From assembly GCA_029248665.1 (NCBI GenBank), contig JAQWIW010000016.1:1-64000 (forward strand): a stretch of DNA of 64,000 nucleotides. Reading direction: 5' to 3'. This document shows, in pieces, positions 1 to 64,000 of this stretch; the stretch's first letter is position 1; every line of letters starts with the position of its first letter. The position numbers were made by a program, and so were the translations under genes. This stretch comes from Opitutia bacterium (GTDB lineage: Bacteria > Verrucomicrobiota > Verrucomicrobiia > Opitutales > Coraliomargaritaceae). The notes beneath the pieces are model-generated. The model did no database searches and was not told where the DNA came from. It saw only the letters and a program-made list of their open reading frames with translations.

Positions 1-225
1 TTTCCATACATATCGAAAAGACAAAAGACTCTTTTTATGAATAGGCATTGTGATATGCCTTGTACCTTCTTCTTCCAGGGTTTCCTGCATAACACCCCCA
101 TTCGATAAAACTAGTGACTCGTGTCCTGATTCTACCAAAAAGCGTGCAAATTCCAAGGTGCCACGTTCAACGCCTCCTGCATTCAATTCAGGTAAGATTT
201 GTAATATTTTTAGTTTCCTATTCAT
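1..225 (-). CDS. Glycosyltransferase family 4, N-terminal 75 codons (partial, runs off the left edge)
   Basis: On the minus strand an ATG at 225 opens a stop-free frame to the window edge. It begins [20 protein letters not shown], a typical N-terminus of a GT-B glycosyltransferase of family 4 (the glycine-rich GGVE loop after the first beta strand). A GGA lies about 7 bases upstream of the ATG. From residue 29 onward it encodes the same protein as the plus-strand frame from base 260. The two pieces therefore look like one gene whose 5' end was folded back. Joining codons 1-28 of this strand to 260-1297 gives a normal 373-residue enzyme. Whether this is a separate gene copy or an artefact cannot be settled here. 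Confidence 0.6.
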
Positions 226-400
226 CGTATCCTATTCTTGTTTTTTTAGTATATTTTGTTTTTTGGTAGAATCAGGACACGAGTCACTAGTTTTATCGAA
301 TGGGGGTGTTATGCAGGAAACTCTGGAAGAAGAAGGTACAAGGCATATCACAATGCCTATTCATAAAAAGAGTCTTTTGTCTTTTCGATATGTATGGAAA
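1..400. repeat. Inverted repeat (fold-back), arms 1-141 and 260-400
   Basis: Bases 1-141 are the reverse complement of 260-400 with one mismatch (79 against 322), separated by a 118-base spacer. The mismatch is synonymous (ACC versus ACT, Thr) in the glycosyltransferase frame. The inner junction is a T tract at 260-264 against an A tract at 137-141. That is the microhomology expected if a 3' end folded back and primed on its own template. The left arm may continue beyond the window. The likeliest explanation is a chimera at a contig end; a true inverted duplication is possible. Confidence 0.9.
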
Positions 401-1297
401 ATTCGCTCTCTTCTACTGAAAGAGAAATTTGATGTCATTCATATACGCTCTCGGATGCCCGCCTGGTTAGTTTACACAGCTTGGAAGTTGGTGCCTGAAA
501 ATAAGCGACCTAGGTTGGTCAGTACTTTTCATGGCTTTTACTCGGTCAATGCGTATTCGAATATTATGGCCAAAGGCGAAGCAATTATTTGCGTATCCAG
601 ATCGGTGAGGAATTATGTTTTAGAAAATTATCCATCAACGAGAAAAAGAGTATTAAATGTGATTCATCGAGGAGTTGATTTGAAGGAATTCCCTTATGAT
701 TTTCAAGCGGATCCGGAATGGCTCAATAAATGGAAAAATGAAGGGCATTCTTTTAAAGATAAATTTGTGATCACCTTACCAGGACGCATCACTTCTTGGA
801 AAGGACACGGCAATTTTTTAGAAATACTTTACTATTTAAAACGAGATAACATTCCTGTTCATGGTCTGATTATTGGAGATGTTCATTCAAAAAAAGAAGA
901 GTATTTTACTAAGCTGGTGAATAGCATCAATAAATTAGGCTTATCCAATGACATTACATTGTTACCTCATAGAACAGACCTGAGGGAGATCATGACTATT
1001 TCTGATTTAGTCGTTTCATGCTCTACAATATCTGAAGCGTTTGGCAGAGTGACCTTAGAAGCGTTGAGCCTTGGTGTGCCCGTCATTGCTTATTCACATG
1101 GAGGCGTTAAAGAACAACTAGAAGCATTGTATCCCTACGGTATAATTGAACCTAATAAAAAATCTTCTATGCGTTTGAAGATTCGTGAATTTTATAAACT
1201 AAAAGAGAAACCTAAGCCTCTCATGAACACTAATTTCACTCTTGAAAAAACGAATAATCGGATTTTGAGCGTCTACAAAAGATTGCTCTCGAATTGA
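260..1297 (+). CDS. Glycosyltransferase family 4 (5' end displaced by the inverted repeat)
   Basis: This is a GT-B fold sugar transferase of family 4, probably acting on lipopolysaccharide core or another surface glycan, given the lipid A genes beside it. The homologous frame starts at base 260 (FLVESG). Codons upstream of this in the same frame are not glycosyltransferase-like, so the plus-strand start is lost. The C-terminal half has the donor-site pattern: a PGR...WKGH segment, then an EX7E motif (E-AFGRVTL-E) followed by ALSLGVPVIAYSHGG. The true N-terminus is found on the opposite strand at 225-142. The gene converges on the MsbA-like gene. Acceptor and donor sugars cannot be read from the sequence. 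Confidence 0.8.
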   Translation, partial: FLVESGHESLVLSNGGVMQETLEEEGTRHITMPIHKKSLLSFRYVWKIRSLLLKEKFDVIHIRSRMPAWLVYTAWKLVPENKRPRLVSTFHGFYSVNAYSNIMAKGEAIICVSRSVRNYVLENYPSTRKRVLNVIHRGVDLKEFPYDFQADPEWLNKWKNEGHSFKDKFVITLPGRITSWKGHGNFLEILYYLKRDNIPVHGLIIGDVHSKKEEYFTKLVNSINKLGLSNDITLLPHRTDLREIMTISDLVVSCSTISEAFGRVTLEALSLGVPVIAYSHGGVKEQLEALYPYGIIEPNKKSSMRLKIREFYKLKEKPKPLMNTNFTLEKTNNRILSVYKRLLSN

Positions 1298-1328
1298 TTA
1301 AAGTTTCGTACTGTGTATAAACCATCTT

Positions 1329-3029
1329 TTACAAATTCAATTTATTTTGAAAATCTTCTGAATCGCTAAGATCATGGGAAATGAATATGATAATCTTATC
1401 CTTCATTTCTCTTATTTGACTAAGGATCTTCATTTTATTTTTATGATCTAAGGCCGAAGTCGCTTCATCAAAAATAAGAATTGATGCGTCCTTAATCAAG
1501 GCACGGGCAATTGCGATACGCTGTCGCTGACCTCCTGACAAAGTACTACCTTTTTCACCGATTTCTGTATTAAAGCCATTGGGAAATGTTTCAATAAATT
1601 CAAGAGCGTTGGCCTTTTTAGCTGCTTGAAGGACTTGTGCATCCGTAGCCTGAATATTACCAATGCGAATGTTTTCCATAATGGTATCCTTAAAAAGTAA
1701 TGGCATTTGCGGAACATAAGCAATGTGATCACGCAGATCATTTAAATCATAATCCTTAATATCAACTCCGTCTAGTTTGATAGAGCCAGAAGTTGGATCA
1801 TAAAGGCGAAGCAATAAATTAACAAATGACGATTTACCCGAACCACTTCTACCGATGATTGCAAAGGGCTTCCCTTTGTCTATGGTCAGATTAACTGAAC
1901 TGATTACTTCAATCCCATCTTCGTAAGCAAAGGATACATTCTCGAATTCTATTTTACCTTCAAGCGGACTGTTAATTGATTTAGGATTCTCTGTATTTTG
2001 AATACTTTCTTCTAAGTTTAAGATGCGATCAACTCGAATGAGTGGTGCCTCTAACTGGCGTATCATGCCGTGCATTCGCCCTAGGCGCTTGATTGGCTCA
2101 TACGCTATATATAAGGCTAAAAAGAGTGAAAAGAATTCAGCTTCTTCCATCCCATTTTGCACACCTAAATAAAGTGCTAAGCCAAAACCTATACTTGAAA
2201 CAAACTCAATACTCGGTGAAATCATCAAACTACTTCGAATGCTTTTCGCCATAAATTGAAAAATCTTATCGACACTTTTACTAAAGAAATTCTTTTGCCG
2301 ATCTTCCAAATTGAAGGCACGTATTTCAACAGGTGATTGTATGGTCTCAATGACTAGTGAATTCATCGACTCACCTTCGCTGACTAATTGCCTAGAACGT
2401 TTGGCTAAGTACTTTGCAATTTGACGAATAGGATAGATCGAAACAGGGATTGAAAGCATCGCTATGATTGAAATAAAGAAACTCTGACTTTCAAATGATT
2501 TGTAGACAACAAAACCAATCGCAGAAAGCAAGGTGAGCGGCTGTCGAATAATATCATTACTCATGTCGGCAACTACCCGACGTATTTCATTGGGATAAGT
2601 CATCACACTGGCAATAATTTCACCGGTTTGATTTTCTTTGAAAAAGGCGTATGGCAAACATTGAATCTTAGAAAAGATATTTTTTTGCAAATTTTGCACC
2701 ATAAACAAGCCAGCATAATTCACATAGTATCCATTGGCCCACCCTGATAGTGCACGGATAAGAATCATAAAGGGTAGTATTAATGAGCAAAGAATCAAAA
2801 ATCCACCCGAGATATCATTGGCAAAGTAATATTCTACAATATGACGAAGCCATTGAGGGGCCCCCTCTTCATTACCAAATAATATAGGAATCACTGTATC
2901 CGCCATTGCTGGTATACCCAAGCCACTAGTCACGGAGAAGATAATTCCAAAAAGTAGGCCTAAAACAAATTTTCCTCGTACCGGATAAAGGTATTTGTAG
3001 TAAGGGATGAATTTATGTAGTGTATGCAT
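1329..3029 (-). CDS. msbA: ABC transporter, MsbA-like lipid A/lipid exporter (fused TMD-NBD)
   Basis: This is a half-size ABC exporter of 566 residues that would act as an inner-membrane homodimer. The N-terminal part has about six hydrophobic segments. The C-terminal ATPase has Walker A GRSGSGKSS near residue 393, signature LSGGQ at 497, Walker B ILIFDEATSALD just after it, and the switch His in ISHD. Family members flip lipid A-core, phospholipids or drugs. The adjacent LpxL-like acyltransferase and ELM1-like gene upstream on the same strand favour lipid A-core export. The MsbA assignment over other exporters is an inference from context. It is the third gene of an apparent operon with short spacers. 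Confidence 0.8.
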   Translation of the reverse strand: MHTLHKFIPYYKYLYPVRGKFVLGLLFGIIFSVTSGLGIPAMADTVIPILFGNEEGAPQWLRHIVEYYFANDISGGFLILCSLILPFMILIRALSGWANGYYVNYAGLFMVQNLQKNIFSKIQCLPYAFFKENQTGEIIASVMTYPNEIRRVVADMSNDIIRQPLTLLSAIGFVVYKSFESQSFFISIIAMLSIPVSIYPIRQIAKYLAKRSRQLVSEGESMNSLVIETIQSPVEIRAFNLEDRQKNFFSKSVDKIFQFMAKSIRSSLMISPSIEFVSSIGFGLALYLGVQNGMEEAEFFSLFLALYIAYEPIKRLGRMHGMIRQLEAPLIRVDRILNLEESIQNTENPKSINSPLEGKIEFENVSFAYEDGIEVISSVNLTIDKGKPFAIIGRSGSGKSSFVNLLLRLYDPTSGSIKLDGVDIKDYDLNDLRDHIAYVPQMPLLFKDTIMENIRIGNIQATDAQVLQAAKKANALEFIETFPNGFNTEIGEKGSTLSGGQRQRIAIARALIKDASILIFDEATSALDHKNKMKILSQIREMKDKIIIFISHDLSDSEDFQNKLNL

Positions 3030-3076
3030 TAGAGATTTTGAGCATAAAAGATAGTCTGATTTAGAATAACCAAATA

Positions 3077-4006
3077 TTATTTTAGGCGATTTTGAAAGAA
3101 AAAGTAATTATAGGGATCATTAAAAATAAGTCGTTCTAAATCTTCATTGGATGCCTTTAAAATATTTTGTTCCGTGTACTCATCTTGTTCTAGAGGAAGA
3201 ATTTCATTAAATTGGAAATCCCATTTTAAATCTCCACTCTTAACTAAACTTATAGATATCATAGGGGCTTTAGTTCCTTTATGAAATGTGTAAGGGATTT
3301 TTGATGCTGTTGTCTTCAGGTCAAAAAAATCAGCTTTTGGACCTGTACTCATCCTAATATCTGAAGCTATAAATAAAATGGATTTATTTTTAACATGTCG
3401 CATTATTTTAAGAAATCCATCATCTCGAGAAAACATTTTGATGCCGAACCGGCTTCTTTTTTTCAAATACCATCGATTCAGATAAGGATTATTTATTACT
3501 CGGTATACAGCTGCAAAATTAAATACTTCTGAAATGGAAGGATCTAATTTTGATAACAAGGCAATTAATTCCCAAGGACCTGTATGAGAAAAAAGTATAA
3601 TCACGCCTTTGTTTTTCTCAAAAGCTTTATTTAATACTTCCATATTCTTTATTTTAAGATGCTTGCTTAATGTGTCTGTTGATTTGGCAGTCATGGACCA
3701 TGAATAAAAGAAATTCCCTGCGTTGCATTTATAAATTTCTTTGGCAATTGCACTAATGTCTTGATTTAAAAGCGGGTTTTTAAGATTTCGCCTTTCTCCC
3801 CAGTCTTTCAAAATTTGTATGTTTTCTTCAACAATTTTCCTTCGTTTATTAGTTATCTGAAATAATAAAGCTCCAATCAAACGCCCAAATTTATAAGCAT
3901 TTTTAAGCGATAATCGTCCAACGATCATGAACAACAGAAGAAGGCATAGAAAATTAAACCACTTGAAGAAATTCTTTAATCTATACTGTTTGTTTGTTTG
4001 AGTCAT
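3077..4006 (-). CDS. lpxL: LpxL/LpxM-like lipid A acyltransferase (LPLAT superfamily)
   Basis: This 309-residue, inner-membrane-associated acyltransferase is of the type that adds secondary acyl chains to lipid A precursors. An N-terminal hydrophobic segment (about residues 15-35) would anchor it. The catalytic HX4E motif is HTGPWE at 141-146. Further on lies the family's SDIR-like block (ASDIRMSTGPKADFF), followed by a proline-rich substrate region. The gene ends only 48 bases before the MsbA-like gene and starts 6 bases after the ELM1-like gene, on the same strand. This fits a lipid A completion and export unit. Which acyl chain or position is used cannot be told from the sequence. Confidence 0.82.
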   Translation of the reverse strand: MTQTNKQYRLKNFFKWFNFLCLLLLFMIVGRLSLKNAYKFGRLIGALLFQITNKRRKIVEENIQILKDWGERRNLKNPLLNQDISAIAKEIYKCNAGNFFYSWSMTAKSTDTLSKHLKIKNMEVLNKAFEKNKGVIILFSHTGPWELIALLSKLDPSISEVFNFAAVYRVINNPYLNRWYLKKRSRFGIKMFSRDDGFLKIMRHVKNKSILFIASDIRMSTGPKADFFDLKTTASKIPYTFHKGTKAPMISISLVKSGDLKWDFQFNEILPLEQDEYTEQNILKASNEDLERLIFNDPYNYFFFQNRLK

Positions 4007-4012
4007 GAAATG

Positions 4013-4918
4013 TTAGGGCATTTTACAAAAACGTTCAAATATTTCATCAGCACAAAATTCAGCTTCGTTAAAATGACTTGTTGGTTTCAAATGTTTGATG
4101 TCTAACTTAGGTTCGGTTAAAACTAAGGAATCTTTAATCAGTTGTTGGATACTTTTTGAAATTCGACTTTTTTTATCTTTTAATCTGATCAAACCCACTT
4201 CGGCGCCAGCAGTCATTCCTTCATATATCATAGAGACACTATCTTCTGTGACCCAAACACGGCTGGCAATTTTTAAACGGTTAGGCACCCAACTTTTATC
4301 CGTATTTTCGAACGGGGTGAAGTGTAGATTTACTGGTGTGAACTGAAAAAGTAAATCAACCATTTCTGGTGGCGTACGCCTTGATGTCGTTAATTCCCAT
4401 CGAATATCTGGATTATTTTCAACTAATGTTTTAATTTGCTTTAAGACGGATTCATTAGTCCAATGATAATGTTTTGAAAATCCGCCAAGCAGGATAAGTC
4501 CACGATTGAGCAGACTATCTTCAGAAAAATTACTGGTGTTAAGGGCTCCTTTAGTACGAATGATATTTGGCTTATTCGAAAATGTGTCGTGCGATGGAAT
4601 ACACACTAAATTAAATAAAGATGTAGGCAAAGAAGGCTTCATCAAAACGATTATCTTACCTCCATAAAATAAACGAGCTATTAACATCCATACATGCGTT
4701 TTGTGACCTGCTCCGATTATTAAATCAGGCTTAGGTCCTTCTATCTTTGCCCAAGGAAGAAGGAACTTGAGCTTCAACAATGCAATTAAAAAACTATTTT
4801 TAATCGACACTATAGATACTTGATTTTTCGCACGCTTATTTAAAGCATTAACGAGTCCATCTATTTGGTTTTCATGCCCACGCTTACCATCCTTAAATAT
4901 CCATATTACAAATGGCAT
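4013..4918 (-). CDS. ELM1/GtrOC1-like putative glycosyltransferase (mitochondrial fission ELM1 family)
   Basis: The protein belongs to the ELM1-like family (formerly DUF1022), which is predicted to be GT-B glycosyltransferases found with lipopolysaccharide genes in bacteria. The family-typical start is IWIFKDGKRGHENQIDGL, followed by PDLIIGAGHKTH and, near the C-terminus, VTEDSVSMIYEGMTAGAEVG. I chose the ATG at 4918 because it falls just before the conserved domain. A GTG at 4957 would add 13 residues encoded across a run of nine A's and is less likely. Neither start has a good ribosome binding site. It is the first gene of the unit with the LpxL-like and MsbA-like genes. The biochemical role in bacteria is not established. 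Confidence 0.75.
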   Translation of the reverse strand: MPFVIWIFKDGKRGHENQIDGLVNALNKRAKNQVSIVSIKNSFLIALLKLKFLLPWAKIEGPKPDLIIGAGHKTHVWMLIARLFYGGKIIVLMKPSLPTSLFNLVCIPSHDTFSNKPNIIRTKGALNTSNFSEDSLLNRGLILLGGFSKHYHWTNESVLKQIKTLVENNPDIRWELTTSRRTPPEMVDLLFQFTPVNLHFTPFENTDKSWVPNRLKIASRVWVTEDSVSMIYEGMTAGAEVGLIRLKDKKSRISKSIQQLIKDSLVLTEPKLDIKHLKPTSHFNEAEFCADEIFERFCKMP

Positions 4919-5060
4919 ATGCTCACGATGGGTATTTTTTTTTGTACTTAAATTCACGAAATAAGAATAATAATTTTTATTATTTAAATTTAAATAATCT
5001 ATACATTAAAACAATGCAGTATTGACCCACAGATTATTAGTAAATTTAATCTTAAAAATA

Positions 5061-5654
5061 ATGACAAATGTCGAGAAAGAAAAATCAAACATTACACCTC
5101 CATCACAATGGGTTGATATGTATGGCGATTATCTTTATCGATATGCGATGTCTCGACTGAAAAACCCAGAAACCGCAGCTGATTGCGTGCAAGATACTTT
5201 TTTAGCAGGCATTAAAGCACTCAACCGATTTGATGGGCGACTCGATATTAAATATTGGTTGCGTGGCATCATGCGGAATAAAATCGTCGACCAAATTCGA
5301 AAATCGATTAAAGTGCAGACAGTAGATATCGATAAAGAAGATGAGGCACTGATGGAAAGCTTCTGGTTTAAATATAGTGGGATCGCCACAACCAATCCAG
5401 ATCCTTGGGAGTTTAACCCACGTAAACAATTTGATAATAAAGAATTTTGGGTGGTTTTTCGAGAGTGTATTGACCAATTAAAAGAACCACTCAAGCAGGC
5501 TTTTGTTTTAAAAATGCTAGAAGACCAAACAACTGAAGAAATTTGTAAGGAAATGGATATTTCTCCGAATTATCTATGGGTTATATTACATCGGGCCAGA
5601 GAGCAATTGAAAGGATTGCTCTCAGAAAACTGGATTAATAAAGACTCAAACTAA
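5061..5654 (+). CDS. ECF-type RNA polymerase sigma-70 factor
   Basis: This 197-residue protein is an extracytoplasmic-function sigma factor. Region 2 is recognisable from about residue 25: LYRYAMSRLKNPETAADCVQ, then YWLRGIMRNKIVDQIRK. Region 4 has the helix-turn-helix EEICKEMDISPNYLWVILHR near the C-terminus. The ATG at 5061 is preferred over an in-frame ATG at 5022, because the extra 13 residues are hydrophobic and unlike the family. The next gene starts 13 bases downstream and encodes a small protein with a zinc-finger motif, so the two probably form a sigma/anti-sigma pair. The stress that is sensed is unknown. Confidence 0.88.
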   Translation: MTNVEKEKSNITPPSQWVDMYGDYLYRYAMSRLKNPETAADCVQDTFLAGIKALNRFDGRLDIKYWLRGIMRNKIVDQIRKSIKVQTVDIDKEDEALMESFWFKYSGIATTNPDPWEFNPRKQFDNKEFWVVFRECIDQLKEPLKQAFVLKMLEDQTTEEICKEMDISPNYLWVILHRAREQLKGLLSENWINKDSN

Positions 5655-5667
5655 AAAAAAATTTATC

Positions 5668-5946
5668 ATGTTCACTTGTAAACAAGTATCTAACTTATTG
5701 AATAAGAAGAATTTCAACGATCACCCGTTATGGAAACGTTGCTTGATGAATTTACATGTAAAATGTTGTATCTTCTGTGGTAAATATAACACGCAAGTGA
5801 TTGAAACGCACGAAATGTGCCGTGAACTGATCAAAAACGAAGAAGCATTAAATAATTCAGATTGTTGTGAAATTCATCTAGATGAATCCAACAAAGATGC
5901 GATGAAAGAGAAAATTCGGCAATCGGCTGAATCCGCTCAACTATAG
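5668..5946 (+). CDS. Small zinc-motif protein, probable anti-sigma factor
   Basis: This 92-residue soluble protein is encoded 13 bases after the ECF sigma gene. It carries an HxxxCxxC motif (H-VKC-C-IF-C, within HVKCCIFC around residues 31-38) preceded by another Cys and His. This is the pattern of the zinc-binding anti-sigma domain (ZAS, zf-HC2). A CKQVSNLL helix at the N-terminus is also typical of such proteins. There is no membrane segment, so it would be a cytoplasmic anti-sigma factor or co-regulator rather than a membrane-spanning one. The zinc/redox role is an inference from the motif and the gene pairing. The stop codon lies at the edge of the heptamer repeat that follows. Confidence 0.7.
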   Translation: MFTCKQVSNLLNKKNFNDHPLWKRCLMNLHVKCCIFCGKYNTQVIETHEMCRELIKNEEALNNSDCCEIHLDESNKDAMKEKIRQSAESAQL

Positions 5947-6002
5947 CTAATAGCCTGTAGCTTGTAGTCTGCAGTCTATAGCCAGTAGCTAAAAGCCTGC
6001 AG
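5947..6002. repeat. Tandem heptanucleotide repeat, eight degenerate units
   Basis: Eight consecutive 7-base units occupy this stretch: ctaatag, cctgtag, cttgtag, tctgcag, tctatag, ccagtag, ctaaaag and cctgcag. The consensus is YYTGTAG, with the final AG constant and position 5 purine or T-like. The array begins directly after the stop codon of the anti-sigma-like gene; its last bases ctatag match as a ninth partial unit. It sits between convergent genes. It resembles the heptameric short tandemly repeated sequences of cyanobacterial genomes in form only. Confidence 0.85.
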
Positions 6003-6051
6003 CCAAATAAACGATTCGCCTCAATTGGGCATATAGTGCTTTTTGATCGTA

Positions 6052-7644
6052 TTATTTAGATAAAACTTTGGAATGATCCAACTGAATTTTATATTCAACC
6101 GAATCCAACAAAGCCTCCCAGGCAGCTGCAATGATATTATCACTTGCACCGACTGTACCCCATATTGATTCCCCATCTGTTGATTCAATATGCACACGAA
6201 TAATCGCATCTGTTCCATGCTTATTTTCAAGGATACGCACCTTGAAATCAAGAAGACGCACATCGTTAATTTGTGGAAAAACGGGTGCTATTGCTTTATT
6301 GAGTGCTTCACTTAGAGCATCGACTGGGCCGCTTGCTTCAGCAGCTGTATGGTGAACTTTATCCCCTACTTTAACCTGTACTGAAGCTTCGGATACAATA
6401 CGACCTAAATCAACTTGATCACTGACCATCACTCGATAGCCAATCAGTTCAATTGCCTTAGGCTCTCCTTTGATGTATTTATTTAAAAGCAATTTTAATG
6501 ATGCATCAGCTGCTTCATATTCATACCCTTTGAATTCCATCTCCTTCAAGCCATTCAAAAATTCTTTCAATTCTGGAGAGCGTGAATCCAACTCTAGCCC
6601 GATCTCTTTTGCCTTCATCATGATGCTACTACGACCCGACATATCCGAAACTAAAACACGAGTTTTATTTCCCACTAATTCAGGTTCAATATGTTCATAG
6701 CTATGTTTGACCTTTGCCGCAGCATCTGCATGCACTCCACCTTTATGCGCAAATGAGCTCAAGCCCACAAACGGTGCTTTAGGGTCGGATGCCTGATTAG
6801 ACATCTCATCGACAAAGAGAGATAAAGCCCTCAGATTTTCTAGATTTGAAGCACAATTCAAATCACGGTTCATCTTTAAAATCAAATTTGGAATAATCGC
6901 GGTTAAATTAGCATTCCCATTTCGCTCACCAATTCCATTAATCGTACCTTGTACCAATTCTGCACCCGACTCAATTCCTGCTAATGATACGGCGATACCC
7001 AATCCCGAATCATTATGGCAATGCACTCCAATTGGAATGTCATTTAATTGCGTCTTAACTATCGAGACGATCTCTTGAACATCAGAGACTAAGCGTCCGC
7101 CATTCGTATCACAAAGGCTTAAATTAATCGCACCACCTCTTTGTGCTGCTTTTAATGTATCAATGGCATATTCATTATTATCTAGGTACCCATCAAAGAA
7201 ATGCTCAGCATCATAAATGACCTCTTTTCCATTTTCGGTTAAAAAACGAACTGAATCTTCGATCATTTTTAAATTCTCTTCAGGAGTTGTGCGTAGAATT
7301 TCAGTTACATGTAGAAGCCAGGATTTACCAAAGATGGTCACTACTGGAGTATCTGCTTCTAGTAAGAGCTTTAATTGCGCATCTTCGGCTGCAGATAAGT
7401 TCGCTCGGCGTGTTGAACCAAAAGCGACTAATTTTGCATGCTTAAAATCTAATTGCTTCGCTTCCTCAAAAAAAGCCATGTCACGAGGATTCGAACCAGG
7501 CCAACCTCCCTCAATGTAATCCACTCCAAATTGATCTAACTTTTCTGCAATTCTTAACTTTGCAGCCACAGTGAAGGAGATGCCCTCGCCTTGAGAACCA
7601 TCTCTTAAAGTTGTATCATATATTTCGACAAGATTTTTACCCAT
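6052..7644 (-). CDS. cimA: Citramalate synthase
   Basis: The enzyme condenses pyruvate and acetyl-CoA to (R)-citramalate, opening the threonine-independent route to isoleucine. The 530-residue length and N-terminus fit the CimA branch (EIYDTTLRDGSQGEGISFT, then VDYIEGGWPGSNPRD). The HCHNDSGLG and NGIGERNGNAN motifs place the divalent metal and acyl-CoA sites in the TIM barrel (about residues 1-280). The C-terminal third is the LeuA-type allosteric domain, where end-product inhibition occurs in the family. LeuB, encoded at 13784-14884, also acts on the citramalate-derived intermediate in this pathway. It is separated from the preceding sigma unit by the heptamer repeat. Confidence 0.92.
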   Translation of the reverse strand: MGKNLVEIYDTTLRDGSQGEGISFTVAAKLRIAEKLDQFGVDYIEGGWPGSNPRDMAFFEEAKQLDFKHAKLVAFGSTRRANLSAAEDAQLKLLLEADTPVVTIFGKSWLLHVTEILRTTPEENLKMIEDSVRFLTENGKEVIYDAEHFFDGYLDNNEYAIDTLKAAQRGGAINLSLCDTNGGRLVSDVQEIVSIVKTQLNDIPIGVHCHNDSGLGIAVSLAGIESGAELVQGTINGIGERNGNANLTAIIPNLILKMNRDLNCASNLENLRALSLFVDEMSNQASDPKAPFVGLSSFAHKGGVHADAAAKVKHSYEHIEPELVGNKTRVLVSDMSGRSSIMMKAKEIGLELDSRSPELKEFLNGLKEMEFKGYEYEAADASLKLLLNKYIKGEPKAIELIGYRVMVSDQVDLGRIVSEASVQVKVGDKVHHTAAEASGPVDALSEALNKAIAPVFPQINDVRLLDFKVRILENKHGTDAIIRVHIESTDGESIWGTVGASDNIIAAAWEALLDSVEYKIQLDHSKVLSK

Positions 7645-7715
7645 GACTATTTAGAATTAAATTCAGAAAATGATTAAACAAATGAAAAAAAACAATACAA
7701 AAACCAAATAATCGG

Positions 7716-9158
7716 CTATTGCATACTTATTGCATTATGACGTTTTAAATGACGAGAGAAAGACTTCATCACGCTCAAATGTAAGATGGCTTGGGTGCAA
7801 GAATAAATCCACCAAGGTAAAATTGGAGCATAACCATGGATTGCGGCAATCAAACAATTGCTTTCGGGGAACAAGCGAAATTCAAACCGCCCCTGTGGTT
7901 CAACTTGCTTCATCAAACAGCCACCAGATATATAAAAGGCGCTGCGTTTTAAATTAGAGAGACAATAAGGGGTTGGAGTAAGCTCCAATAAAAGTATGCG
8001 ACCTAAGAGATAGAAAGAGATTTTCCCATCGTCGTTAATCTTTGCTGAAATTACACGAACAAATTTACGAGTAAGCCATTCACTATATTCCCTAGCTATC
8101 TGTTGCGAATTCCAGCCTAAAGGTAAAGGCATGCGTTGCACCGAACGTACTCGGCATTGTCTTTGCAATTCCTTTGTGTCTTTTTTTTGCGTCTTGCTAC
8201 GAGGATTTGGCTTAGGGCTACCATTCTCAGTCACTGAGAGCTCAAATGAACGGTCAAAACTAGTGAGTCCATCTTTTAAGGCATCGGATAAAGGATTAGG
8301 CTTTGATCTTAGATCATGAATCAAACTCTTCTGAAGCGGTTCCGCCAAAGCAAGAGGCACGCCACCAAGTAACGACAACCAATGCTTTGAAAAGAAAAAG
8401 AAATTAAAAGGGATAGAAATAGAGAGAAACGACCGTTTAAGCTTTTTTGCAACGCGCTTCACCAACTGTTTGTAGCTCATTGGCTCATGTCCGCTCAAAT
8501 CAAAGGTTCCACCCTGATAGTCCTCTTTCTCTAGACAGAGACAAAAAGCCCGACAGACATCATTTATATCGATCGATTGGGTCATCGAATGAGTCCAAGA
8601 AGGAAAAATCATCATGGGCAAACGACGCACTAAGTTAATTAAGATAGAAAAGGAAGAGCCACCCGGACCAAAAATAATCCCCGCCCGCAATACGGTCACC
8701 TTAATCGTACGACTTCGCAAAACAGACTCGACTTCCAAACGGCTTTGCAAATGAGACGATAATCGCTTTTCAGATGCATTAGGCATAATACCACTCAAGT
8801 AAATGACATGCTCTAAGCCCGCTTCTTCAGCTGCACGAATAAAATTATCCGCTAATAATAAGTCTAGATCTTTAAAATGCCCCTGTCTAAGGCGACTTGA
8901 AGGTGCCATAGAATGCACCAAATAAATTCCATACTTCGAGCCTTTCAAAGCTTCAGTGACCTTAGGTAGTGAATATAAATCACAGTTCACCCATTCCGTA
9001 GACGATTTATCCGGGTTTGCTTGGGCAATGGTACTACTTCTCGTAAGCGCACGAAATCGAAAGCCTGAAGCTAATTTCTTCCGTAAATGTGTACCAACAA
9101 AACCACTGCCTCCCGCAACTGCGACAATCGGTAAATCTGTTTCTTTGTCCTGAGTCAT
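7716..9158 (-). CDS. YbjT-like NAD(P)-binding SDR oxidoreductase with C-terminal DUF2867-like domain
   Basis: The 480-residue protein starts with an atypical short-chain dehydrogenase Rossmann domain. The nucleotide-binding loop is GGSGFVGTHLRKKL (about residues 16-29), and HVIYLSGIMPN lies near residue 120. The last 150 residues (from about RMPLPLG) resemble the DUF2867 domain that follows the NAD(P) domain in E. coli YbjT. Between them is a poorly conserved linker with many basic residues. No catalytic Tyr-x3-Lys pair is evident in the usual place, so it may bind nucleotide without classical SDR chemistry. The substrate is unknown. It is downstream of nothing obvious, with 200 bases to the divergent EF-G gene. 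Confidence 0.65.
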   Translation of the reverse strand: MTQDKETDLPIVAVAGGSGFVGTHLRKKLASGFRFRALTRSSTIAQANPDKSSTEWVNCDLYSLPKVTEALKGSKYGIYLVHSMAPSSRLRQGHFKDLDLLLADNFIRAAEEAGLEHVIYLSGIMPNASEKRLSSHLQSRLEVESVLRSRTIKVTVLRAGIIFGPGGSSFSILINLVRRLPMMIFPSWTHSMTQSIDINDVCRAFCLCLEKEDYQGGTFDLSGHEPMSYKQLVKRVAKKLKRSFLSISIPFNFFFFSKHWLSLLGGVPLALAEPLQKSLIHDLRSKPNPLSDALKDGLTSFDRSFELSVTENGSPKPNPRSKTQKKDTKELQRQCRVRSVQRMPLPLGWNSQQIAREYSEWLTRKFVRVISAKINDDGKISFYLLGRILLLELTPTPYCLSNLKRSAFYISGGCLMKQVEPQGRFEFRLFPESNCLIAAIHGYAPILPWWIYSCTQAILHLSVMKSFSRHLKRHNAISMQ

Positions 9159-9358
9159 ATCGTTATAATATAATACTATAATCTGAATTAAGTAAAATCT
9201 ATCTTAATCTAAAAATATAAAAATGTGGTTTACTAGCTTGCAGAAGTGACAAGGCCTTCTACTCTACCCCCTTTAATTTTTTACAATTAGTGTTGAATTT
9301 TTAAAAAAATTACTCAAAACCAAACAGTTCAACTCTGCTTATCAATTTTCTAAACACA

Positions 9359-11470
9359 ATGACAGATCTAAATAATTACAGAAATATCGGTATCTTCGCC
9401 CACGTAGATGCAGGTAAAACGACTACAACGGAACGATTTCTAAAACTTACTGGCAAGATTCATAAGCTAGGAGAAGTTCATGACGGTGCCGCCACAACTG
9501 ACTTCATGGAACAAGAGCAGGAACGAGGTATTACGATTCAATCTGCAGCCACAACCTGTTTCTGGAGTGGTAGTAGCAATCAATATGAGCCACATCGCTT
9601 TAATATCATTGATACACCTGGTCACGTTGATTTCACGGTTGAAGTATACCGCTCACTTAAAGTCTTGGATGGTGGTGTTGGTGTATTCTGTGGATCTGGA
9701 GGTGTTGAACCTCAATCCGAAACCAACTGGCGTTATGCGAATGAGTCAAAAGTGTCTCGTTTGATTTATGTGAATAAATTAGACCGTATCGGAGCTGATT
9801 TCTATAAAGTCATTGAACAAGTGAAAAAAGTACTCGGTGCAACTCCACTTGTTATGGTCTTACCGATTGGACAAGAGAGCGAACTTTCAGGTGTCGTTGA
9901 TCTATTGACTCAAAAAGCATGGATTTGGGATGATACAGGAAACCCAGAGAATTACGAAATTACTGATATCCCTGCGGATATGGCTGACAAAGCAGCTGAA
10001 TGGCGTGAAAAACTGATCGAAACAGCGGTTGAGCAAGATGACGAGGCCATGGAGTCTTACTTAAATGGTGAAGAACCAAGTCTTGAAGTCCTCAAACAGT
10101 GCGTCCGAAAAGGAACTCGTGAACTATCCTTTTTCCCAACCTACTGTGGATCTTCATTCAAAAACAAAGGCGTACAGCTCATCCTTGATGCGGTTGTCGA
10201 TTATTTACCCAACCCGACTGAAGTAAATCCGCAACCTGAAGTTGACCCAGAAGGTAACGAAACAGGTGAATTCGCAGTAGTCGATCCAAACAAACCTTTA
10301 AGAGCCCTTGCTTTTAAAATTATGGATGACAAATACGGTGCCCTAACCTTTACACGAATTTACTCAGGTAAAATTTCAAAAGGCATGAGTGTGTTAAATA
10401 CATTCACCGGTAAAACAGAGCGAATTGGTCGTATTATCGAAATGCATGCGGATGACCGAAGTGAGGTTGATTCAGCACAAGCAGGTGACATCGTCGCACT
10501 CTTGGGAATGAAAAGTGTTCAAACAGGACACACACTCAGTGACCCAGATAAGCCAGCGACTCTTGAGCCTATGGTATTCCCTGAACCAGTTATTTCTATT
10601 GCGGTGAAACCAAAAGATAAGGGACAAGCAGAAAAGCTTGGTACCGCAATTGGTAAAATGGTGGCTGAAGACCCTTCTTTCCAAGTTGAAACAGACGAAG
10701 ATTCAGGCGAAACTATTCTTAAAGGAATGGGTGAGCTTCACCTAGACATTAAAGTCGACATTCTTAAAAGAACTTATGGCGTAGAAGCTGAAATCGGCAA
10801 ACCACAAGTGGCCTACCGTGAAACTATCACTATGCCAGTAAATGATTCTTACACCCATAAGAAACAATCAGGTGGTTCTGGTCAATTTGCTAAGATAGAT
10901 TACTCAATTGAGCCACTCGAGTCAGGTTCAGGCTTTGAATTTGAGTCGAAAGTGGTCGGTGGTAATGTTCCTAGAGAATTTTGGCCAGCGGTTCAAAAAG
11001 GATTTAAAAACTCTCTTGATAAAGGTGTGCTCGCTGGATACCCAACAGTGGATATCAAAGTCACCCTTGAAGATGGAGCTTTCCACGCAGTTGACTCATC
11101 AGCAGTGGCTTTCGAAATCGCTTCTAAAGCAGCCTATCGTCAATCAATTCCAAAAGGAAAACCTGATATCTTAGAACCAATCATGAAACTTGATGTTTTT
11201 TGTGGTGAAGAAAATATGGGTGATGTGATCGGTGACTTAAATCGCCGAAGAGGAATGATCAAGAGCCAAGAGCCCAACTCAACTGGTGTCCGCATTAAAG
11301 CAGATGCTCCCTTGAGTGAGATGTTCGGCTATATTGGCCAACTCAGAACAATGACATCTGGTCGTGGTCAATTCTCTATGGAATTCTCTCACTATGCGGC
11401 CACTCCAAAGAATGTGGCGGAGACAGTAATTAAAGAAGTTAAAGAACGCGAAGAAGCGAAAAAGAAATAA
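9359..11470 (+). CDS. fusA2: Elongation factor G, type 2 (FusA2/FusB-like)
   Basis: This is a translational GTPase of 703 residues. Domain I holds the P-loop [12 protein letters not shown] (from residue 14), switch [17 protein letters not shown] and NKLDR. The complete domain II-V set follows, ending in the conserved [20 protein letters not shown]. From memory of the families it matches the second EF-G paralogue of Vibrio and Pseudomonas (for instance [17 protein letters not shown] and [12 protein letters not shown]) much better than the canonical str-operon EF-G. It stands alone, without rpsL, rpsG or tuf, and is followed by its own terminator. A canonical EF-G may therefore exist elsewhere; whether this one acts in elongation or recycling is not known. 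Confidence 0.85.
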
Positions 11471-11505
11471 CTTTCAAACTTTAATTCTAATCATAACGAT
11501 TTTGC

Positions 11506-11536
11506 AAAAGCCCTTAATACGACTAAGGGCTTTTTT
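11506..11536 (+). terminator. Rho-independent terminator after EF-G
   Basis: An 11-base perfect stem (AAAAGCCCTTA at 11506-11516 with TAAGGGCTTTT at 11524-11534) has a 7-base loop and continues into a T run at 11531-11536. It starts 35 bases after the EF-G stop codon and separates EF-G from the sucC transcript. Confidence 0.9.
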
Positions 11537-11655
11537 ATTGCCCCAAACCCAGGAAAAAAATTGAAGAAAAAGATTAAAATGTTTGCACTTTAATAGGCTC
11601 TTTGGCATTCCAAATCTTTAGCCAGAGAAAATATAGAAAACTCACGGAACTCAGA

Positions 11656-12843
11656 ATGAATATACACTAATATCAAGCAAAAGCACTCCTCGATCAATAC
11701 CAAGTCCCTGTTCCAAAAGGCATTTCTGCAAACGATGAAGCCAGTATTAATTCCGCCATTGCTGAATTAGATCCTAACAGCTTAATTGTGGTTAAAGCAC
11801 AGATCCATGCAGGTGGCCGAGGTAAAGGTACTTTCACGGATGGATACAAAGGAGGTGTACAGCTTTGCGACTCTCCAGAAAAAGCCAAATCCACTGCTTT
11901 ATCAATGCTCGGCAATCACCTTGTGACAAAGCAAACCAGCCCTCAAGGGCGAAAGGTGCAGACCTTATACTTTACTGAAGGGTGTGATATCGATCACGAA
12001 TATTATTTAGCCGTAGTCCTCGATAGAGAATCCGCACAGACTGTGATTATCGCCTCAACCGAAGGTGGAATGGACATAGAGGCTGTCGCCGAAAAAACCC
12101 CGGAAAAAATTATCCGTGTGCCAGTTTCTTTAGATATGGGACTCAAGCCTCACCACTGTCGTTTAGTCGCCTTCAAACTCGGCTTCACAGGCACGCAAGT
12201 CAAAGAACTTTCTAAAATCTTAAACGGCTTATATAATTTCTCCATCGAAAAAAATACCGAGCTCATTGAGATCAATCCTTTAGTTACGAATAAAGAAGGC
12301 TCTTTAATCGCACTCGATGCCAAAGTCAGTTTTGATGGCAATGCACTTTACAAAAACCCAGACATTGCCGAGCTAAGAGATACCAACGAAGAAGATCCTA
12401 AAGAAGTCGAAGCTTCCGCCTTCAATCTAAACTATATAGCACTTGAAGGAAATATTGCCTGTATGGTCAATGGTGCTGGATTAGCTATGGCTACCATGGA
12501 TATCATTAAATCTTACGGAGGTGAGCCTGCTAACTTCCTCGATGTTGGTGGAGGTGCTAACGAAGAACAAGTCACCGCAGCTTTTAAAATTATCCTTTCT
12601 GATCCCAATGTAAAAGGCATCTTGGTCAATATTTTTGGCGGGATTATGAAATGTGATATTATTGCCCGAGGCATCGTATCGGCTGCGAAAAATGTTTCGC
12701 TATCGGTTCCTCTAGTCGTTCGACTCGAAGGTACAAATGTTGAGGCCGGCAAAGTGATACTTAAAGAAAGTGGACTCGAATTAACTTCTGCAGACAGTCT
12801 AGCTGAAGCGGCGGAAATTATCACCAAACAAGTCACGGCCTGA
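11656..12843 (+). CDS. sucC: Succinyl-CoA synthetase beta subunit, interrupted by an in-frame TAA at codon 5
   Basis: SucC is the ATP-grasp nucleotide-binding subunit that, with SucD, converts succinyl-CoA to succinate in the TCA cycle. Homology starts at ATG 11656 as MNIH-stop-YQAKALLDQY. The family reads MNxHEYQAK, so codon 5 (11668-11670) is TAA where GAA is expected, a single-base change. The rest of the frame is intact, with VVKAQIHAGGRGKG, EINPLV, GNIACMVNGAGLAMATMDI and NIFGGIMKCD. The only later start is a GTG at 11788, which would drop 44 residues of the ATP-grasp fold. Either the base is wrong or variable, or the gene is newly disabled. sucD follows after 27 bases. Confidence 0.9.
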
Positions 12844-12870
12844 TTAAAAATTTAAATTTAAGAAAACTTT

Positions 12871-13755
12871 ATGAGCATATTAGTGAATAAAAATACACGC
12901 CTTGTCGTCCAAGGGATCACTGGAAACGCAGGTACTTTTCACACACAACAATGTGTCGACTACGGAACTAATGTAGTCGCAGGAGTCACCCCAGGTAAAG
13001 GCGGACTTAAATGGGAGAACTCTGTACCCATCTGCAATACGGTAAACGAAGCAGTCATACAACACGGTGCAAATACCTCCGTTATTTATGTCCCTCCTCC
13101 TTTTGCCGCTGATTCCATCTTAGAATCGATTGATGCAGGTATTGAACTAATTGTCTGTATCACAGAAGGCATTCCTGTCCAAGATATGGCACTAGTCAGA
13201 CACAAGCTCAATCAAAGCTCCGTCAACACTCGCCTCATTGGTCCAAATTGCCCTGGCATTATCACTCCAGGACAATGTAAGATTGGAATCATGCCAGGCT
13301 ATATCCATAAAGAAGGTCGTGTTGGAGTAGTCTCTCGTTCTGGAACACTCACTTACGAAGCAGTTTGGCAACTCACACAAAAAGGTCTCGGCCAAAGTAC
13401 TTGTATCGGCATTGGTGGTGATCCTATCAATGGCACATCGCAAAAAGACGCTGTCCAATTATTTAACGAAGATCCGGACACCGATGCGATTATCATGATC
13501 GGTGAAATCGGCGGAAGTGCCGAAGAAGAAGCCTGCGAATACATCAAAAAGCATGTATCCAAACCTATGGCCGGATTCATTGCTGGTGCTTCAGCTCCTA
13601 AAGGTCGTACCATGGGCCATGCAGGTGCAATTATTTCCGAAAATGGTGCAGGCACTGCTGAAGCTAAATTCCAATCCATGGAAGAAGCAGGCGTGAAAAT
13701 TGCGAAAAACCCATCGGAAATCGCTGATGCGTTAATGACTTGCTATTCAGGCTAA
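12871..13755 (+). CDS. sucD: Succinyl-CoA synthetase alpha subunit
   Basis: The alpha subunit binds CoA and carries the phosphohistidine intermediate. This 294-residue protein has the usual N-terminus with the CoA-binding loop ([15 protein letters not shown]) and [18 protein letters not shown] is in the middle, and the phosphorylated His lies in MGHAGAII at residue 250. All key parts are present. It lies 27 bases after sucC and 28 bases before leuB. If sucC is truly truncated, this subunit would be without its normal partner. That argues that the sucC stop is recent or not real. Confidence 0.96.
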
Positions 13756-13783
13756 TCATTTTGAAATAAGACCACTTTATATT

Positions 13784-14884
13784 ATGAAATCATTAAAATT
13801 TGCAGTCCTACCAGGTGATGGAATCGGCCCTGAGGTCATGGACGTAGCCTTGGATATCTTACGTGCCACTGGTGAACGTTATAATTTCTCTTTAGATTAT
13901 GAAACAGCTGATATTGGTGGTATTGCCATTGATAATCACGGCACCGCTTTCCCCGACAGTACTCACAATACATGCCAAAAGTCTGATGCGATTCTATTTG
14001 GTTCTGTAGGTGGTCCGAAATGGGAATCACTGCCCCCTAAAGAACAACCTGAACGAGCGGCCTTATTACCTATTCGTAAAGCCTTTTCATTATACGCCAA
14101 CGTAAGACCTGGTCTTCTTTACAGTGAACTTTCCGAAGCCTCTCCTCTCAAAACAAATCGTATCCCCAACGGAATAGATATTGTTTGTATCCGTGAACTG
14201 ACTGGAGGCATCTATTTCGGTCAGCCAAAATCTACTTATGAAGAAGATGGTGAAACAGTTGCCATTGATACCATGATTTACAAAACTAGTGAGATCGAAC
14301 GTATCGCACAGGTGGCCATCGATGCGGCAAAAACACGAGGACAAAAAGTCTGCTCTGTCGATAAGGCAAATGTTTTAGAAACCTCAGTCTTGTGGCGAAA
14401 AGTTGTCACTGAATATTTTGCCAAACATGCACCAGAGATTGAGCTCAGTCATATGTATGTCGATAACGCTGCTATGCAATTAGCTAGAGACCCAAATCAA
14501 TTTGATGTTCTATTCACTGAAAATATGTTTGGAGATATTTTATCGGATGAAATGGGCGTGATTTGTGGCTCACTAGGAATGTTGGCCTCAGCCAGTCTTG
14601 GTGCTAGCAAAAATAGCTTAGATCTTCCTTTCGGACTCTATGAGCCATCTGGAGGCACCGCCCCCGATATTGCGGGACAAGGAATTGCTAATCCGTGTGC
14701 GCAAATTTTATCTGGAGCAATGATGCTTCGTTATAGCTTTGGTGAAAATGATGCCGCAAGTGCGATTGAGACTGCGGTGAAATCAGCAGTGACCTCAGGA
14801 AACCGTACGGGTGATATTGCCTTTGGCAATCAGCCAATTTCTACTAAAGCAATGGGCGATGCGGTTTTGAAAGCTATGCAATAA
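13784..14884 (+). CDS. leuB: 3-isopropylmalate dehydrogenase
   Basis: This NAD-dependent decarboxylating dehydrogenase of leucine synthesis can also serve the citramalate route to isoleucine. The 366-residue protein has the PGDGIGPEV start, GSVGGPKWE, the substrate-binding RELTGGIYFGQPK and the Lys/Asp active-site regions (CSVDKANVLETS and MFGDILSDE). The adenine-binding EPSGGTAPDIAGQGIANP is near the C-terminus. It is transcribed with sucCD and alaS, with 5 bases between its stop and the alaS start, an operon not obviously linked by pathway. No leuA, leuC or leuD is in the window. Confidence 0.96.
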   Translation: MKSLKFAVLPGDGIGPEVMDVALDILRATGERYNFSLDYETADIGGIAIDNHGTAFPDSTHNTCQKSDAILFGSVGGPKWESLPPKEQPERAALLPIRKAFSLYANVRPGLLYSELSEASPLKTNRIPNGIDIVCIRELTGGIYFGQPKSTYEEDGETVAIDTMIYKTSEIERIAQVAIDAAKTRGQKVCSVDKANVLETSVLWRKVVTEYFAKHAPEIELSHMYVDNAAMQLARDPNQFDVLFTENMFGDILSDEMGVICGSLGMLASASLGASKNSLDLPFGLYEPSGGTAPDIAGQGIANPCAQILSGAMMLRYSFGENDAASAIETAVKSAVTSGNRTGDIAFGNQPISTKAMGDAVLKAMQ

Positions 14885-14889
14885 TTAAG

Positions 14890-17553
14890 ATGACCATGCA
14901 ATCGGACGCTATTAGACAATCTTTTCTCGATTTTTTTGAAGCAAAAAAACACACTATCGTTGCGTCTGCTTCCTTAATGCCTACCTCTCCAAATTTGCTG
15001 TTCACAAATGCAGGCATGAATCAATTTGTTCCCTATTTCTTAAATGAGACCACTCCACCTTATTCAAGAATCACCAATTCTCAAAAATGTATCCGTGCTG
15101 GCGGAAAACACAATGACCTAGATGATGTTGGATTTGACACCTACCATCACACTTTTTTTGAGATGCTGGGCAATTGGTCCATCGGTGATTACTTCAAAAA
15201 AGAAGCGATCGAATGGTCTTGGGAACTTTTGACTGGCGTATGGGGCTTTCCTAAAGAAAGACTCTATGCCACAGTATATAAACCAGAGGCGAATGACCCT
15301 TCAGAATTTGACCAAGAGGCCTACGACTATTGGGAAGCCATTTTTAAGAAGGAAGGACTTGATCCCAAAATTCATATTCAATTCGGCAATAAAAAAGATA
15401 ATTTTTGGATGATGGGTGAAACAGGGCCTTGCGTACCTTGCTCTGAACTTCATATAGATTTAACGCCTGAAGGCGATACTCAAGGCACACTTGTCAACAA
15501 AGACTCCCCTTGGTGTATTGAAATTTGGAATCTTGTTTTCATTCAGTTAAACGCCACTATAGACGGAAGCTATGATGCACTTCCTGCTCGCCACGTTGAC
15601 ACAGGAATGGGCTTTGAGCGAATTGCAGGTATCATGGCTACGACGCAACAATTCACTGATTTCACAAATCCTCCAAGTAATTATAATAGTGATTTATTTA
15701 AGGGAATCTTTGAGTCCATAGAAAACATGTGTGAGCATAAGTATGCCTACACTATGCCAGAGAGCCGTACCTTTAAAAATGAAACTGAGGCCAATGATTG
15801 TGCCTTTCGTGTGATTGCTGATCATATTAGAACCTTAAGTTTTTCAATTGCCGATGGCATCATTCCGAGCAATGAAGGCCGTAATTATGTTCTTCGACGC
15901 ATTCTAAGACGTGCTATTTTATTTGGTCGTAAGCTCCATTTACCCGCAGGCTTTTTCACTAAATTATCAAAGACTCTAGTGAAACAAATGGGCGTGGCTT
16001 ATCCCGAATTAGCCGATCAAAAAACTACCATTGAAAAAGTTATTGCAAGCGAAGAATCTGCATTCAACAAAACTTTAGAGCGAGGACTGCAACTCTTTGA
16101 TAAAATGAGCGCCAAAGGCTCCATAACTGGAGAAGAAACATTTTCACTTTATGATACATATGGATTCCCTTTTGACCTCACTGCTCTGATTGCCGAAGAA
16201 CGTTCTATTTCCATTGATAAAGCAGGCTTTGATTCCTGTATGAGTGAGCAAAAAGAACGTGCTCGTTCTTCTCAGAAAAAAGAAGTCGTTTTGACAGCAC
16301 AAGATAGTGATCTTACTAAAACCAATTTTCAGGGCTTTAATCTTAATTCTGAAGAATTTTCCGCTCAGATTATTTCAGTAGAAAGCCTTGAGGACAATGC
16401 CTCTGCAGTCATCCTTGATCAAACAACCTTTTATGGAGAGATGGGCGGACAAGTCGGTGATACCGGAACTTTAACTACAGACGCAGGTAAAACCTACCCA
16501 GTAATAGGCACCCAAGTTAAAAACGGCATTTATCTTCACTTAGTTAAAACTCAAGAAGCATTAGAAGGAACAGTAAGCCTGAGTATCAATCTTGACCGTA
16601 GACAGGCCATACAGAGGCACCATAGCGCCACGCACCTTCTCAACTGGGCCTTACGTAAGACTTTAGGAACACATATTCAACAGGCAGGCTCTTATGTGTC
16701 TGAAAATCGTTTACGTTTCGATTTTTCTCACTTTGAAGCTATTGATGCAAAAACACTTCAAGCTATAGAAGAATCGATCAACGAAAAGATTATTGAAAAT
16801 TCATCCGTAAATACTTACGAAGTGGCTTACAAAGATAAGCCTGAAGATGTTGTTGCTGTCTTTGGTGAAAAATACGGAGACCAAGTACGCATTGTTGATA
16901 TTGGTGGATTCTCTAAAGAGTTATGCGGTGGTACTCACGTAGAGGCGACGGGTGAAATTGGCCTCTTTAAAATTATCTCTGAATCAGGCATTGCCGCAGG
17001 CACTCGAAGAGTCGAAGCAGTCTGCGGAGCAACCGCTTATGGCTTAGCTGAAGAACGTTTTTCACAAATCAATACATTGGCCAATAAATTCAACTGTGCT
17101 TCAGATGAAATAGGTGAACGAATTGATGCACTATTAGATTCTAAAAAAGCACTAGAAAAAGAATTGAAACGCTTTCATCAAAAATCACTTTCTGAACAAG
17201 TTGATAAACTCGTAAAGAATGCAGAAGTCATCGATGATAAGATTGCCTACCTAAATAGCTTAGTCACTTTATCAGATAGTAATGACCTAAAAAATTTAGC
17301 CAACCAAATCTTAGCTAAGCTAGATTCTGGCATAGTCGTTCTTGCTTCAAATACCAATGGCAAAACTCAAATTTGTGCGGCTCTATCTCAAGGAGCCATT
17401 GATCAAGGCTTTAATGCAGGTAGCATCGTAAAAGAAATCTGTGAAACACTAGGTGGCCGAGGTGGAGGCAAAGCTAATTTCGCAATGGGAGGGGCACCGG
17501 AGAACCAATCTCTAGCTCAAGTCATTAAGGAATATTTGCCTAAAATGGCTTAA
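14890..17553 (+). CDS. alaS: Alanyl-tRNA synthetase
   Basis: This is a class II synthetase of 887 residues, the full family length. The catalytic domain has FTNAGMNQFVPYF and the class II motif 2 region (THHTFFEMLGNWS-like, from about 80). The editing domain has HHSATHLL from residue 577 and the zinc-associated CGGTHVEATGE from 679. A C-terminal coiled coil and the glycine-rich C-Ala domain (GGRGGGKANFAMGG) complete it. Translation may start at ATG 14890 or at the ATG two codons later. The gene's 3' end overlaps the end of the convergent last pseudopilin gene by 14 bases. Confidence 0.97.
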   Translation: MTMQSDAIRQSFLDFFEAKKHTIVASASLMPTSPNLLFTNAGMNQFVPYFLNETTPPYSRITNSQKCIRAGGKHNDLDDVGFDTYHHTFFEMLGNWSIGDYFKKEAIEWSWELLTGVWGFPKERLYATVYKPEANDPSEFDQEAYDYWEAIFKKEGLDPKIHIQFGNKKDNFWMMGETGPCVPCSELHIDLTPEGDTQGTLVNKDSPWCIEIWNLVFIQLNATIDGSYDALPARHVDTGMGFERIAGIMATTQQFTDFTNPPSNYNSDLFKGIFESIENMCEHKYAYTMPESRTFKNETEANDCAFRVIADHIRTLSFSIADGIIPSNEGRNYVLRRILRRAILFGRKLHLPAGFFTKLSKTLVKQMGVAYPELADQKTTIEKVIASEESAFNKTLERGLQLFDKMSAKGSITGEETFSLYDTYGFPFDLTALIAEERSISIDKAGFDSCMSEQKERARSSQKKEVVLTAQDSDLTKTNFQGFNLNSEEFSAQIISVESLEDNASAVILDQTTFYGEMGGQVGDTGTLTTDAGKTYPVIGTQVKNGIYLHLVKTQEALEGTVSLSINLDRRQAIQRHHSATHLLNWALRKTLGTHIQQAGSYVSENRLRFDFSHFEAIDAKTLQAIEESINEKIIENSSVNTYEVAYKDKPEDVVAVFGEKYGDQVRIVDIGGFSKELCGGTHVEATGEIGLFKIISESGIAAGTRRVEAVCGATAYGLAEERFSQINTLANKFNCASDEIGERIDALLDSKKALEKELKRFHQKSLSEQVDKLVKNAEVIDDKIAYLNSLVTLSDSNDLKNLANQILAKLDSGIVVLASNTNGKTQICAALSQGAIDQGFNAGSIVKEICETLGGRGGGKANFAMGGAPENQSLAQVIKEYLPKMA

Positions 17554-18433
17554 CCGGAAAGTGTACTCTTCGGATAAATTTCTCACTGTGTAAACGGATT
17601 ACATCTGCAGGTGTCTCAGATCGTTGTGCGACATTTCGCATAATTTCAGCACCTTCATCAGAAAGAACGGTTAATTTAATATCTGCGTACGCTAGAGCTC
17701 TTTGATAATGTTCCAACTTTGCCTGAGGTCCTATTGTGGCCTCTCTTCCACCGTAAATAACCGACCGCCTAGGGTTTTTTTTGTGTTGGTTAAAATATAA
17801 GCGTGGCGTTGAGCGATTGCCGTCATCTTCCAAGTAAAAATCAATCTCAAATCCAACAATATTTGAAGCGAGGTAATTATCCCCATTCATGCCTTTAACC
17901 AAATTCCCTTCTCCCCAATTAGGACTTTTCTTATTCGGCAATCTCTCTCGGCTAGACAAATCTAAAAGGTCTCGATAAGTTGTTTCAGGATCTACTTCCA
18001 AGCGGTATAAGACAAAGGCTTTTTCCCCTCTATTTGAACCATCAACAGGGTTCACATAGTGAACATTATAAGCAACTGCTGAAATCTCTCCCGGTATGGT
18101 AATTCCTTTAGAATCGGTCGGCTTATTTTTGATCACGCTGAAAAACCTTAAGGCGACTGATTTTGATTTAGCCGGTTCTTTTAAAATATCATTTTCTGCT
18201 CTGAACCATTCATGGCCATCATTCCTCACAACAATACCTTCTAAATCATTGGCAATGACATCCATGGCCACACGAGCTTCCGAAGAAGCAGATAGCTTTC
18301 CAGAAGTACGGCTCCAAGCATTTAAAACTTCTCCCGTGATCTGTATGGCTAGACCAAATAAAACAATGATTATCACAGTGCTAACCATGATTTCAATTAA
18401 AGTATATCCTTTTGATTTCATTGACCTTTTCAT
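17540..18433 (-). CDS. Pseudopilin, GspJ-like (last of five)
   Basis: This 297-residue protein has a class III signal with prepilin peptidase site KG|YTLIE, conserved Glu at +5, and a hydrophobic helix to about residue 33. The position in the operon, large size and SGKLSASSEARVAMDVIANDL segment after the helix fit the GspJ/minor pseudopilin type. They also recall the verrucomicrobial Verru_Chthon cassette protein C, which I name from memory. The start overlaps the preceding gene's stop by 4 bases. It would be inserted in the inner membrane and processed by a prepilin peptidase encoded elsewhere. Subtype assignment is inferred. Confidence 0.78.
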   Translation of the reverse strand: MKRSMKSKGYTLIEIMVSTVIIIVLFGLAIQITGEVLNAWSRTSGKLSASSEARVAMDVIANDLEGIVVRNDGHEWFRAENDILKEPAKSKSVALRFFSVIKNKPTDSKGITIPGEISAVAYNVHYVNPVDGSNRGEKAFVLYRLEVDPETTYRDLLDLSSRERLPNKKSPNWGEGNLVKGMNGDNYLASNIVGFEIDFYLEDDGNRSTPRLYFNQHKKNPRRSVIYGGREATIGPQAKLEHYQRALAYADIKLTVLSDEGAEIMRNVAQRSETPADVIRLHSEKFIRRVHFPVKPF

Positions 18434-19077
18434 CGATTAATAATGGTTGAATAAGAGAAAATGGGATCTTCCTGTAAAATCTCTTTAAGAGGAATATTTT
18501 CTTTAAATGCTGGCCCGTGAGCGTTGACGTATATCGAAATTTGAAGCGGTAAATAATTGCTTTTAAAGTTATCACTATTAGCCGTGAGGTAATAACGAGG
18601 CTTAGCGCTTCTTCCTCGGTCTCTGTAATATTGCTTAGGAATCTGAGGCCCGTTGGTTATGATTGCTCGATATATAGGCCCAGCCGAATTTCTGAAATTA
18701 TAAACCTTAGCACTTTTATTTATCTGAAGACTAGGGGTTCTTTCTTTTGGCGAAAATCCAATGGATAACTGAATATCTGTAGAATCATTAGAAGAATATG
18801 AACGAAAAACGTAAATCGTAGCATAACCACTGGACTTAACGGCTTCGTAAATTAAATCAAAACTTGATCCATCTACGGCTAAACTGGAATCTGCCTGCAG
18901 AAAACTATTTAGAGACTCTACTATTGATGGAATTTCATCCAATTCTTTTGCGTCGTCGAGCGACGATAATATCGGCCCAAGCATAGCTACGAGAACCATT
19001 ACTATAATCAATAAAATACCAATCGAAAATATTGTTTCAATTAAACTAAAACCTTTCTTATGCTTTGTTTTAAACAT
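18430..19077 (-). CDS. Pseudopilin, GspI-like (fourth of five)
   Basis: This 215-residue protein begins MFKTKHKKG|FSLIETIFSI, with a prepilin peptidase site, Glu at +5 and a hydrophobic N-terminal helix (about residues 10-32). The rest is a soluble, beta-rich extracytoplasmic domain without recognisable motifs. The gene lies 22 bases after the GspH-like gene and overlaps the GspJ-like gene by four bases, so the products are probably made together. GspI-like is inferred from gene order and the short helix-loop pattern, not from a diagnostic motif. Confidence 0.75.
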   Translation of the reverse strand: MFKTKHKKGFSLIETIFSIGILLIIVMVLVAMLGPILSSLDDAKELDEIPSIVESLNSFLQADSSLAVDGSSFDLIYEAVKSSGYATIYVFRSYSSNDSTDIQLSIGFSPKERTPSLQINKSAKVYNFRNSAGPIYRAIITNGPQIPKQYYRDRGRSAKPRYYLTANSDNFKSNYLPLQISIYVNAHGPAFKENIPLKEILQEDPIFSYSTIINR

Positions 19078-19099
19078 TTTTAAAAAATCATTTACTCTT

Positions 19100-19807
19100 T
19101 TATTGAACTGCCTTTATTTGCGTTACTGCATCTATTTGATTTGGGTCGGTGATCAAGGTCGTCGAGCCTACTCTTCGAAAAATCAAACCTGACTTAAATC
19201 CGGATATAGCTGGATCATCAAAAGAAACATCCAACTGACGATTTGCATCTGGTTTAAGCACACCTGCTCCAAAGATTAACCAAGCATTCACAAACTTTGC
19301 CGCAGTGGTTCCATTCGCATTAAATTCATAAAAATAATATTTTTCACCGATTTTAGGATCACTAACCTTCGATTTAATTCGAGGATATTCCAAGCGCATC
19401 TGCCCCACTCGCTTATCTCGGCCATTAGCAATTCGACTGAGTTTTGGCATGAAATATATTCCCTTAGGCAAATAAGTTCCCTTAGTACCGGCAATCCATT
19501 TACTCGAATCCTGGGGATCCTGTGTGATGATACCAAAAAACCTTAGATATTTATCATCATCTCTATCTTCACCTTTATCTGCATAAATAATCAAACGAGA
19601 CGGTGTTTGCTTCAAAATAGCTTGTCCTCTAACCCCTTGAGCAATTGAAGAAAGAATACGTTGTGAAGATTTCAGAGATACCCCCTCATCATTTGTTATG
19701 TTTATCACAATAAATGAAAAAGCTAGTATCATGATTGCTAGCACCACAACTAGTTCTATTAAAGTAAATCCCTTGGATTGCTTCTTCATTTTATACAAAT
19801 TCTTCAA
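19100..19807 (-). CDS. Pseudopilin, GspH-like (third of five)
   Basis: This 235-residue protein has a prepilin-type leader, KG|FTLIELVVVLAIMILAFSF, with Glu at +5. Downstream, KSSQRILSSIAQGVRGQAIL followed by SRLIIYADK matches the general layout of GspH/FimT-like minor pseudopilins: an amphipathic helix, then a beta strand with a basic residue. It follows the second GspG-like gene after 19 bases. The C-terminal domain is unusually long for GspH. Its role would be in assembly of a pseudopilus tip complex. Confidence 0.75.
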   Translation of the reverse strand: MKNLYKMKKQSKGFTLIELVVVLAIMILAFSFIVINITNDEGVSLKSSQRILSSIAQGVRGQAILKQTPSRLIIYADKGEDRDDDKYLRFFGIITQDPQDSSKWIAGTKGTYLPKGIYFMPKLSRIANGRDKRVGQMRLEYPRIKSKVSDPKIGEKYYFYEFNANGTTAAKFVNAWLIFGAGVLKPDANRQLDVSFDDPAISGFKSGLIFRRVGSTTLITDPNQIDAVTQIKAVQ

Positions 19808-19826
19808 GAATGGTTCGGTAAAAAGC

Positions 19827-20420
19827 TTAATCTTCCCAGAGAGAATAAGCAGGGTACAATTTCAAATTATCCGATTCTACCCAAGCAGTAATCTTGCCTC
19901 TTATTGCCTTTTTCAACCTCTTGGGGGATGATAAACTCGGCCTAGGATCAAGAAAGCCATCTCCATTACCATCTATCATTATGCAAAGATTTTTATTATT
20001 AAAGCCATCCGCCAATTGTGTATGCACTGTTTGTTCGTTATCTCCTATGTAAAATTCCTTTTCCGAAAAATCATAAAAAGTAATTCGTTTGCGATTGCCA
20101 CCAACACTCTTGGGTTTGCCTGTTTTGGCATCACGACCCGACATAATTTCGATAAATTCTTTAGCTACCTCTGGATCAGAGAATTTGATGACGTAGTCTT
20201 TATCGCCACGAGCAAAGGGATAATAACCGTATTCATCTTCAAATTGAATAATTGCATTTACATATTGAAACAATTGGGCTTTGCCTGAGGCAATTGTCGC
20301 ACTGCGCATAACTTTCCAGATATTTGGACTCAAAATACTGGTCAGCAAACCAATGATGGCCACTACCATCAATAATTCGACAAGCGTAAATCCTTTTTTC
20401 GTTTGTTTATTCTTAATCAT
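19827..20420 (-). CDS. Pseudopilin, GspG-like (second of five)
   Basis: This 197-residue protein has the leader KKG|FTLVELLMVVAIIGLLTSI, Glu at +5, then a long helix. It has the major-pseudopilin feature FEDEYGYYPF near residue 65. The EYGxYP element is shared with GspG, where it precedes the variable loop and the calcium site. It comes directly after another GspG-like gene (1-base gap), so the cassette has two. Whether it is the structural subunit or a minor one cannot be decided. Confidence 0.78.
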   Translation of the reverse strand: MIKNKQTKKGFTLVELLMVVAIIGLLTSILSPNIWKVMRSATIASGKAQLFQYVNAIIQFEDEYGYYPFARGDKDYVIKFSDPEVAKEFIEIMSGRDAKTGKPKSVGGNRKRITFYDFSEKEFYIGDNEQTVHTQLADGFNNKNLCIMIDGNGDGFLDPRPSLSSPKRLKKAIRGKITAWVESDNLKLYPAYSLWED

Positions 20421-20421
20421 A

Positions 20422-21021
20422 TTAATCTTCTAAATAAATGTTATCGATATTTTTATCTAAATTCCTGTAAGCGAGATTTGAAACACCCTCTTTAGGCAGA
20501 GGACTATCCAATTTATCAGGACCTTTTGAATAGAGTACAAATGAATAATTATTCCAATCCTTAGACTCTTTGTAAGCATAGACGTAAGCTTGTCCCCAAG
20601 GGTCTATTAATCTTACATTACTCGGTATTTCCTCTGCCGATATTGGCAACTCTCCTTCATAAAGAAATTTAGACGGATTAATCAAAGCCTTAACTCCCCC
20701 ATACGGAATCTTGCTTCGATCAATAAATTTAGCCGGCCTACCTTCAAAGATTTTCCATCCCAATAAGGCCTTTGATAAAGTTATCGCATTGTTTTCTTCA
20801 TCTTCAGTTATCGGATAATCGCCATACTCTGCATGAAATTGAGATAAAGCTATTGAAATAAGCGCAATTTCTGACTTTGCAATCGACTTCATGCGGGCAG
20901 ACAGAATCCCTGAAGTCATACCAAAAGTGATTCCTGCTAAAAAAACTATCACACCCATCACAATCAAGATTTCAACAAGGGTGAAACCAGCACGATCACT
21001 ATTATTTGGGGATAACTTCAT
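20422..21021 (-). CDS. Pseudopilin, GspG-like (first of five)
   Basis: This 199-residue protein has the cleavage site AG|FTLVEILIVMGVIVFLAGI, Glu at +5. The soluble domain shows the GspG-like sequence: AEYGDYP near residue 63, then LIDPWGQAYVYAY and YSKGPDKLDS near the C-terminus, the DPWGxxY...S.GPD pattern of major pseudopilins. It is the first gene of a five-gene minus-strand operon (G, G', H, I, J). There are no genes for the secretion ATPase, platform protein or secretin nearby. Confidence 0.82.
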   Translation of the reverse strand: MKLSPNNSDRAGFTLVEILIVMGVIVFLAGITFGMTSGILSARMKSIAKSEIALISIALSQFHAEYGDYPITEDEENNAITLSKALLGWKIFEGRPAKFIDRSKIPYGGVKALINPSKFLYEGELPISAEEIPSNVRLIDPWGQAYVYAYKESKDWNNYSFVLYSKGPDKLDSPLPKEGVSNLAYRNLDKNIDNIYLED

Positions 21022-21068
21022 AAAGAATTAATCTAAATAAATTCGGTAATTTTATGCAACCAAATATC

Positions 21069-21920
21069 TTAATATGTATAAGGCTTTTTGAAAATAGCAC
21101 CACTTCGCCTTCTCTCTGCTATTTTATCGACCTCTAAAGGGTTCATTCGTTCGGGTAAATTGCTTACAGGATCAATTTTCCACAAGGCAGGCTTAAGATC
21201 ATGATTCACTGCGACTCGGTAATCAAAAACAAAACAATCACCCTCCCATAAGCTCTCATTTTTCGGCATGCTTTCTAAATATTTTAAAATACCACCTTTT
21301 AAATGATAGACATTTTTGAATCCTTTTTCTTTCAAATAAGCGGTCGATCGCTCACAGCGAATCCCCCCCGTACAGTACATGGCAATTTTCTTATCTTTAT
21401 GCTCCACTAATTGTTGATCTACGAAATCGGCAAAATCAGTAAAATCATCGGTATTAGGGTTTATCGCCCCTTTGAATTGGCCAACTTTAACTTCATAATC
21501 ATTTCTCGTATCAATCGTGATCACATTTGGGTCACTGATTAGACTATTCCAATCTTCAGGTTCTAAATATTCGCCAACTGCATTTCTTGGATCCGCCCCA
21601 CTTTGACGAAAAGTAACAATCTCAGGTTTTTTCTTAACTTTAAACTTAGGAAAAGGACAAAAATCAGCGTACGAATATTTCACTTCCATCGACTGAAAGC
21701 GTTTGTCAGAACAGATCAATGCTATGGTGCGATCAATTGCTTCTGCTGATCCAGCGCATGTTGAATTGATTCCTTCTTCAGCAAGTATGATTGTACCACG
21801 CAAGCCGACAGATAAACCATGCTCAACCAGACGGTCGGCCCATGATTCATAATCTGAAAATTTCGTGAAATGATAAAAGGCTGCGATCTTCCACGAATTA
21901 TTTGTATTTGAAACTTCCAT
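21069..21920 (-). CDS. trhO: tRNA uridine(34) hydroxylase, TrhO/YceA family (rhodanese domain)
   Basis: TrhO catalyses oxygen-dependent hydroxylation of wobble U34 in tRNA (ho5U). The N-terminal domain has FYHFTKF, LRGTIILAEEGINST and CPFPKFKVKKKPEIV, typical of the family. The rhodanese domain follows, with TIDTRNDYEVKVGQF and the active-site Cys in YCTGGIRCERST. The ATG at 21920 is chosen. An upstream ATG at 21956 would add 12 residues, and the leader is unlike the family. Divergent rph starts 82 bases away, so the two likely share a promoter region. Confidence 0.9.
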   Translation of the reverse strand: MEVSNTNNSWKIAAFYHFTKFSDYESWADRLVEHGLSVGLRGTIILAEEGINSTCAGSAEAIDRTIALICSDKRFQSMEVKYSYADFCPFPKFKVKKKPEIVTFRQSGADPRNAVGEYLEPEDWNSLISDPNVITIDTRNDYEVKVGQFKGAINPNTDDFTDFADFVDQQLVEHKDKKIAMYCTGGIRCERSTAYLKEKGFKNVYHLKGGILKYLESMPKNESLWEGDCFVFDYRVAVNHDLKPALWKIDPVSNLPERMNPLEVDKIAERRRSGAIFKKPYTY

Positions 21921-22002
21921 TATTGAGGGTTGCCAAAATTTGAAATTAGTTGTCAAAATAATCTACACGACAAAATTTAGGCAAATCAATAAATCACACA
22001 AT

Positions 22003-22752
22003 ATGAATTCAGCAGAAACCCTTAATCGCACAAATGATCGTGCACTCGATGCACTAAGACCGATCAAATACACAACTGGAATTGCTCCTCACGCTTTAGG
22101 CTCTGTCTTATTTTCTTTTGGTAATACTCAAGTTATTTGCGCTTGTACGATAGACAATAAAGTCCCCGGTTGGATGCGCGCACAAGGCGTTGAAGGTGGA
22201 TGGATGACAGCTGAATATTCTATGCTCCCATACAGCACTCTAGATCGCAAACAAAGAGACAGTTCACGAGGCAAGACCGACGGTCGAACCATTGAGATTC
22301 AAAGACTGATTGGGCGTTCTCTTCGTGCTGTGATTGACCTAAAGGTATTAGGGGCAAAAACCATGTGGATTGATTGCGATGTACTACAAGCCGATGGCGG
22401 CACCCGAACAGCTTCCATCACCGGTGCTTATATTGCAGCTCAAATTGCGATACAAAAACTGATAGCAGAAAAAGCTTTAGAAAAAAATCCTTTTAAGGAT
22501 TCAGTCGCAGCAGTATCCGCAGGAATTTTTAAAGGCACCCCTGTACTCGATCTTGATTATTTAGAAGACAGAGATGCTGAAGTGGATGCCAATATCGTCA
22601 TGACTGGCACAGGTAAATATGTCGAAGTACAAAGCTCTGGCGAAGAGGCAACTTATTCGGAAGAACAGTTGAACGCACTCATCGCTCTCGGTAAAAAAGG
22701 CATTGAGTCACTCAGCGAAATTCAAAAAGAAGCCATTGCTTCGGCCCTCTAA
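22003..22752 (+). CDS. rph: Ribonuclease PH
   Basis: This phosphorolytic 3'-5' exoribonuclease trims tRNA 3' ends as a hexameric ring in the cytoplasm. The 249-residue protein has the expected N-terminal basic region and the phosphate-site block SMLPYSTLDRKQRDS. It also has GRTIEIQRLIGRSLR, the WIDCDVLQADGGTRTASITGAY core and DLDYLEDRDAEVDAN. The frame remains open upstream to 21940, but the ATG at 22003 gives the family N-terminus (MNSAETLNRTNDRALDALRP). It is a single gene between the divergent trhO and the convergent peptidase. Confidence 0.95.
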   Translation: MNSAETLNRTNDRALDALRPIKYTTGIAPHALGSVLFSFGNTQVICACTIDNKVPGWMRAQGVEGGWMTAEYSMLPYSTLDRKQRDSSRGKTDGRTIEIQRLIGRSLRAVIDLKVLGAKTMWIDCDVLQADGGTRTASITGAYIAAQIAIQKLIAEKALEKNPFKDSVAAVSAGIFKGTPVLDLDYLEDRDAEVDANIVMTGTGKYVEVQSSGEEATYSEEQLNALIALGKKGIESLSEIQKEAIASAL

Positions 22753-22775
22753 AAAAGCAGCTCCTAAGCTCTAGA

Positions 22776-23888
22776 TCAGGCCAATAACTTATCTGGATTC
22801 AAGCAGAGTAAATCTCTTTTCACAAATAAGCCGTCTTTACGGATCAATTTGCCATCAAAGTAAATCGACCCGCCGCCGTATTCAGGTCTTTGAATATGTA
22901 CCATATCCCAGTGTACTTGTGAGCGGTTACCATTATCCGCTTCTTCATACGCTTGACCGGGAGTGAAATGGAACGAACCTGATATTTTTTCATCAAATAA
23001 GATATCTCGCATCGGTTCTTTAATCAGAGGGTTGAAACCAATCGCAAATTCTCCAATGAATCGTGCCCCACGATCTGAGTCTAAAATCTCATTTAAGGCT
23101 TCTGTATTATTCGCCTTTGCCTCAACGATCTTACCTTTTTTAAATGTCAGAGTAATGCTATCGAAAGAAATACCTCGATATACTGTCGGTGCATTATAGG
23201 CGATTGTCCCTTCTACTGAATCTTTAATCGGGCAAGAAAAGACCTCCCCATCTGGAATATTTTTGCTCCCACCACAAGCAACAGCACCAATGCCTTTGAT
23301 CGAGAAACTTAAATCAACTCCAGGACCTTTGATTTCTACTTTATCCGTATTCTTCATCAAATTTTCTAAACGAAGCATGCCTTTTTCCATTTTTTTATAA
23401 TCAAAAGTACACACTTGAAAAAAGAAATCTTCAAAACTCTCTGAACTCATGAGTGCCTGCTGAGCCATCGAAGCAGTCGGCCAACGAAGTATCACCCATT
23501 TAGTTTTATTCACACGGTGGTCTAATGTCGCTTTCATTGAGCGAGATAATGCCACCATATTTTTGGAGTCCACGTCGGACAGTTCATAAATATTATCCGA
23601 ACCACGAATGGCAATGTAGGCATCCATACCCTTCATCTGCTGTAATTGCCATGCCGATTGACGATCAAACTGCCCCTTATCTAAATGTGCAATCAACTCC
23701 CTTTGGATTTTTCCATTATTTAGATTCACATAAGGGATGCCACCTAAAGCACGCACCGCACGAATAAGTGCAATCACCATCGCTTCAGGAATATCATAAA
23801 CATCAATTAAGACCTTCTCCCCCTTTTTAAGATCAATCGAATGCTGAGTTAACACATTTGCTAGTTTTGAATATCTTGGATCCATCAT
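22776..23888 (-). CDS. M29 family aminopeptidase (AmpS/PepS-like)
   Basis: This is a 370-residue metallo-aminopeptidase of family M29, a cytosolic enzyme that removes N-terminal residues from peptides and uses two metal ions. Diagnostic features are the C-terminal metal ligands: GEFAIGFNP (Glu), [17 protein letters not shown] (His, Glu) and QVHWDMV (His, Asp). The N-terminal half has [16 protein letters not shown] and a mixed alpha/beta fold. Two tandem Met codons start it; either could be used. No operon partner is obvious. The substrate preference is unknown. Confidence 0.88.
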
Positions 23889-23963
23889 TTAATACTATCT
23901 ACAACATTTATTTAAAATTATCAATACAAGTCCTCAGTAGTTATGATTATAGATCATTTAAAA

Positions 23964-24797
23964 TTAACTTTCACAAGATTGTAAATAGATATCATAACGA
24001 TTACGCTTCCCTTCCAGTTCATAACTTGCTTTACGAAAAGCGATCCCTTCCTCCGTTCGTGGTCGTTTAACTACGATTCGCTTAACCTTAGTTGATAAAG
24101 CCATATTGAGCAAATCTTCAGTGTCCTCATCTTCACCAATAAGATACTGCAAGGCTTGCATCTCCTTCTTCACTAAGGCTCTTTTTTCTGGATGAGGAAA
24201 CATCGGATCTAAATAAATAACCCCCGCCGTTTCCATAACCTGTGACTCAAACAAACCTTTAGCATCTCCTTCAAAAAGTTCTAAACGCTCTAAAATAGAC
24301 TTCAAATCAGGCATATTCTCAGCGACCAAAGAAGCTCTCCTTAAACCATCTTCTAAGAGTATACGCACCCAAGGATTTCGCTCGGCCATATACACATGAC
24401 AGCCGAGACTCGCTAAGACAAAAGCATCTTTTCCTAAGCCAGCAGTCGCATCTAAAACCACTGGTGACAAATTAGACTTAAGCCCAACTGCCTTAGCAAT
24501 TAATTGATTACGTCCTCCACCTTTTAATCGCCGATATTTCATTTGCGAAGAAGTGAAATCCACCTGTATCTTCAAGACAGATGGCCGCAAAATTTGTAAA
24601 TGTAATCCCCCTTCATCCATAAGCATTACACAATTTTTCGATGTCTTCTCCGCCAAACTTTTTTCAAAAGCCTTACTCGACAACCCATCACTCAACTCAG
24701 TCTCAAAGAAAGCAATGCTTAAAGTTTCGGCATAAGCTTTCGCTAAATCTTTGTTTGCTTTATCTACACAGATTAATGTATCTATTGGTCTAGTCAT
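23964..24797 (-). CDS. rsmJ: 16S rRNA (guanine(1516)-N(2))-methyltransferase, RsmJ family
   Basis: This is an S-adenosylmethionine-dependent Rossmann methyltransferase of 277 residues. The AdoMet motif I is VLDATAGLGKDAFVLASLG, followed by an acidic AERNPWV. The catalytic IYLDPMFPHPEKRALVKKEM is very close to the E. coli RsmJ (YhiQ) signature. It ends with IVVKRPRTEEG. Modification of G1516 in the decoding-region rRNA is the family function. The family is best known from Gammaproteobacteria, so its presence here could reflect transfer or a wider distribution than I recall. The gene is divergent from tlyA with about 100 bases between. Confidence 0.88.
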   Translation of the reverse strand: MTRPIDTLICVDKANKDLAKAYAETLSIAFFETELSDGLSSKAFEKSLAEKTSKNCVMLMDEGGLHLQILRPSVLKIQVDFTSSQMKYRRLKGGGRNQLIAKAVGLKSNLSPVVLDATAGLGKDAFVLASLGCHVYMAERNPWVRILLEDGLRRASLVAENMPDLKSILERLELFEGDAKGLFESQVMETAGVIYLDPMFPHPEKRALVKKEMQALQYLIGEDEDTEDLLNMALSTKVKRIVVKRPRTEEGIAFRKASYELEGKRNRYDIYLQSCES

Positions 24798-24900
24798 AAA
24801 CTAAGTCTTCTAAGCTTATGAATTAAAATTTACCAAAACATAGCAAGCATCAAGTCCATATAGAGACTGCCTCATTCAATTAATTTAAAACCGCAAGATA

Positions 24901-25674
24901 GTGACAAAAAAACAAAAACTCCGATTAGATGAATGGCTAGTTGCTAAAAATTTAGTGGACTCACGTTCTCGAGCTAAAGCCTTAATTCTCGCTGGCAAAG
25001 TCATGCAAGAAACCCAAAGACTAGAAAAACCAGGACAAATGGTACCACTCGATGCAAAGATCAGAGTGATAGAACCGCCTCGCTTTGTCAGTCGTGGTGG
25101 TGAAAAATTAGAAGGCTTCATCAAACAATTTTCAATTTCTATGCAAGACTGCCTGGTCTTAGACGTAGGAGCTTCTACTGGTGGGTTCACTGATTGCACT
25201 TTGCAAAATGGAGCCAAACATGTCACCTGTGTCGATGTCGGGCGTGCCCAACTCCACAACAAATTGATCCAAGATCCTAGAGTCACTAATATTGAAAAAT
25301 TAAATGCACGATATTTGAAGGCTGATGATTTACCGCATAATAAATATCCTAGAGTTGTCATGGATCTTTCGTTTATTTCACTTAAGAAAATCCTTCCTGC
25401 CGTATGGGAGGTATTGTCAGAAAAAGGAATTCTCATCGCCCTAATCAAACCTCAATTTGAAGCAGAAAAACATGAAGTCGATGCCGGCAAAGGAATCATA
25501 ACAGACCCTGCTATACATGAAAGAGTTCTCCAAGATCTCTTAGCTTTCGCTGAAAACGAACTACCTCAATCAAAAATTCTTGGACATATTGATTCACCCA
25601 TCAAAGGGACAGACGGAAATAAAGAATTTCTTGTTGGTTTGACAAAAAGATGTATTGTAACAACTGAAGAATAA
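24901..25674 (+). CDS. tlyA: TlyA family rRNA (cytidine-2'-O)-methyltransferase
   Basis: This 257-residue protein has an N-terminal S4 RNA-binding domain ([20 protein letters not shown], then AGKVM). An FtsJ-like methyltransferase domain follows, with [33 protein letters not shown] and [15 protein letters not shown]. Mycobacterial TlyA methylates 16S C1409 and 23S C1920; others methylate only 16S. The start codon is GTG at 24901, just in front of the S4 domain. It begins a plus-strand run with nadK, cca, polA and an RNase III-like gene, with short gaps. Confidence 0.92.
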
Positions 25675-25694
25675 GAGACACTATTATATTTTAA

Positions 25695-26528
25695 ATGACT
25701 CCCATTCAAAGCATCGCATTTGTCATTAACTTGTCAAAACCTGACGCTCAGCCTACCGCTGAAGCACTAGCTACTATTGCTAAAGCGAAAGGGAAAGACA
25801 CTCATTTTATTACCCAACACCCCTTAAATAATGAATGCCTTCAAGACGTAGATTTATGCTGTGTCATTGGCGGTGATGGCACTTTACTCGGAGTTTTAGA
25901 TGCCTCTATTCACTCCCAAACTAAAGTACTTGGAATCAACCTAGGGAAACTCGGGTTTCTTGCCACCTATCACCCTGATCAATTGATTCATAATTTTTCC
26001 GCATTGCTAGAAGGTGATTACACAGTCGAAGAACGCTCAATTCTTTTTTGCGAGTCCAATACTGGAGAGACCACTTATGCTTTAAATGATCTCGTCATTA
26101 AAGAAAGTGAAAACCGTGGATTAATTCGTTTAAAGGTAAAATCTGAACAAAGACTGATTTCCGAATACCACTGTGATGGACTTATTTTCGCAACCCCTAC
26201 TGGCTCGACTGCTTATAACCTTTCTGCTGGTGGTCCAATTATAAGCCCAAATGTCGAAGCAATCGCCATGACACCTATCTGTCCCCATACCTTAGGAAAT
26301 CGTTCAGTCATCTTTGATACAAAAACGCCTATTGAAGTCTCCTTTGATGACTTGCCCGACGCACCTTTAGTTTCTATCGATGGCAAAAAACATTTTAAAA
26401 AAGAATCCTTAAACTCTATCCGTATTCAACTTGCTAAAGAAAGATTCCCCCTCATCCAAAATCAAGCCAACACACATTTTTCGATTGTTCGAGATAAATT
26501 GAATTGGGGCGATCCGACTATACGCTGA
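25695..26528 (+). CDS. nadK: NAD kinase
   Basis: The enzyme makes NADP from NAD and ATP. The 277-residue protein has the signature GGDGTLLGVL around residue 55. NLGKLGFLATY follows, and TPTGSTAYNLSAGGPIISP is the NAD-binding and oligomerisation motif block. It starts 20 bases after tlyA and ends 6 bases before the cca gene. Length and motifs agree with bacterial NadK. No regulatory site is visible. Confidence 0.95.
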   Translation: MTPIQSIAFVINLSKPDAQPTAEALATIAKAKGKDTHFITQHPLNNECLQDVDLCCVIGGDGTLLGVLDASIHSQTKVLGINLGKLGFLATYHPDQLIHNFSALLEGDYTVEERSILFCESNTGETTYALNDLVIKESENRGLIRLKVKSEQRLISEYHCDGLIFATPTGSTAYNLSAGGPIISPNVEAIAMTPICPHTLGNRSVIFDTKTPIEVSFDDLPDAPLVSIDGKKHFKKESLNSIRIQLAKERFPLIQNQANTHFSIVRDKLNWGDPTIR

Positions 26529-26534
26529 CCGATC

Positions 26535-27920
26535 GTGAAACTTTTAAATCAATTTTCAGATCACCAAAAATCGGCCGTAGAGCAAGTTACTCAATTATTA
26601 AAAAAACACGGTGCTGAAATTTCTTTAGTAGGTGGTTGCGTACGAGATAGTCTTCTAGGACTTTCTCCAAAAGATATTGATATCGAGGTATATCAATTAA
26701 CTCCCGAGATCATCGAATCCACCTTATCCGAAAATTTCAAACTTAATACGGTTGGGAAAAATTTTGGTGTTTATATACTAAAAGGGTATTCGATTGATAT
26801 CAGTCTACCGAGAAAAGAATCTAAGACTGGACTCAAGCACACCGATTTTAAAATTTCAGGCGACCCTTACATGCATCCAAAAGAGGCTGCTCTAAGAAGA
26901 GATTTCTCCATCAATGCCATAAGCTACGATCTGCTAAAGGAAGAACTCTATGACCCATTTGATGGAATCAATGACCTATCCAATAAATATTTAAGGCATA
27001 TCTCACCTGCATTTAATGAAGATCCATTAAGAGTTTTAAGAGCGATGCAATTCATCGCTCGCTTTGAACTTTCGGTAGATCCTAAGACTTTGAAACTTTG
27101 CCAAACTCTTAGCCCTAATGAAATTCCCAAAGAACGCATCTGGGAAGAATGGAAAAAACTTTTACTCAAAGGCAAAAAAATCTCACTAGGCTTACAGTTT
27201 CTAGAAGACTGCAAGTGGCTATCTTATTTTCCTGAATTATCCGCATTAACAGATTGTGAGCAAGATCCCGAATGGCACCCAGAAGGCAATGTATGGAAAC
27301 ATACCAAACATTGTATGGATGCTTTTGCCCAAAATAAACTCAATGAAGATTGGGAAGACCTAATAGTTGGTTTAGCTACCCTTTGTCACGATATGGGAAA
27401 ACCAAAAACCACCATTCAAGGCGATGATGGAAAAATTCGAAGCCCACAACACGATGTGGAAGGTGTGCCCATTGCAAAAACGTTTCTTGCTCGTATGACT
27501 GAACAAAAAAAAGTCTTTGATGAAGTCTTGCCACTCGTTTCTGAACACATGCGTCCTCATAATTTATACACAAATCGTTCAAGTGACGCAGCTATTCGAA
27601 GATTAGCCAATAAAGTAAAGCGCATTGATCGATTAATTCGCCTATTTCAAGCTGATCAATTGGGACGTCCACCCATTAAAGTGACTGAAGATCCTGTCAG
27701 TGAATGGCTAGCCGAACGTTCCCATCAATTAGAATTACAAGCAAGTGCTCCAAAACCAATTATTCTAGGTAGACATTTGATTGCTCTAAATCTAAAACCT
27801 AGTCCATTATTTAAAACCCTACTGAAAGAATGCTTTGAAGCTCAACTTGATGGGACTTTTAATAATAAAACTGATGGCTTAAATTATTTAAAATCCCTTT
27901 TAAAAAAACATAAACTCTAA
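26535..27920 (+). CDS. cca: CCA tRNA nucleotidyltransferase with HD domain
   Basis: This 461-residue protein adds or repairs the CCA end of tRNA. The polymerase head has VGGCVRDSLLGLSPKDIDIE (GGxVR plus the DxD metal pair). DAALRRDFSINAISYD-like EAALRRDFSINA and EDPLRVLRAMQFIARF follow. The C-terminal part has an HD domain with HTKHCMDAF and CHDMGKPKTT, as in the E. coli-type enzyme with 2',3'-phosphatase activity. Poly(A) polymerase is the alternative within the same superfamily; the HD domain favours CCA activity. Translation starts with GTG at 26535. Confidence 0.88.
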   Translation: MKLLNQFSDHQKSAVEQVTQLLKKHGAEISLVGGCVRDSLLGLSPKDIDIEVYQLTPEIIESTLSENFKLNTVGKNFGVYILKGYSIDISLPRKESKTGLKHTDFKISGDPYMHPKEAALRRDFSINAISYDLLKEELYDPFDGINDLSNKYLRHISPAFNEDPLRVLRAMQFIARFELSVDPKTLKLCQTLSPNEIPKERIWEEWKKLLLKGKKISLGLQFLEDCKWLSYFPELSALTDCEQDPEWHPEGNVWKHTKHCMDAFAQNKLNEDWEDLIVGLATLCHDMGKPKTTIQGDDGKIRSPQHDVEGVPIAKTFLARMTEQKKVFDEVLPLVSEHMRPHNLYTNRSSDAAIRRLANKVKRIDRLIRLFQADQLGRPPIKVTEDPVSEWLAERSHQLELQASAPKPIILGRHLIALNLKPSPLFKTLLKECFEAQLDGTFNNKTDGLNYLKSLLKKHKL

Positions 27921-27942
27921 TATTCATAAACAAGACTCTATT

Positions 27943-30726
27943 ATGAAAAGACTATTTTTATTGGACGGCATGGCACTCGCCTATCGAGCCCACTTTGCCT
28001 TAATTCGCAGTCCAATTTTTAACTCAAAAGGTATGAATACCTCAGCGGCTTACGGCTTCACCGCAACATTGATTGATTTAATTCAAAAGCAAAAGCCCAC
28101 TCACTTAGCTATAGCCTTTGACACTTCCGCACCCACCGCTCGCCACATACTGCACCCAGAATACAAAGCGAATCGGGAAGCCATGCCTGAAGATTTAAGT
28201 ATTGCTCTTCCCTACATTGAAACCATCGCTCAAGGTTTTAATATTCCTATTATTAAAATGGATGGCTATGAAGCCGATGACATCATTGGAACACTTGCCC
28301 AAAAAGCAGAAGACGAAGGATTCGATTCCATATTTATGGTCACCCCTGATAAAGACTTTGGCCAATTGGTTACGGAAAAAATTAAAATGTATCGCCCGTC
28401 AAGAAAAGGCGATGGAGCTGAAGTCTGGGGTATTCCCGAAATACTTGAAAAATGGGACATTAAAAATACGAAACAAGTGATTGATATGCTAGGCTTATGC
28501 GGAGATGTTTCGGACAACATCCCTGGTGTCCCTGGAATTGGGCCAAAAACCGCAGCAAAATTACTGGCTACCTATGGCGATGTTGAAAATTTACTTGAGC
28601 ACACAAGCGAACTTAAAGGGAAGCAAAAGGAACAATTAGAGACTCATGCTGAACAAGCAAAACTCTCCAAAGAATTAGCCATTATTAACAAAGAGGTACC
28701 GGTTATTTATGATTGGGATGACTACACCTTGAATGATCCTTCTAAAGAACAATTAGAAGGTCTTTTTTCTGAATTAGAATTTCGCACACTTGGTCGCAGG
28801 TTATTTGGTGAAGGCTTTCAGATGAAAGATTCTGAAGAGAATTTTTCCCTGCAATCTGAATCAGATTCCAAGACCTCTTCTGATCTCCTACAAGTCGAGC
28901 TACTTCCAGAAGGCACGAGCGATTTTAAAACCCTTAAGGATATCCCTGCTCAATATATTTTGATTAAGACCCATGCAGATAAGGAAGCCCTACTCAAAGC
29001 AATCGAAGAGAGCAAAATATTCGCATTTGATACCGAAACAGACTCTTTAGACACGCACAATGCACAGCTTAAAGGAATCTCTTTTGTCACTCAAACCAAC
29101 AAAGGTTGGTTTTTACCCTACAATGAAGAAGACCAAGCTTTCTTGAAAGACATATTCAGCAACACTGCTCATACAAAAATTGGACATAATCTCAAATTCG
29201 ATATTTCGATATTAGAGAACCACGATTGTCCAGTAAAAGGTATTTGTTACGATACCTTGATCGCTCATTCTTTAATTGAACCTGAGCAAAGGCATAACCT
29301 AGATATTCTTGCTGAAAATCTGCTCCAATATAAAACTATTCCTTTTTCAGAACTCGTTCCCAATGCCAAAAAAGGAGAGCTCATTGATTATGCGCAAATC
29401 AATATCGACAAACTGACAAATTACGCAGTAGAAGATGCCGATATCACTTTTCAATTGTGGCAAATACTTGAGCCTCAATTAGAATCCTTAGGGCAATCTG
29501 AGGTTTTCTACAAAATTGAGATGCCACTTCTTTCAGTACTCATTGCGATGGAAAAAGAAGGTATTAATATTTGCGAGACCACGCTTAAAAATATTGGTGA
29601 TACCTTATCTGTTGAAATTGAAAATCTTCGAAGCGAAATTTACGATACTGCGGGACAAGAATTTAACTTAAATTCACCGAAACAACTAGGCGTGATTCTT
29701 TTTGAAGTACTTAAACTTTCCGACAAGCCGAAGAAAACGAAAACCGGTCAATACGCGACCAATGAACAAACTCTTTCAAGCTTATCGTCTAAGCATAGAA
29801 TTGCTGCTGCTATTTTAGAATATCGTCAGATGAACAAATTAGTCAGCACTTATATTGATGCCCTACCTCATTCGATTAATCAAAAAACTCAGCGCATCCA
29901 TACTAATTTCGGACAAGTGCAGACTTCTACAGGACGACTCAGCTCTAACAACCCTAATTTGCAAAATATTCCGATTCGCTCAACCAACGGGAAGCAAATA
30001 CGAAAAGCATTCATTCCGAGGAACCCCAAATGGAAAATCTTAAGTGCAGACTATTCGCAGATTGAGCTTCGGATACTTGCCGCACTTTCCGAAGACCCTA
30101 GTATGATTCAAGCTTTCAATGATAAAGAAGATATTCATGCCTCTACCGCCGCTAAAATATTTGATGTATCCTTAAAAAATGTGTCCCGTGAGCAACGAAG
30201 TACGGCAAAGATGGTCAATTTTGGTATTCCTTATGGGATTTCTGCCTTTGGTTTAGCCCAACGACTCGGAACTGTTTCACGAACCGAAGCACAAGCCATC
30301 ATCGACAATTATTTCCAACAATTTCCAACAATCCAAAATTATATCGATCAGCAGATAGAAAAAGCACGTAAAGATGGCTTTGTCACAACGCTTCTTGGCC
30401 GTAGACGCTATCTTAGAGACATCAATTCATCCAATGGCAGCATAAGGGCAGCTTCTGAGAGAAATGCCATTAATATGCCCATTCAGGGCACGGCTGCTGA
30501 TCTGATCAAAATTGCAATGATTCGCATCCTTGAAAAAATGGACGAAGCTAAACTTGAGTCAAAAATGTTACTGCAAGTACACGATGAACTTATCTTTGAT
30601 TTACATCCTGATGAAGAATCAGCACTCAAAAAAATACTCGAAACAGAAATGGTGCACGCAATTGACTTAAAGTGCCCCGTAGAAATAGATATAGGTATTG
30701 GCAATAATTGGCTAGAGGCTCATTAA
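27943..30726 (+). CDS. polA: DNA polymerase I
   Basis: This is a full three-domain DNA polymerase I of 927 residues for gap filling and RNA primer removal. The 5' nuclease domain (about 1-290) starts MKRLFLLDGMALAYRAHFAL and contains DVSDNIPGVPGIGPKTA. The 3'-5' proofreading domain keeps the DxE residues in DTETDSL at 363. The polymerase domain has motif A DYSQIELRILA at 703 and motif C HDE at 880-882. Proofreading is therefore likely active. It lies 23 bases after cca and 7 bases before the small RNase III-like gene. Confidence 0.97.
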   Translation: MKRLFLLDGMALAYRAHFALIRSPIFNSKGMNTSAAYGFTATLIDLIQKQKPTHLAIAFDTSAPTARHILHPEYKANREAMPEDLSIALPYIETIAQGFNIPIIKMDGYEADDIIGTLAQKAEDEGFDSIFMVTPDKDFGQLVTEKIKMYRPSRKGDGAEVWGIPEILEKWDIKNTKQVIDMLGLCGDVSDNIPGVPGIGPKTAAKLLATYGDVENLLEHTSELKGKQKEQLETHAEQAKLSKELAIINKEVPVIYDWDDYTLNDPSKEQLEGLFSELEFRTLGRRLFGEGFQMKDSEENFSLQSESDSKTSSDLLQVELLPEGTSDFKTLKDIPAQYILIKTHADKEALLKAIEESKIFAFDTETDSLDTHNAQLKGISFVTQTNKGWFLPYNEEDQAFLKDIFSNTAHTKIGHNLKFDISILENHDCPVKGICYDTLIAHSLIEPEQRHNLDILAENLLQYKTIPFSELVPNAKKGELIDYAQINIDKLTNYAVEDADITFQLWQILEPQLESLGQSEVFYKIEMPLLSVLIAMEKEGINICETTLKNIGDTLSVEIENLRSEIYDTAGQEFNLNSPKQLGVILFEVLKLSDKPKKTKTGQYATNEQTLSSLSSKHRIAAAILEYRQMNKLVSTYIDALPHSINQKTQRIHTNFGQVQTSTGRLSSNNPNLQNIPIRSTNGKQIRKAFIPRNPKWKILSADYSQIELRILAALSEDPSMIQAFNDKEDIHASTAAKIFDVSLKNVSREQRSTAKMVNFGIPYGISAFGLAQRLGTVSRTEAQAIIDNYFQQFPTIQNYIDQQIEKARKDGFVTTLLGRRRYLRDINSSNGSIRAASERNAINMPIQGTAADLIKIAMIRILEKMDEAKLESKMLLQVHDELIFDLHPDEESALKKILETEMVHAIDLKCPVEIDIGIGNNWLEAH

Positions 30727-30732
30727 TAAACT

Positions 30733-31053
30733 ATGACACTTGAAGAAACACGAAACTATGCTTGGATAGGAGATGCAGTACTCGCCTTGTTTGCTCGGCG
30801 ATGGATTCTCAAGCAATCTAACATCAAGATCAAAGAGCGAGCCGATGCTTTTAAGGCTATGACCTCCAATGAATTTTTATCCTACTTTGGAGAGCCTACA
30901 AAAATTGAATGTGAAATAGGTATTCTCTTTGAAAACGAAGGATTAACTAAAGCAAATGATTACATCGAGACGCGTTTGTTACCCAGTTTTATCAAAAAGC
31001 AAAGCCAGAAGAAACTGCCAGGACGCTACAGTAGAAAAAAGACTAGTAAGTAG
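30733..31053 (+). CDS. Small RNase III-like domain protein (Mini-III-like)
   Basis: This 106-residue protein has an RNase III-type signature, YAWIGDAVLALFARRWIL (residues 9-26). This matches the xGDAVL core with the catalytic Asp. A helix near 75-95 has EIGILFENEGLTKAND, which could supply the second acidic cluster. There is no dsRNA-binding domain, as in Mini-III (MrnC), which trims 23S rRNA ends. It is shorter than Mini-III, which is usually about 130-145 residues, so the assignment is tentative. It is 7 bases after polA and overlaps the convergent PLD-like gene by 11 bases. Confidence 0.6.
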   Translation: MTLEETRNYAWIGDAVLALFARRWILKQSNIKIKERADAFKAMTSNEFLSYFGEPTKIECEIGILFENEGLTKANDYIETRLLPSFIKKQSQKKLPGRYSRKKTSK

Positions 31054-32584
31054 ATAGCTGAGTCCACTCTTGTATTCGATAAAAGCACAATCGAATATAC
31101 TGCATCCATTTAGGGTTTTTTAGTGCTTTATATTCGACGGTTTCCTCAAAGCCCAAAGAGTTTCCCCAAACACTTTCAAAATAAAGGTCGAACTCATTAT
31201 TAACGGTGACTACTTCGTTAAACATCACATTGGCTTCTAGATTGAAATTATTAATTGATCGGTGGGTTAGATTAGAGGAACCAAGGAAAAGAATATCTTG
31301 TTTATCATCAAAAACACGAATGGCTTTTGAATGAAATTGACCCCCTGTTTTTGCTGATGCCCAGTGAATTTGGATTGAGTCTACTTCATCCAATTGCATC
31401 AATTCGTCGGCAACACTTCGATTCGGCACCCCTATTTTCTTAAAACCAAAAGCATTTTTATTTTGATCTAAAATCAAACGTATCTTCACACCTCTTTTTG
31501 CCGCTGATTTCAAGGCTTTAATCATTTTACGATCTGAAAAATAGAACATCGCTATATCAATTTCTGTACCTTTATCAGAATTGTTGAATAAATCTAATAA
31601 GACCTGATTTGTTGATCCTTCACTAATAAAGCGTACGCCTGTTTTTCGACTGGCATACTGATTAAAATGATTTTGAGGCAAGAGAGCCTCATTCAATCGT
31701 CTAAAAGCGTCTTCTAATTCAAAACGCTTCCCAAGTAAATTCTCTGGCTTAAGAGCCGACCACTGTGCAATTTTTATTTCAGAACGAGCCACATAATCTG
31801 CAAGTGGACCAGCGACACTTACCGCCAAATTTGAATTAAAACTACTTGCATCAGACGGATTAAAACTACCAATAATCATTTTAGATGGACTATTCCTATA
31901 GCCAGCAATAAGCACTTTTCGGTGATTCGCTTTAAGGTGTAAGGCTTTAAAAAATTGCGAGAAAGATAAACGCTCTGCCTTTGATTCAACTAAATTAGGG
32001 AAAATCCTAAATCGATTACTATTAGAGCTCAGGTCATAAAATTTAGACCAAAAACGCACCTGCTTAGAATAGAGCTTATTCGAATCTGGTAAGTTAGATA
32101 AGTCTGTGTAAACTACAGGAATGCCTAAATCATTGAAGGATTGGAATAATTCTGGGTCATTATTTCCATACAATCGATTAATCGGATCTGTAATTAATAA
32201 AATTGGTATTTCTGGATTTTGTTGACGTTTTTCTATAATTACATCCGCCAATAAATCCGCGAGTGACCTTAATTCTTGGACATTATTCTTATTTTTAGCA
32301 AATCGTCCCTGCCACTTATTCCACAAGAAAAAATCAACAATAAGAAAGGTTTCAGCTGATTGGATTTCATCAATCATTGCATCCAAAATCTCATGATCTA
32401 GAATGTTTTGTCCAGTTGTTATATCTCGATAAGTACGGTCAATAAGCAGGTCCGCATCACTGTGACTAAAATAAGGGCTTTCTAGATCACACCCTTCGGG
32501 CATAGAAAGCTTAGGAATGACAATATAAGGAAGAAGAAGAATTCCTGCGATAGCACCAATCAATAGCTTAATAAAGAAACGCAT
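31043..32584 (-). CDS. Phospholipase D-like protein (cardiolipin synthase-like) with degenerate HKD motifs
   Basis: This 513-residue membrane-anchored protein has an N-terminal hydrophobic segment (residues 1-25). Two phospholipase D half-domains follow. The first motif is HRK at 221-223 with GSFN at 239-242, but no Asp stands four residues after Lys+1. The second is HSK at 418-420 with GSSN at 435-438; its Asp (426) is displaced by one position relative to HxKx4D. Canonical PLD enzymes need both HKD motifs, so phosphatidyltransfer activity is uncertain. A cardiolipin synthase role is only suggested. It lies downstream of fabF on the same strand with a 52-base gap. Confidence 0.72.
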   Translation of the reverse strand: MRFFIKLLIGAIAGILLLPYIVIPKLSMPEGCDLESPYFSHSDADLLIDRTYRDITTGQNILDHEILDAMIDEIQSAETFLIVDFFLWNKWQGRFAKNKNNVQELRSLADLLADVIIEKRQQNPEIPILLITDPINRLYGNNDPELFQSFNDLGIPVVYTDLSNLPDSNKLYSKQVRFWSKFYDLSSNSNRFRIFPNLVESKAERLSFSQFFKALHLKANHRKVLIAGYRNSPSKMIIGSFNPSDASSFNSNLAVSVAGPLADYVARSEIKIAQWSALKPENLLGKRFELEDAFRRLNEALLPQNHFNQYASRKTGVRFISEGSTNQVLLDLFNNSDKGTEIDIAMFYFSDRKMIKALKSAAKRGVKIRLILDQNKNAFGFKKIGVPNRSVADELMQLDEVDSIQIHWASAKTGGQFHSKAIRVFDDKQDILFLGSSNLTHRSINNFNLEANVMFNEVVTVNNEFDLYFESVWGNSLGFEETVEYKALKNPKWMQYIRLCFYRIQEWTQLSTY

Positions 32585-32636
32585 AAACTTAAGGATAAAT
32601 CTTTAAATTTAATTTTAAAGATTAAATTGACCGGAA

Positions 32637-33893
32637 TTAAGAAAATTTCTTAAACAGAACAACTGCATTGTGGCCACCAAATCCGGAATTATTGCAAATT
32701 GCCACATCGACATCGGCTTCACACATTTTATTGGGCACATAATTCAAATCACAATCAGGATCGGGCTGAAGTAAATTGATTGTTGGAGGTACTTTACCTT
32801 CGTGAATCACTTTTGCGCAAATTGCTGACTCAATCCCTCCGGCTGCTCCTAGCAAGTGACCGGTCATAGATTTTGTTGAACTGATTAAAATATCCTTAGC
32901 ATGCTCACCATAGGCTTCTTTGATAGCCGCAGTTTCAAATTTATCATTATAGGGAGTCGATGTTCCATGTGCATTTATGTAATCAATTGAATCCTTGCTG
33001 AGACCTGCTTTTTCGACAACTGCCTTCAAAGACTTTCCTAATGCCTTACCTTCTGGATCTGGTGATGTTATATGGAATGCATCACAACTAGAATCATAAG
33101 CGCCAATCTCACAATAAATTCTAGCACCTCTCGCTTGTGCATGTTCCAAAGTTTCCAATATTAGAACTCCTGCTCCTTCTCCCATCACAAAACCATCACG
33201 CTCCATCTCAAAAGGACGACTTGCCAATTCAGGTGTGTCATTAAATTTGGTGCTCATTGCTCTCATCGAGCAAAATCCTGCATAGCCTAATTGGCACACA
33301 GCTGCCTCACTTCCGCCAGCAATCATTACATCTGCGTCGCCATTACGAATAGCATTAAAAGCTTCACCAATTGAATGAGTCGCAGATGAACACGCACTGA
33401 CTATACCAAAATTTGGACCTTTAGCACCGAGCTCAATTGCAACTACGCCACTGGCAATATTTCCGATTAATGAAGGAATCATAAAAGGTGACACTTTTCG
33501 TGGACCTCTTTCAATAAGGCGAGCGGTCTGATCGTGAATTGTTTGCAATCCACCGATACCCGAACCTACATAAATTCCAAAACGCTCAGCATCAAGAGCC
33601 TCTAAGTCAATGCCTGCATCTTTAACGGCAAGACGAGAACTCGCTACGGCGAAATGAGTAAAACGATCATTCCTACGAGCCTCTTTGACATCCATAAAAT
33701 CAGAAACTTCAAAGTCTAAGACCTCTGCTCCCACTTTTGATGTTAGTTCACTAACATCAAACGATTCAATTTTACGAATACCGCTTGTCCCAGATAAAAC
33801 ACCATCCCATAGTTTGTCTACACCGACACCGTGAGAATTAATTGTTCCTAATCCCGTAACAACAACTCTTGGTGCAGTGGCTTCTTTAGACAT
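32637..33893 (-). CDS. fabF: 3-oxoacyl-ACP synthase II (FabF)
   Basis: This condensing enzyme extends fatty acyl-ACP with malonyl-ACP. The 418-residue length fits. The active-site triad is visible: Cys168 in SACSSATHSIG, His309 in NAHGTSTPYND and His346 in KSMTGHLLGAAGG, with conserved Lys341. It is the third gene of fabG-acpP-fabF, with 30 bases after the ACP gene. FabF extends C16:1 and adjusts chain length; FabB is the alternative, but Cys-His-His spacing and length favour FabF. Confidence 0.95.
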   Translation of the reverse strand: MSKEATAPRVVVTGLGTINSHGVGVDKLWDGVLSGTSGIRKIESFDVSELTSKVGAEVLDFEVSDFMDVKEARRNDRFTHFAVASSRLAVKDAGIDLEALDAERFGIYVGSGIGGLQTIHDQTARLIERGPRKVSPFMIPSLIGNIASGVVAIELGAKGPNFGIVSACSSATHSIGEAFNAIRNGDADVMIAGGSEAAVCQLGYAGFCSMRAMSTKFNDTPELASRPFEMERDGFVMGEGAGVLILETLEHAQARGARIYCEIGAYDSSCDAFHITSPDPEGKALGKSLKAVVEKAGLSKDSIDYINAHGTSTPYNDKFETAAIKEAYGEHAKDILISSTKSMTGHLLGAAGGIESAICAKVIHEGKVPPTINLLQPDPDCDLNYVPNKMCEADVDVAICNNSGFGGHNAVVLFKKFS

Positions 33894-33923
33894 TGAAACT
33901 AGTAAGTAGGCGGTACCTGGAAG

Positions 33924-34178
33924 TTATTCTGACTTTTCAGAGATGTATTTAACGACATCTCCTACAGTAGTAAGCTTTTCAGCATCTGCTTCAGGGATTT
34001 CTCCGTCAATTTCATCACTAAAGGCTTCTTCAAAAGCCATAATTAATTCAACATTGTCGAGTGAATCACAACCAAGATCATCAATAAATGATGCCTCCAA
34101 GGTCACTTGTTCTGCATTCACGTTTAGTTGATCAACAATAATTGATCGAACTCTTTCTTCTATAGTTTGTTCAGCCAT
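33924..34178 (-). CDS. acpP: Acyl carrier protein
   Basis: This is a small acidic protein of 84 residues. The phosphopantetheine attachment site is [15 protein letters not shown] with Ser39; the usual Ala before Asp is Cys. It has four helices and a net negative charge, typical of ACP. It lies 29 bases after fabG and 30 bases before fabF in the canonical fatty acid synthesis order. The acyl products also feed the lipid A genes elsewhere in this window. Confidence 0.96.
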
Positions 34179-34207
34179 AAGTTATAATTAATAGTTAGTT
34201 TTTTTCA

Positions 34208-34954
<747 letters not shown>

Positions 34955-35070
34955 GATTTAAATATAATTAATAAAGAATTGAATAGACAAATAATTAGCT
35001 TCTAGTGCAAGCTAGAAAAAAACAAAAAATACTCCTAATAAATTTAAATTAATAATTAGCCTTCGAATAC

Positions 35071-35802
35071 ATGAATTCCACAGAACCAGAGAGAGTCCAA
35101 AAAATAATAGCCAATGCTGGAATTTGCTCTCGGAGAGAAGCGGAGATGCTGATTAAGGTAGGTAAAGTAAGGGTCAACGGAAAAACCATAGAGCTTGGAA
35201 CCAAAGCACTTACTACAGATGCTATATTTGTGAATAACAAGCCGATACTTAAAGCAAAAGATGCCCCAATAACTTTAATTTTAAATAAACCTAAAGGGAT
35301 TATTTGCAGTAATCACGATCCATTTGCGACTCAAACCGTATTTGATCTACTACCAAGCGATTTACAAAAGAAGCGTCTCTTTTGTGCCGGTCGTCTTGAT
35401 AAGGATAGTGAAGGCTTGCTAGTGATCACCAATGACGGTGCTTTAGCGAACCAACTCACTCACCCTTCAGCCAATATAATTAAACGATACCGGGTCACTT
35501 TAAACAAAGATCTTAAGCTTAACGACATCCCTAAGCTTTTAGAAGGCATCGAATTCGAAGGCGATTTTTTAAAAGCGGATAAAATTATTCCCGCCCCTAC
35601 AGATAAAGAAGGTGATAAGAGGAAATTAGAAGTTCACCTGTCGCACGGAAAAAAAAGAGAAATACGACGCCTATTTGAAGCCCATCGTTATTATGTAAAA
35701 AAATTGGTTCGAATCCAAATCGGCAAAATACAACTTAAAAATATCGCAAAAGGCGGAATAAAAATATTAAGCAAAAAAGACATAGAACGCTTGCTAGGAT
35801 AA
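35071..35802 (+). CDS. rluB: RsuA/RluB/RluE family pseudouridine synthase
   Basis: This 243-residue protein converts a specific uridine of rRNA to pseudouridine. It has an N-terminal S4 domain ([22 protein letters not shown]) and the linker [10 protein letters not shown]. The catalytic [17 protein letters not shown] contains the catalytic Asp, followed by [10 protein letters not shown]. The C-terminal ALxxG pattern is typical of RluB/RsuA. RluB (23S U2605) is the best guess, because of the S4 start and length; RsuA or RluE cannot be excluded. It heads a plus-strand series with folD, an RDD protein and proC. Confidence 0.85.
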
Positions 35803-35834
35803 GCTATTTTGCAAAATTTTCAAAAAAAGATACT

Positions 35835-36707
35835 ATGAATATAATCGACGGAAACAAAATAGCTAAAGATATAATTGAAGACCTTAAGGTAGAAGTCGGA
35901 CAATTAACCAAAGGCAAACCAACTGTAGCTTTCATTCGAGTTGGCGAAGATCCCGCTTCTATATCTTATGTCCGTAAAAAACAAAAGACAGCAGAAACGA
36001 TAGGTATTCACGCTGAGTTGACTGTGCTTCCTGAATCAATCACTCAAGAAGAACTCTTTGATGTCATACATACATATAATTCAAATGATGCGGTTAACGG
36101 TATTTTGATTCAAGCACCTTTGCCCAAGCATATTGATGAAACCGCAACCTTTAACCAAGTAGATCCACGGAAAGATGTAGATGGGTTTCACACCCTAAAT
36201 ATTGGAAAACTTTGTCAGGAAGATGCTAGTGGATTTGTTGCGTGTACACCTGCTGGTATAGTTGAATTGATTAAGCGTAGCCATATTGCAACTGAAGGAA
36301 AACATGTCGTTGTACTAGGTCGCAGTCAAATAGTAGGAAAACCAGCGGCATTATTAATGATTCGTAAAGGAGTTCCAGGAAATGCAACTGTAACTATATG
36401 CCATTCTCGAACAGAAAATCTCTCTGAAATCACCCGACAGGCCGACATCTTGATTGCAGCCATTGGGAAAGCACATTTTGTAACTAAAGAGATGGTTAAA
36501 TCAGGAGCCTCGATAATTGATGTTGGGATTAATAGAATCCCTGATGCTTCAAAAAAATCAGGTACCCGATTAGTCGGAGATGTAGATTTTGATGCTGTAT
36601 CACCCCTATGTGAACATATCACTCCAGTTCCAGGAGGCGTCGGCCCCATGACTGTGGCTATGCTAATGCAAAATACACTCAAAGCATTTAAAGCGATGAA
36701 TTCATAA
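35835..36707 (+). CDS. folD: Bifunctional methylenetetrahydrofolate dehydrogenase/cyclohydrolase
   Basis: The enzyme interconverts methylene-, methenyl- and formyl-tetrahydrofolate. The 290-residue protein has the substrate-site [15 protein letters not shown] with catalytic Lys. QAPLPKHID and [12 protein letters not shown] follow, then the NADP-binding [17 protein letters not shown], and the C-terminal [18 protein letters not shown]. It starts 32 bases after the pseudouridine synthase gene. All catalytic elements are intact. Confidence 0.96.
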
Positions 36708-36727
36708 TTTAAGAATTCACTTTGATT

Positions 36728-37366
36728 ATGTCAGAATTTAACCAAGAAAATCCAGATCCGATAGATAATAAAAAAGCTTTTGTCATCAGTCTAAACTCAG
36801 ACAATCTACCAGAACCTTCCATTACCTATCGTAGCCTTGCATTTCTCTTGGATTATATCCTAGTCGTATTATTGGCGACCTTAATCATTTTACAGGTAAT
36901 CCTTCCACTCAATCCTACTATATCATTAGAAGCACTCAATGAGTGGCTCGAAACTTATCTTAATTGGGCTGAATCGAACAACCAATCAACAGCACCGATT
37001 CTTAATGATTCAGCTCAATCAACTCTACTTTTGATTACTGAATCATTTTCCATTATTTTCATTCTTTATTTCGCCCTTTGTGATACTGTTTTCAAAGGAA
37101 GCTCTTTCGGTAAAAAAATCTTCAACTTAAAGACAATTACACTCACGCCTAGGGATTCAATTCCAGTATTCCATGCAAGCATTCGAGCCATTTCAAAAAC
37201 CATTATTTTATTCTATTTTTTCCCTATTCTCTTATTGGTCGCAATACTGACCAAACGCTTTCATAAAAGTAAACAATGGGGACATGACCTGATTAGCCAA
37301 ACTAAAGTCATTGACGAATATGAATTAAATCAAATGCTTCTTAAAAAGGTAGAAGGATCACTATGA
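36728..37366 (+). CDS. RDD family membrane protein
   Basis: This 212-residue integral membrane protein has three predicted membrane segments. The RDD domain has RSLAFLLDYILVVLLATLII at the first segment (the Arg and Asp of the family name) and FGKKIFNLKTI after the second. Family members are poorly characterised; some are linked to sodium tolerance or membrane transport. The ATG at 36728 is chosen; a TTG two codons upstream is less likely. The stop overlaps the proC start (ATGA), indicating translational coupling. No function can be assigned. Confidence 0.8.
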   Translation: MSEFNQENPDPIDNKKAFVISLNSDNLPEPSITYRSLAFLLDYILVVLLATLIILQVILPLNPTISLEALNEWLETYLNWAESNNQSTAPILNDSAQSTLLLITESFSIIFILYFALCDTVFKGSSFGKKIFNLKTITLTPRDSIPVFHASIRAISKTIILFYFFPILLLVAILTKRFHKSKQWGHDLISQTKVIDEYELNQMLLKKVEGSL

Positions 37367-38169
37367 AAAAGAAAATTGCATTTATCGGTGCAGGTAGAAT
37401 GGCAACTGCGATCGTAAAAGGCTTAATTCAAAAGAAAGTCTATTCACCCAATGAAATCGTTTGCCTATGTGGCAATGATAATACTGGGTCAACACTAGCT
37501 CAAGCGAGTGGCATCACCGAAGCAGATTCCTTGCTTCCATATGTTTCCGAAATGGATACTTTGGTCCTAGCCTGCAAGCCACAACAATTAGAAAATATCG
37601 ATGCCAGTACATTAGTAAATGCGTCCCATATTACATTAATCTCAATTTTAGCAGGCACGCCTATAGCTCGCTTAAGCAAATGCTTTCCGCAAGTGAAAAA
37701 CATCATACGAAGTATGCCTAACACTCCTGGACAAATTGGGTGTGGCTCAACTGCTTATGCTTCATTAAACACTTTAGAAGCGAAGGAATTAGATTCAATA
37801 GAGACTATCTTAGGAGCCCTCGGTTCCGTACACCCTGTAAACGAGTCACAAATTGATGCAGTCACCGCACTTTCAGGCAGCGGTCCCGCCTATGTATTTG
37901 AGTTCATATCAGCACTTGTTAATGCGGGAATAAATACTGGGCTTGAGGAAAATTTGGCAAAAAACCTAGCTTTAGAAACCGTTCTTGGTTCAGCACAACT
38001 ATTAAAAGAAAGCACCTATTCTGCCGATGATTTAAGAGATGCTGTGACCTCTCCAGGCGGAACTACAGAAGCAGCACTTAATAGATTAAGTGAAGGAGAT
38101 TTTAGAGCATTGATACAAAATGCTATATTGAAGGCCAAGAAGCGCTCAGAAGAATTGGCCCAAAGCTAA
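37363..38169 (+). CDS. proC: Pyrroline-5-carboxylate reductase
   Basis: This enzyme carries out the last step of proline synthesis, using NADPH. The 268-residue protein has IGAGRMATAIVKGL at the N-terminus. SMPNTPGQIGCG follows, then the signature SGSGPAYVFEFI and VTSPGGTTEAAL near the C-terminus. Its start overlaps the RDD gene's stop. Its stop overlaps the convergent rdgB stop by 4 bases. No proA or proB in the window. Confidence 0.96.
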   Translation: MKKKIAFIGAGRMATAIVKGLIQKKVYSPNEIVCLCGNDNTGSTLAQASGITEADSLLPYVSEMDTLVLACKPQQLENIDASTLVNASHITLISILAGTPIARLSKCFPQVKNIIRSMPNTPGQIGCGSTAYASLNTLEAKELDSIETILGALGSVHPVNESQIDAVTALSGSGPAYVFEFISALVNAGINTGLEENLAKNLALETVLGSAQLLKESTYSADDLRDAVTSPGGTTEAALNRLSEGDFRALIQNAILKAKKRSEELAQS

Positions 38170-38765
38170 AGCTTTTTTTCAAAAAAATTTTTGCAAGTCG
38201 TCACTGCTATCGCCCGATGACTTAATTGCATTTTGATAGATTCACCCAGTTCGGCAAATGAAGATTCATACCCATCAGGTAAAAAAATAGGATCATAGCC
38301 AAACCCTGATTTTCCTTTAGGCTTTAACCCGATGATACCTTCGCAAGAACCTTCGAAATAGAAAGCAGCACCTTCTTTATCAATCAGGCAAAGAACACAG
38401 CGAAATCTTGCCCGTCTTTTTGATTTTGATACTCCTGACAATGCCCCAAGTAACTTATTAACATTGTCCATATCACTTGCCTTAGCTCCTGCATAACGGG
38501 CAGAATAAATACCAGGTGCGCCATCCAAATAGTCCACTTCCAAACCAGAATCATCGGCAATTACCCAATGCTTTTTCTTAAGTTGTTTGGAGAGTGCATA
38601 AGCTTTTAGGTAAGCATTTGCCTGAAAGGACTTTCCGTCCTCAATCACTTCAGGCATTCCACCATATTTATTTGCTGAAAGAATTTTGAATTCACAGTGA
38701 GTAAATAAATCTTTAAATTCTTCTGCCTTGTGATCATTTCCTGTGGCTAACACCAGATTCTTCAT
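38166..38765 (-). CDS. rdgB: XTP/dITP diphosphatase (RdgB/HAM1 family)
   Basis: This 199-residue cytosolic pyrophosphatase removes non-canonical purine nucleotides such as dITP and XTP. It has the N-terminal ATGNDHKAEEFKDL and the metal-binding ADDSGLEVDYLDGAPGIYSARYAG. GFGYDPIFLP near 155 is the base-specificity region. Its start lies 2 bases from the end of the DUF481-like gene, suggesting cotranscription. Conserved residues are all present. Confidence 0.96.
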   Translation of the reverse strand: MKNLVLATGNDHKAEEFKDLFTHCEFKILSANKYGGMPEVIEDGKSFQANAYLKAYALSKQLKKKHWVIADDSGLEVDYLDGAPGIYSARYAGAKASDMDNVNKLLGALSGVSKSKRRARFRCVLCLIDKEGAAFYFEGSCEGIIGLKPKGKSGFGYDPIFLPDGYESSFAELGESIKMQLSHRAIAVTTCKNFFEKKL

Positions 38766-38767
38766 AC

Positions 38768-39796
38768 CTAAAAGTAAAAGATTAAGGCATTTTGAAAGCG
38801 AGAATCCTCCTTCACGTTTTCTGTAATACCATTATCAAAGTCCATTGAATATCTGATTTCAAAGCCAAGTAAATCAGTGAGACGATAATTAAACCCTAAA
38901 ATAAATTTATAATTGTAGATATCGAGATCATTTGGATTTTGAAAAAAGTTTAATGTTTGGTTTAATTTGATTCGTTCTATTGGCTGCCAATTCAACTCCT
39001 GGAACACATTTACAATCAATGCAGATTCATCAGAAAGTCCAACCACTGATCGATCTTGAAACCCGATGCCAGTACCGATTAAAAGCTCTAAAGTGTCATA
39101 GAATTTTTTACGATAACCGAAGCCCGATATATTTTGTAATTCGTTATCAATCCCCTTCAATTTATCTGTACGATAACTGGAGGCATTTTGGAAAAACCAC
39201 GATTCCGAAAAAAACCATCGATAAGTAAAGTTTAAATGATATCGATCCTCTGATAAGTATTGGCTTCCATTACTGTGTTCATTTTCACGATAATTATACT
39301 CTCCGGATAATTGAAAAAGATGTGGGCTATCCTCTTCTTCTATCTTCAGCTTCCCACGCAAATAAGTATGCGTATACTCCCGATCACCAAAAGATAAATT
39401 CATTCCGATTCGCAAATTTCCACTCCATGATTTCGGTGTATCGAATGATTGCAACTTACTATATAATCCGGAAATTTTGTTGGGCTGCAATCCTCTTTCA
39501 ACTTTTTTAATTTCAGTCATCTGGCCGGATGACTGTTTTTCAGCTACTCGGCTTGATTCAGCTTCGAGGATTACTTCGATTGATTTATCTTTGACGACGG
39601 TAAAGGATGCGACCTTCTCTTTGGGTATCTTTATTACACCTAAAATATCAGAATGTATAAGGTAATGATCCTCCGTGCTAAGAGATTCGGATTCTCCAAT
39701 CAAAATTTCACCTGAATTCAATACAAACCGAAAAGTATCAGCGGAAAGTAATAATGGTGCTGTTAATAAAAAGCTAAGAATTAAACTAAATTTCAT
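38768..39796 (-). CDS. DUF481-type outer membrane beta-barrel protein
   Basis: The 342-residue protein begins with a signal peptide ([19 protein letters not shown]). A small N-terminal domain follows that mentions an LNSGEILIGESESLSTEDHY motif, a pattern common before the barrel in this group. The rest has many amphipathic beta strands ending in aromatic residues, with terminal LIFYF, a typical outer-membrane barrel signature. DUF481 proteins include salt-induced outer membrane proteins. The start overlaps the rny stop by one base (TAATG), so it follows rny in one transcript. Substrate or partner unknown. Confidence 0.72.
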   Translation of the reverse strand: MKFSLILSFLLTAPLLLSADTFRFVLNSGEILIGESESLSTEDHYLIHSDILGVIKIPKEKVASFTVVKDKSIEVILEAESSRVAEKQSSGQMTEIKKVERGLQPNKISGLYSKLQSFDTPKSWSGNLRIGMNLSFGDREYTHTYLRGKLKIEEEDSPHLFQLSGEYNYRENEHSNGSQYLSEDRYHLNFTYRWFFSESWFFQNASSYRTDKLKGIDNELQNISGFGYRKKFYDTLELLIGTGIGFQDRSVVGLSDESALIVNVFQELNWQPIERIKLNQTLNFFQNPNDLDIYNYKFILGFNYRLTDLLGFEIRYSMDFDNGITENVKEDSRFQNALIFYF

Positions 39797-41289
39797 TATA
39801 CTGCTGTTTCATTAAAACGTTGTTCTCGTATAACAGTAATTTCAATAACCCCAGGATAAGATAATTCATTCTCAATCCGAGATCGTATTCTCCTAGCAAT
39901 TTGTCGACAACCATCATCGTCTACTACCTCCGGTTTCACAATGACACGAAGTTCCTTACCTGCTTGAATTGCATAGGCTTCCTCCACTCCTCGTTGCTCT
40001 TCCGCAATCAGTTCAATCGCTTTAACACGTTGAAAAAATCCATCGATCGAAGAAGTTCTAGCACCAGGTCGAGTTGCAGAAATAGAATCCGCAATCATGA
40101 CTAAACTCGCATAAACACTTTCTGGCTCAACTTCCTTATGATGTGCTGCGATTGCATTCACCACTAAGTTATCTTCACCGTATTTCTTCATAAAATTAGC
40201 ACCTGCTATGGCATGACTTTCGTGTCCCTCTTCAGTCAATGCCTTACCAATATCGTGATACAGTCCCGCTCGTTTTGCTACATTCACATCATAGCCCAAT
40301 TCTGCAGCAAGCAAGGCGCAGAAATTAGACACTTCAACCGAATGCTCTAATGTATTTTGGTTATTCGATAAACGATAATTCAAACGCCCTAAGGTAGTTA
40401 AAACATCATTAGAAACATCATTTAACCCTAATTGAAATACCGCTTTTTCTGCGACTTCTACCATACTTGAGAAAATAGCTTCTTCTGAAGATTTTACTGA
40501 TTCTTCAATATTTGCTGGATGTATACGTCCATCTCGCACTAAAGCTTCAAGTGCTAAACGAGCAATTTCACGACGTACTGGATCAAATGATGAAACCAAG
40601 ACAGAATCCGCTGACTCATCCATCATCAGAGTAGTTCCTGTGGCATGTTCAAAAGTTCGAATGTTTCTACCTTCTTTACCAATAATTCGTCCTTTAAATT
40701 CTTCATTGGGCAATTGAACCAATGTCGCTGTAGCGTCATTCATCGCTTGGCTCGATAACCTTTGCATACTTGCCAACAATATCTTTCGAGCTTGATCATT
40801 AATTTCAGATTCCGAATGACTTAACTTTTCTCTTCGAATCAATTCTATTTCTGCCTCACAATCTTTCTCCGTTGCCTGTAGAAGTAATTGCCTCGCATCT
40901 TTTTGGCTCATTTGAGTGATTTGATGTAACTTCAAACGATAAAAACGCTCCAACTTCTTTGCATTATATTTTGCTTCGTCTAATATCTTCTGCTCTTTCA
41001 AAAGCTCATTTTCCTTTTTACTGAAAATCTCTGCTTTCTCCTCTAACTCTTTTTTTATACTACTTGCAGCTGTTCTTTTTTGCTCTAGTTCAATTTCTTT
41101 AGTTTGAATATCTAATTCTTGTTTCGTGAATTTCTCATTAAGTGCTAAAGATTTCTCCTTTATACTTATATCTGCATCTTTTTTGAGAGTATTCTTTAAA
41201 ATTCGGGTCTGCCGATTTGTTAAAATAACAAAAAGCCCTACACCAAGAATTAGCCCAAGTGCGAAAGTTATAATCGTGTCCGCATTCAT
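39796..41289 (-). CDS. rny: Ribonuclease Y
   Basis: This is a membrane-anchored endoribonuclease involved in bulk mRNA turnover. The 497-residue protein has an N-terminal transmembrane helix (residues 6-26, [18 protein letters not shown]). A long charged coiled coil follows (about 30-185). A KH domain has [15 protein letters not shown], and an HD domain has [11 protein letters not shown] and YHDIGKA. The domain order matches RNase Y. It is followed by the DUF481 gene with a one-base overlap. PVC bacteria commonly use RNase Y. Confidence 0.95.
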
Positions 41290-41405
41290 AAAATTTACTT
41301 AAGTTTTGAGCCATAAGACTCATTGTGCTTCGCTGGGGTTACACGAAAGGTATAAATAAAACTAAATATTCTTAAAACTTCAAGAGAAAGTTTTGCTTTA
41401 AATTT

Positions 41406-43148
41406 TTACAATCTTTCTGTAAACCAACGCTTTATGCCATCTGTATCTCGTGAATTTAGAAGACTATCTGAGTTAATCCACCCCTTTCGTGCAATATTCA
41501 CCCCTGCTTCAAAATAATTTAAATTATTAATTGAATGAGCATCTGGATTGATTGAGCACATCAATCCACGCTGTACCGCCTGCTTCCAAAAGCGCCAGTC
41601 CATGTCCAAACGCTGAGGGTTTGCATTTATTTCAATAATCACCCGATTCGCTATTGCAGCATCAATAACTTTAAAAATATCAATCTGATAGCCTTCACGT
41701 CTTAATAATAATCGCCCAGTAGGATGTCCCAACATTGTCACAGAAGGGCTTTCGATAGCTCTAATCACTCGCTGAGTCATTTCTTCCTCTGGCTGGCTAA
41801 AACTTGAATGCACTGAAGCAACAACATAATCTAATCGACCTAAAATTGATTCATCAAAATCCAGAGACCCATCTTTTAAAATATCACACTCAATCCCTGA
41901 AAAAACTGTAACTGGAGATTTTCCTGATTCATTGAAAGATTGAATCTGCGCTATCATCTTAAGCACTCGCTCTTCATTCAATCCATTAGCTTGAACACTA
42001 GATTTAGAATGGTCGGCAAATCCGATATAGGACCATCCAAATGATTCCGCCTGCTGAACCATTTCGTCCAGAGTATTCATACCATCAGAAAGGGTTGTAT
42101 GGTTATGGAAAACCCCTTGGATCTCATGACTCTCAATTAGCTCAGGTAACTCTTTATTTTCAGCAGCTAAAATCTCGCCTAGACCCTCTCTCAATTCTGG
42201 CTCAATCATTTCTAGACCAAAAAACTTGAATAAATCCGATTCAGTTTGGATATCATTGACCGCTTCGATTGGAATCGTACCTTCCGAATCTTTTTCAAAG
42301 ATGCCCCACTCGCTCAAACGGTAGCCCATAGATAAAGCTCGTTGTCGCATCATCACATTATGGTCTTTTGATCCAGTAAAATGATGTAAGGCAAATACAA
42401 ACTGCTTCTCTGAAACAATTCTCAAATCTGCTTGGATTCCATTTTCAAAACGCACACTCGATTTCGTTTCCCCTTTAGCCGTTATTTCCTTTACCCCATC
42501 AATTTCAGTAAACCAATCCATAATCGGCCCAGGAGTACTTGAAGCTACGATAAAATCTAAATCTCCCACAGTTTCTAAACGACGTCGAAAACTCCCTGCA
42601 ACGGATGCCCTTTTTACCAAAGAATGCGCTTCAAGACCTGAAACAATTTCATGTACAAATTCTTGCACACTCCACCATAAGTGCCGTTTACTGTAGGCCT
42701 CACGGTTAGCAATTCCTGAAAGAATTTTCTCTGCAGATTTCGCCCCAAACCCGTCCAATGCCTCAATAGCTCCGCTCTCACAGGCCTCCTTTAAGGCTTT
42801 AATTGTCTCAATACCCAATGCATCGTGAATGTGTTTCACTTTCTTTCCTCCGAGTCCTGGAATATCTAAAAATTCAATTAAGCCAGGAGCAATTGATGCC
42901 TTTAAGGCATCATAAAAAGGCAAATGGTCTTCATGGTACAAAGTCTCTATCTTCAGTGCTAAAGCCTGTCCAATTCCTTGTAGCGAAGCAATCTTACCCT
43001 CCTCAACAATCGTATCAAAATTATCCTCTAATCGCTCCAATGCCCTAGCGCCACTTTGATAGGCTCGAATTTTAAAACTATTCTCTCCTTTTAATTCAAG
43101 AAAGACTGCGATGTCTTTGAGTACGCCTGTGATTTGAGCTTTATCCAT
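41406..43148 (-). CDS. polX: PolX-family DNA polymerase with PHP domain
   Basis: The 580-residue protein is a bacterial X-family polymerase implicated in base excision repair. It has N-terminal helix-hairpin-helix regions (to about 150). The nucleotidyltransferase core keeps [19 protein letters not shown] (GS plus the DxD pair), with the third Asp in [11 protein letters not shown]-terminal PHP metal-dependent domain has [24 protein letters not shown] and NPDAH. All catalytic Asp residues of the polymerase site seem present. It starts a minus-strand run before rny with a 116-base gap. Confidence 0.92.
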
Positions 43149-43174
43149 TCTAAATGACTAGCTAGCCAACAAAA

Positions 43175-44752
43175 CTATGGAATTAGAATAAAAACAACCG
43201 CCATGATCATAGTTGGTAAAAGTGCGGCTAAAAATAGATACAATGGAGAAATTCCACCTTTAAAGAAACGATTGAGTAGACTCTGCCCCGCTGGGTTTGG
43301 TGCATTTGCAATAACAGTTAAGCCACCACCTGTGACCGCTCCTGCTACAACTGCGTATTGTAACGATTTAGCTAAATCGATATCTTTAGCATAGTTCTGA
43401 TCAAAAGCAGGCACCTGAGAAGCCAAGAAGGTAATCGCTGCATTATCATTGAAAGCGGTTAAAATGGTAGAACCAAAAAACAACATTTGCTCAGAGAGCA
43501 TGGAAAGAACTGGCTCAATCCACCAGCCTTGCAAACCACCATGCGTCACTAAACCAGCTAAGAAAAAACCGACCAAAAGAGGTGACTTCAAACTAATCGC
43601 ATTTTGGTGATGGTCTGTTGCAATGCTAAAAGCGATAAAGGTTAAAAACCCACCAATAAATAATGCCGGATGATGTAATGTGAAAACTGTCCAAACCAAA
43701 AAGAGTAAGTGAATGAGAATCACCCAAACTGGAGCTGATACGACTTTAGAAGTGTCTAATGGTTTAGATTGAATAGCACTCTTTTCTTCTAAGGTTTTAA
43801 ATTCTTTTTTGAACAAAACGAAATAAAGTGCTGTAGCAATGATAATTCCTAAAGTAGCACGCCAGCCAAAATTGCTTAACATAAAAGGGACATCCCAGCC
43901 CCATTTACTAGCCACCATTAAAACAGGCGGAGCCGCAAAATGAGTCAAAGTACCTCCAACAGAAATATTCACAAAAAGGAGCCCTAAGGTTGCATACTTA
44001 AATGTATTTGAAGGATTATGTTGATAAAACTGTTGTCCTAAGAGCATTGCTGCGATTGTCATAGCCGCAGGTTCAGTGATAAATGAGCCTAACAACGGTG
44101 CTATAATAAGAATCGATAACCACCAAGCAGAAATCGAACCTTTACCAAATTGAGCAAAAAAGCTGAGGGCTCTTTCTGAAAAAATAATAATCGGACGTGA
44201 TGCCGCTATCGCCATGATCACGACAACAAATAAAGGCTCTGTATAATTACGACTATCAATATAATAAGTGGCAATATCCCAACCATGAAAAAAGGTAATA
44301 GAAATTATCAAAGGCAGTACCCAAATCCCGAAGATGGCCTCGATCTCCCCTAAAAAGTGAAATAACTTTGCTTTAAAACTCACTGGATCTTTTCCATCTA
44401 CGTAGCAATGGTCATGACTAGAAAATTCTTTTTTATGAGATTCCTCAATTTTATGCGATAATTTCATAAAATATCCTGCAGCGAAAGTATGCAAAATCGC
44501 ACCGAAAAATAAAAGTGTAGCAATAATGTTTATTGGATCTACCGATGCACGTAATTTCAAACGTTCTAAGAGTGTTAATTCTTTTGCGTCAATTGCATTA
44601 GTATCGGCATATGATTCTTCTATATCTTGATACTCCGAAAGCTCAGTTGGAAAAGCATACGCTTTCTTTTCTGTGGCTCCACCCGCATAAACAAAGGACT
44701 GACCCAAAGTGAAAAAAAGAATACAAATAAGAGTAATTTGAAGTTTATTCAT
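43175..44752 (-). CDS. Putative Na+/H+ antiporter (Na_H_antiport_3 family)
   Basis: This integral membrane protein has about twelve hydrophobic segments after a cleavable-looking signal (MNKLQITLICILFFTLGQSF). Characteristic segments are GSFITEPAAMTIAAMLLGQQF, written here as two halves, TEPAAMTIAAM and LLGQQF, then GGTLTHFAAPPVLMVASKWG, and NDNAAITFLASQVP. The repeat-like halves recall the ion-transporter superfamily with NhaD. The ATG at 44752 is chosen. A TTG start at 44821 would add residues before the signal peptide. The family occurs in Chlamydiae and Verrucomicrobia as far as I recall. Substrate assignment to sodium/proton is by family name only. Confidence 0.72.
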   Translation of the reverse strand: MNKLQITLICILFFTLGQSFVYAGGATEKKAYAFPTELSEYQDIEESYADTNAIDAKELTLLERLKLRASVDPINIIATLLFFGAILHTFAAGYFMKLSHKIEESHKKEFSSHDHCYVDGKDPVSFKAKLFHFLGEIEAIFGIWVLPLIISITFFHGWDIATYYIDSRNYTEPLFVVVIMAIAASRPIIIFSERALSFFAQFGKGSISAWWLSILIIAPLLGSFITEPAAMTIAAMLLGQQFYQHNPSNTFKYATLGLLFVNISVGGTLTHFAAPPVLMVASKWGWDVPFMLSNFGWRATLGIIIATALYFVLFKKEFKTLEEKSAIQSKPLDTSKVVSAPVWVILIHLLFLVWTVFTLHHPALFIGGFLTFIAFSIATDHHQNAISLKSPLLVGFFLAGLVTHGGLQGWWIEPVLSMLSEQMLFFGSTILTAFNDNAAITFLASQVPAFDQNYAKDIDLAKSLQYAVVAGAVTGGGLTVIANAPNPAGQSLLNRFFKGGISPLYLFLAALLPTMIMAVVFILIP

Positions 44753-44824
44753 AAGAAAATTAAATAAGCTAGCTATAATGGATAAGTACGATTTAAAACT
44801 AAAATCTTTAAGAAAACGCAATTA

Positions 44825-45436
44825 TTAATTCATGCTTTCACTATTTCCTGCAACATTATCTACAGGAATTTCTCCTTCTGGCCGATTACTTCTAAATTGA
44901 TAACGATTGATTGATCTTAAATCCATTGTTTCCGCCAAATCTTCAAAATAGCCCATGTTTTGCAAAACTAAATCATAGGATACTTTATTTCCCAGAATTT
45001 GAGAATCTGGGGACAAATTTATTCCTGCATCTTTACGAATTTTAGCCAGATGCTGACTCCAATTTGATTCTTTCATTTCTATATTCTTCATTTTTTGAAT
45101 ATCTTTATCCCACTTTTTTTCAAAATATCTATTCGACTTATCAGAAAAAACTTTCTTTTGCCCAAGCTTCGAAAAATGTTTATCCCAAGTTTCTAGATGA
45201 ATTTCCTTTCGTGAAAATTTTTCATCAAATGTGGGAGAATTTAAATTCTTTTCAAATTTTGAATATTTACTGGCCGAAGGATTCTTTTTTTTATGGAAAT
45301 TCTCACTACCTTCATAATTTGCATTTTTCTTTAACACTGAAGCTTCAGATAGAGTAGCAAGGCTAAGGCCATTGATAAGACCAAATAAGAATAAAAAATA
45401 GCCTATCTGCCTAAAGGTATACAAAACACTATCCAT
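44825..45436 (-). CDS. Hypothetical exported protein, Lys-rich
   Basis: I do not recognise this 203-residue product. It has an N-terminal hydrophobic segment (YFLFLFGLINGLSLATLS) that looks like a signal peptide. After that the sequence is very polar, rich in Lys, Asn and Ser, with repeated aromatic-charged motifs such as KYSKFEKNL, KHFSKLGQKK and KKWDKDIQKMK. No cysteine remains in the mature part. The ATG at 45436 is preferred over a TTG at 45481. It precedes the antiporter gene by 72 bases on the same strand. No function is proposed. Confidence 0.6.
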   Translation of the reverse strand: MDSVLYTFRQIGYFLFLFGLINGLSLATLSEASVLKKNANYEGSENFHKKKNPSASKYSKFEKNLNSPTFDEKFSRKEIHLETWDKHFSKLGQKKVFSDKSNRYFEKKWDKDIQKMKNIEMKESNWSQHLAKIRKDAGINLSPDSQILGNKVSYDLVLQNMGYFEDLAETMDLRSINRYQFRSNRPEGEIPVDNVAGNSESMN

Positions 45437-45501
45437 AAGTAACAAACAGAAATTATTGACGAAAAATGGATGCTGATGCAACTATGAACTAAAGCGAAAC
45501 A

Positions 45502-45531
45502 TTGACGAAATCCTTTAGACACCTCTAAATG
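45502..45531 (+). promoter_or_regulatory. Possible sigma-70-like promoter for leuS
   Basis: TTGACG at 45502 and TAAATG at 45526 are separated by 18 bases, about 30 bases before the leuS ATG. The -10 match is poor (the strong A at its second position is kept, the final T is not). No other evidence supports it. Confidence 0.25.
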
Positions 45532-45560
45532 TCCCTTTTTCAAAATGTAGAATCATTGAA

Positions 45561-48146
45561 ATGCAAAATTCTGAATATAATTTTTCAAAAATAGAACCCA
45601 AATGGCAAAAATATTGGGAAGAAAATAATACCTTCAAGGCGATTGACTTTGATAGTCGACCAAAATTCTATATCTTAGATATGTTTCCCTATCCTTCAGG
45701 AGCAGGACTTCATATTGGACACCCTGAAGGTTATACTGCCAGTGACGCTTTCAAACGCTTCAAAAAATCTCAAGGCTTTAATGTACTCCACCCAATGGGA
45801 TGGGATGCTTTTGGATTACCCACTGAGCAATATGCAATAAAAACAGGCAAGCACCCTAAAGAAACTACTAAAACGAATGTAGAAAATTTCAAAAAGCAAC
45901 TTAAGCAAATCGGACTTTGCTATGATTGGGACCGTGAAATCAATACAACCGACTCTGATTATTTTAAGTGGACCCAATGGATATTCATTCAATTATTTAA
46001 AAAAGGTCTAGCCTATGTTGAAGAAAAACCCGTTTGGTTTTGCCCTGAACTAGGAACTGTACTCGTAAACGAAGAAGTACTTCAAACGAGTGAAGGTGCT
46101 CGTTCTGAGCGAGGGAACTTTCCTGTTGAACGTCGCCCTATTCGCCAGTGGGTCTTAGGCATAACAAAATTTGCAGACAAACTCTTAAGCGGACTCGATG
46201 ACTTAGATTGGCCGGATTCTACCAAACGACTTCAAGCTAATTGGATCGGCCGTTCAGAAGGCGCAAAAGTATCTTTCGCAATCGAAGATAATTCAAAAGA
46301 CACCGTTGATGTTTTTACCACCCGACCTGATACTTTATTTGGAGCGAGCTATATAGTCTTAGCACCTGAACATCCACTGGTTGCAAAAATCACCGCTGAA
46401 AAGCAAAGAGACGAAGTTGATGCTTATATCACAAAAGCAAAAACTAAATCTGACCTAGAGCGTGCTGAATTAAACAAGGAAAAAAGTGGAGTCTCTTTAG
46501 GGGCCTATGCCATTAACCCCGTGAATCAAAAATGCATTCCAATATGGATAGCTGATTATGTATTGGTCTCTTACGGAACGGGTGCGATCATGGCCGTGCC
46601 TGCCCATGATGAACGAGACTTTGAATTTGCCGATAAATTCGGCATTGAAATCATTCAAGTTATTGATGACACAGGCTCTGCAAAGAAAAACGAGATCGGT
46701 CAATTAACCGAAGCCTATACACAGTCAGGCAAGCTAATCAACTCAGGCAAATACAATGGCATGGACTCGGATTCAGCCAAGAATGCAATCATCCAATTTC
46801 TAGAAACTAAGAATGCTGGTTCTGTGGAAATAAACTATAAGTTACGTGATTGGTTATTTTCAAGGCAACGCTACTGGGGAGAACCCTTTCCAATTGTATG
46901 GCTTAGCTATGAAAATTATCAAAAAGTCGATGATGCCTTCAAACCTCAAAGTACAGAAATACATTCACAAATTAATGGTGAAAAACGTTACGCAATTGTA
47001 CTTCCTGATAATGCCCTACCCTTAGAATTGCCATCAATAGAAAGCTACAAACCTTCACCTGATGGGCAAAGTCCTCTTTCAAAAGCAACCGAATGGCTCA
47101 ATGTTCATTTCCATAAAGATACGGGAGAAATCTGCACAAAACCTAATGAAAGCACAGTTAGCGGAACTCGAGAAACTAACACTATGCCTCAATGGGCTGG
47201 CTCCTGCTGGTATTACTTGCGCTATATGGATCCAAAAAACCTTGAGCAATTAATAGATCCAGAAATTGAATCTTATTGGAAAGCACCCGATCTTTATATA
47301 GGCGGTGCAGAACATGCTGTATTACACTTACTGTATGCTCGATTCTGGCATCATGTCCTTTATGAAATTGGTGTCGTATCCGAACCTGAACCTTTTAAAA
47401 AATTATTTCATCAAGGTATCATTTTAGGAGAAGACGGTGAGAAGATGTCAAAAAGTAGAGGAAATGTAGTCAATCCAGAAGTCATTATAGAAGCTTATGG
47501 AGCGGATACCTTACGCCTCTATTTAATGTTCCTCGGACCACTTGAAGCAATGAAACCATGGAATACTAAAGGTATTGAAGGAATTGCACGATTCTTGAGA
47601 AAACTCTGGCGACTGATTATCATTGATAATGACAATACCCTAAATCCTTCTATTGATGCAACCAATTCCAAACCACTCGATGATGAGACGGAACGTTTGC
47701 TTCATCAAAGCATAGAAAAAGTCACACACGATTATCAAAATTTAGGATTCAACACGGCTATTTCTCAATTGATGATCTTAATCAATCAACTCTCAAAATT
47801 AGAGTCTATTCCTCAATCAGTTATTGAAAATTTTCTTCAATTGATTGCTCCACTTGCTCCACATATTGCTGAAGAACTTTGGGCTTTATTAGGGCACAAA
47901 TCACTCATCAGTGAACAAGCATGGCCTCAGGCAAATAAAGAAAAATTAGTCGCTTCAACGGTGAAAATCATCTTTCAAGTCAACGGGAAGCACCGAGGAG
48001 ATGCCCTATTACCGAAAGATCATAGTAAAGAAGATGCTGTTGATGCAGCAAAGGCTAATGAGCGTGTACAATCTCAAATATCTGGCAAAACCCTTATTAA
48101 AGAAATTTATGTACCCAATAAAATAGTAAATTTTGTTGTGAAATAA
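45561..48146 (+). CDS. leuS: Leucyl-tRNA synthetase
   Basis: This is a class I synthetase of 861 residues. The HIGH motif is HIGHPEGYTASD at 51. The CP1 editing domain has VFTTRPDTLFGASY and GTGAIMAVPAHDERDFEFA. The KMSKS loop is KMSKSRGN near 628. A C-terminal anticodon-binding and C-terminal domain completes it. It starts after a divergent spacer of about 125 bases and is followed 4 bases later by the FecR-like gene. All editing and catalytic elements are present. Confidence 0.97.
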   Translation: MQNSEYNFSKIEPKWQKYWEENNTFKAIDFDSRPKFYILDMFPYPSGAGLHIGHPEGYTASDAFKRFKKSQGFNVLHPMGWDAFGLPTEQYAIKTGKHPKETTKTNVENFKKQLKQIGLCYDWDREINTTDSDYFKWTQWIFIQLFKKGLAYVEEKPVWFCPELGTVLVNEEVLQTSEGARSERGNFPVERRPIRQWVLGITKFADKLLSGLDDLDWPDSTKRLQANWIGRSEGAKVSFAIEDNSKDTVDVFTTRPDTLFGASYIVLAPEHPLVAKITAEKQRDEVDAYITKAKTKSDLERAELNKEKSGVSLGAYAINPVNQKCIPIWIADYVLVSYGTGAIMAVPAHDERDFEFADKFGIEIIQVIDDTGSAKKNEIGQLTEAYTQSGKLINSGKYNGMDSDSAKNAIIQFLETKNAGSVEINYKLRDWLFSRQRYWGEPFPIVWLSYENYQKVDDAFKPQSTEIHSQINGEKRYAIVLPDNALPLELPSIESYKPSPDGQSPLSKATEWLNVHFHKDTGEICTKPNESTVSGTRETNTMPQWAGSCWYYLRYMDPKNLEQLIDPEIESYWKAPDLYIGGAEHAVLHLLYARFWHHVLYEIGVVSEPEPFKKLFHQGIILGEDGEKMSKSRGNVVNPEVIIEAYGADTLRLYLMFLGPLEAMKPWNTKGIEGIARFLRKLWRLIIIDNDNTLNPSIDATNSKPLDDETERLLHQSIEKVTHDYQNLGFNTAISQLMILINQLSKLESIPQSVIENFLQLIAPLAPHIAEELWALLGHKSLISEQAWPQANKEKLVASTVKIIFQVNGKHRGDALLPKDHSKEDAVDAAKANERVQSQISGKTLIKEIYVPNKIVNFVVK

Positions 48147-48150
48147 AAAT

Positions 48151-48981
48151 ATGATCCTCCAAGCTAAAGTAGCTATTAAATATTGCTTCATTACTTCATT
48201 ATTCATTCTGAATCTTGAAGCTACACCTGATAGTAATTATGAAAAATATGGCACTGCTTTTTTTACAAGTATAGCCGGTGATTCTGCTAGCTTCAAAACA
48301 AAGAATACGACACACCCTATTCATCTTCACGATTCGATTATCATTGATTCTGAAAGCTTACTCACTACTGGAGACTGTGATTATGTTTTTTTCAAACTAT
48401 CGAATAATACTACATTTGGTTTATTTGAAAATACACAATTTCGCATTCAATCATTTAAACAAAATCCGTTCGAAAATGCTGATGTCGGTTTTGATCGAGA
48501 GCCCTCAAATTCTTATTTCAGAAGTTTTTTAACTGAAGGAACAATTTTCGTAGAATCAAATATCCTTTCTCCGATATCCGTTTTTGAAATCAACTTACCT
48601 GAGTGCAAACTAGAATTATATTCAGTAAAGTGTGTTATTTCTTACCAGTTTAATATATTACATATCGCACTTTATGAAGGGAATATCAGCCTGAAAAAAA
48701 ATGATTCAATAACTCATATAAATGCACCTACTTATTATTCAAATGATAATTATAGTTTAAAAAGTTCGATTAATACTTATGCGACAAAATCACCCGAAAT
48801 GCCTACTCAGTGGGACTCATTTAAAGAGCACATTTCAATTGAAAATAACCGCGTACTATTTTTTCCAGATGCTTCATCTTCTCAGAGTGCTGCCAAAGCA
48901 AAGCTTGTAATTTCAGAAGATTTTTATCATCAAAAATTCACTAGACCTAGATCATTTAAGAAACTTAAATACAAAGATTAA
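48151..48981 (+). CDS. FecR-like exported protein
   Basis: The 276-residue protein has a likely signal peptide (about residues 1-24, YCFITSLFILNLEA). A beta-rich region has the general form of a FecR domain: LHDSIIIDSESLLTTGDCDYVFFKLSNN, shown here as IIIDSESLLTTGD and DYVFFKLSNNTTFGLFEN, then LTEGTIFVESN. FecR domains occur in sigma regulators and in stand-alone secreted proteins of the PVC group. No transmembrane partner sigma is adjacent. Its stop overlaps the lpxI start. Function unknown. Confidence 0.55.
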   Translation: MILQAKVAIKYCFITSLFILNLEATPDSNYEKYGTAFFTSIAGDSASFKTKNTTHPIHLHDSIIIDSESLLTTGDCDYVFFKLSNNTTFGLFENTQFRIQSFKQNPFENADVGFDREPSNSYFRSFLTEGTIFVESNILSPISVFEINLPECKLELYSVKCVISYQFNILHIALYEGNISLKKNDSITHINAPTYYSNDNYSLKSSINTYATKSPEMPTQWDSFKEHISIENNRVLFFPDASSSQSAAKAKLVISEDFYHQKFTRPRSFKKLKYKD

Positions 48982-49826
48982 TGGACTCAAAATTTCTACC
49001 CTCAGACTATAATGGAGAGACAATTACCTTAATTGCAGGTAGAGGGCGCTATCCTGCTCTTTTGACTGAAATTATTAAAAGTAAGCGCATCCCTCTTAAG
49101 CTGATATCAATTAAAGGTGAAACAGAAGATTCGCTTATCACTGAATTTTCAAGCGAAGATCACATTTCCCTTTACCTTGGAAAAATCAACCAATTACTTA
49201 AAATTTTAAGATCATCTGAAACTAAGTATGTAATATTGGCAGGACAAATTAAGCCTAACAGGCTGTTTAAAGATCTAAATCCAGATATTAAACTCATATC
49301 TATTTTGGCTAGAATCAAAGAGTTAAACGCGGAAACTATTTTTGGGACACTTGTTGAAGAAATCAATAATCAAGGATGTTGTGTGCTCGATGCACGATCT
49401 TTTTTAGACGACCATTTAGCCTCCGATGGCTTAATGACCATAACGAATAAAAAACCTTCTGCCGACATCTTGGAATTTGGCATAAACATAGCTAAAAATA
49501 TTGCTCATTTAAATATAGGACAAGCAATAGTGATCAAAGGTAAAACAGTCATTGCTGTTGAGGCATTTGAAGGCACTAATAAAATGCTAAAACGAGTTGG
49601 TGAATTAAAACTAAAGGATTTGATTTTCTTTAAAACAATTAAAGAAAATCAAGATTGTCGCTTTGATATCCCTGTCTTCGGTCTTAAAACCCTAGAACTT
49701 ATGCATAGCTTGAAAATCAAAACAGCTGTATTAGAGAATAACTCGGTGATCATGATTGATAAGCCACAGATTTTAAAAGCCGCTGAAAAATATAAAATCC
49801 AATTAATTGGGTACTCGGCCCAGTAA
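48981..49826 (+). CDS. lpxI: UDP-2,3-diacylglucosamine pyrophosphatase LpxI
   Basis: LpxI hydrolyses UDP-2,3-diacylglucosamine to lipid X in lipid A synthesis, replacing LpxH. The 281-residue protein has the N-terminal LIAGRGRYPALL and YVILAGQIKPNRLF. DARSFLDDHLASDGLM is in the middle, and the C-terminal domain has AIVIKGKTVIAVEAFEGTNKML and RFDIPVFGLKTLE. These are typical of the former DUF1009 family. It overlaps the FecR-like stop codon by one base. With the MsbA- and LpxL-like genes it supports an outer membrane with lipid A. Confidence 0.92.
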   Translation: MDSKFLPSDYNGETITLIAGRGRYPALLTEIIKSKRIPLKLISIKGETEDSLITEFSSEDHISLYLGKINQLLKILRSSETKYVILAGQIKPNRLFKDLNPDIKLISILARIKELNAETIFGTLVEEINNQGCCVLDARSFLDDHLASDGLMTITNKKPSADILEFGINIAKNIAHLNIGQAIVIKGKTVIAVEAFEGTNKMLKRVGELKLKDLIFFKTIKENQDCRFDIPVFGLKTLELMHSLKIKTAVLENNSVIMIDKPQILKAAEKYKIQLIGYSAQ

Positions 49827-49833
49827 TTTGACC

Positions 49834-50721
49834 CTACTCACTTACCTTAAGGTCAAAACGTGCATAAACAGATTCTCCATTTTTTTGAACTTGTGCAAAT
49901 AAACGATACCAACCTTTACGCGGTACATTAAATAAAAAGCTCAAATCATCGTCTTCTTCTGTTTCGATTAAAACATCCTCCATTGGATGCATATGAGCAA
50001 AACCACGACGCTCAGCGTCAAATGCAACCATGTGAGCTTTTGCACCCATAATTTTTTCCAAGGAGGCTTTATTGCCATCGTTGTCTAGAATTTTAAGCTT
50101 AAAACGATAATCTTGATTCACTTTCAATTTTTCTGGTACCTCAGTTAATTGAAAATTAAGCACGCCTTGAATATCATTTGTTTTTCGATAAAAATTTTGT
50201 ACTTCACTAGGTCCCTCCACCTTTAAATCATTTGAGGCTATCAACTGTCTGCGAGTTCGCTTAGGCACAACTTCAGCGTAAGCTCTGTAATCTCCACTAT
50301 TTTTAGGAGAGAAATAAAAACGATATACTTTGCCCATCTCTTCAGACTGCGGATGGATATGATGATAATCTTCTAAACTTTCATCAATTAATAATAAATG
50401 AATTTGTTTTGTATGGGTATATGCAAGTTCATGAGGCAATAAGAAACGCCCTCCATTCATTTTTAAAGATAACAAACCTTCCTTTGTTTCTGGATCCCAC
50501 TCTAACGGCAATTCAACTGGATAATCTAATTGAGTTAAATCGATAAAGCCCGCACTGTTTGTTGCACAATATTCTATTTCACCATTTTCATTAACCACTT
50601 CTTCATAGTGTAAAAAGCCACACTCAGAATCAGGTAATATACGCATCAGAAAATAGAGTATAATAAAAATACCCGAAATAATCATTATGCTTTTAGTCGC
50701 TTTATTAAAATGAATTCGCAT
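49834..50721 (-). CDS. Membrane-anchored protein with duplicated HxHP motifs, linked to SCO gene
   Basis: This 295-residue protein has one N-terminal membrane segment (residues 11-29) and an extracytoplasmic part with two similar beta domains. The first has H108 followed by LLLIDES, then HHIHP at 120-124. The second has H230 in AHMVAFD, then HMHP at 243-246. Spacing is similar in both, and each is followed by an aromatic-rich strand (YRFYFSPKNSGDYRAY; SFLFNVPRKGWYRLF). Such His pairs could bind a metal such as copper. It is encoded one base after the SCO gene, so a role in metal delivery is plausible but unproven. No name is assigned. Confidence 0.6.
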   Translation of the reverse strand: MRIHFNKATKSIMIISGIFIILYFLMRILPDSECGFLHYEEVVNENGEIEYCATNSAGFIDLTQLDYPVELPLEWDPETKEGLLSLKMNGGRFLLPHELAYTHTKQIHLLLIDESLEDYHHIHPQSEEMGKVYRFYFSPKNSGDYRAYAEVVPKRTRRQLIASNDLKVEGPSEVQNFYRKTNDIQGVLNFQLTEVPEKLKVNQDYRFKLKILDNDGNKASLEKIMGAKAHMVAFDAERRGFAHMHPMEDVLIETEEDDDLSFLFNVPRKGWYRLFAQVQKNGESVYARFDLKVSE

Positions 50722-50722
50722 A

Positions 50723-51583
50723 TTATTCTTTTAATAGTTTTTGAGCTCTAGTTAAGAAATCATCTACTTTCCAAACAGAACCCTCTTTTCGATAATGAAC
50801 ACGGCCCTTTTGATCGATCAGTAAAGTCGCCATTGTGTGATTAATTGTCCCATCTTGGTCAATGGTAACGATTCCAAAATAACGCATCAAGTCCTCTATC
50901 CATTGAGGCTTTGCTGTCATAAAGGTAAAAGTATCAAATTCTATATCATAAGATTCGCCATACTGTTTTAAAATGCCTGGAGAATCGTATTCGGGGTCAA
51001 AGGTAATCGAAAGAAGATGTAAATCATCTAAGCCAATATCCTTTGCTTTTTCTTGGAGCAAAGACATTCTGTAAGTCGAAGCAGGACACATTTTAGCTGC
51101 TTGGCAACGAGTGAAGATAAAATTAACTACGACAGCTTTGCCCAGAAAATCTTTAAACTGAAAAAAATCTCCTTTCTGATTAATCCCAGAAAACGCTATA
51201 ATATAATCATCTTCTTGAACGAAATTCCGACGACTTATCGGTTTTACCATCCGATGAAACTTATCATTCAAATCATAATAAGCTTTAGACCCCACTCCGT
51301 CCTTTGGGAAAATAGATTCTAAATGCCATTGATTAGCGTAATATACCGCATTTGCTTTTATTTGACGACCGATGTAATGATCTGACTGATCGCCCAAGCC
51401 TACCTGAAAATCATGTCTCGCTTCAGATTCAAACGCTTCATTTTCTGAATTAATGACTTTCACATGGTACACACTATGTTCCTTTGAACTAGATTCAACT
51501 AGTGCTGTAATCGAATTCCCTTTAGCTATATTCAGACTGAATATAGAAAAGCACAAACTGGTTAAAACAAAGAATTTCATCAT
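50723..51583 (-). CDS. SCO1/SenC family copper-chaperone-like protein
   Basis: SCO proteins are thioredoxin-fold copper chaperones for cytochrome c oxidase or thiol redox partners. The 286-residue product has a signal sequence and an extended N-terminal region to about 130. The SCO core has FKDFLGKAVVVNFIFTRC, then AAKMCP. Cysteines 160 and 166 form a CX5C rather than the usual CX3C; His249 in INHTMATLLID is conserved. Variants with this longer spacing exist in PVC bacteria as far as I recall. It is cotranscribed with the HxHP protein. No oxidase genes are in the window. Confidence 0.85.
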   Translation of the reverse strand: MMKFFVLTSLCFSIFSLNIAKGNSITALVESSSKEHSVYHVKVINSENEAFESEARHDFQVGLGDQSDHYIGRQIKANAVYYANQWHLESIFPKDGVGSKAYYDLNDKFHRMVKPISRRNFVQEDDYIIAFSGINQKGDFFQFKDFLGKAVVVNFIFTRCQAAKMCPASTYRMSLLQEKAKDIGLDDLHLLSITFDPEYDSPGILKQYGESYDIEFDTFTFMTAKPQWIEDLMRYFGIVTIDQDGTINHTMATLLIDQKGRVHYRKEGSVWKVDDFLTRAQKLLKE

Positions 51584-51602
51584 ATTATCTTCAAAAATTC
51601 AT

Positions 51603-52853
51603 CTATTTAAATTTCACTTTAATTCCTTTTCTTAGATAGGTGGGTTGATCTAAATTGATTCCCTTAAATAATTTACTAGATGAATCGACAAAATAACCTC
51701 GATCCTCTTCTTTGTCAAAGAAAGCAAACTCTTTTTGGTCATCCATTTCTTTCTCTCCTTTTTTACTGAGCTTTGAACGATGAACCTTTAAAATATTCGG
51801 TGATTTTTTCTTTTTGGATAGTTCCTCTGAACCACCTTCATCATCAGAAAATAAATCACCCTCAAGCTTTTTATTTTTGGGAATTTGATCAATTTCAGAT
51901 TTTCCAAAAATACTAATCTTTAGTGAATTAATTAAGGAATCATCCACATAAGCAGAAACAAGAATATCCTTTTTGAAATTAAATTTTTGAGCAATCAGTG
52001 ATGCAACCTTATGAATGATCGATAATTCTAAAGATTGGTTACCTTTAATTACAATCATCAGTCCATCTAGATCTTTTGGTTGATTTTCCTGATGTAAAAG
52101 TGGATTCATTAATAAAGATTGAATATGTGTCTCAATCGCATTGTCTGCCAAATCGAGAATATTTGTATCTTGCGAGACCGCTAATAACGACTTTCCACCT
52201 CTTGCCTGAAATAACTGCTTTAGTGAGCCTAAATCTTGGTTGATAATCCCATTTTCAAAGAGAACATCGGAAAGTGCACTAAGGCTATTTAAAATCCATC
52301 GGTTACCCATTTCAAAGCCATTTAAAGCGGTTTGATCTGCATCTCCTTCTTGCAATAAAAGATCATTAGGTATGGAAAACATTCCATGAAGCGAAGGTCT
52401 TAATTCATTGATAAAGTTTTCACCTTTTGAAAAACGAGCCCCTTCGAAACTAAAAGGAAGCACAAAAAACCCTAGAGTAATCGCCCCAGTCTTTTCCGCT
52501 AATTCAGAGATTAATAAAGAGAAAGCGCTACCGACCCCACCTCCAAGACCCGCAACAAGAATAATAACATCTGCATCTTCCAACCATGAACTGATTACTT
52601 CGCGATGTGAATTAATTGCTTTTTCTGCAAGATCTATATCGCCTCCGCAACCAAGCCCGCGGCAAATTTCTTTCCCAATAAGATGGGACTCTGTATTCTG
52701 CGTAGTCGTTATCGCTTTAGCATCAGTGTCCAATGTATGGCATTCAAACAAACCATTCGATTCTTGTGCGAAAGCATCTACAATATGCATACCCGCTCCA
52801 CCTAAACCAAATAATTTTACTTTTATACCTACGTCGTTCATCACATATTCCAT
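51603..52853 (-). CDS. ftsZ: Cell division protein FtsZ, divergent GTPase motifs
   Basis: FtsZ forms the cytokinetic ring. The 416-residue protein aligns along the GTPase domain: GLGGAG at the first loop, DTDAKAI, PFSFEGA and IPNDLLL. The tubulin signature GGGTGTG is GGGVGSA (104-110). In the T7 loop INQDLGSL the catalytic Asp equivalent to E. coli Asp209 is kept (Asp207) but the Asp212 equivalent is Ser210. The C-terminus has DQPTYLRK (402-409), matching the FtsA/ZipA-binding peptide, preceded by a long charged linker. The start abuts the ftsA stop. The gene context makes FtsZ certain, its activity less so. Confidence 0.92.
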   Translation of the reverse strand: MEYVMNDVGIKVKLFGLGGAGMHIVDAFAQESNGLFECHTLDTDAKAITTTQNTESHLIGKEICRGLGCGGDIDLAEKAINSHREVISSWLEDADVIILVAGLGGGVGSAFSLLISELAEKTGAITLGFFVLPFSFEGARFSKGENFINELRPSLHGMFSIPNDLLLQEGDADQTALNGFEMGNRWILNSLSALSDVLFENGIINQDLGSLKQLFQARGGKSLLAVSQDTNILDLADNAIETHIQSLLMNPLLHQENQPKDLDGLMIVIKGNQSLELSIIHKVASLIAQKFNFKKDILVSAYVDDSLINSLKISIFGKSEIDQIPKNKKLEGDLFSDDEGGSEELSKKKKSPNILKVHRSKLSKKGEKEMDDQKEFAFFDKEEDRGYFVDSSSKLFKGINLDQPTYLRKGIKVKFK

Positions 52854-54080
52854 CTATGGTAACTTTAAATCTTTAGGGAAAAAATTTCTAAATAAATTCC
52901 CAAGAAAGTTATTCGTGTTCTTATTTTGTTTCTCTTCAAAAACTCCCAAAGCATAAGAAAGTAAGCCTAAAGTAGTACTGTATTCAGGAATATTTAGATT
53001 CTCATCAATTTCCCATGTGCTTTCTCCCTTTGTGCATTTCAAATCAAATATTTTAGACGCGATTGCTTCAATGCCTTCCATCCTAGAAGTACCTCCTGTA
53101 AGGATCACACCCGTTCCTATTTCACTTGGTTTGTAAAGTTTTACCTCCTCCAGCTCTTCGAGTATTAATTCAAATAACTCTTTAATTCTCGATTCTACAA
53201 TTTTATTCACAGATGTTAGAGGGATTTTCCGATCTCCAATACTTTGATTACCTACCAACCAAGTATTTTCTTCTAAATTTTGCTTTGCATGTATAGCCAA
53301 ACCTTCACGAAGCTTTAAACTATCCGCTAACTGAACATTTGTCCTCAAGCCCATACTCAAATCATTAGAAATATGATCCCCGCCAACTGGGATCACACCC
53401 GTATAAACTACATAACCGTCTTTATATAAGGCAAAATCACTTGTACCACCACCAATATCAATAACTAGAGCACCTGCTTTTTTTTCACTCTCCTGAAGCA
53501 AAACATTCCCACTCGCAATAGACGAAACAATCACATCTTCCACTACCAAAGGAATGCCCATAATCACCCTCAAACTATCCTGTAATGTCTTATTATCTGC
53601 GTGAATCGTCCAATAGCCTACTTGTAAACGTTTACCGTGCATATGAATCGGATTTTCTACCTTCACCCCGTCGACCGAGAAAGGATTCTGAATATGATTA
53701 AGAAAACTACGACCTTCAGGAAGTTGAGGCCGCCGTGCATCCTCCTTTGCTTTCTCCACATCAGCTTTTGTGATAACTCCATTTGAAGCACCTACATTTG
53801 TTGTTCCTACATTAAATACTCCAGACAAGTGCTGTCCTGTTTGAGCCAAATAAACCTCTTCAATCTTAGTTCCTGCTACATTTTCTGCCTGCAAAATTGC
53901 ATTATGCACAATTTGCCCAGTGACTTGAAGATCCTGAATAATACCCTTTTTAACGCCATTTGATTGCACAGAATAATGTCCAATAATATTTAAAGTACTA
54001 CCACTAGATATCTCTCCAATAATTATGGCAATTTTTGATGTGCCTATTTCAATTGCTCCGACAATTTTAGAATGTCCCAT
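52854..54080 (-). CDS. ftsA: Cell division protein FtsA
   Basis: This is an actin-like ATPase of 408 residues that tethers FtsZ to the membrane. It has GAIEIGTSKIAIIIGEI at the N-terminus (phosphate 1), IDIGGGTSDFALYKDG (phosphate 2) and LTGGTSRMEGIE (adenosine site). The C-terminal RNFFPKDLK amphipathic end could be the membrane-targeting helix. It lies 39 bases after ftsQ and directly before ftsZ without a gap. Length is in the normal range. Confidence 0.95.
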   Translation of the reverse strand: MGHSKIVGAIEIGTSKIAIIIGEISSGSTLNIIGHYSVQSNGVKKGIIQDLQVTGQIVHNAILQAENVAGTKIEEVYLAQTGQHLSGVFNVGTTNVGASNGVITKADVEKAKEDARRPQLPEGRSFLNHIQNPFSVDGVKVENPIHMHGKRLQVGYWTIHADNKTLQDSLRVIMGIPLVVEDVIVSSIASGNVLLQESEKKAGALVIDIGGGTSDFALYKDGYVVYTGVIPVGGDHISNDLSMGLRTNVQLADSLKLREGLAIHAKQNLEENTWLVGNQSIGDRKIPLTSVNKIVESRIKELFELILEELEEVKLYKPSEIGTGVILTGGTSRMEGIEAIASKIFDLKCTKGESTWEIDENLNIPEYSTTLGLLSYALGVFEEKQNKNTNNFLGNLFRNFFPKDLKLP

Positions 54081-54119
54081 TATTTAGTAAAGATGATCCT
54101 TTTTGTAAAAAAATAAAGA

Positions 54120-55061
54120 TTAGAATAAATCAATCTTACCTCCTTTGAATTGAACCGCAGCAGAGTCTCTCAAAGATAAGTCCACTCGCTCTACTTCTTG
54201 ATTACCACTACCATTTAAATAAGATAAAATATAATTCAAACGTGCGATTTGCTTGGGATAATCATTATATGCATTGAATAAAATTCGAGGAATCAAATCA
54301 CTATTAAGCTCAATTATTTGTCCTGGGAACTCCACGTCACCAGAAAAACTTTTTAAAGAAATAGATTGCAAGCGTATACGTTTGGTTAATCCCGACTCTT
54401 CCAATAAATCGATTAATGGAACTATATAATTTAACCCATTTATCGGTAGATATTTTTGGTTTGGGTGCCGATAGGGAACTAAATACGGCAATCCATCCAA
54501 AAAAGCTTCTGAATAACCAATACCGTCATAAACCACTGCTGTTTTTCCCACATAGCGCAAAAACTCAGCTCCTTCATTCGTCTGCATCTTTAGCTTAAAT
54601 ATAGGAATTTCTTCCTCTAGCTGTATTCTTAAAGCATCAGGGAAAACTCGTACCACTTCAGCTTTAATCACTTGATCAAAACCCTCTAAAACATGCTTCA
54701 TTTCAAAAATATTTATATCCATCAAGCGCATATTCCGATTGATTTGGATTACTCCACTCAGCCAAGTTTCATCCAAAACTCCATCCGTATAAAATAAAAC
54801 CCTTTTTACGTAACCTGCATTATCTCTAGTAACTGCACTGTCTTCTGAAGAAATCTCATCAAAAACAAAAGCTTTAAAGAAGAAAAAGGCAGCGACAATA
54901 CCCAAGGCAAGTGATGCAAACTTCAAAAATGGCTTAATCATACGATAAACTGAAGCAAAGGTAGTAATACGGCTCGATTGCGTATTGGCATCCTTCAAAT
55001 TATGCCAACTTTGATCACCCTTATAAGTCACGGATGTATTGGATTTTTTAGGAAACTTCAT
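54120..55061 (-). CDS. ftsQ: Cell division protein FtsQ/DivIB-like
   Basis: This 313-residue bitopic inner-membrane protein has a cytoplasmic N-terminus and a membrane segment at about 45-67. A POTRA-type domain follows (LMDINIFEMKHVLEGFDQVIKAEV, given here in part as HVLEGFDQVIKAEVVRVFPD). FtsQ recruits FtsB/FtsL in the divisome. Sequence similarity is weak and the call leans on position between ddl and ftsA, the topology and the POTRA pattern. Its start overlaps the ddl stop by 4 bases. Confidence 0.82.
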   Translation of the reverse strand: MKFPKKSNTSVTYKGDQSWHNLKDANTQSSRITTFASVYRMIKPFLKFASLALGIVAAFFFFKAFVFDEISSEDSAVTRDNAGYVKRVLFYTDGVLDETWLSGVIQINRNMRLMDINIFEMKHVLEGFDQVIKAEVVRVFPDALRIQLEEEIPIFKLKMQTNEGAEFLRYVGKTAVVYDGIGYSEAFLDGLPYLVPYRHPNQKYLPINGLNYIVPLIDLLEESGLTKRIRLQSISLKSFSGDVEFPGQIIELNSDLIPRILFNAYNDYPKQIARLNYILSYLNGSGNQEVERVDLSLRDSAAVQFKGGKIDLF

Positions 55062-55993
55062 GAATTTGTATTCCGATCATCCTTAAATCGCTCAATGCCA
55101 TAAGAAAGCATTGTTTTAATTAATGCATCAAAATCAATACCTTTAGCCGCCGCTGACTTAGGTAAAAGACTCTGTGAAGTCATACCCGGTATACTATTAA
55201 CTTCTAAAAAGTAAGGAATATCATCTTCTAATATAAAATCGATACGAGCAAAGTCTCGACACCCGCAAATTTTGAAAATCATTTCTGCTTCAGATTTAAT
55301 TCTATCCGTAATTTCATTGGGTAATTCTGCTGGGCAAAAATACTCCGTAGAACCATGAAGGTACTTCGTATCATAGTCATAACATTCTTTTGCATACTTA
55401 ATTTCAACTACTTCCAAAGCATTTCCACCAAGCAGCCCAATCGTCAACTCTCGTCCTTTCAGCCTCCGTTCAACTAACCAATTTCCCGAATTAATTTTTG
55501 ATAAAGCAAGCCCCATCGATGAACGATTTTCAATCATATTCAATCCATAACTACTTCCTGAGTCTTTCGGTTTAAGCACGAGAGACTCCCCAAGAACTTT
55601 AATAATATCATCGGCAAGTGGTATCGTATTTGCGTCAAAAGAAAGTGATTCTGCTGTCTTTATTCCCAAAGTTTCCACACGATCCTTAGCCAACATTTTA
55701 TCCATACATAAAGCACTAGAAGTCGCATCACTGCCGACATACTCTATACCCTTCTCCTCTAAAATACTTTGCAAATCACCATCTTCACCAAAAGCACCAT
55801 GAATCATAGGAAAAACGATGTGCGAATCTGCCTTAATCGATTCTGGGATCTTACGATTCTCTAAACAGATAGCCTCAACTGGGTAATTAAGTTTCAGAGA
55901 ATCTGCTACAGCACTACCACTTTTTAAAGACACCTCACGCTCTTCTCCGAAGCCACCATAAAGCACAACAATTGATTTCAAAGAATTCATCAT
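55058..55993 (-). CDS. ddl: D-alanine--D-alanine ligase
   Basis: This is an ATP-grasp ligase of 311 residues that makes D-Ala-D-Ala for peptidoglycan. It has VLYGGFGEEREVSLKSG at the N-terminus and HGAFGEDGDLQSILEEKGI. LKPKDSGSSYGL carries the ATP-binding Lys, followed by FARIDFILEDDIPYFLEVN and SIPGMTSQSL. The C-terminal ligase motifs are complete. Overlaps both neighbours by 4 bases (murC-murB stop and ftsQ start), so it is translationally coupled. Confidence 0.95.
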   Translation of the reverse strand: MMNSLKSIVVLYGGFGEEREVSLKSGSAVADSLKLNYPVEAICLENRKIPESIKADSHIVFPMIHGAFGEDGDLQSILEEKGIEYVGSDATSSALCMDKMLAKDRVETLGIKTAESLSFDANTIPLADDIIKVLGESLVLKPKDSGSSYGLNMIENRSSMGLALSKINSGNWLVERRLKGRELTIGLLGGNALEVVEIKYAKECYDYDTKYLHGSTEYFCPAELPNEITDRIKSEAEMIFKICGCRDFARIDFILEDDIPYFLEVNSIPGMTSQSLLPKSAAAKGIDFDALIKTMLSYGIERFKDDRNTNS

Positions 55994-58287
55994 TTTCCTA
56001 AGTTATATGCCCCTTCATCATCCAAAGCAGTCGGCAATTCATCCCCGAGCAACAAAACTTCAGGCTCCAAATCAATCCCACACTCCTCTTTCACTCGTTT
56101 TTGTATTAAAGCAATCAAGGATCGTACGTCTTTAGATGTTGATCCTCCTTGATTAACAATAAAATTCCCATGTTTATCCGACACCGCAGCACCACCTACA
56201 CTAATATTCTTCAACCCTAACTCATCAATCAAACGTCCTGCATAGTCATTCTCCGGATTTTTAAAAATACACCCTGCACTCGGAGCAATTGGTTGACTCC
56301 CCTTACGCACATCCGAATAAGAATCCATCCGTTCACGGATTGAATCACTCGCTTCTACCTCGCTCAATTTTAAGACCGCACCCAAAGCTATTCCGTTCGC
56401 AATTTCACGAACCTTTCGGTATTCGATAGTAAATTCATCTCGCCCTAATTCTTTCACTTCTGAAGCATCATTTACCATCAAAACTCGCTCCACAACATCA
56501 AATGTCCAGCGTCCCATTGCCCCAGCATTCATTCGTAAAGCACCCCCCAAAGTTCCAGGTATCCCCTCAAGAAATTCAAATCCTGAAAATCCTAACTGTG
56601 CCGCTTTCCCACAGAGATTCTTTAAACGTACCCCACAACCAACCCATAAATGAGAATCATCTATTTTTCGAATTTTCTGCCAATTTTTATGGTTAAAACG
56701 AATCACTAAACCGCCATATCCAGCATCTGCTACCAAAACATTGGAACCTCTTCCCAGACAAAAATAAGGCAGTCCAAATAATTTCGAAGATTGGATTAAG
56801 GCAAGGACATCTGAAATGCTTGAAGGCTCTGCATAATATTCTGAAAGACCTCCTATCTTAAAAGTCGTTTTAGACGCCAAATTTTCAGATAAGTTTAAAA
56901 CACAATCCGAAGAAACTTTCTTTTTGGTATAATCAAGCCAAGCATTTTGTTTACTAGCAACCGCATATAATGAGCAAAATGCATGCGCAAATTCATTAAT
57001 CGAACCCGCTCCTATAAATAATAAAATCTTGTTTTTGATTTTTGAGCTTTTCTTAAAATAGGATACAAGGTCCTTCAATCCCGATTGATTAAAGCTCAAT
57101 TCAACAGGTTTCGCACTATCAAAAGCAGACACAAAATCTCCAGACATACCTCCCTCACATTCTCTTTCAAAAGCCGAATAGACCGGTAATACAAACACTC
57201 TATCAGCCGATGATAAAGACTTTATAAAATCTCGATTTAAAGCCTTTGTCCGTGAGTGTCGATGAGGCTGGAAAACCACCGTCAAATCACAATCCATAGA
57301 TTCATTCTTAATCGCTTTAATTAATATATCTATTTCAGAAGGATGGTGTGCATAATCTTCAAGTACCATCAACTGTTCCTTTGAAAGCAAAATATTCTGC
57401 CTACGGTCAACACCAGGAAAGGCTTTAAACAATTCTTCCCTCGATGGAAAATCACTCTGGAACAAGCCTAAAACACCCTCCGCAAACATTTGATTATGAC
57501 AATTAAAGTCTGCATTCAACATACCATTCCCTGGCTCAAGTAATGTACCAGTGCCCAAAGTGTCATCTGTCGTCACTAATTTTGTATCGATAAATACACA
57601 CCGATTAGAAAACGCTTCACGGGCTTCAAAAGCTTCAAAATTTGAGGCTTCAATTAAAACCTTTGAGCGAGTCCTAAGTAACAAGCCTTCAAACACTTTT
57701 TTCAAACTATCAAAATCCTGATAATAATCGATGTGATCCCAATCTAAATTCAGCAGTACTGAAATCTCTGGATTGAATCCATTAATCGTTCCATCACTTT
57801 CATCAATTTCGGCCAGTAACCATTCTGAATCACATACATAATAGGGCGCAGTTGCGTCCTGATAAAATCCGCCCACAATAAAATTAATCGATAGATCTAA
57901 TTGACGAATAGCGTGCCCGATTAGTGCACTAGTCGTTGTCTTACCATGACTGCCCACAATCGCGATTAATTTTTTAGATTTCGCAACCTCTGCTAACTTC
58001 TCACCTCGCTTTAGACAAGGTATATTCAGATGCTTTGCCTCTTTTAAAAGATGATGACTTTTCGCAATCGCATTTGAATAAACAATTTGGTCATAAGATT
58101 TTATATCTTCGATTAAAACCTCATCCAATAAATTCACCGCCGAGTTAGTTAAATAGCCTAAGGCATATTGCTTTAAATAATCATCATAGCCAAAAATCGA
58201 TTCCCCATTTCCAGCTAACCACATAGCTAAAGGAGCCATGCCAGCTCCCCCCACACCTAGAAATAAAATTCTTTTTTCAGTTCTCAT
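55990..58287 (-). CDS. murC/murB: MurC-MurB fusion (UDP-MurNAc--L-Ala ligase / UDP-GlcNAc-enolpyruvate reductase)
   Basis: This 765-residue protein joins two consecutive steps of UDP-MurNAc-L-Ala synthesis. MurC (about 1-445) has the GxGGAGM N-terminus, the ATP-binding GSHGKTTTS (112-120) and DYAHHPSEI near 311. MurB (about 460-750) has the FAD-binding KTTFKIGG, LGRGSNVLVAD and GIPGTLGGALRMNAG. Tyr623-Arg624 follow, then Ser670 in PSAGCIFKNP and Glu743-region EPEV. The reading frame is continuous with no stop or slippage site at the junction. Reaction order is MurB then MurC, so the fusion is in reverse of pathway order. Confidence 0.95.
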   Translation of the reverse strand: MRTEKRILFLGVGGAGMAPLAMWLAGNGESIFGYDDYLKQYALGYLTNSAVNLLDEVLIEDIKSYDQIVYSNAIAKSHHLLKEAKHLNIPCLKRGEKLAEVAKSKKLIAIVGSHGKTTTSALIGHAIRQLDLSINFIVGGFYQDATAPYYVCDSEWLLAEIDESDGTINGFNPEISVLLNLDWDHIDYYQDFDSLKKVFEGLLLRTRSKVLIEASNFEAFEAREAFSNRCVFIDTKLVTTDDTLGTGTLLEPGNGMLNADFNCHNQMFAEGVLGLFQSDFPSREELFKAFPGVDRRQNILLSKEQLMVLEDYAHHPSEIDILIKAIKNESMDCDLTVVFQPHRHSRTKALNRDFIKSLSSADRVFVLPVYSAFERECEGGMSGDFVSAFDSAKPVELSFNQSGLKDLVSYFKKSSKIKNKILLFIGAGSINEFAHAFCSLYAVASKQNAWLDYTKKKVSSDCVLNLSENLASKTTFKIGGLSEYYAEPSSISDVLALIQSSKLFGLPYFCLGRGSNVLVADAGYGGLVIRFNHKNWQKIRKIDDSHLWVGCGVRLKNLCGKAAQLGFSGFEFLEGIPGTLGGALRMNAGAMGRWTFDVVERVLMVNDASEVKELGRDEFTIEYRKVREIANGIALGAVLKLSEVEASDSIRERMDSYSDVRKGSQPIAPSAGCIFKNPENDYAGRLIDELGLKNISVGGAAVSDKHGNFIVNQGGSTSKDVRSLIALIQKRVKEECGIDLEPEVLLLGDELPTALDDEGAYNLGK

Positions 58288-58311
58288 TACCGATTAAAAT
58301 ATACCTTCGTG

Positions 58312-59415
58312 CTATGATTCGTTTGTTTTTTCTCCAATAACTGACAGTAAATCATCTACCATCACCTCCGAAGCATTCACCGCATTTAAATTTATTAAAT
58401 TCAAATTAATTTGCTCCAATAAGCTATGATTTGAAATCAATGCATGAACCTCTTCATACAATTTTTCTATATTCTCTTCTTCAAGTAAAACACCCCCTCC
58501 TAAGCTCTCGTGAACCTTCGCATTGTAGTACTGATGATTATCTGCGGCATAAGGATATGGAACCAAAATACTTGGCACTTCACAATGAGTTATTTCCGCA
58601 ATTGCTCCAGCTCCTGCCCGAGAAACCACTAAATCAGCTGCAGATAAAACAGCTGCCATATTATCGGTAAAAGGTACCATCTTGATCGTCACTGACTCAC
58701 CACGACTATTTATAGAAACATCATAACTTTCTAAGCCATTATTCAAACCCGATATGCAATAAATTGATACACCTTGCTCTATCAAATGTTCAAAATGATC
58801 AATCACCCACTTATTCAATACTTGAGCCCCCTGACTACCACCAATAACCATCAATAATGTTCCCTCGCAGTCTAATCCTAATTGTCTTCGTGCTTTAATC
58901 TTATCCAAGACCATCATTTCCTTACGCAAAGGGTATCCGACATTAGCCACTTTTGATTTTCTTATATCTTTTACCACCACACTCTTCGGCAAATAAATTC
59001 GATCAGCAAAGACTTGAAGTAATCGCACCGCTTTACCTGTCCTACCATTTGCTTCATGTAAGGCAAATTTTACATTTAAAAGAATGCTCATAAGCCCAAA
59101 GCCAACAGATAAATATCCACCAAAAAGAACTAAGATTTTTGGTTTTTCCTTTCGGATAATTCCAAAAATCCTGGGCAAACTAAAAATCAATTGCTGAAAA
59201 AATTTTAGCTTTCCTAACAAACCCCCGGCGAAACCTTTTCCAGGAAACCGCTCAAAATCAATATGCGCATACTTACTGACTATCGCAGTATCAATCGACT
59301 TTTGACTGATGCAAAGAATACTAGAAAAACCACGGCTTTTTAACTCCTCTGCCAAAGCAATGCCTGGTGATAAATGCCCTCCAGTTCCTCCGCAAATAAT
59401 CAATACATCCGTCAT
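58312..59415 (-). CDS. murG: MurG, lipid II synthase
   Basis: This peripheral inner-membrane glycosyltransferase adds GlcNAc to lipid I, giving lipid II. The ATG at 59415 is chosen, because it gives the family start MTDVLIICGGTGGHLSPGIA and overlaps the ftsW stop as ATGA. Upstream codons to 59463 are unlike MurG. The 367-residue protein has the N-terminal GGTGGH loop, LHEANGRTGKA, and the UDP-GlcNAc-binding IGGSQGAQVLN. SRAGAGAIAEI is near the C-terminus. Confidence 0.95.
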   Translation of the reverse strand: MTDVLIICGGTGGHLSPGIALAEELKSRGFSSILCISQKSIDTAIVSKYAHIDFERFPGKGFAGGLLGKLKFFQQLIFSLPRIFGIIRKEKPKILVLFGGYLSVGFGLMSILLNVKFALHEANGRTGKAVRLLQVFADRIYLPKSVVVKDIRKSKVANVGYPLRKEMMVLDKIKARRQLGLDCEGTLLMVIGGSQGAQVLNKWVIDHFEHLIEQGVSIYCISGLNNGLESYDVSINSRGESVTIKMVPFTDNMAAVLSAADLVVSRAGAGAIAEITHCEVPSILVPYPYAADNHQYYNAKVHESLGGGVLLEEENIEKLYEEVHALISNHSLLEQINLNLINLNAVNASEVMVDDLLSVIGEKTNES

Positions 59416-60554
59416 AATTCTCGAACCTCTTTTAGAGGAACTTTTGACCAATGACAAAGACAATTTAAAATCACGCCAATTAAAATAAACATCAAAACTA
59501 AATTTGACCCACCATAAGAAATAAATGGCAAAGACATCCCCTTAGTTGGAAGGCAACCTGTTACAACTCCAATATTTATCAATGCCTGAAACTCTATCAT
59601 TAATAAAGCACCTAACACCAACAAATATTGGTATAAATTAGGAGCGTACTTCAATTGTAAAAGAACGATTAGGAATAAGGTTAAAAATAATAAAACAACA
59701 CCCATTGAGAAAAATAAGCCTAATTCTTCACCCACAATAGCAAAAATAAAATCGGTATGTGCTTCAGGCAAAAAGGACATTTGTTGCTGCCCAGAGCCAA
59801 GCCCTACTCCCTCCATACCACCTACACCAAAGGCAATGATTCCCTGCCATAATTGATAGCCACTATCACTGCGATTTGACTCTACATCTATAAAAGAAGT
59901 AATCCGGCTCAAACGCTCAGGGTTCAAAAAAATCGCAATAGAAAATAAGATCAATGCGATTCCAGCCGTGGGCAATAAATATCGTAGTTTCATCCCTGAA
60001 ACAAAAAATAAAACACAGCCCACTAAACCACATAAAAAAGCTGTACCATAATCAGGCTCTAAAAATATCAATCCAACAAACAATCCAAGGATTGTAAAAG
60101 GAAAGACAAACCCCTCCTTCCAAAGATCAAGCAATCGGCGATTTATGGCCAAATAATTAGCTAAGCCAAACAGCAATCCTATTTTACCAATTTCCGATAC
60201 TTGCAATCGCATAAAACCAAAATCTAACCATCTTTGTGCCCCATTCACCTTAACTCCAATACCTGGAATTAAAACCAAAGCCAAAACAACTAAAGCAGCT
60301 CCTGTAATCACAGGGATCAATGGGCGAATCTTCTCTAAGTTCAGCTTATAAACAAAAAAACTCATTCCTAAGCCAAGCACCAACCATAGCATCTGCTTTT
60401 TTAATAATGCAAAAGGATTCGAGTACATCGACTGAGACGCACTGAATAGAATAATGATTCCTAACAATGTAAGAATCGTTACGATTAAAACAATAATCAT
60501 TCCTGACGCAGGAAATCGACTAAACGAATTTCGCCAGAAAAAATCTTTGAACAT
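59412..60554 (-). CDS. ftsW: FtsW, SEDS peptidoglycan polymerase
   Basis: This is a polytopic inner-membrane protein of 380 residues with about ten hydrophobic segments. Family blocks are visible: NGAQRWLDFGFMRLQVSEIGK, given here as NGAQRWLD and LQVSEIGK, then LEPDYGTAFLCG. EAHTDFIFAIVGEELG and KGMSLPFISYGGSNLV follow near the C-terminus. FtsW polymerises septal glycan. RodA is the alternative, but the dcw position supports FtsW. Its stop overlaps the murG start. Confidence 0.95.
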   Translation of the reverse strand: MFKDFFWRNSFSRFPASGMIIVLIVTILTLLGIIILFSASQSMYSNPFALLKKQMLWLVLGLGMSFFVYKLNLEKIRPLIPVITGAALVVLALVLIPGIGVKVNGAQRWLDFGFMRLQVSEIGKIGLLFGLANYLAINRRLLDLWKEGFVFPFTILGLFVGLIFLEPDYGTAFLCGLVGCVLFFVSGMKLRYLLPTAGIALILFSIAIFLNPERLSRITSFIDVESNRSDSGYQLWQGIIAFGVGGMEGVGLGSGQQQMSFLPEAHTDFIFAIVGEELGLFFSMGVVLLFLTLFLIVLLQLKYAPNLYQYLLVLGALLMIEFQALINIGVVTGCLPTKGMSLPFISYGGSNLVLMFILIGVILNCLCHWSKVPLKEVREL

Positions 60555-60565
60555 TTTATAAAAAC

Positions 60566-61459
60566 TTATTCGGACTTAGCAGGCACTCTAACATAATCGA
60601 CTTGAGGAACTGCTTCCATATCTATTTCAGCACCTTCTGCCTCAGCATCCTCAACAGCTTTAAGCTCTGGCTCTGCTGGTTCTACTAATGATGCACCTGT
60701 TCCTTTGTCTTCACCGACTGCTGTATCTACGATAGGCTCAATGACCACCTTCTCTTCAACCAGCGATTCGACTACCTCAGCCGACTCAATTTCAACTATT
60801 CCATCTACTGGAATTAATAATTCTTGCCCGATTATAATAGTATCAGAGCTCAAGCCATTAGTTGCTTTAATCGCAGCAACAGAAACATCGTATTGATTAG
60901 CAATCTTGGATAAAGAATCACCAGATACTACTTCATAGACTTGGCCTGTACCTTCAAAATTTGTTGGCTGATAAACGGCTGCTGATTCTTTGGTTATGCT
61001 CATCACTGAATCCCCTACCTTCGGCACTTCTAATTCCATTCCTATATTTAAAATCGAATCTTTTGAGATTTTATTTAGCTTACACAATTCATTTATCGTT
61101 GTATCGAATCGTTTTGCCAAATCCCATAAAGTATCCCCATTTTGAACAACGTAAACATCCAAGGAATCATCAAAAACTGAAACCGTGAGTTCTTCATTTT
61201 CAGACTCAAATCCATCAATATCGTTAAAAGCACTCAGATCTTCGCCACTTAATGCTTCATCTGTTTCGTTTCTCTCATAAATAGAGCCTAAATCACTGTT
61301 GATTGATGCTAAATCTTCAGAGTCCAAAGCACTCATTTGATAGTCAGACTGAGATGGAGGCTGCACATCATTTGTCCGACACCCAGGCTGGACAAACAAA
61401 ACTAGAATAACTCCCACGTGAAGCGCCAATATAAAACCAAAAACTTTCGTAATATTCAT
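60566..61459 (-). CDS. LysM-domain membrane protein embedded in the dcw cluster
   Basis: This 297-residue protein has an N-terminal membrane segment (FGFILALHVGVILVLFVQPGC). Two LysM domains follow: YVVQNGDTLWDLAKRF near 105-148 and YEVVSGDSLSKIANQY near 173-216. The C-terminus is acidic (rich in Glu, Ala, Val). LysM domains bind the GlcNAc-containing glycan of peptidoglycan, so it would sit in the periplasm near the septum. The Cys after the hydrophobic segment (PGC) suggests possible lipidation, although it is not a clear lipobox. It lies between murD and ftsW with gaps of 12-23 bases. Confidence 0.85.
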   Translation of the reverse strand: MNITKVFGFILALHVGVILVLFVQPGCRTNDVQPPSQSDYQMSALDSEDLASINSDLGSIYERNETDEALSGEDLSAFNDIDGFESENEELTVSVFDDSLDVYVVQNGDTLWDLAKRFDTTINELCKLNKISKDSILNIGMELEVPKVGDSVMSITKESAAVYQPTNFEGTGQVYEVVSGDSLSKIANQYDVSVAAIKATNGLSSDTIIIGQELLIPVDGIVEIESAEVVESLVEEKVVIEPIVDTAVGEDKGTGASLVEPAEPELKAVEDAEAEGAEIDMEAVPQVDYVRVPAKSE

Positions 61460-61482
61460 AATAACATTTAATTTTTTTTAAG

Positions 61483-62745
61483 TTATAAACACCCTTCCTC
61501 CTGCAGTAAACTAAAAATATTCTTTTGGAAAAAATTTCCTCGATCAGAGTAGCAAGCAAATTGGTCGAAACTAGAAAAACCAGGACTGAATAAAAGATTA
61601 ACCTCTTTTTGCCCCCTAGAAAGACGAACACTTTCCTCAATTGCATCTTCTAATAGAGAATAATAAGCACTTTTTCTACCTAGATGCAAAAATGCATCCT
61701 TCAGTTCTTCTCCAACTGCACCATAAACAACAATCCAATCAACTAAAGGTGCTAGGCAGTTAGTAAATTCAGATATATTTGTATTTTTAGAGGCACCCCC
61801 ACCAAGCCAAATTACTGGACCCTTCATTTCCCTCAAAGCACCCAAGACAGAATGCAAATTTGTCGATTTAGAGTCTTCCCAAACCTTTATACCCCCCTTT
61901 TCAAAAATTTTGTTTAAGCGATGAGCATCCAGTTCAAAATCATTTGCTACCGATATTAAATCAAGATCTCCCAAACCCAAAGACTCAATAAATCCAAAAA
62001 CTAAATGATAATTCAATAAATGAGGATAAGAATGAAACACAGATGTGGATAAAAGTGATTCAGGAAAATCTTTATCCACTTTAACTAATTCGACTCCATG
62101 AGATGTCCAAAAATCCCTCCCCTTGAAATCCTGTAAATCCTCACTCGCACACACAGGTGCTAATTTTTTAACACAAGTCAACAAAGCACACTTCGCCTTA
62201 AAATATTCCTCCATGCTTACATAACGATCTAAATGATCTTCTGCGAAATTTGTCCAAATGAGCCCGTCTAAACTCAACCCACTTGTAATCTCTGCCTGAA
62301 AAGAACTGATTTCACATATTGCAATTGCATCTTGATGGTTAGCTTCCGAATTCACCAATTCGCTCAAAGTGACTCCAATATTTCCAGCCACATAAGCTTC
62401 TAGCCCCGACGCCCTAAGCACTGCCTGTAACAATCGTGTCACCGTAGTTTTTCCATTCGTTCCAGTCACCCCAAAAATCTTCCCCTTCCAGCGCTCAGCC
62501 GCATAGCCAAGCTCTCCATAAACAAATTCCTTACCCAAAAGAAGCTCCCTCCATTCGTGCTTTTTAGAGAACCCCGGACTGAAAATAAAGTGATCAAAGC
62601 TACTCACATCTGATTCTGAAAAATGACTCTTAAAGCCAGCCTTTTCCTCATCGAACACCGTTACGGAATACCCCTCAGAAATCACTAAATCTGCAGCAGA
62701 TTGTCCGCTCAATCCCGCACCAAATACAGCCACACGTTTTTTCAT
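61483..62745 (-). CDS. murD: UDP-MurNAc-L-alanine--D-glutamate ligase
   Basis: This cytoplasmic Mur ligase has 420 residues. It has the N-terminal FGAGLSGQSAADL, the ATP-binding GVTGTNGKTTVTRLL and AICEISSFQAE. The Mg-associated TNFAEDHLDRY and the C-terminal WEDSKSTNLHSVLGAL follow. Domain order and length agree with MurD. It starts 1 base after the mraY stop and precedes the LysM gene. Confidence 0.95.
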   Translation of the reverse strand: MKKRVAVFGAGLSGQSAADLVISEGYSVTVFDEEKAGFKSHFSESDVSSFDHFIFSPGFSKKHEWRELLLGKEFVYGELGYAAERWKGKIFGVTGTNGKTTVTRLLQAVLRASGLEAYVAGNIGVTLSELVNSEANHQDAIAICEISSFQAEITSGLSLDGLIWTNFAEDHLDRYVSMEEYFKAKCALLTCVKKLAPVCASEDLQDFKGRDFWTSHGVELVKVDKDFPESLLSTSVFHSYPHLLNYHLVFGFIESLGLGDLDLISVANDFELDAHRLNKIFEKGGIKVWEDSKSTNLHSVLGALREMKGPVIWLGGGASKNTNISEFTNCLAPLVDWIVVYGAVGEELKDAFLHLGRKSAYYSLLEDAIEESVRLSRGQKEVNLLFSPGFSSFDQFACYSDRGNFFQKNIFSLLQEEGCL

Positions 62746-62746
62746 C

Positions 62747-63847
62747 CTAACGAAGCTTCAAGGTCGCAATACCTGCAATGGCAAATAACAAAGACAAAAT
62801 CCAAAAACGAATCACCACTTTATTCTCAAGCCATCCACCCAATTGAAAATGATGATGAATCGGAGACATTCTAAAAATTCTTCGACCAAATACTTTGAAA
62901 GAAAATACCTGAAGAATCACAGACAAAGCTTCCGCCACAAAAATACCCCCAACGATAATTAAAGTAAACGGTTGATGGATCATAAAAGCAATCACGCCAA
63001 TAATACCACCCAAGCCCAATGAGCCAGTATCCCCCATAAAAACTTCGGCCGGATAACAATTAAACCAAAGAAAGGCTAAGCTTGCTCCCAGTAAAGCACT
63101 ACAGACAACCGCAAGCTCTCCACCATTTGGGATATAGCTGATAAATAAATAATCTGAAATAATTGCATTCCCTGAAGCATACGCAAAAATTAAATAAGCC
63201 AGGGTGACCGTCACCGTACATCCGATAGCCAAACCATCAATCCCATCCGTTAAATTAATCGCATTACTCGAACCAGATAAAACAATAAAAAAGAAAGGAA
63301 AAAATAAAACCAAAGGTAACTGCTCAATCGCTACATACTTATAAAACGGAACCCATAATTCTCGGATTTGTTCACTCGACTCTGGAACAGATAGCAAAAT
63401 TAAAGAAGCAATTCCCGCAACCACTCCCTGACCTAATAATTTTTTCGCACTCGATAAGCCCTTACTGTTTTGTTTAAAAACTTTCAAATAATCATCGACA
63501 AATCCGATCAAAGTCAGCCCTAAATAAACCAATAAACTAGTATAGACATAAACATTTGGCTTAGCCCATAAAATTACACTTAGAGTCACCGCAATACAGA
63601 TAATAAAGCCTCCCATTGTTGGAGTTTCCGACTTATCTTTTGTCAAATCAGCAAGTATACCCACTTCATCATGCGTACGAAGCATCTGTTTCATCCTAAA
63701 TTGCTTCAACATAGTGATTATCCAAGGGCCGACAATAAAGCCAATCGCCATTGAAGTCAGTCCACAGAATGCAATACGCAATGAAAGATAACGAAACAGT
63801 CGTAAAGGGCCAAAGTAAGATTCAAAATCTGCAAGATAACTAAGCAT
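62747..63847 (-). CDS. mraY: MraY, phospho-MurNAc-pentapeptide transferase
   Basis: This is an integral membrane enzyme of 366 residues that makes lipid I from UDP-MurNAc-pentapeptide and undecaprenyl phosphate. About ten hydrophobic segments are present. Diagnostic motifs are KDKSETPTMGGFII, GFVDDYLKVFKQNSKGLS with the catalytic Asp pair and SNAINLTDGIDGLAIGC. Then come FMGDTGSLGLGG and the His-rich MSPIHHHFQLGGW near the C-terminus. The start overlaps the murF stop by 8 bases. Confidence 0.97.
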   Translation of the reverse strand: MLSYLADFESYFGPLRLFRYLSLRIAFCGLTSMAIGFIVGPWIITMLKQFRMKQMLRTHDEVGILADLTKDKSETPTMGGFIICIAVTLSVILWAKPNVYVYTSLLVYLGLTLIGFVDDYLKVFKQNSKGLSSAKKLLGQGVVAGIASLILLSVPESSEQIRELWVPFYKYVAIEQLPLVLFFPFFFIVLSGSSNAINLTDGIDGLAIGCTVTVTLAYLIFAYASGNAIISDYLFISYIPNGGELAVVCSALLGASLAFLWFNCYPAEVFMGDTGSLGLGGIIGVIAFMIHQPFTLIIVGGIFVAEALSVILQVFSFKVFGRRIFRMSPIHHHFQLGGWLENKVVIRFWILSLLFAIAGIATLKLR

Positions 63848-64000
63848 TATAGGAATGAGTAAAAAAGGGAATTAAAGCTTCCAATTTACAAGAGCGACTA
63901 CCCTTTAAAAAGATCGCACCGATAAATTGACTGAAATCTACATTACATAATTCAATAGTCAAAAAAGACTCAAGCACTGAATCATCCCAGCCCGCAGATT
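63840..64000 (-). CDS. murF: MurF, C-terminal end (partial, runs off the right edge)
   Basis: The minus-strand frame that ends in TAG at 63842-63840 encodes 52 residues. Near its end comes FIGAIFLKGSRSCKLEALI, which corresponds to the MurF C-terminal DAIFLKGSR-type motif. MurF adds D-Ala-D-Ala to UDP-MurNAc-tripeptide. It overlaps mraY by 8 bases, the usual murF-mraY arrangement. The gene continues beyond the window, so start and length are unknown. Confidence 0.85.
   Translation of the reverse strand, partial: SAGWDDSVLESFLTIELCNVDFSQFIGAIFLKGSRSCKLEALIPFFTHSYNA

Follow-up and report, generated by a model that had tools for sequence, protein, structure and literature searches.

Five adjacent pilin-like genes in the genome of an Opitutales bacterium probably encode, judging from sequence comparisons, the pilins of a second, dedicated type IV pilus-like filament machine, distinct from the type II secretion system (T2SS) of the same genome. 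The genes lie within a stretch of 64,000 nucleotides of contig JAQWIW010000016.1 (hereafter the window), on the minus strand at 17540-21021, in the order G1-G2-H-I-J (Table 1). An earlier note on this DNA had described them as an orphan pseudopilin operon in which each gene has a prepilin peptidase site with a glutamate at +5, and all five are present there with this residue (GFTLVE, GFTLVE, GFTLIE, GFSLIE and GYTLIE). The spacing between them is 1, 19, about 22 and -4 nt, and thus they look like a single operon. In a genome search the Pfam N_methyl model matches all five genes above cut-off; in a protein-level profile search four of the five pass, I reaching 20.5 bits against a cut-off of 21.2. 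The flanking genes look unrelated: a rhodanese-like gene (21069-21956) precedes the operon, and alaS (14890-17553) follows it convergently with a 14-nt overlap. The orphan position also holds, as profile searches gave no T2SSE, T2SSF or secretin match on the cassette contig and no GspK gene was found near the cassette. A scan for promoters and terminators yielded no more sites than shuffled sequences. Elsewhere in the window, an FtsZ-like protein encoded beside an FtsA-like gene (51603-52853, minus strand) carries the GTP-binding signature GLGGGVGSAF where the usual FtsZ signature is GGGTGTG, so it appears to be a divergent FtsZ, and a cell-wall gene cluster includes a 765 aa ORF resembling a MurC-MurB fusion (55990-58287, minus strand).

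Table 1. The five pilin-like genes of the cassette, with positions in the window.
Gene	Assignment	Length (aa)	Position	Strand	Feature
G1	GspG-like, candidate major pilin	199	20422..21021	-	DPWGxxY...SxGPD motif; T2SSG (PF08334) above cut-off
G2	second GspG-like pilin	197	19827..20420	-	N_methyl above cut-off; TIGR01710 E 9.8e-9, below cut-off
H	GspH-like minor pilin	229	19100..19789	-	ATG start at 19789; alternative TTG at 19807
I	GspI-like minor pilin	215	18430..19077	-	TIGR02598 (Verru_Chthon B) only at E 0.04, below cut-off
J	GspJ-like minor pilin	297	17540..18433	-	TIGR02599 (Verru_Chthon C) best match, below cut-off

The assignment as G-G'-H-I-J with a duplicated GspG-like gene, proposed from motifs and gene order, is borne out by profile matches and by recurrence in relatives. 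G1 contains DPWGQAY, SKGPDK and AEYGDYP; T2SSG is matched by 17 of its 18 orthologues, and it hits the gspG model TIGR01710 at E 7.7e-11, yet below cut-off. The best TIGR01710 score of any cassette protein is 42 bits against an equivalog cut-off of 88.85, and other Gsp models score lower. G2, conserved in an alignment of 19 loci, has DEYGYYP (EYGYYPF) and then D-x-FNN...DGNGDG at the place of the DPWG of G1. By sequence match its N-terminal half resembles GspG/PilA structures; its predicted structure (mean pLDDT 63) found no PDB or viral match and is uninformative. For H, the ATG is the more likely start. Orthologues of the three minor pilins match Verru_Chthon families: those of H match TIGR02596 (Verru_Chthon D) in 15 of 17 cases and TIGR01708 gspH in 17 of 17, those of I match Verru_Chthon B in 17 of 18 and gspI in 8 of 18, and those of J match Verru_Chthon C in 16 of 16. 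The window proteins, H included, match the NCBIfam GspG, GspH, GspJ and Verru_Chthon B, C and D models but never above cut-off, and with this limit the suggested likeness to verrucomicrobial pseudopilin cassettes is real. An AlphaFold2 model of J, built from 4 sequences (mean pLDDT 58, pTM 0.58), predicts a GspJ-like fold: VIA-align gave Z 8.8-11.3 against EpsJ, XcpW and TTHA1219 (9.4-11.3 for EpsJ and XcpW, 10.6-11.3 against 3cfi, 3nje and 2ret), the next unrelated row being at 3.4.

The cassette pattern is not due to chance, because the G1-G2-H-I-J order recurs in many relatives. Of the 57 genomes 35 have G1, among them 25 of the 36 good ones, and J was found in 31 of these 36 at E 1e-5 and in 28 at E 1e-15, the window's own genome being counted throughout. 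In most Opitutales relatives searched the cassette occurs once per genome. It forms an isolated block in many genomes of the family (f1) and in four genomes of other families of the order (G044, G051, G055 and G056); for genus g4, matches to G1 and to J lie on separate contigs (C7 and C5 of G009). Among the fetched loci the neighbours vary outside the window's genus, and no motor gene adjoins the cassette in any fetched Opitutales locus. In the five alignments each class has conserved features of its own, for example DPWG...SxG for G1 and D-x-F-N-N...DGDG for G2. A scan of contigs added loci L079, L080, L081, L083, L096 and L101, most loci among the matches listed being unrelated pilins. One of them, L079, is labelled as a Betaproteobacteria MAG and holds a complete Opitutales-type five-pilin cassette; it is probably mis-binned or misnamed.

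The earlier note had proposed a search of the remaining genome for machine genes, and such a search (1.42 Mb, 35 contigs, completeness 97.8%) brought up a T2SS set on contig C8 and, in addition, a second cluster of two ATPases and a platform on C6. On C8, genes for GspG, H, I, J and K, two ORFs taken by their position as GspL/M-like, and the gene for GspD stand in a row. Three ATPases and two platforms are encoded in total: C6 carries two of the ATPases (E1 and E2) and one platform, and the third ATPase (C22) and the second platform (C34) each stand alone. The ATPase and platform of the T2SS are unlinked from its operon. The genome gave one prepilin peptidase match and only three strong T2SSE-family matches, none of them PilT-like. 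Most relatives fetched have PilT between E1 and E2, whereas the window's genus and G037, G043, G046, G051 and G053 lack it at this place. A second secretin is split over the ends of contigs C14 and C33 (L197 and L027), which overlap with 80% identity, perhaps reflecting strain variation in the assembly. Upstream of it on C14 are ORFs of 295, 323, 574 and 215 aa, in an order matched in G014 and G055; PilO is weakly matched by the 323 aa protein, and the whole forms a PilM-like/PilO-like/secretin operon. Several further observations concern these gene classes. C34 also carries a lone extra pilin-like gene (L026 5033-5740) whose C-terminus bears a GGHILFYDGHVEFF stretch, as in the H-X9-DG prepilins that are common in Planctomycetes and relatives. 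G002 has two C6-type platform/ATPase sets (L212, contig C54), with platforms 92% and 78% identical to that of the window's genome, as a result of duplication or contamination. A third platform class (e.g., G014:C1:1621454-1622533), sharing 35-43% identity with the C6 platform, is present in many relatives and absent from the window's genome.

Direct linkage of such pilins to such a motor is found in one contig only, L083, a Verrucomicrobiales MAG whose operon reads E1-PilT-E2-platform, two small genes, five pilins and a GspK-like giant of 1200 aa. By BLAST, E1, E2 and the platform of C6 are 57, 50 and 49% identical to their counterparts in this operon, whereas the C6 platform shares only 27% identity with the platform in the T2SS operon of L096, a Verrucomicrobiales locus whose gene order is T2SS-like. 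In trees, E1 of L083 falls in the E1 clade (0.95) and its E2 with E2 (1.0), while the C22 ATPase groups with the T2SS ATPase of L096 (0.99). When compared as profiles with the five cassette alignments, the L083 pilins best match, in order, G1, G2, G2 or H (a tie), I and J, whereas the T2SS pilins of L096 give no such diagonal; the C-terminal domains of the L083 pilins alone score low and are barely recognisable. Co-occurrence in the 36 good genomes, in counts uncorrected for phylogeny, points the same way. Cassette J and the C6-type platform are both present in 27, J alone in one (G044), the platform alone in two (G016 and G025) and neither in six, which belong to six different families (27/1/2/6; Fisher 9e-5). 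For J against the T2SS-type platform the direction is the same and weaker (26/2/5/3; p 0.06), and for J against the second secretin the counts are 25/3/4/4 (p 0.03); the C6-type platform and this secretin give p=0.41. In G019, which is 99% complete in 6 contigs, both cassette and motor are present, with no match to the second secretin.

The window's genome probably does have a GspK-like partner. TIGR02600 (Verru_Chthon A) matches, below cut-off and over its first ~60 positions, a 1462 aa ORF on contig C32 that lacks glutamate at +5 and fits the role of GspK. This giant lies in L171 (7617-12685), where a 220 aa partner follows it, and its family reaches at least nine copies in large relatives; across the 57 genomes, 34 have one to nine ORFs matching TIGR02600 in this way. 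The giants are about 950-1470 aa long, similar at both ends and variable in the middle by BLAST, and usually precede a conserved partner of 220-280 aa: in 25 loci the giant is directly followed by a gene of 220-282 aa, these genes belonging to one family. Thirty-three giants, collected by their GFAL N-terminus, lack glutamate at +5, as does GspK. In G043, and only there, a giant forms a contiguous run with H, I and J, the H and J of this genome clearly belonging to the cassette families, and a role of the giants at the filament tip is therefore plausible. A placement of the giants in polysaccharide-utilisation loci was also considered and is not supported: hand-picked neighbours (GH115, GH5, GH2 and a sulfatase) looked striking, but a control at random places, largely in the same genomes, gave no clear difference (sulfatases 8 of 87 around giants and 7 of 90 at random places).

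The cassette therefore bears likeness to several known systems without coinciding with any. With T2SS pseudopilins it shares the G-H-I-J order, the Glu5 prepilin motif, the T2SSG domain of G1 and the predicted GspJ fold of J, but it stays below the NCBIfam equivalog cut-offs, has a second G gene and no GspK in the operon, and is encoded apart from the T2SS machine genes. With the Verru_Chthon cassette A-D (TIGR02600, TIGR02598, TIGR02599 and TIGR02596), for which a literature search found no paper naming it, the J, I and H orthologues match families C, B and D, whereas the A-like giant is unlinked and two extra GspG-like genes are present. A type IVa pilus motor (PilB/PilT/PilC) has an assembly ATPase and platform in common with C6, and its PilT has a counterpart between the two ATPases in L083 and most relatives fetched; here, however, there are two assembly ATPases, no PilT in the window's genus, and T2SS-like pilins. 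The PilT retraction ATPase is typical of type IVa pili. The C14/C33 operon recalls the Akkermansia PilQ or MUL2 locus (Amuc_1098-1102) in its order of a ~215 aa ORF, a PilM-like gene, two more genes and a large secretin, and its gene order and sizes agree with the locus as described in the accessible text of PMC4960237 and PMC13174399. This likeness lies in gene order and size besides the weak PilO match, and the operon encodes no pilins; a sequence search found no relative of the Amuc_1102- and Amuc_1100-like proteins among solved structures.

It had been suggested that the cassette uses a shared machine encoded elsewhere in the genome. A machine encoded elsewhere is found; that it is the T2SS, shared, is improbable, given the GHIJK set of the T2SS itself, the second cluster of ATPases and platform, the PilM/PilO-like/secretin operon and L083. 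The cassette could nevertheless provide the T2SS machine with alternative pseudopilins, for instance altering which proteins are exported. The match of G1 to T2SSG, the weak matches of H and J to the gspH and gspJ models and the predicted fold of J all suit such a role, and sharing is mechanically possible since the T2SS ATPase and platform are unlinked from their own operon. Yet with GHIJK on C8 the cassette is not needed for T2SS pseudopilins, the orthologous motor operon in L083 carries pilins, and three of the six good genomes with neither strong J nor C6-type platform (G039, G042 and G048) do show T2SS-type platform matches.

Still less probable is a cassette serving both machines, its pilins polymerised by whichever platform is present: a single prepilin peptidase for all pilins and the scatter of machine components over the genome suit it, but co-occurrence favours one platform class and each machine has a pilin set of its own. 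The small genome and the absence of PilT from the motor operon in the genus might suggest a decaying, functionless operon, which is very unlikely because all five frames are open and because four other species of the genus retain both the gene order and the motifs. An outcome that would have overturned the pseudopilin reading, type IV pilins beside their own pil genes, is half realised: the proteins are GspG/H/I/J-like, while the motor looks type IV pilus-like and is not local.

The assembly ATPase, platform and prepilin peptidase of a type IV pilus are all encoded in the window's genome, and the proposed machine would work as follows. The single prepilin peptidase would process all five cassette pilins, and E1, E2 and the platform of C6 would polymerise G1, G2 or both into a shaft. 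H, I and J, with the unlinked giant of C32, would form the tip, and the PilM/PilO-like/secretin operon with its MUL2-like order would carry the filament across the outer membrane. As PilT is missing from the motor operon in the window's genus, any retraction must be PilT-independent. More tentatively, and perhaps against the odds, Verrucomicrobiota may possess a hybrid filament, in which a machine of PilB/PilT/PilC and MUL2-like type bears T2SS-type G1, G2, H, I and J with a giant GspK-like tip; the giants would then be interchangeable tips on a shared shaft.

The likeliest guess for the role of the filament is attachment to surfaces such as particles or polysaccharide, rather than secretion or DNA uptake; it is a guess because the random-place control revealed no clear sulfatase enrichment around the giants. 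In a haloalkaliphilic isolate related to Opitutales, a pseudopilin is over-expressed on alginate and one pulG-like pseudopilin has 67 homologues (PMC13274419), and for aquatic Akkermansiaceae MUL2 is proposed to serve particle attachment in the accessible text of PMC13174399. For Akkermansia and aquatic relatives, MUL2/PilQ is the machinery presumed to produce pili, whose shaft pilins are not identified in the accessible text of PMC4960237 and PMC13174399. The cassette is a concrete candidate pilin set for a machine of this kind, and the annotation 'pseudopilin' in Verrucomicrobiota need not imply type II secretion.
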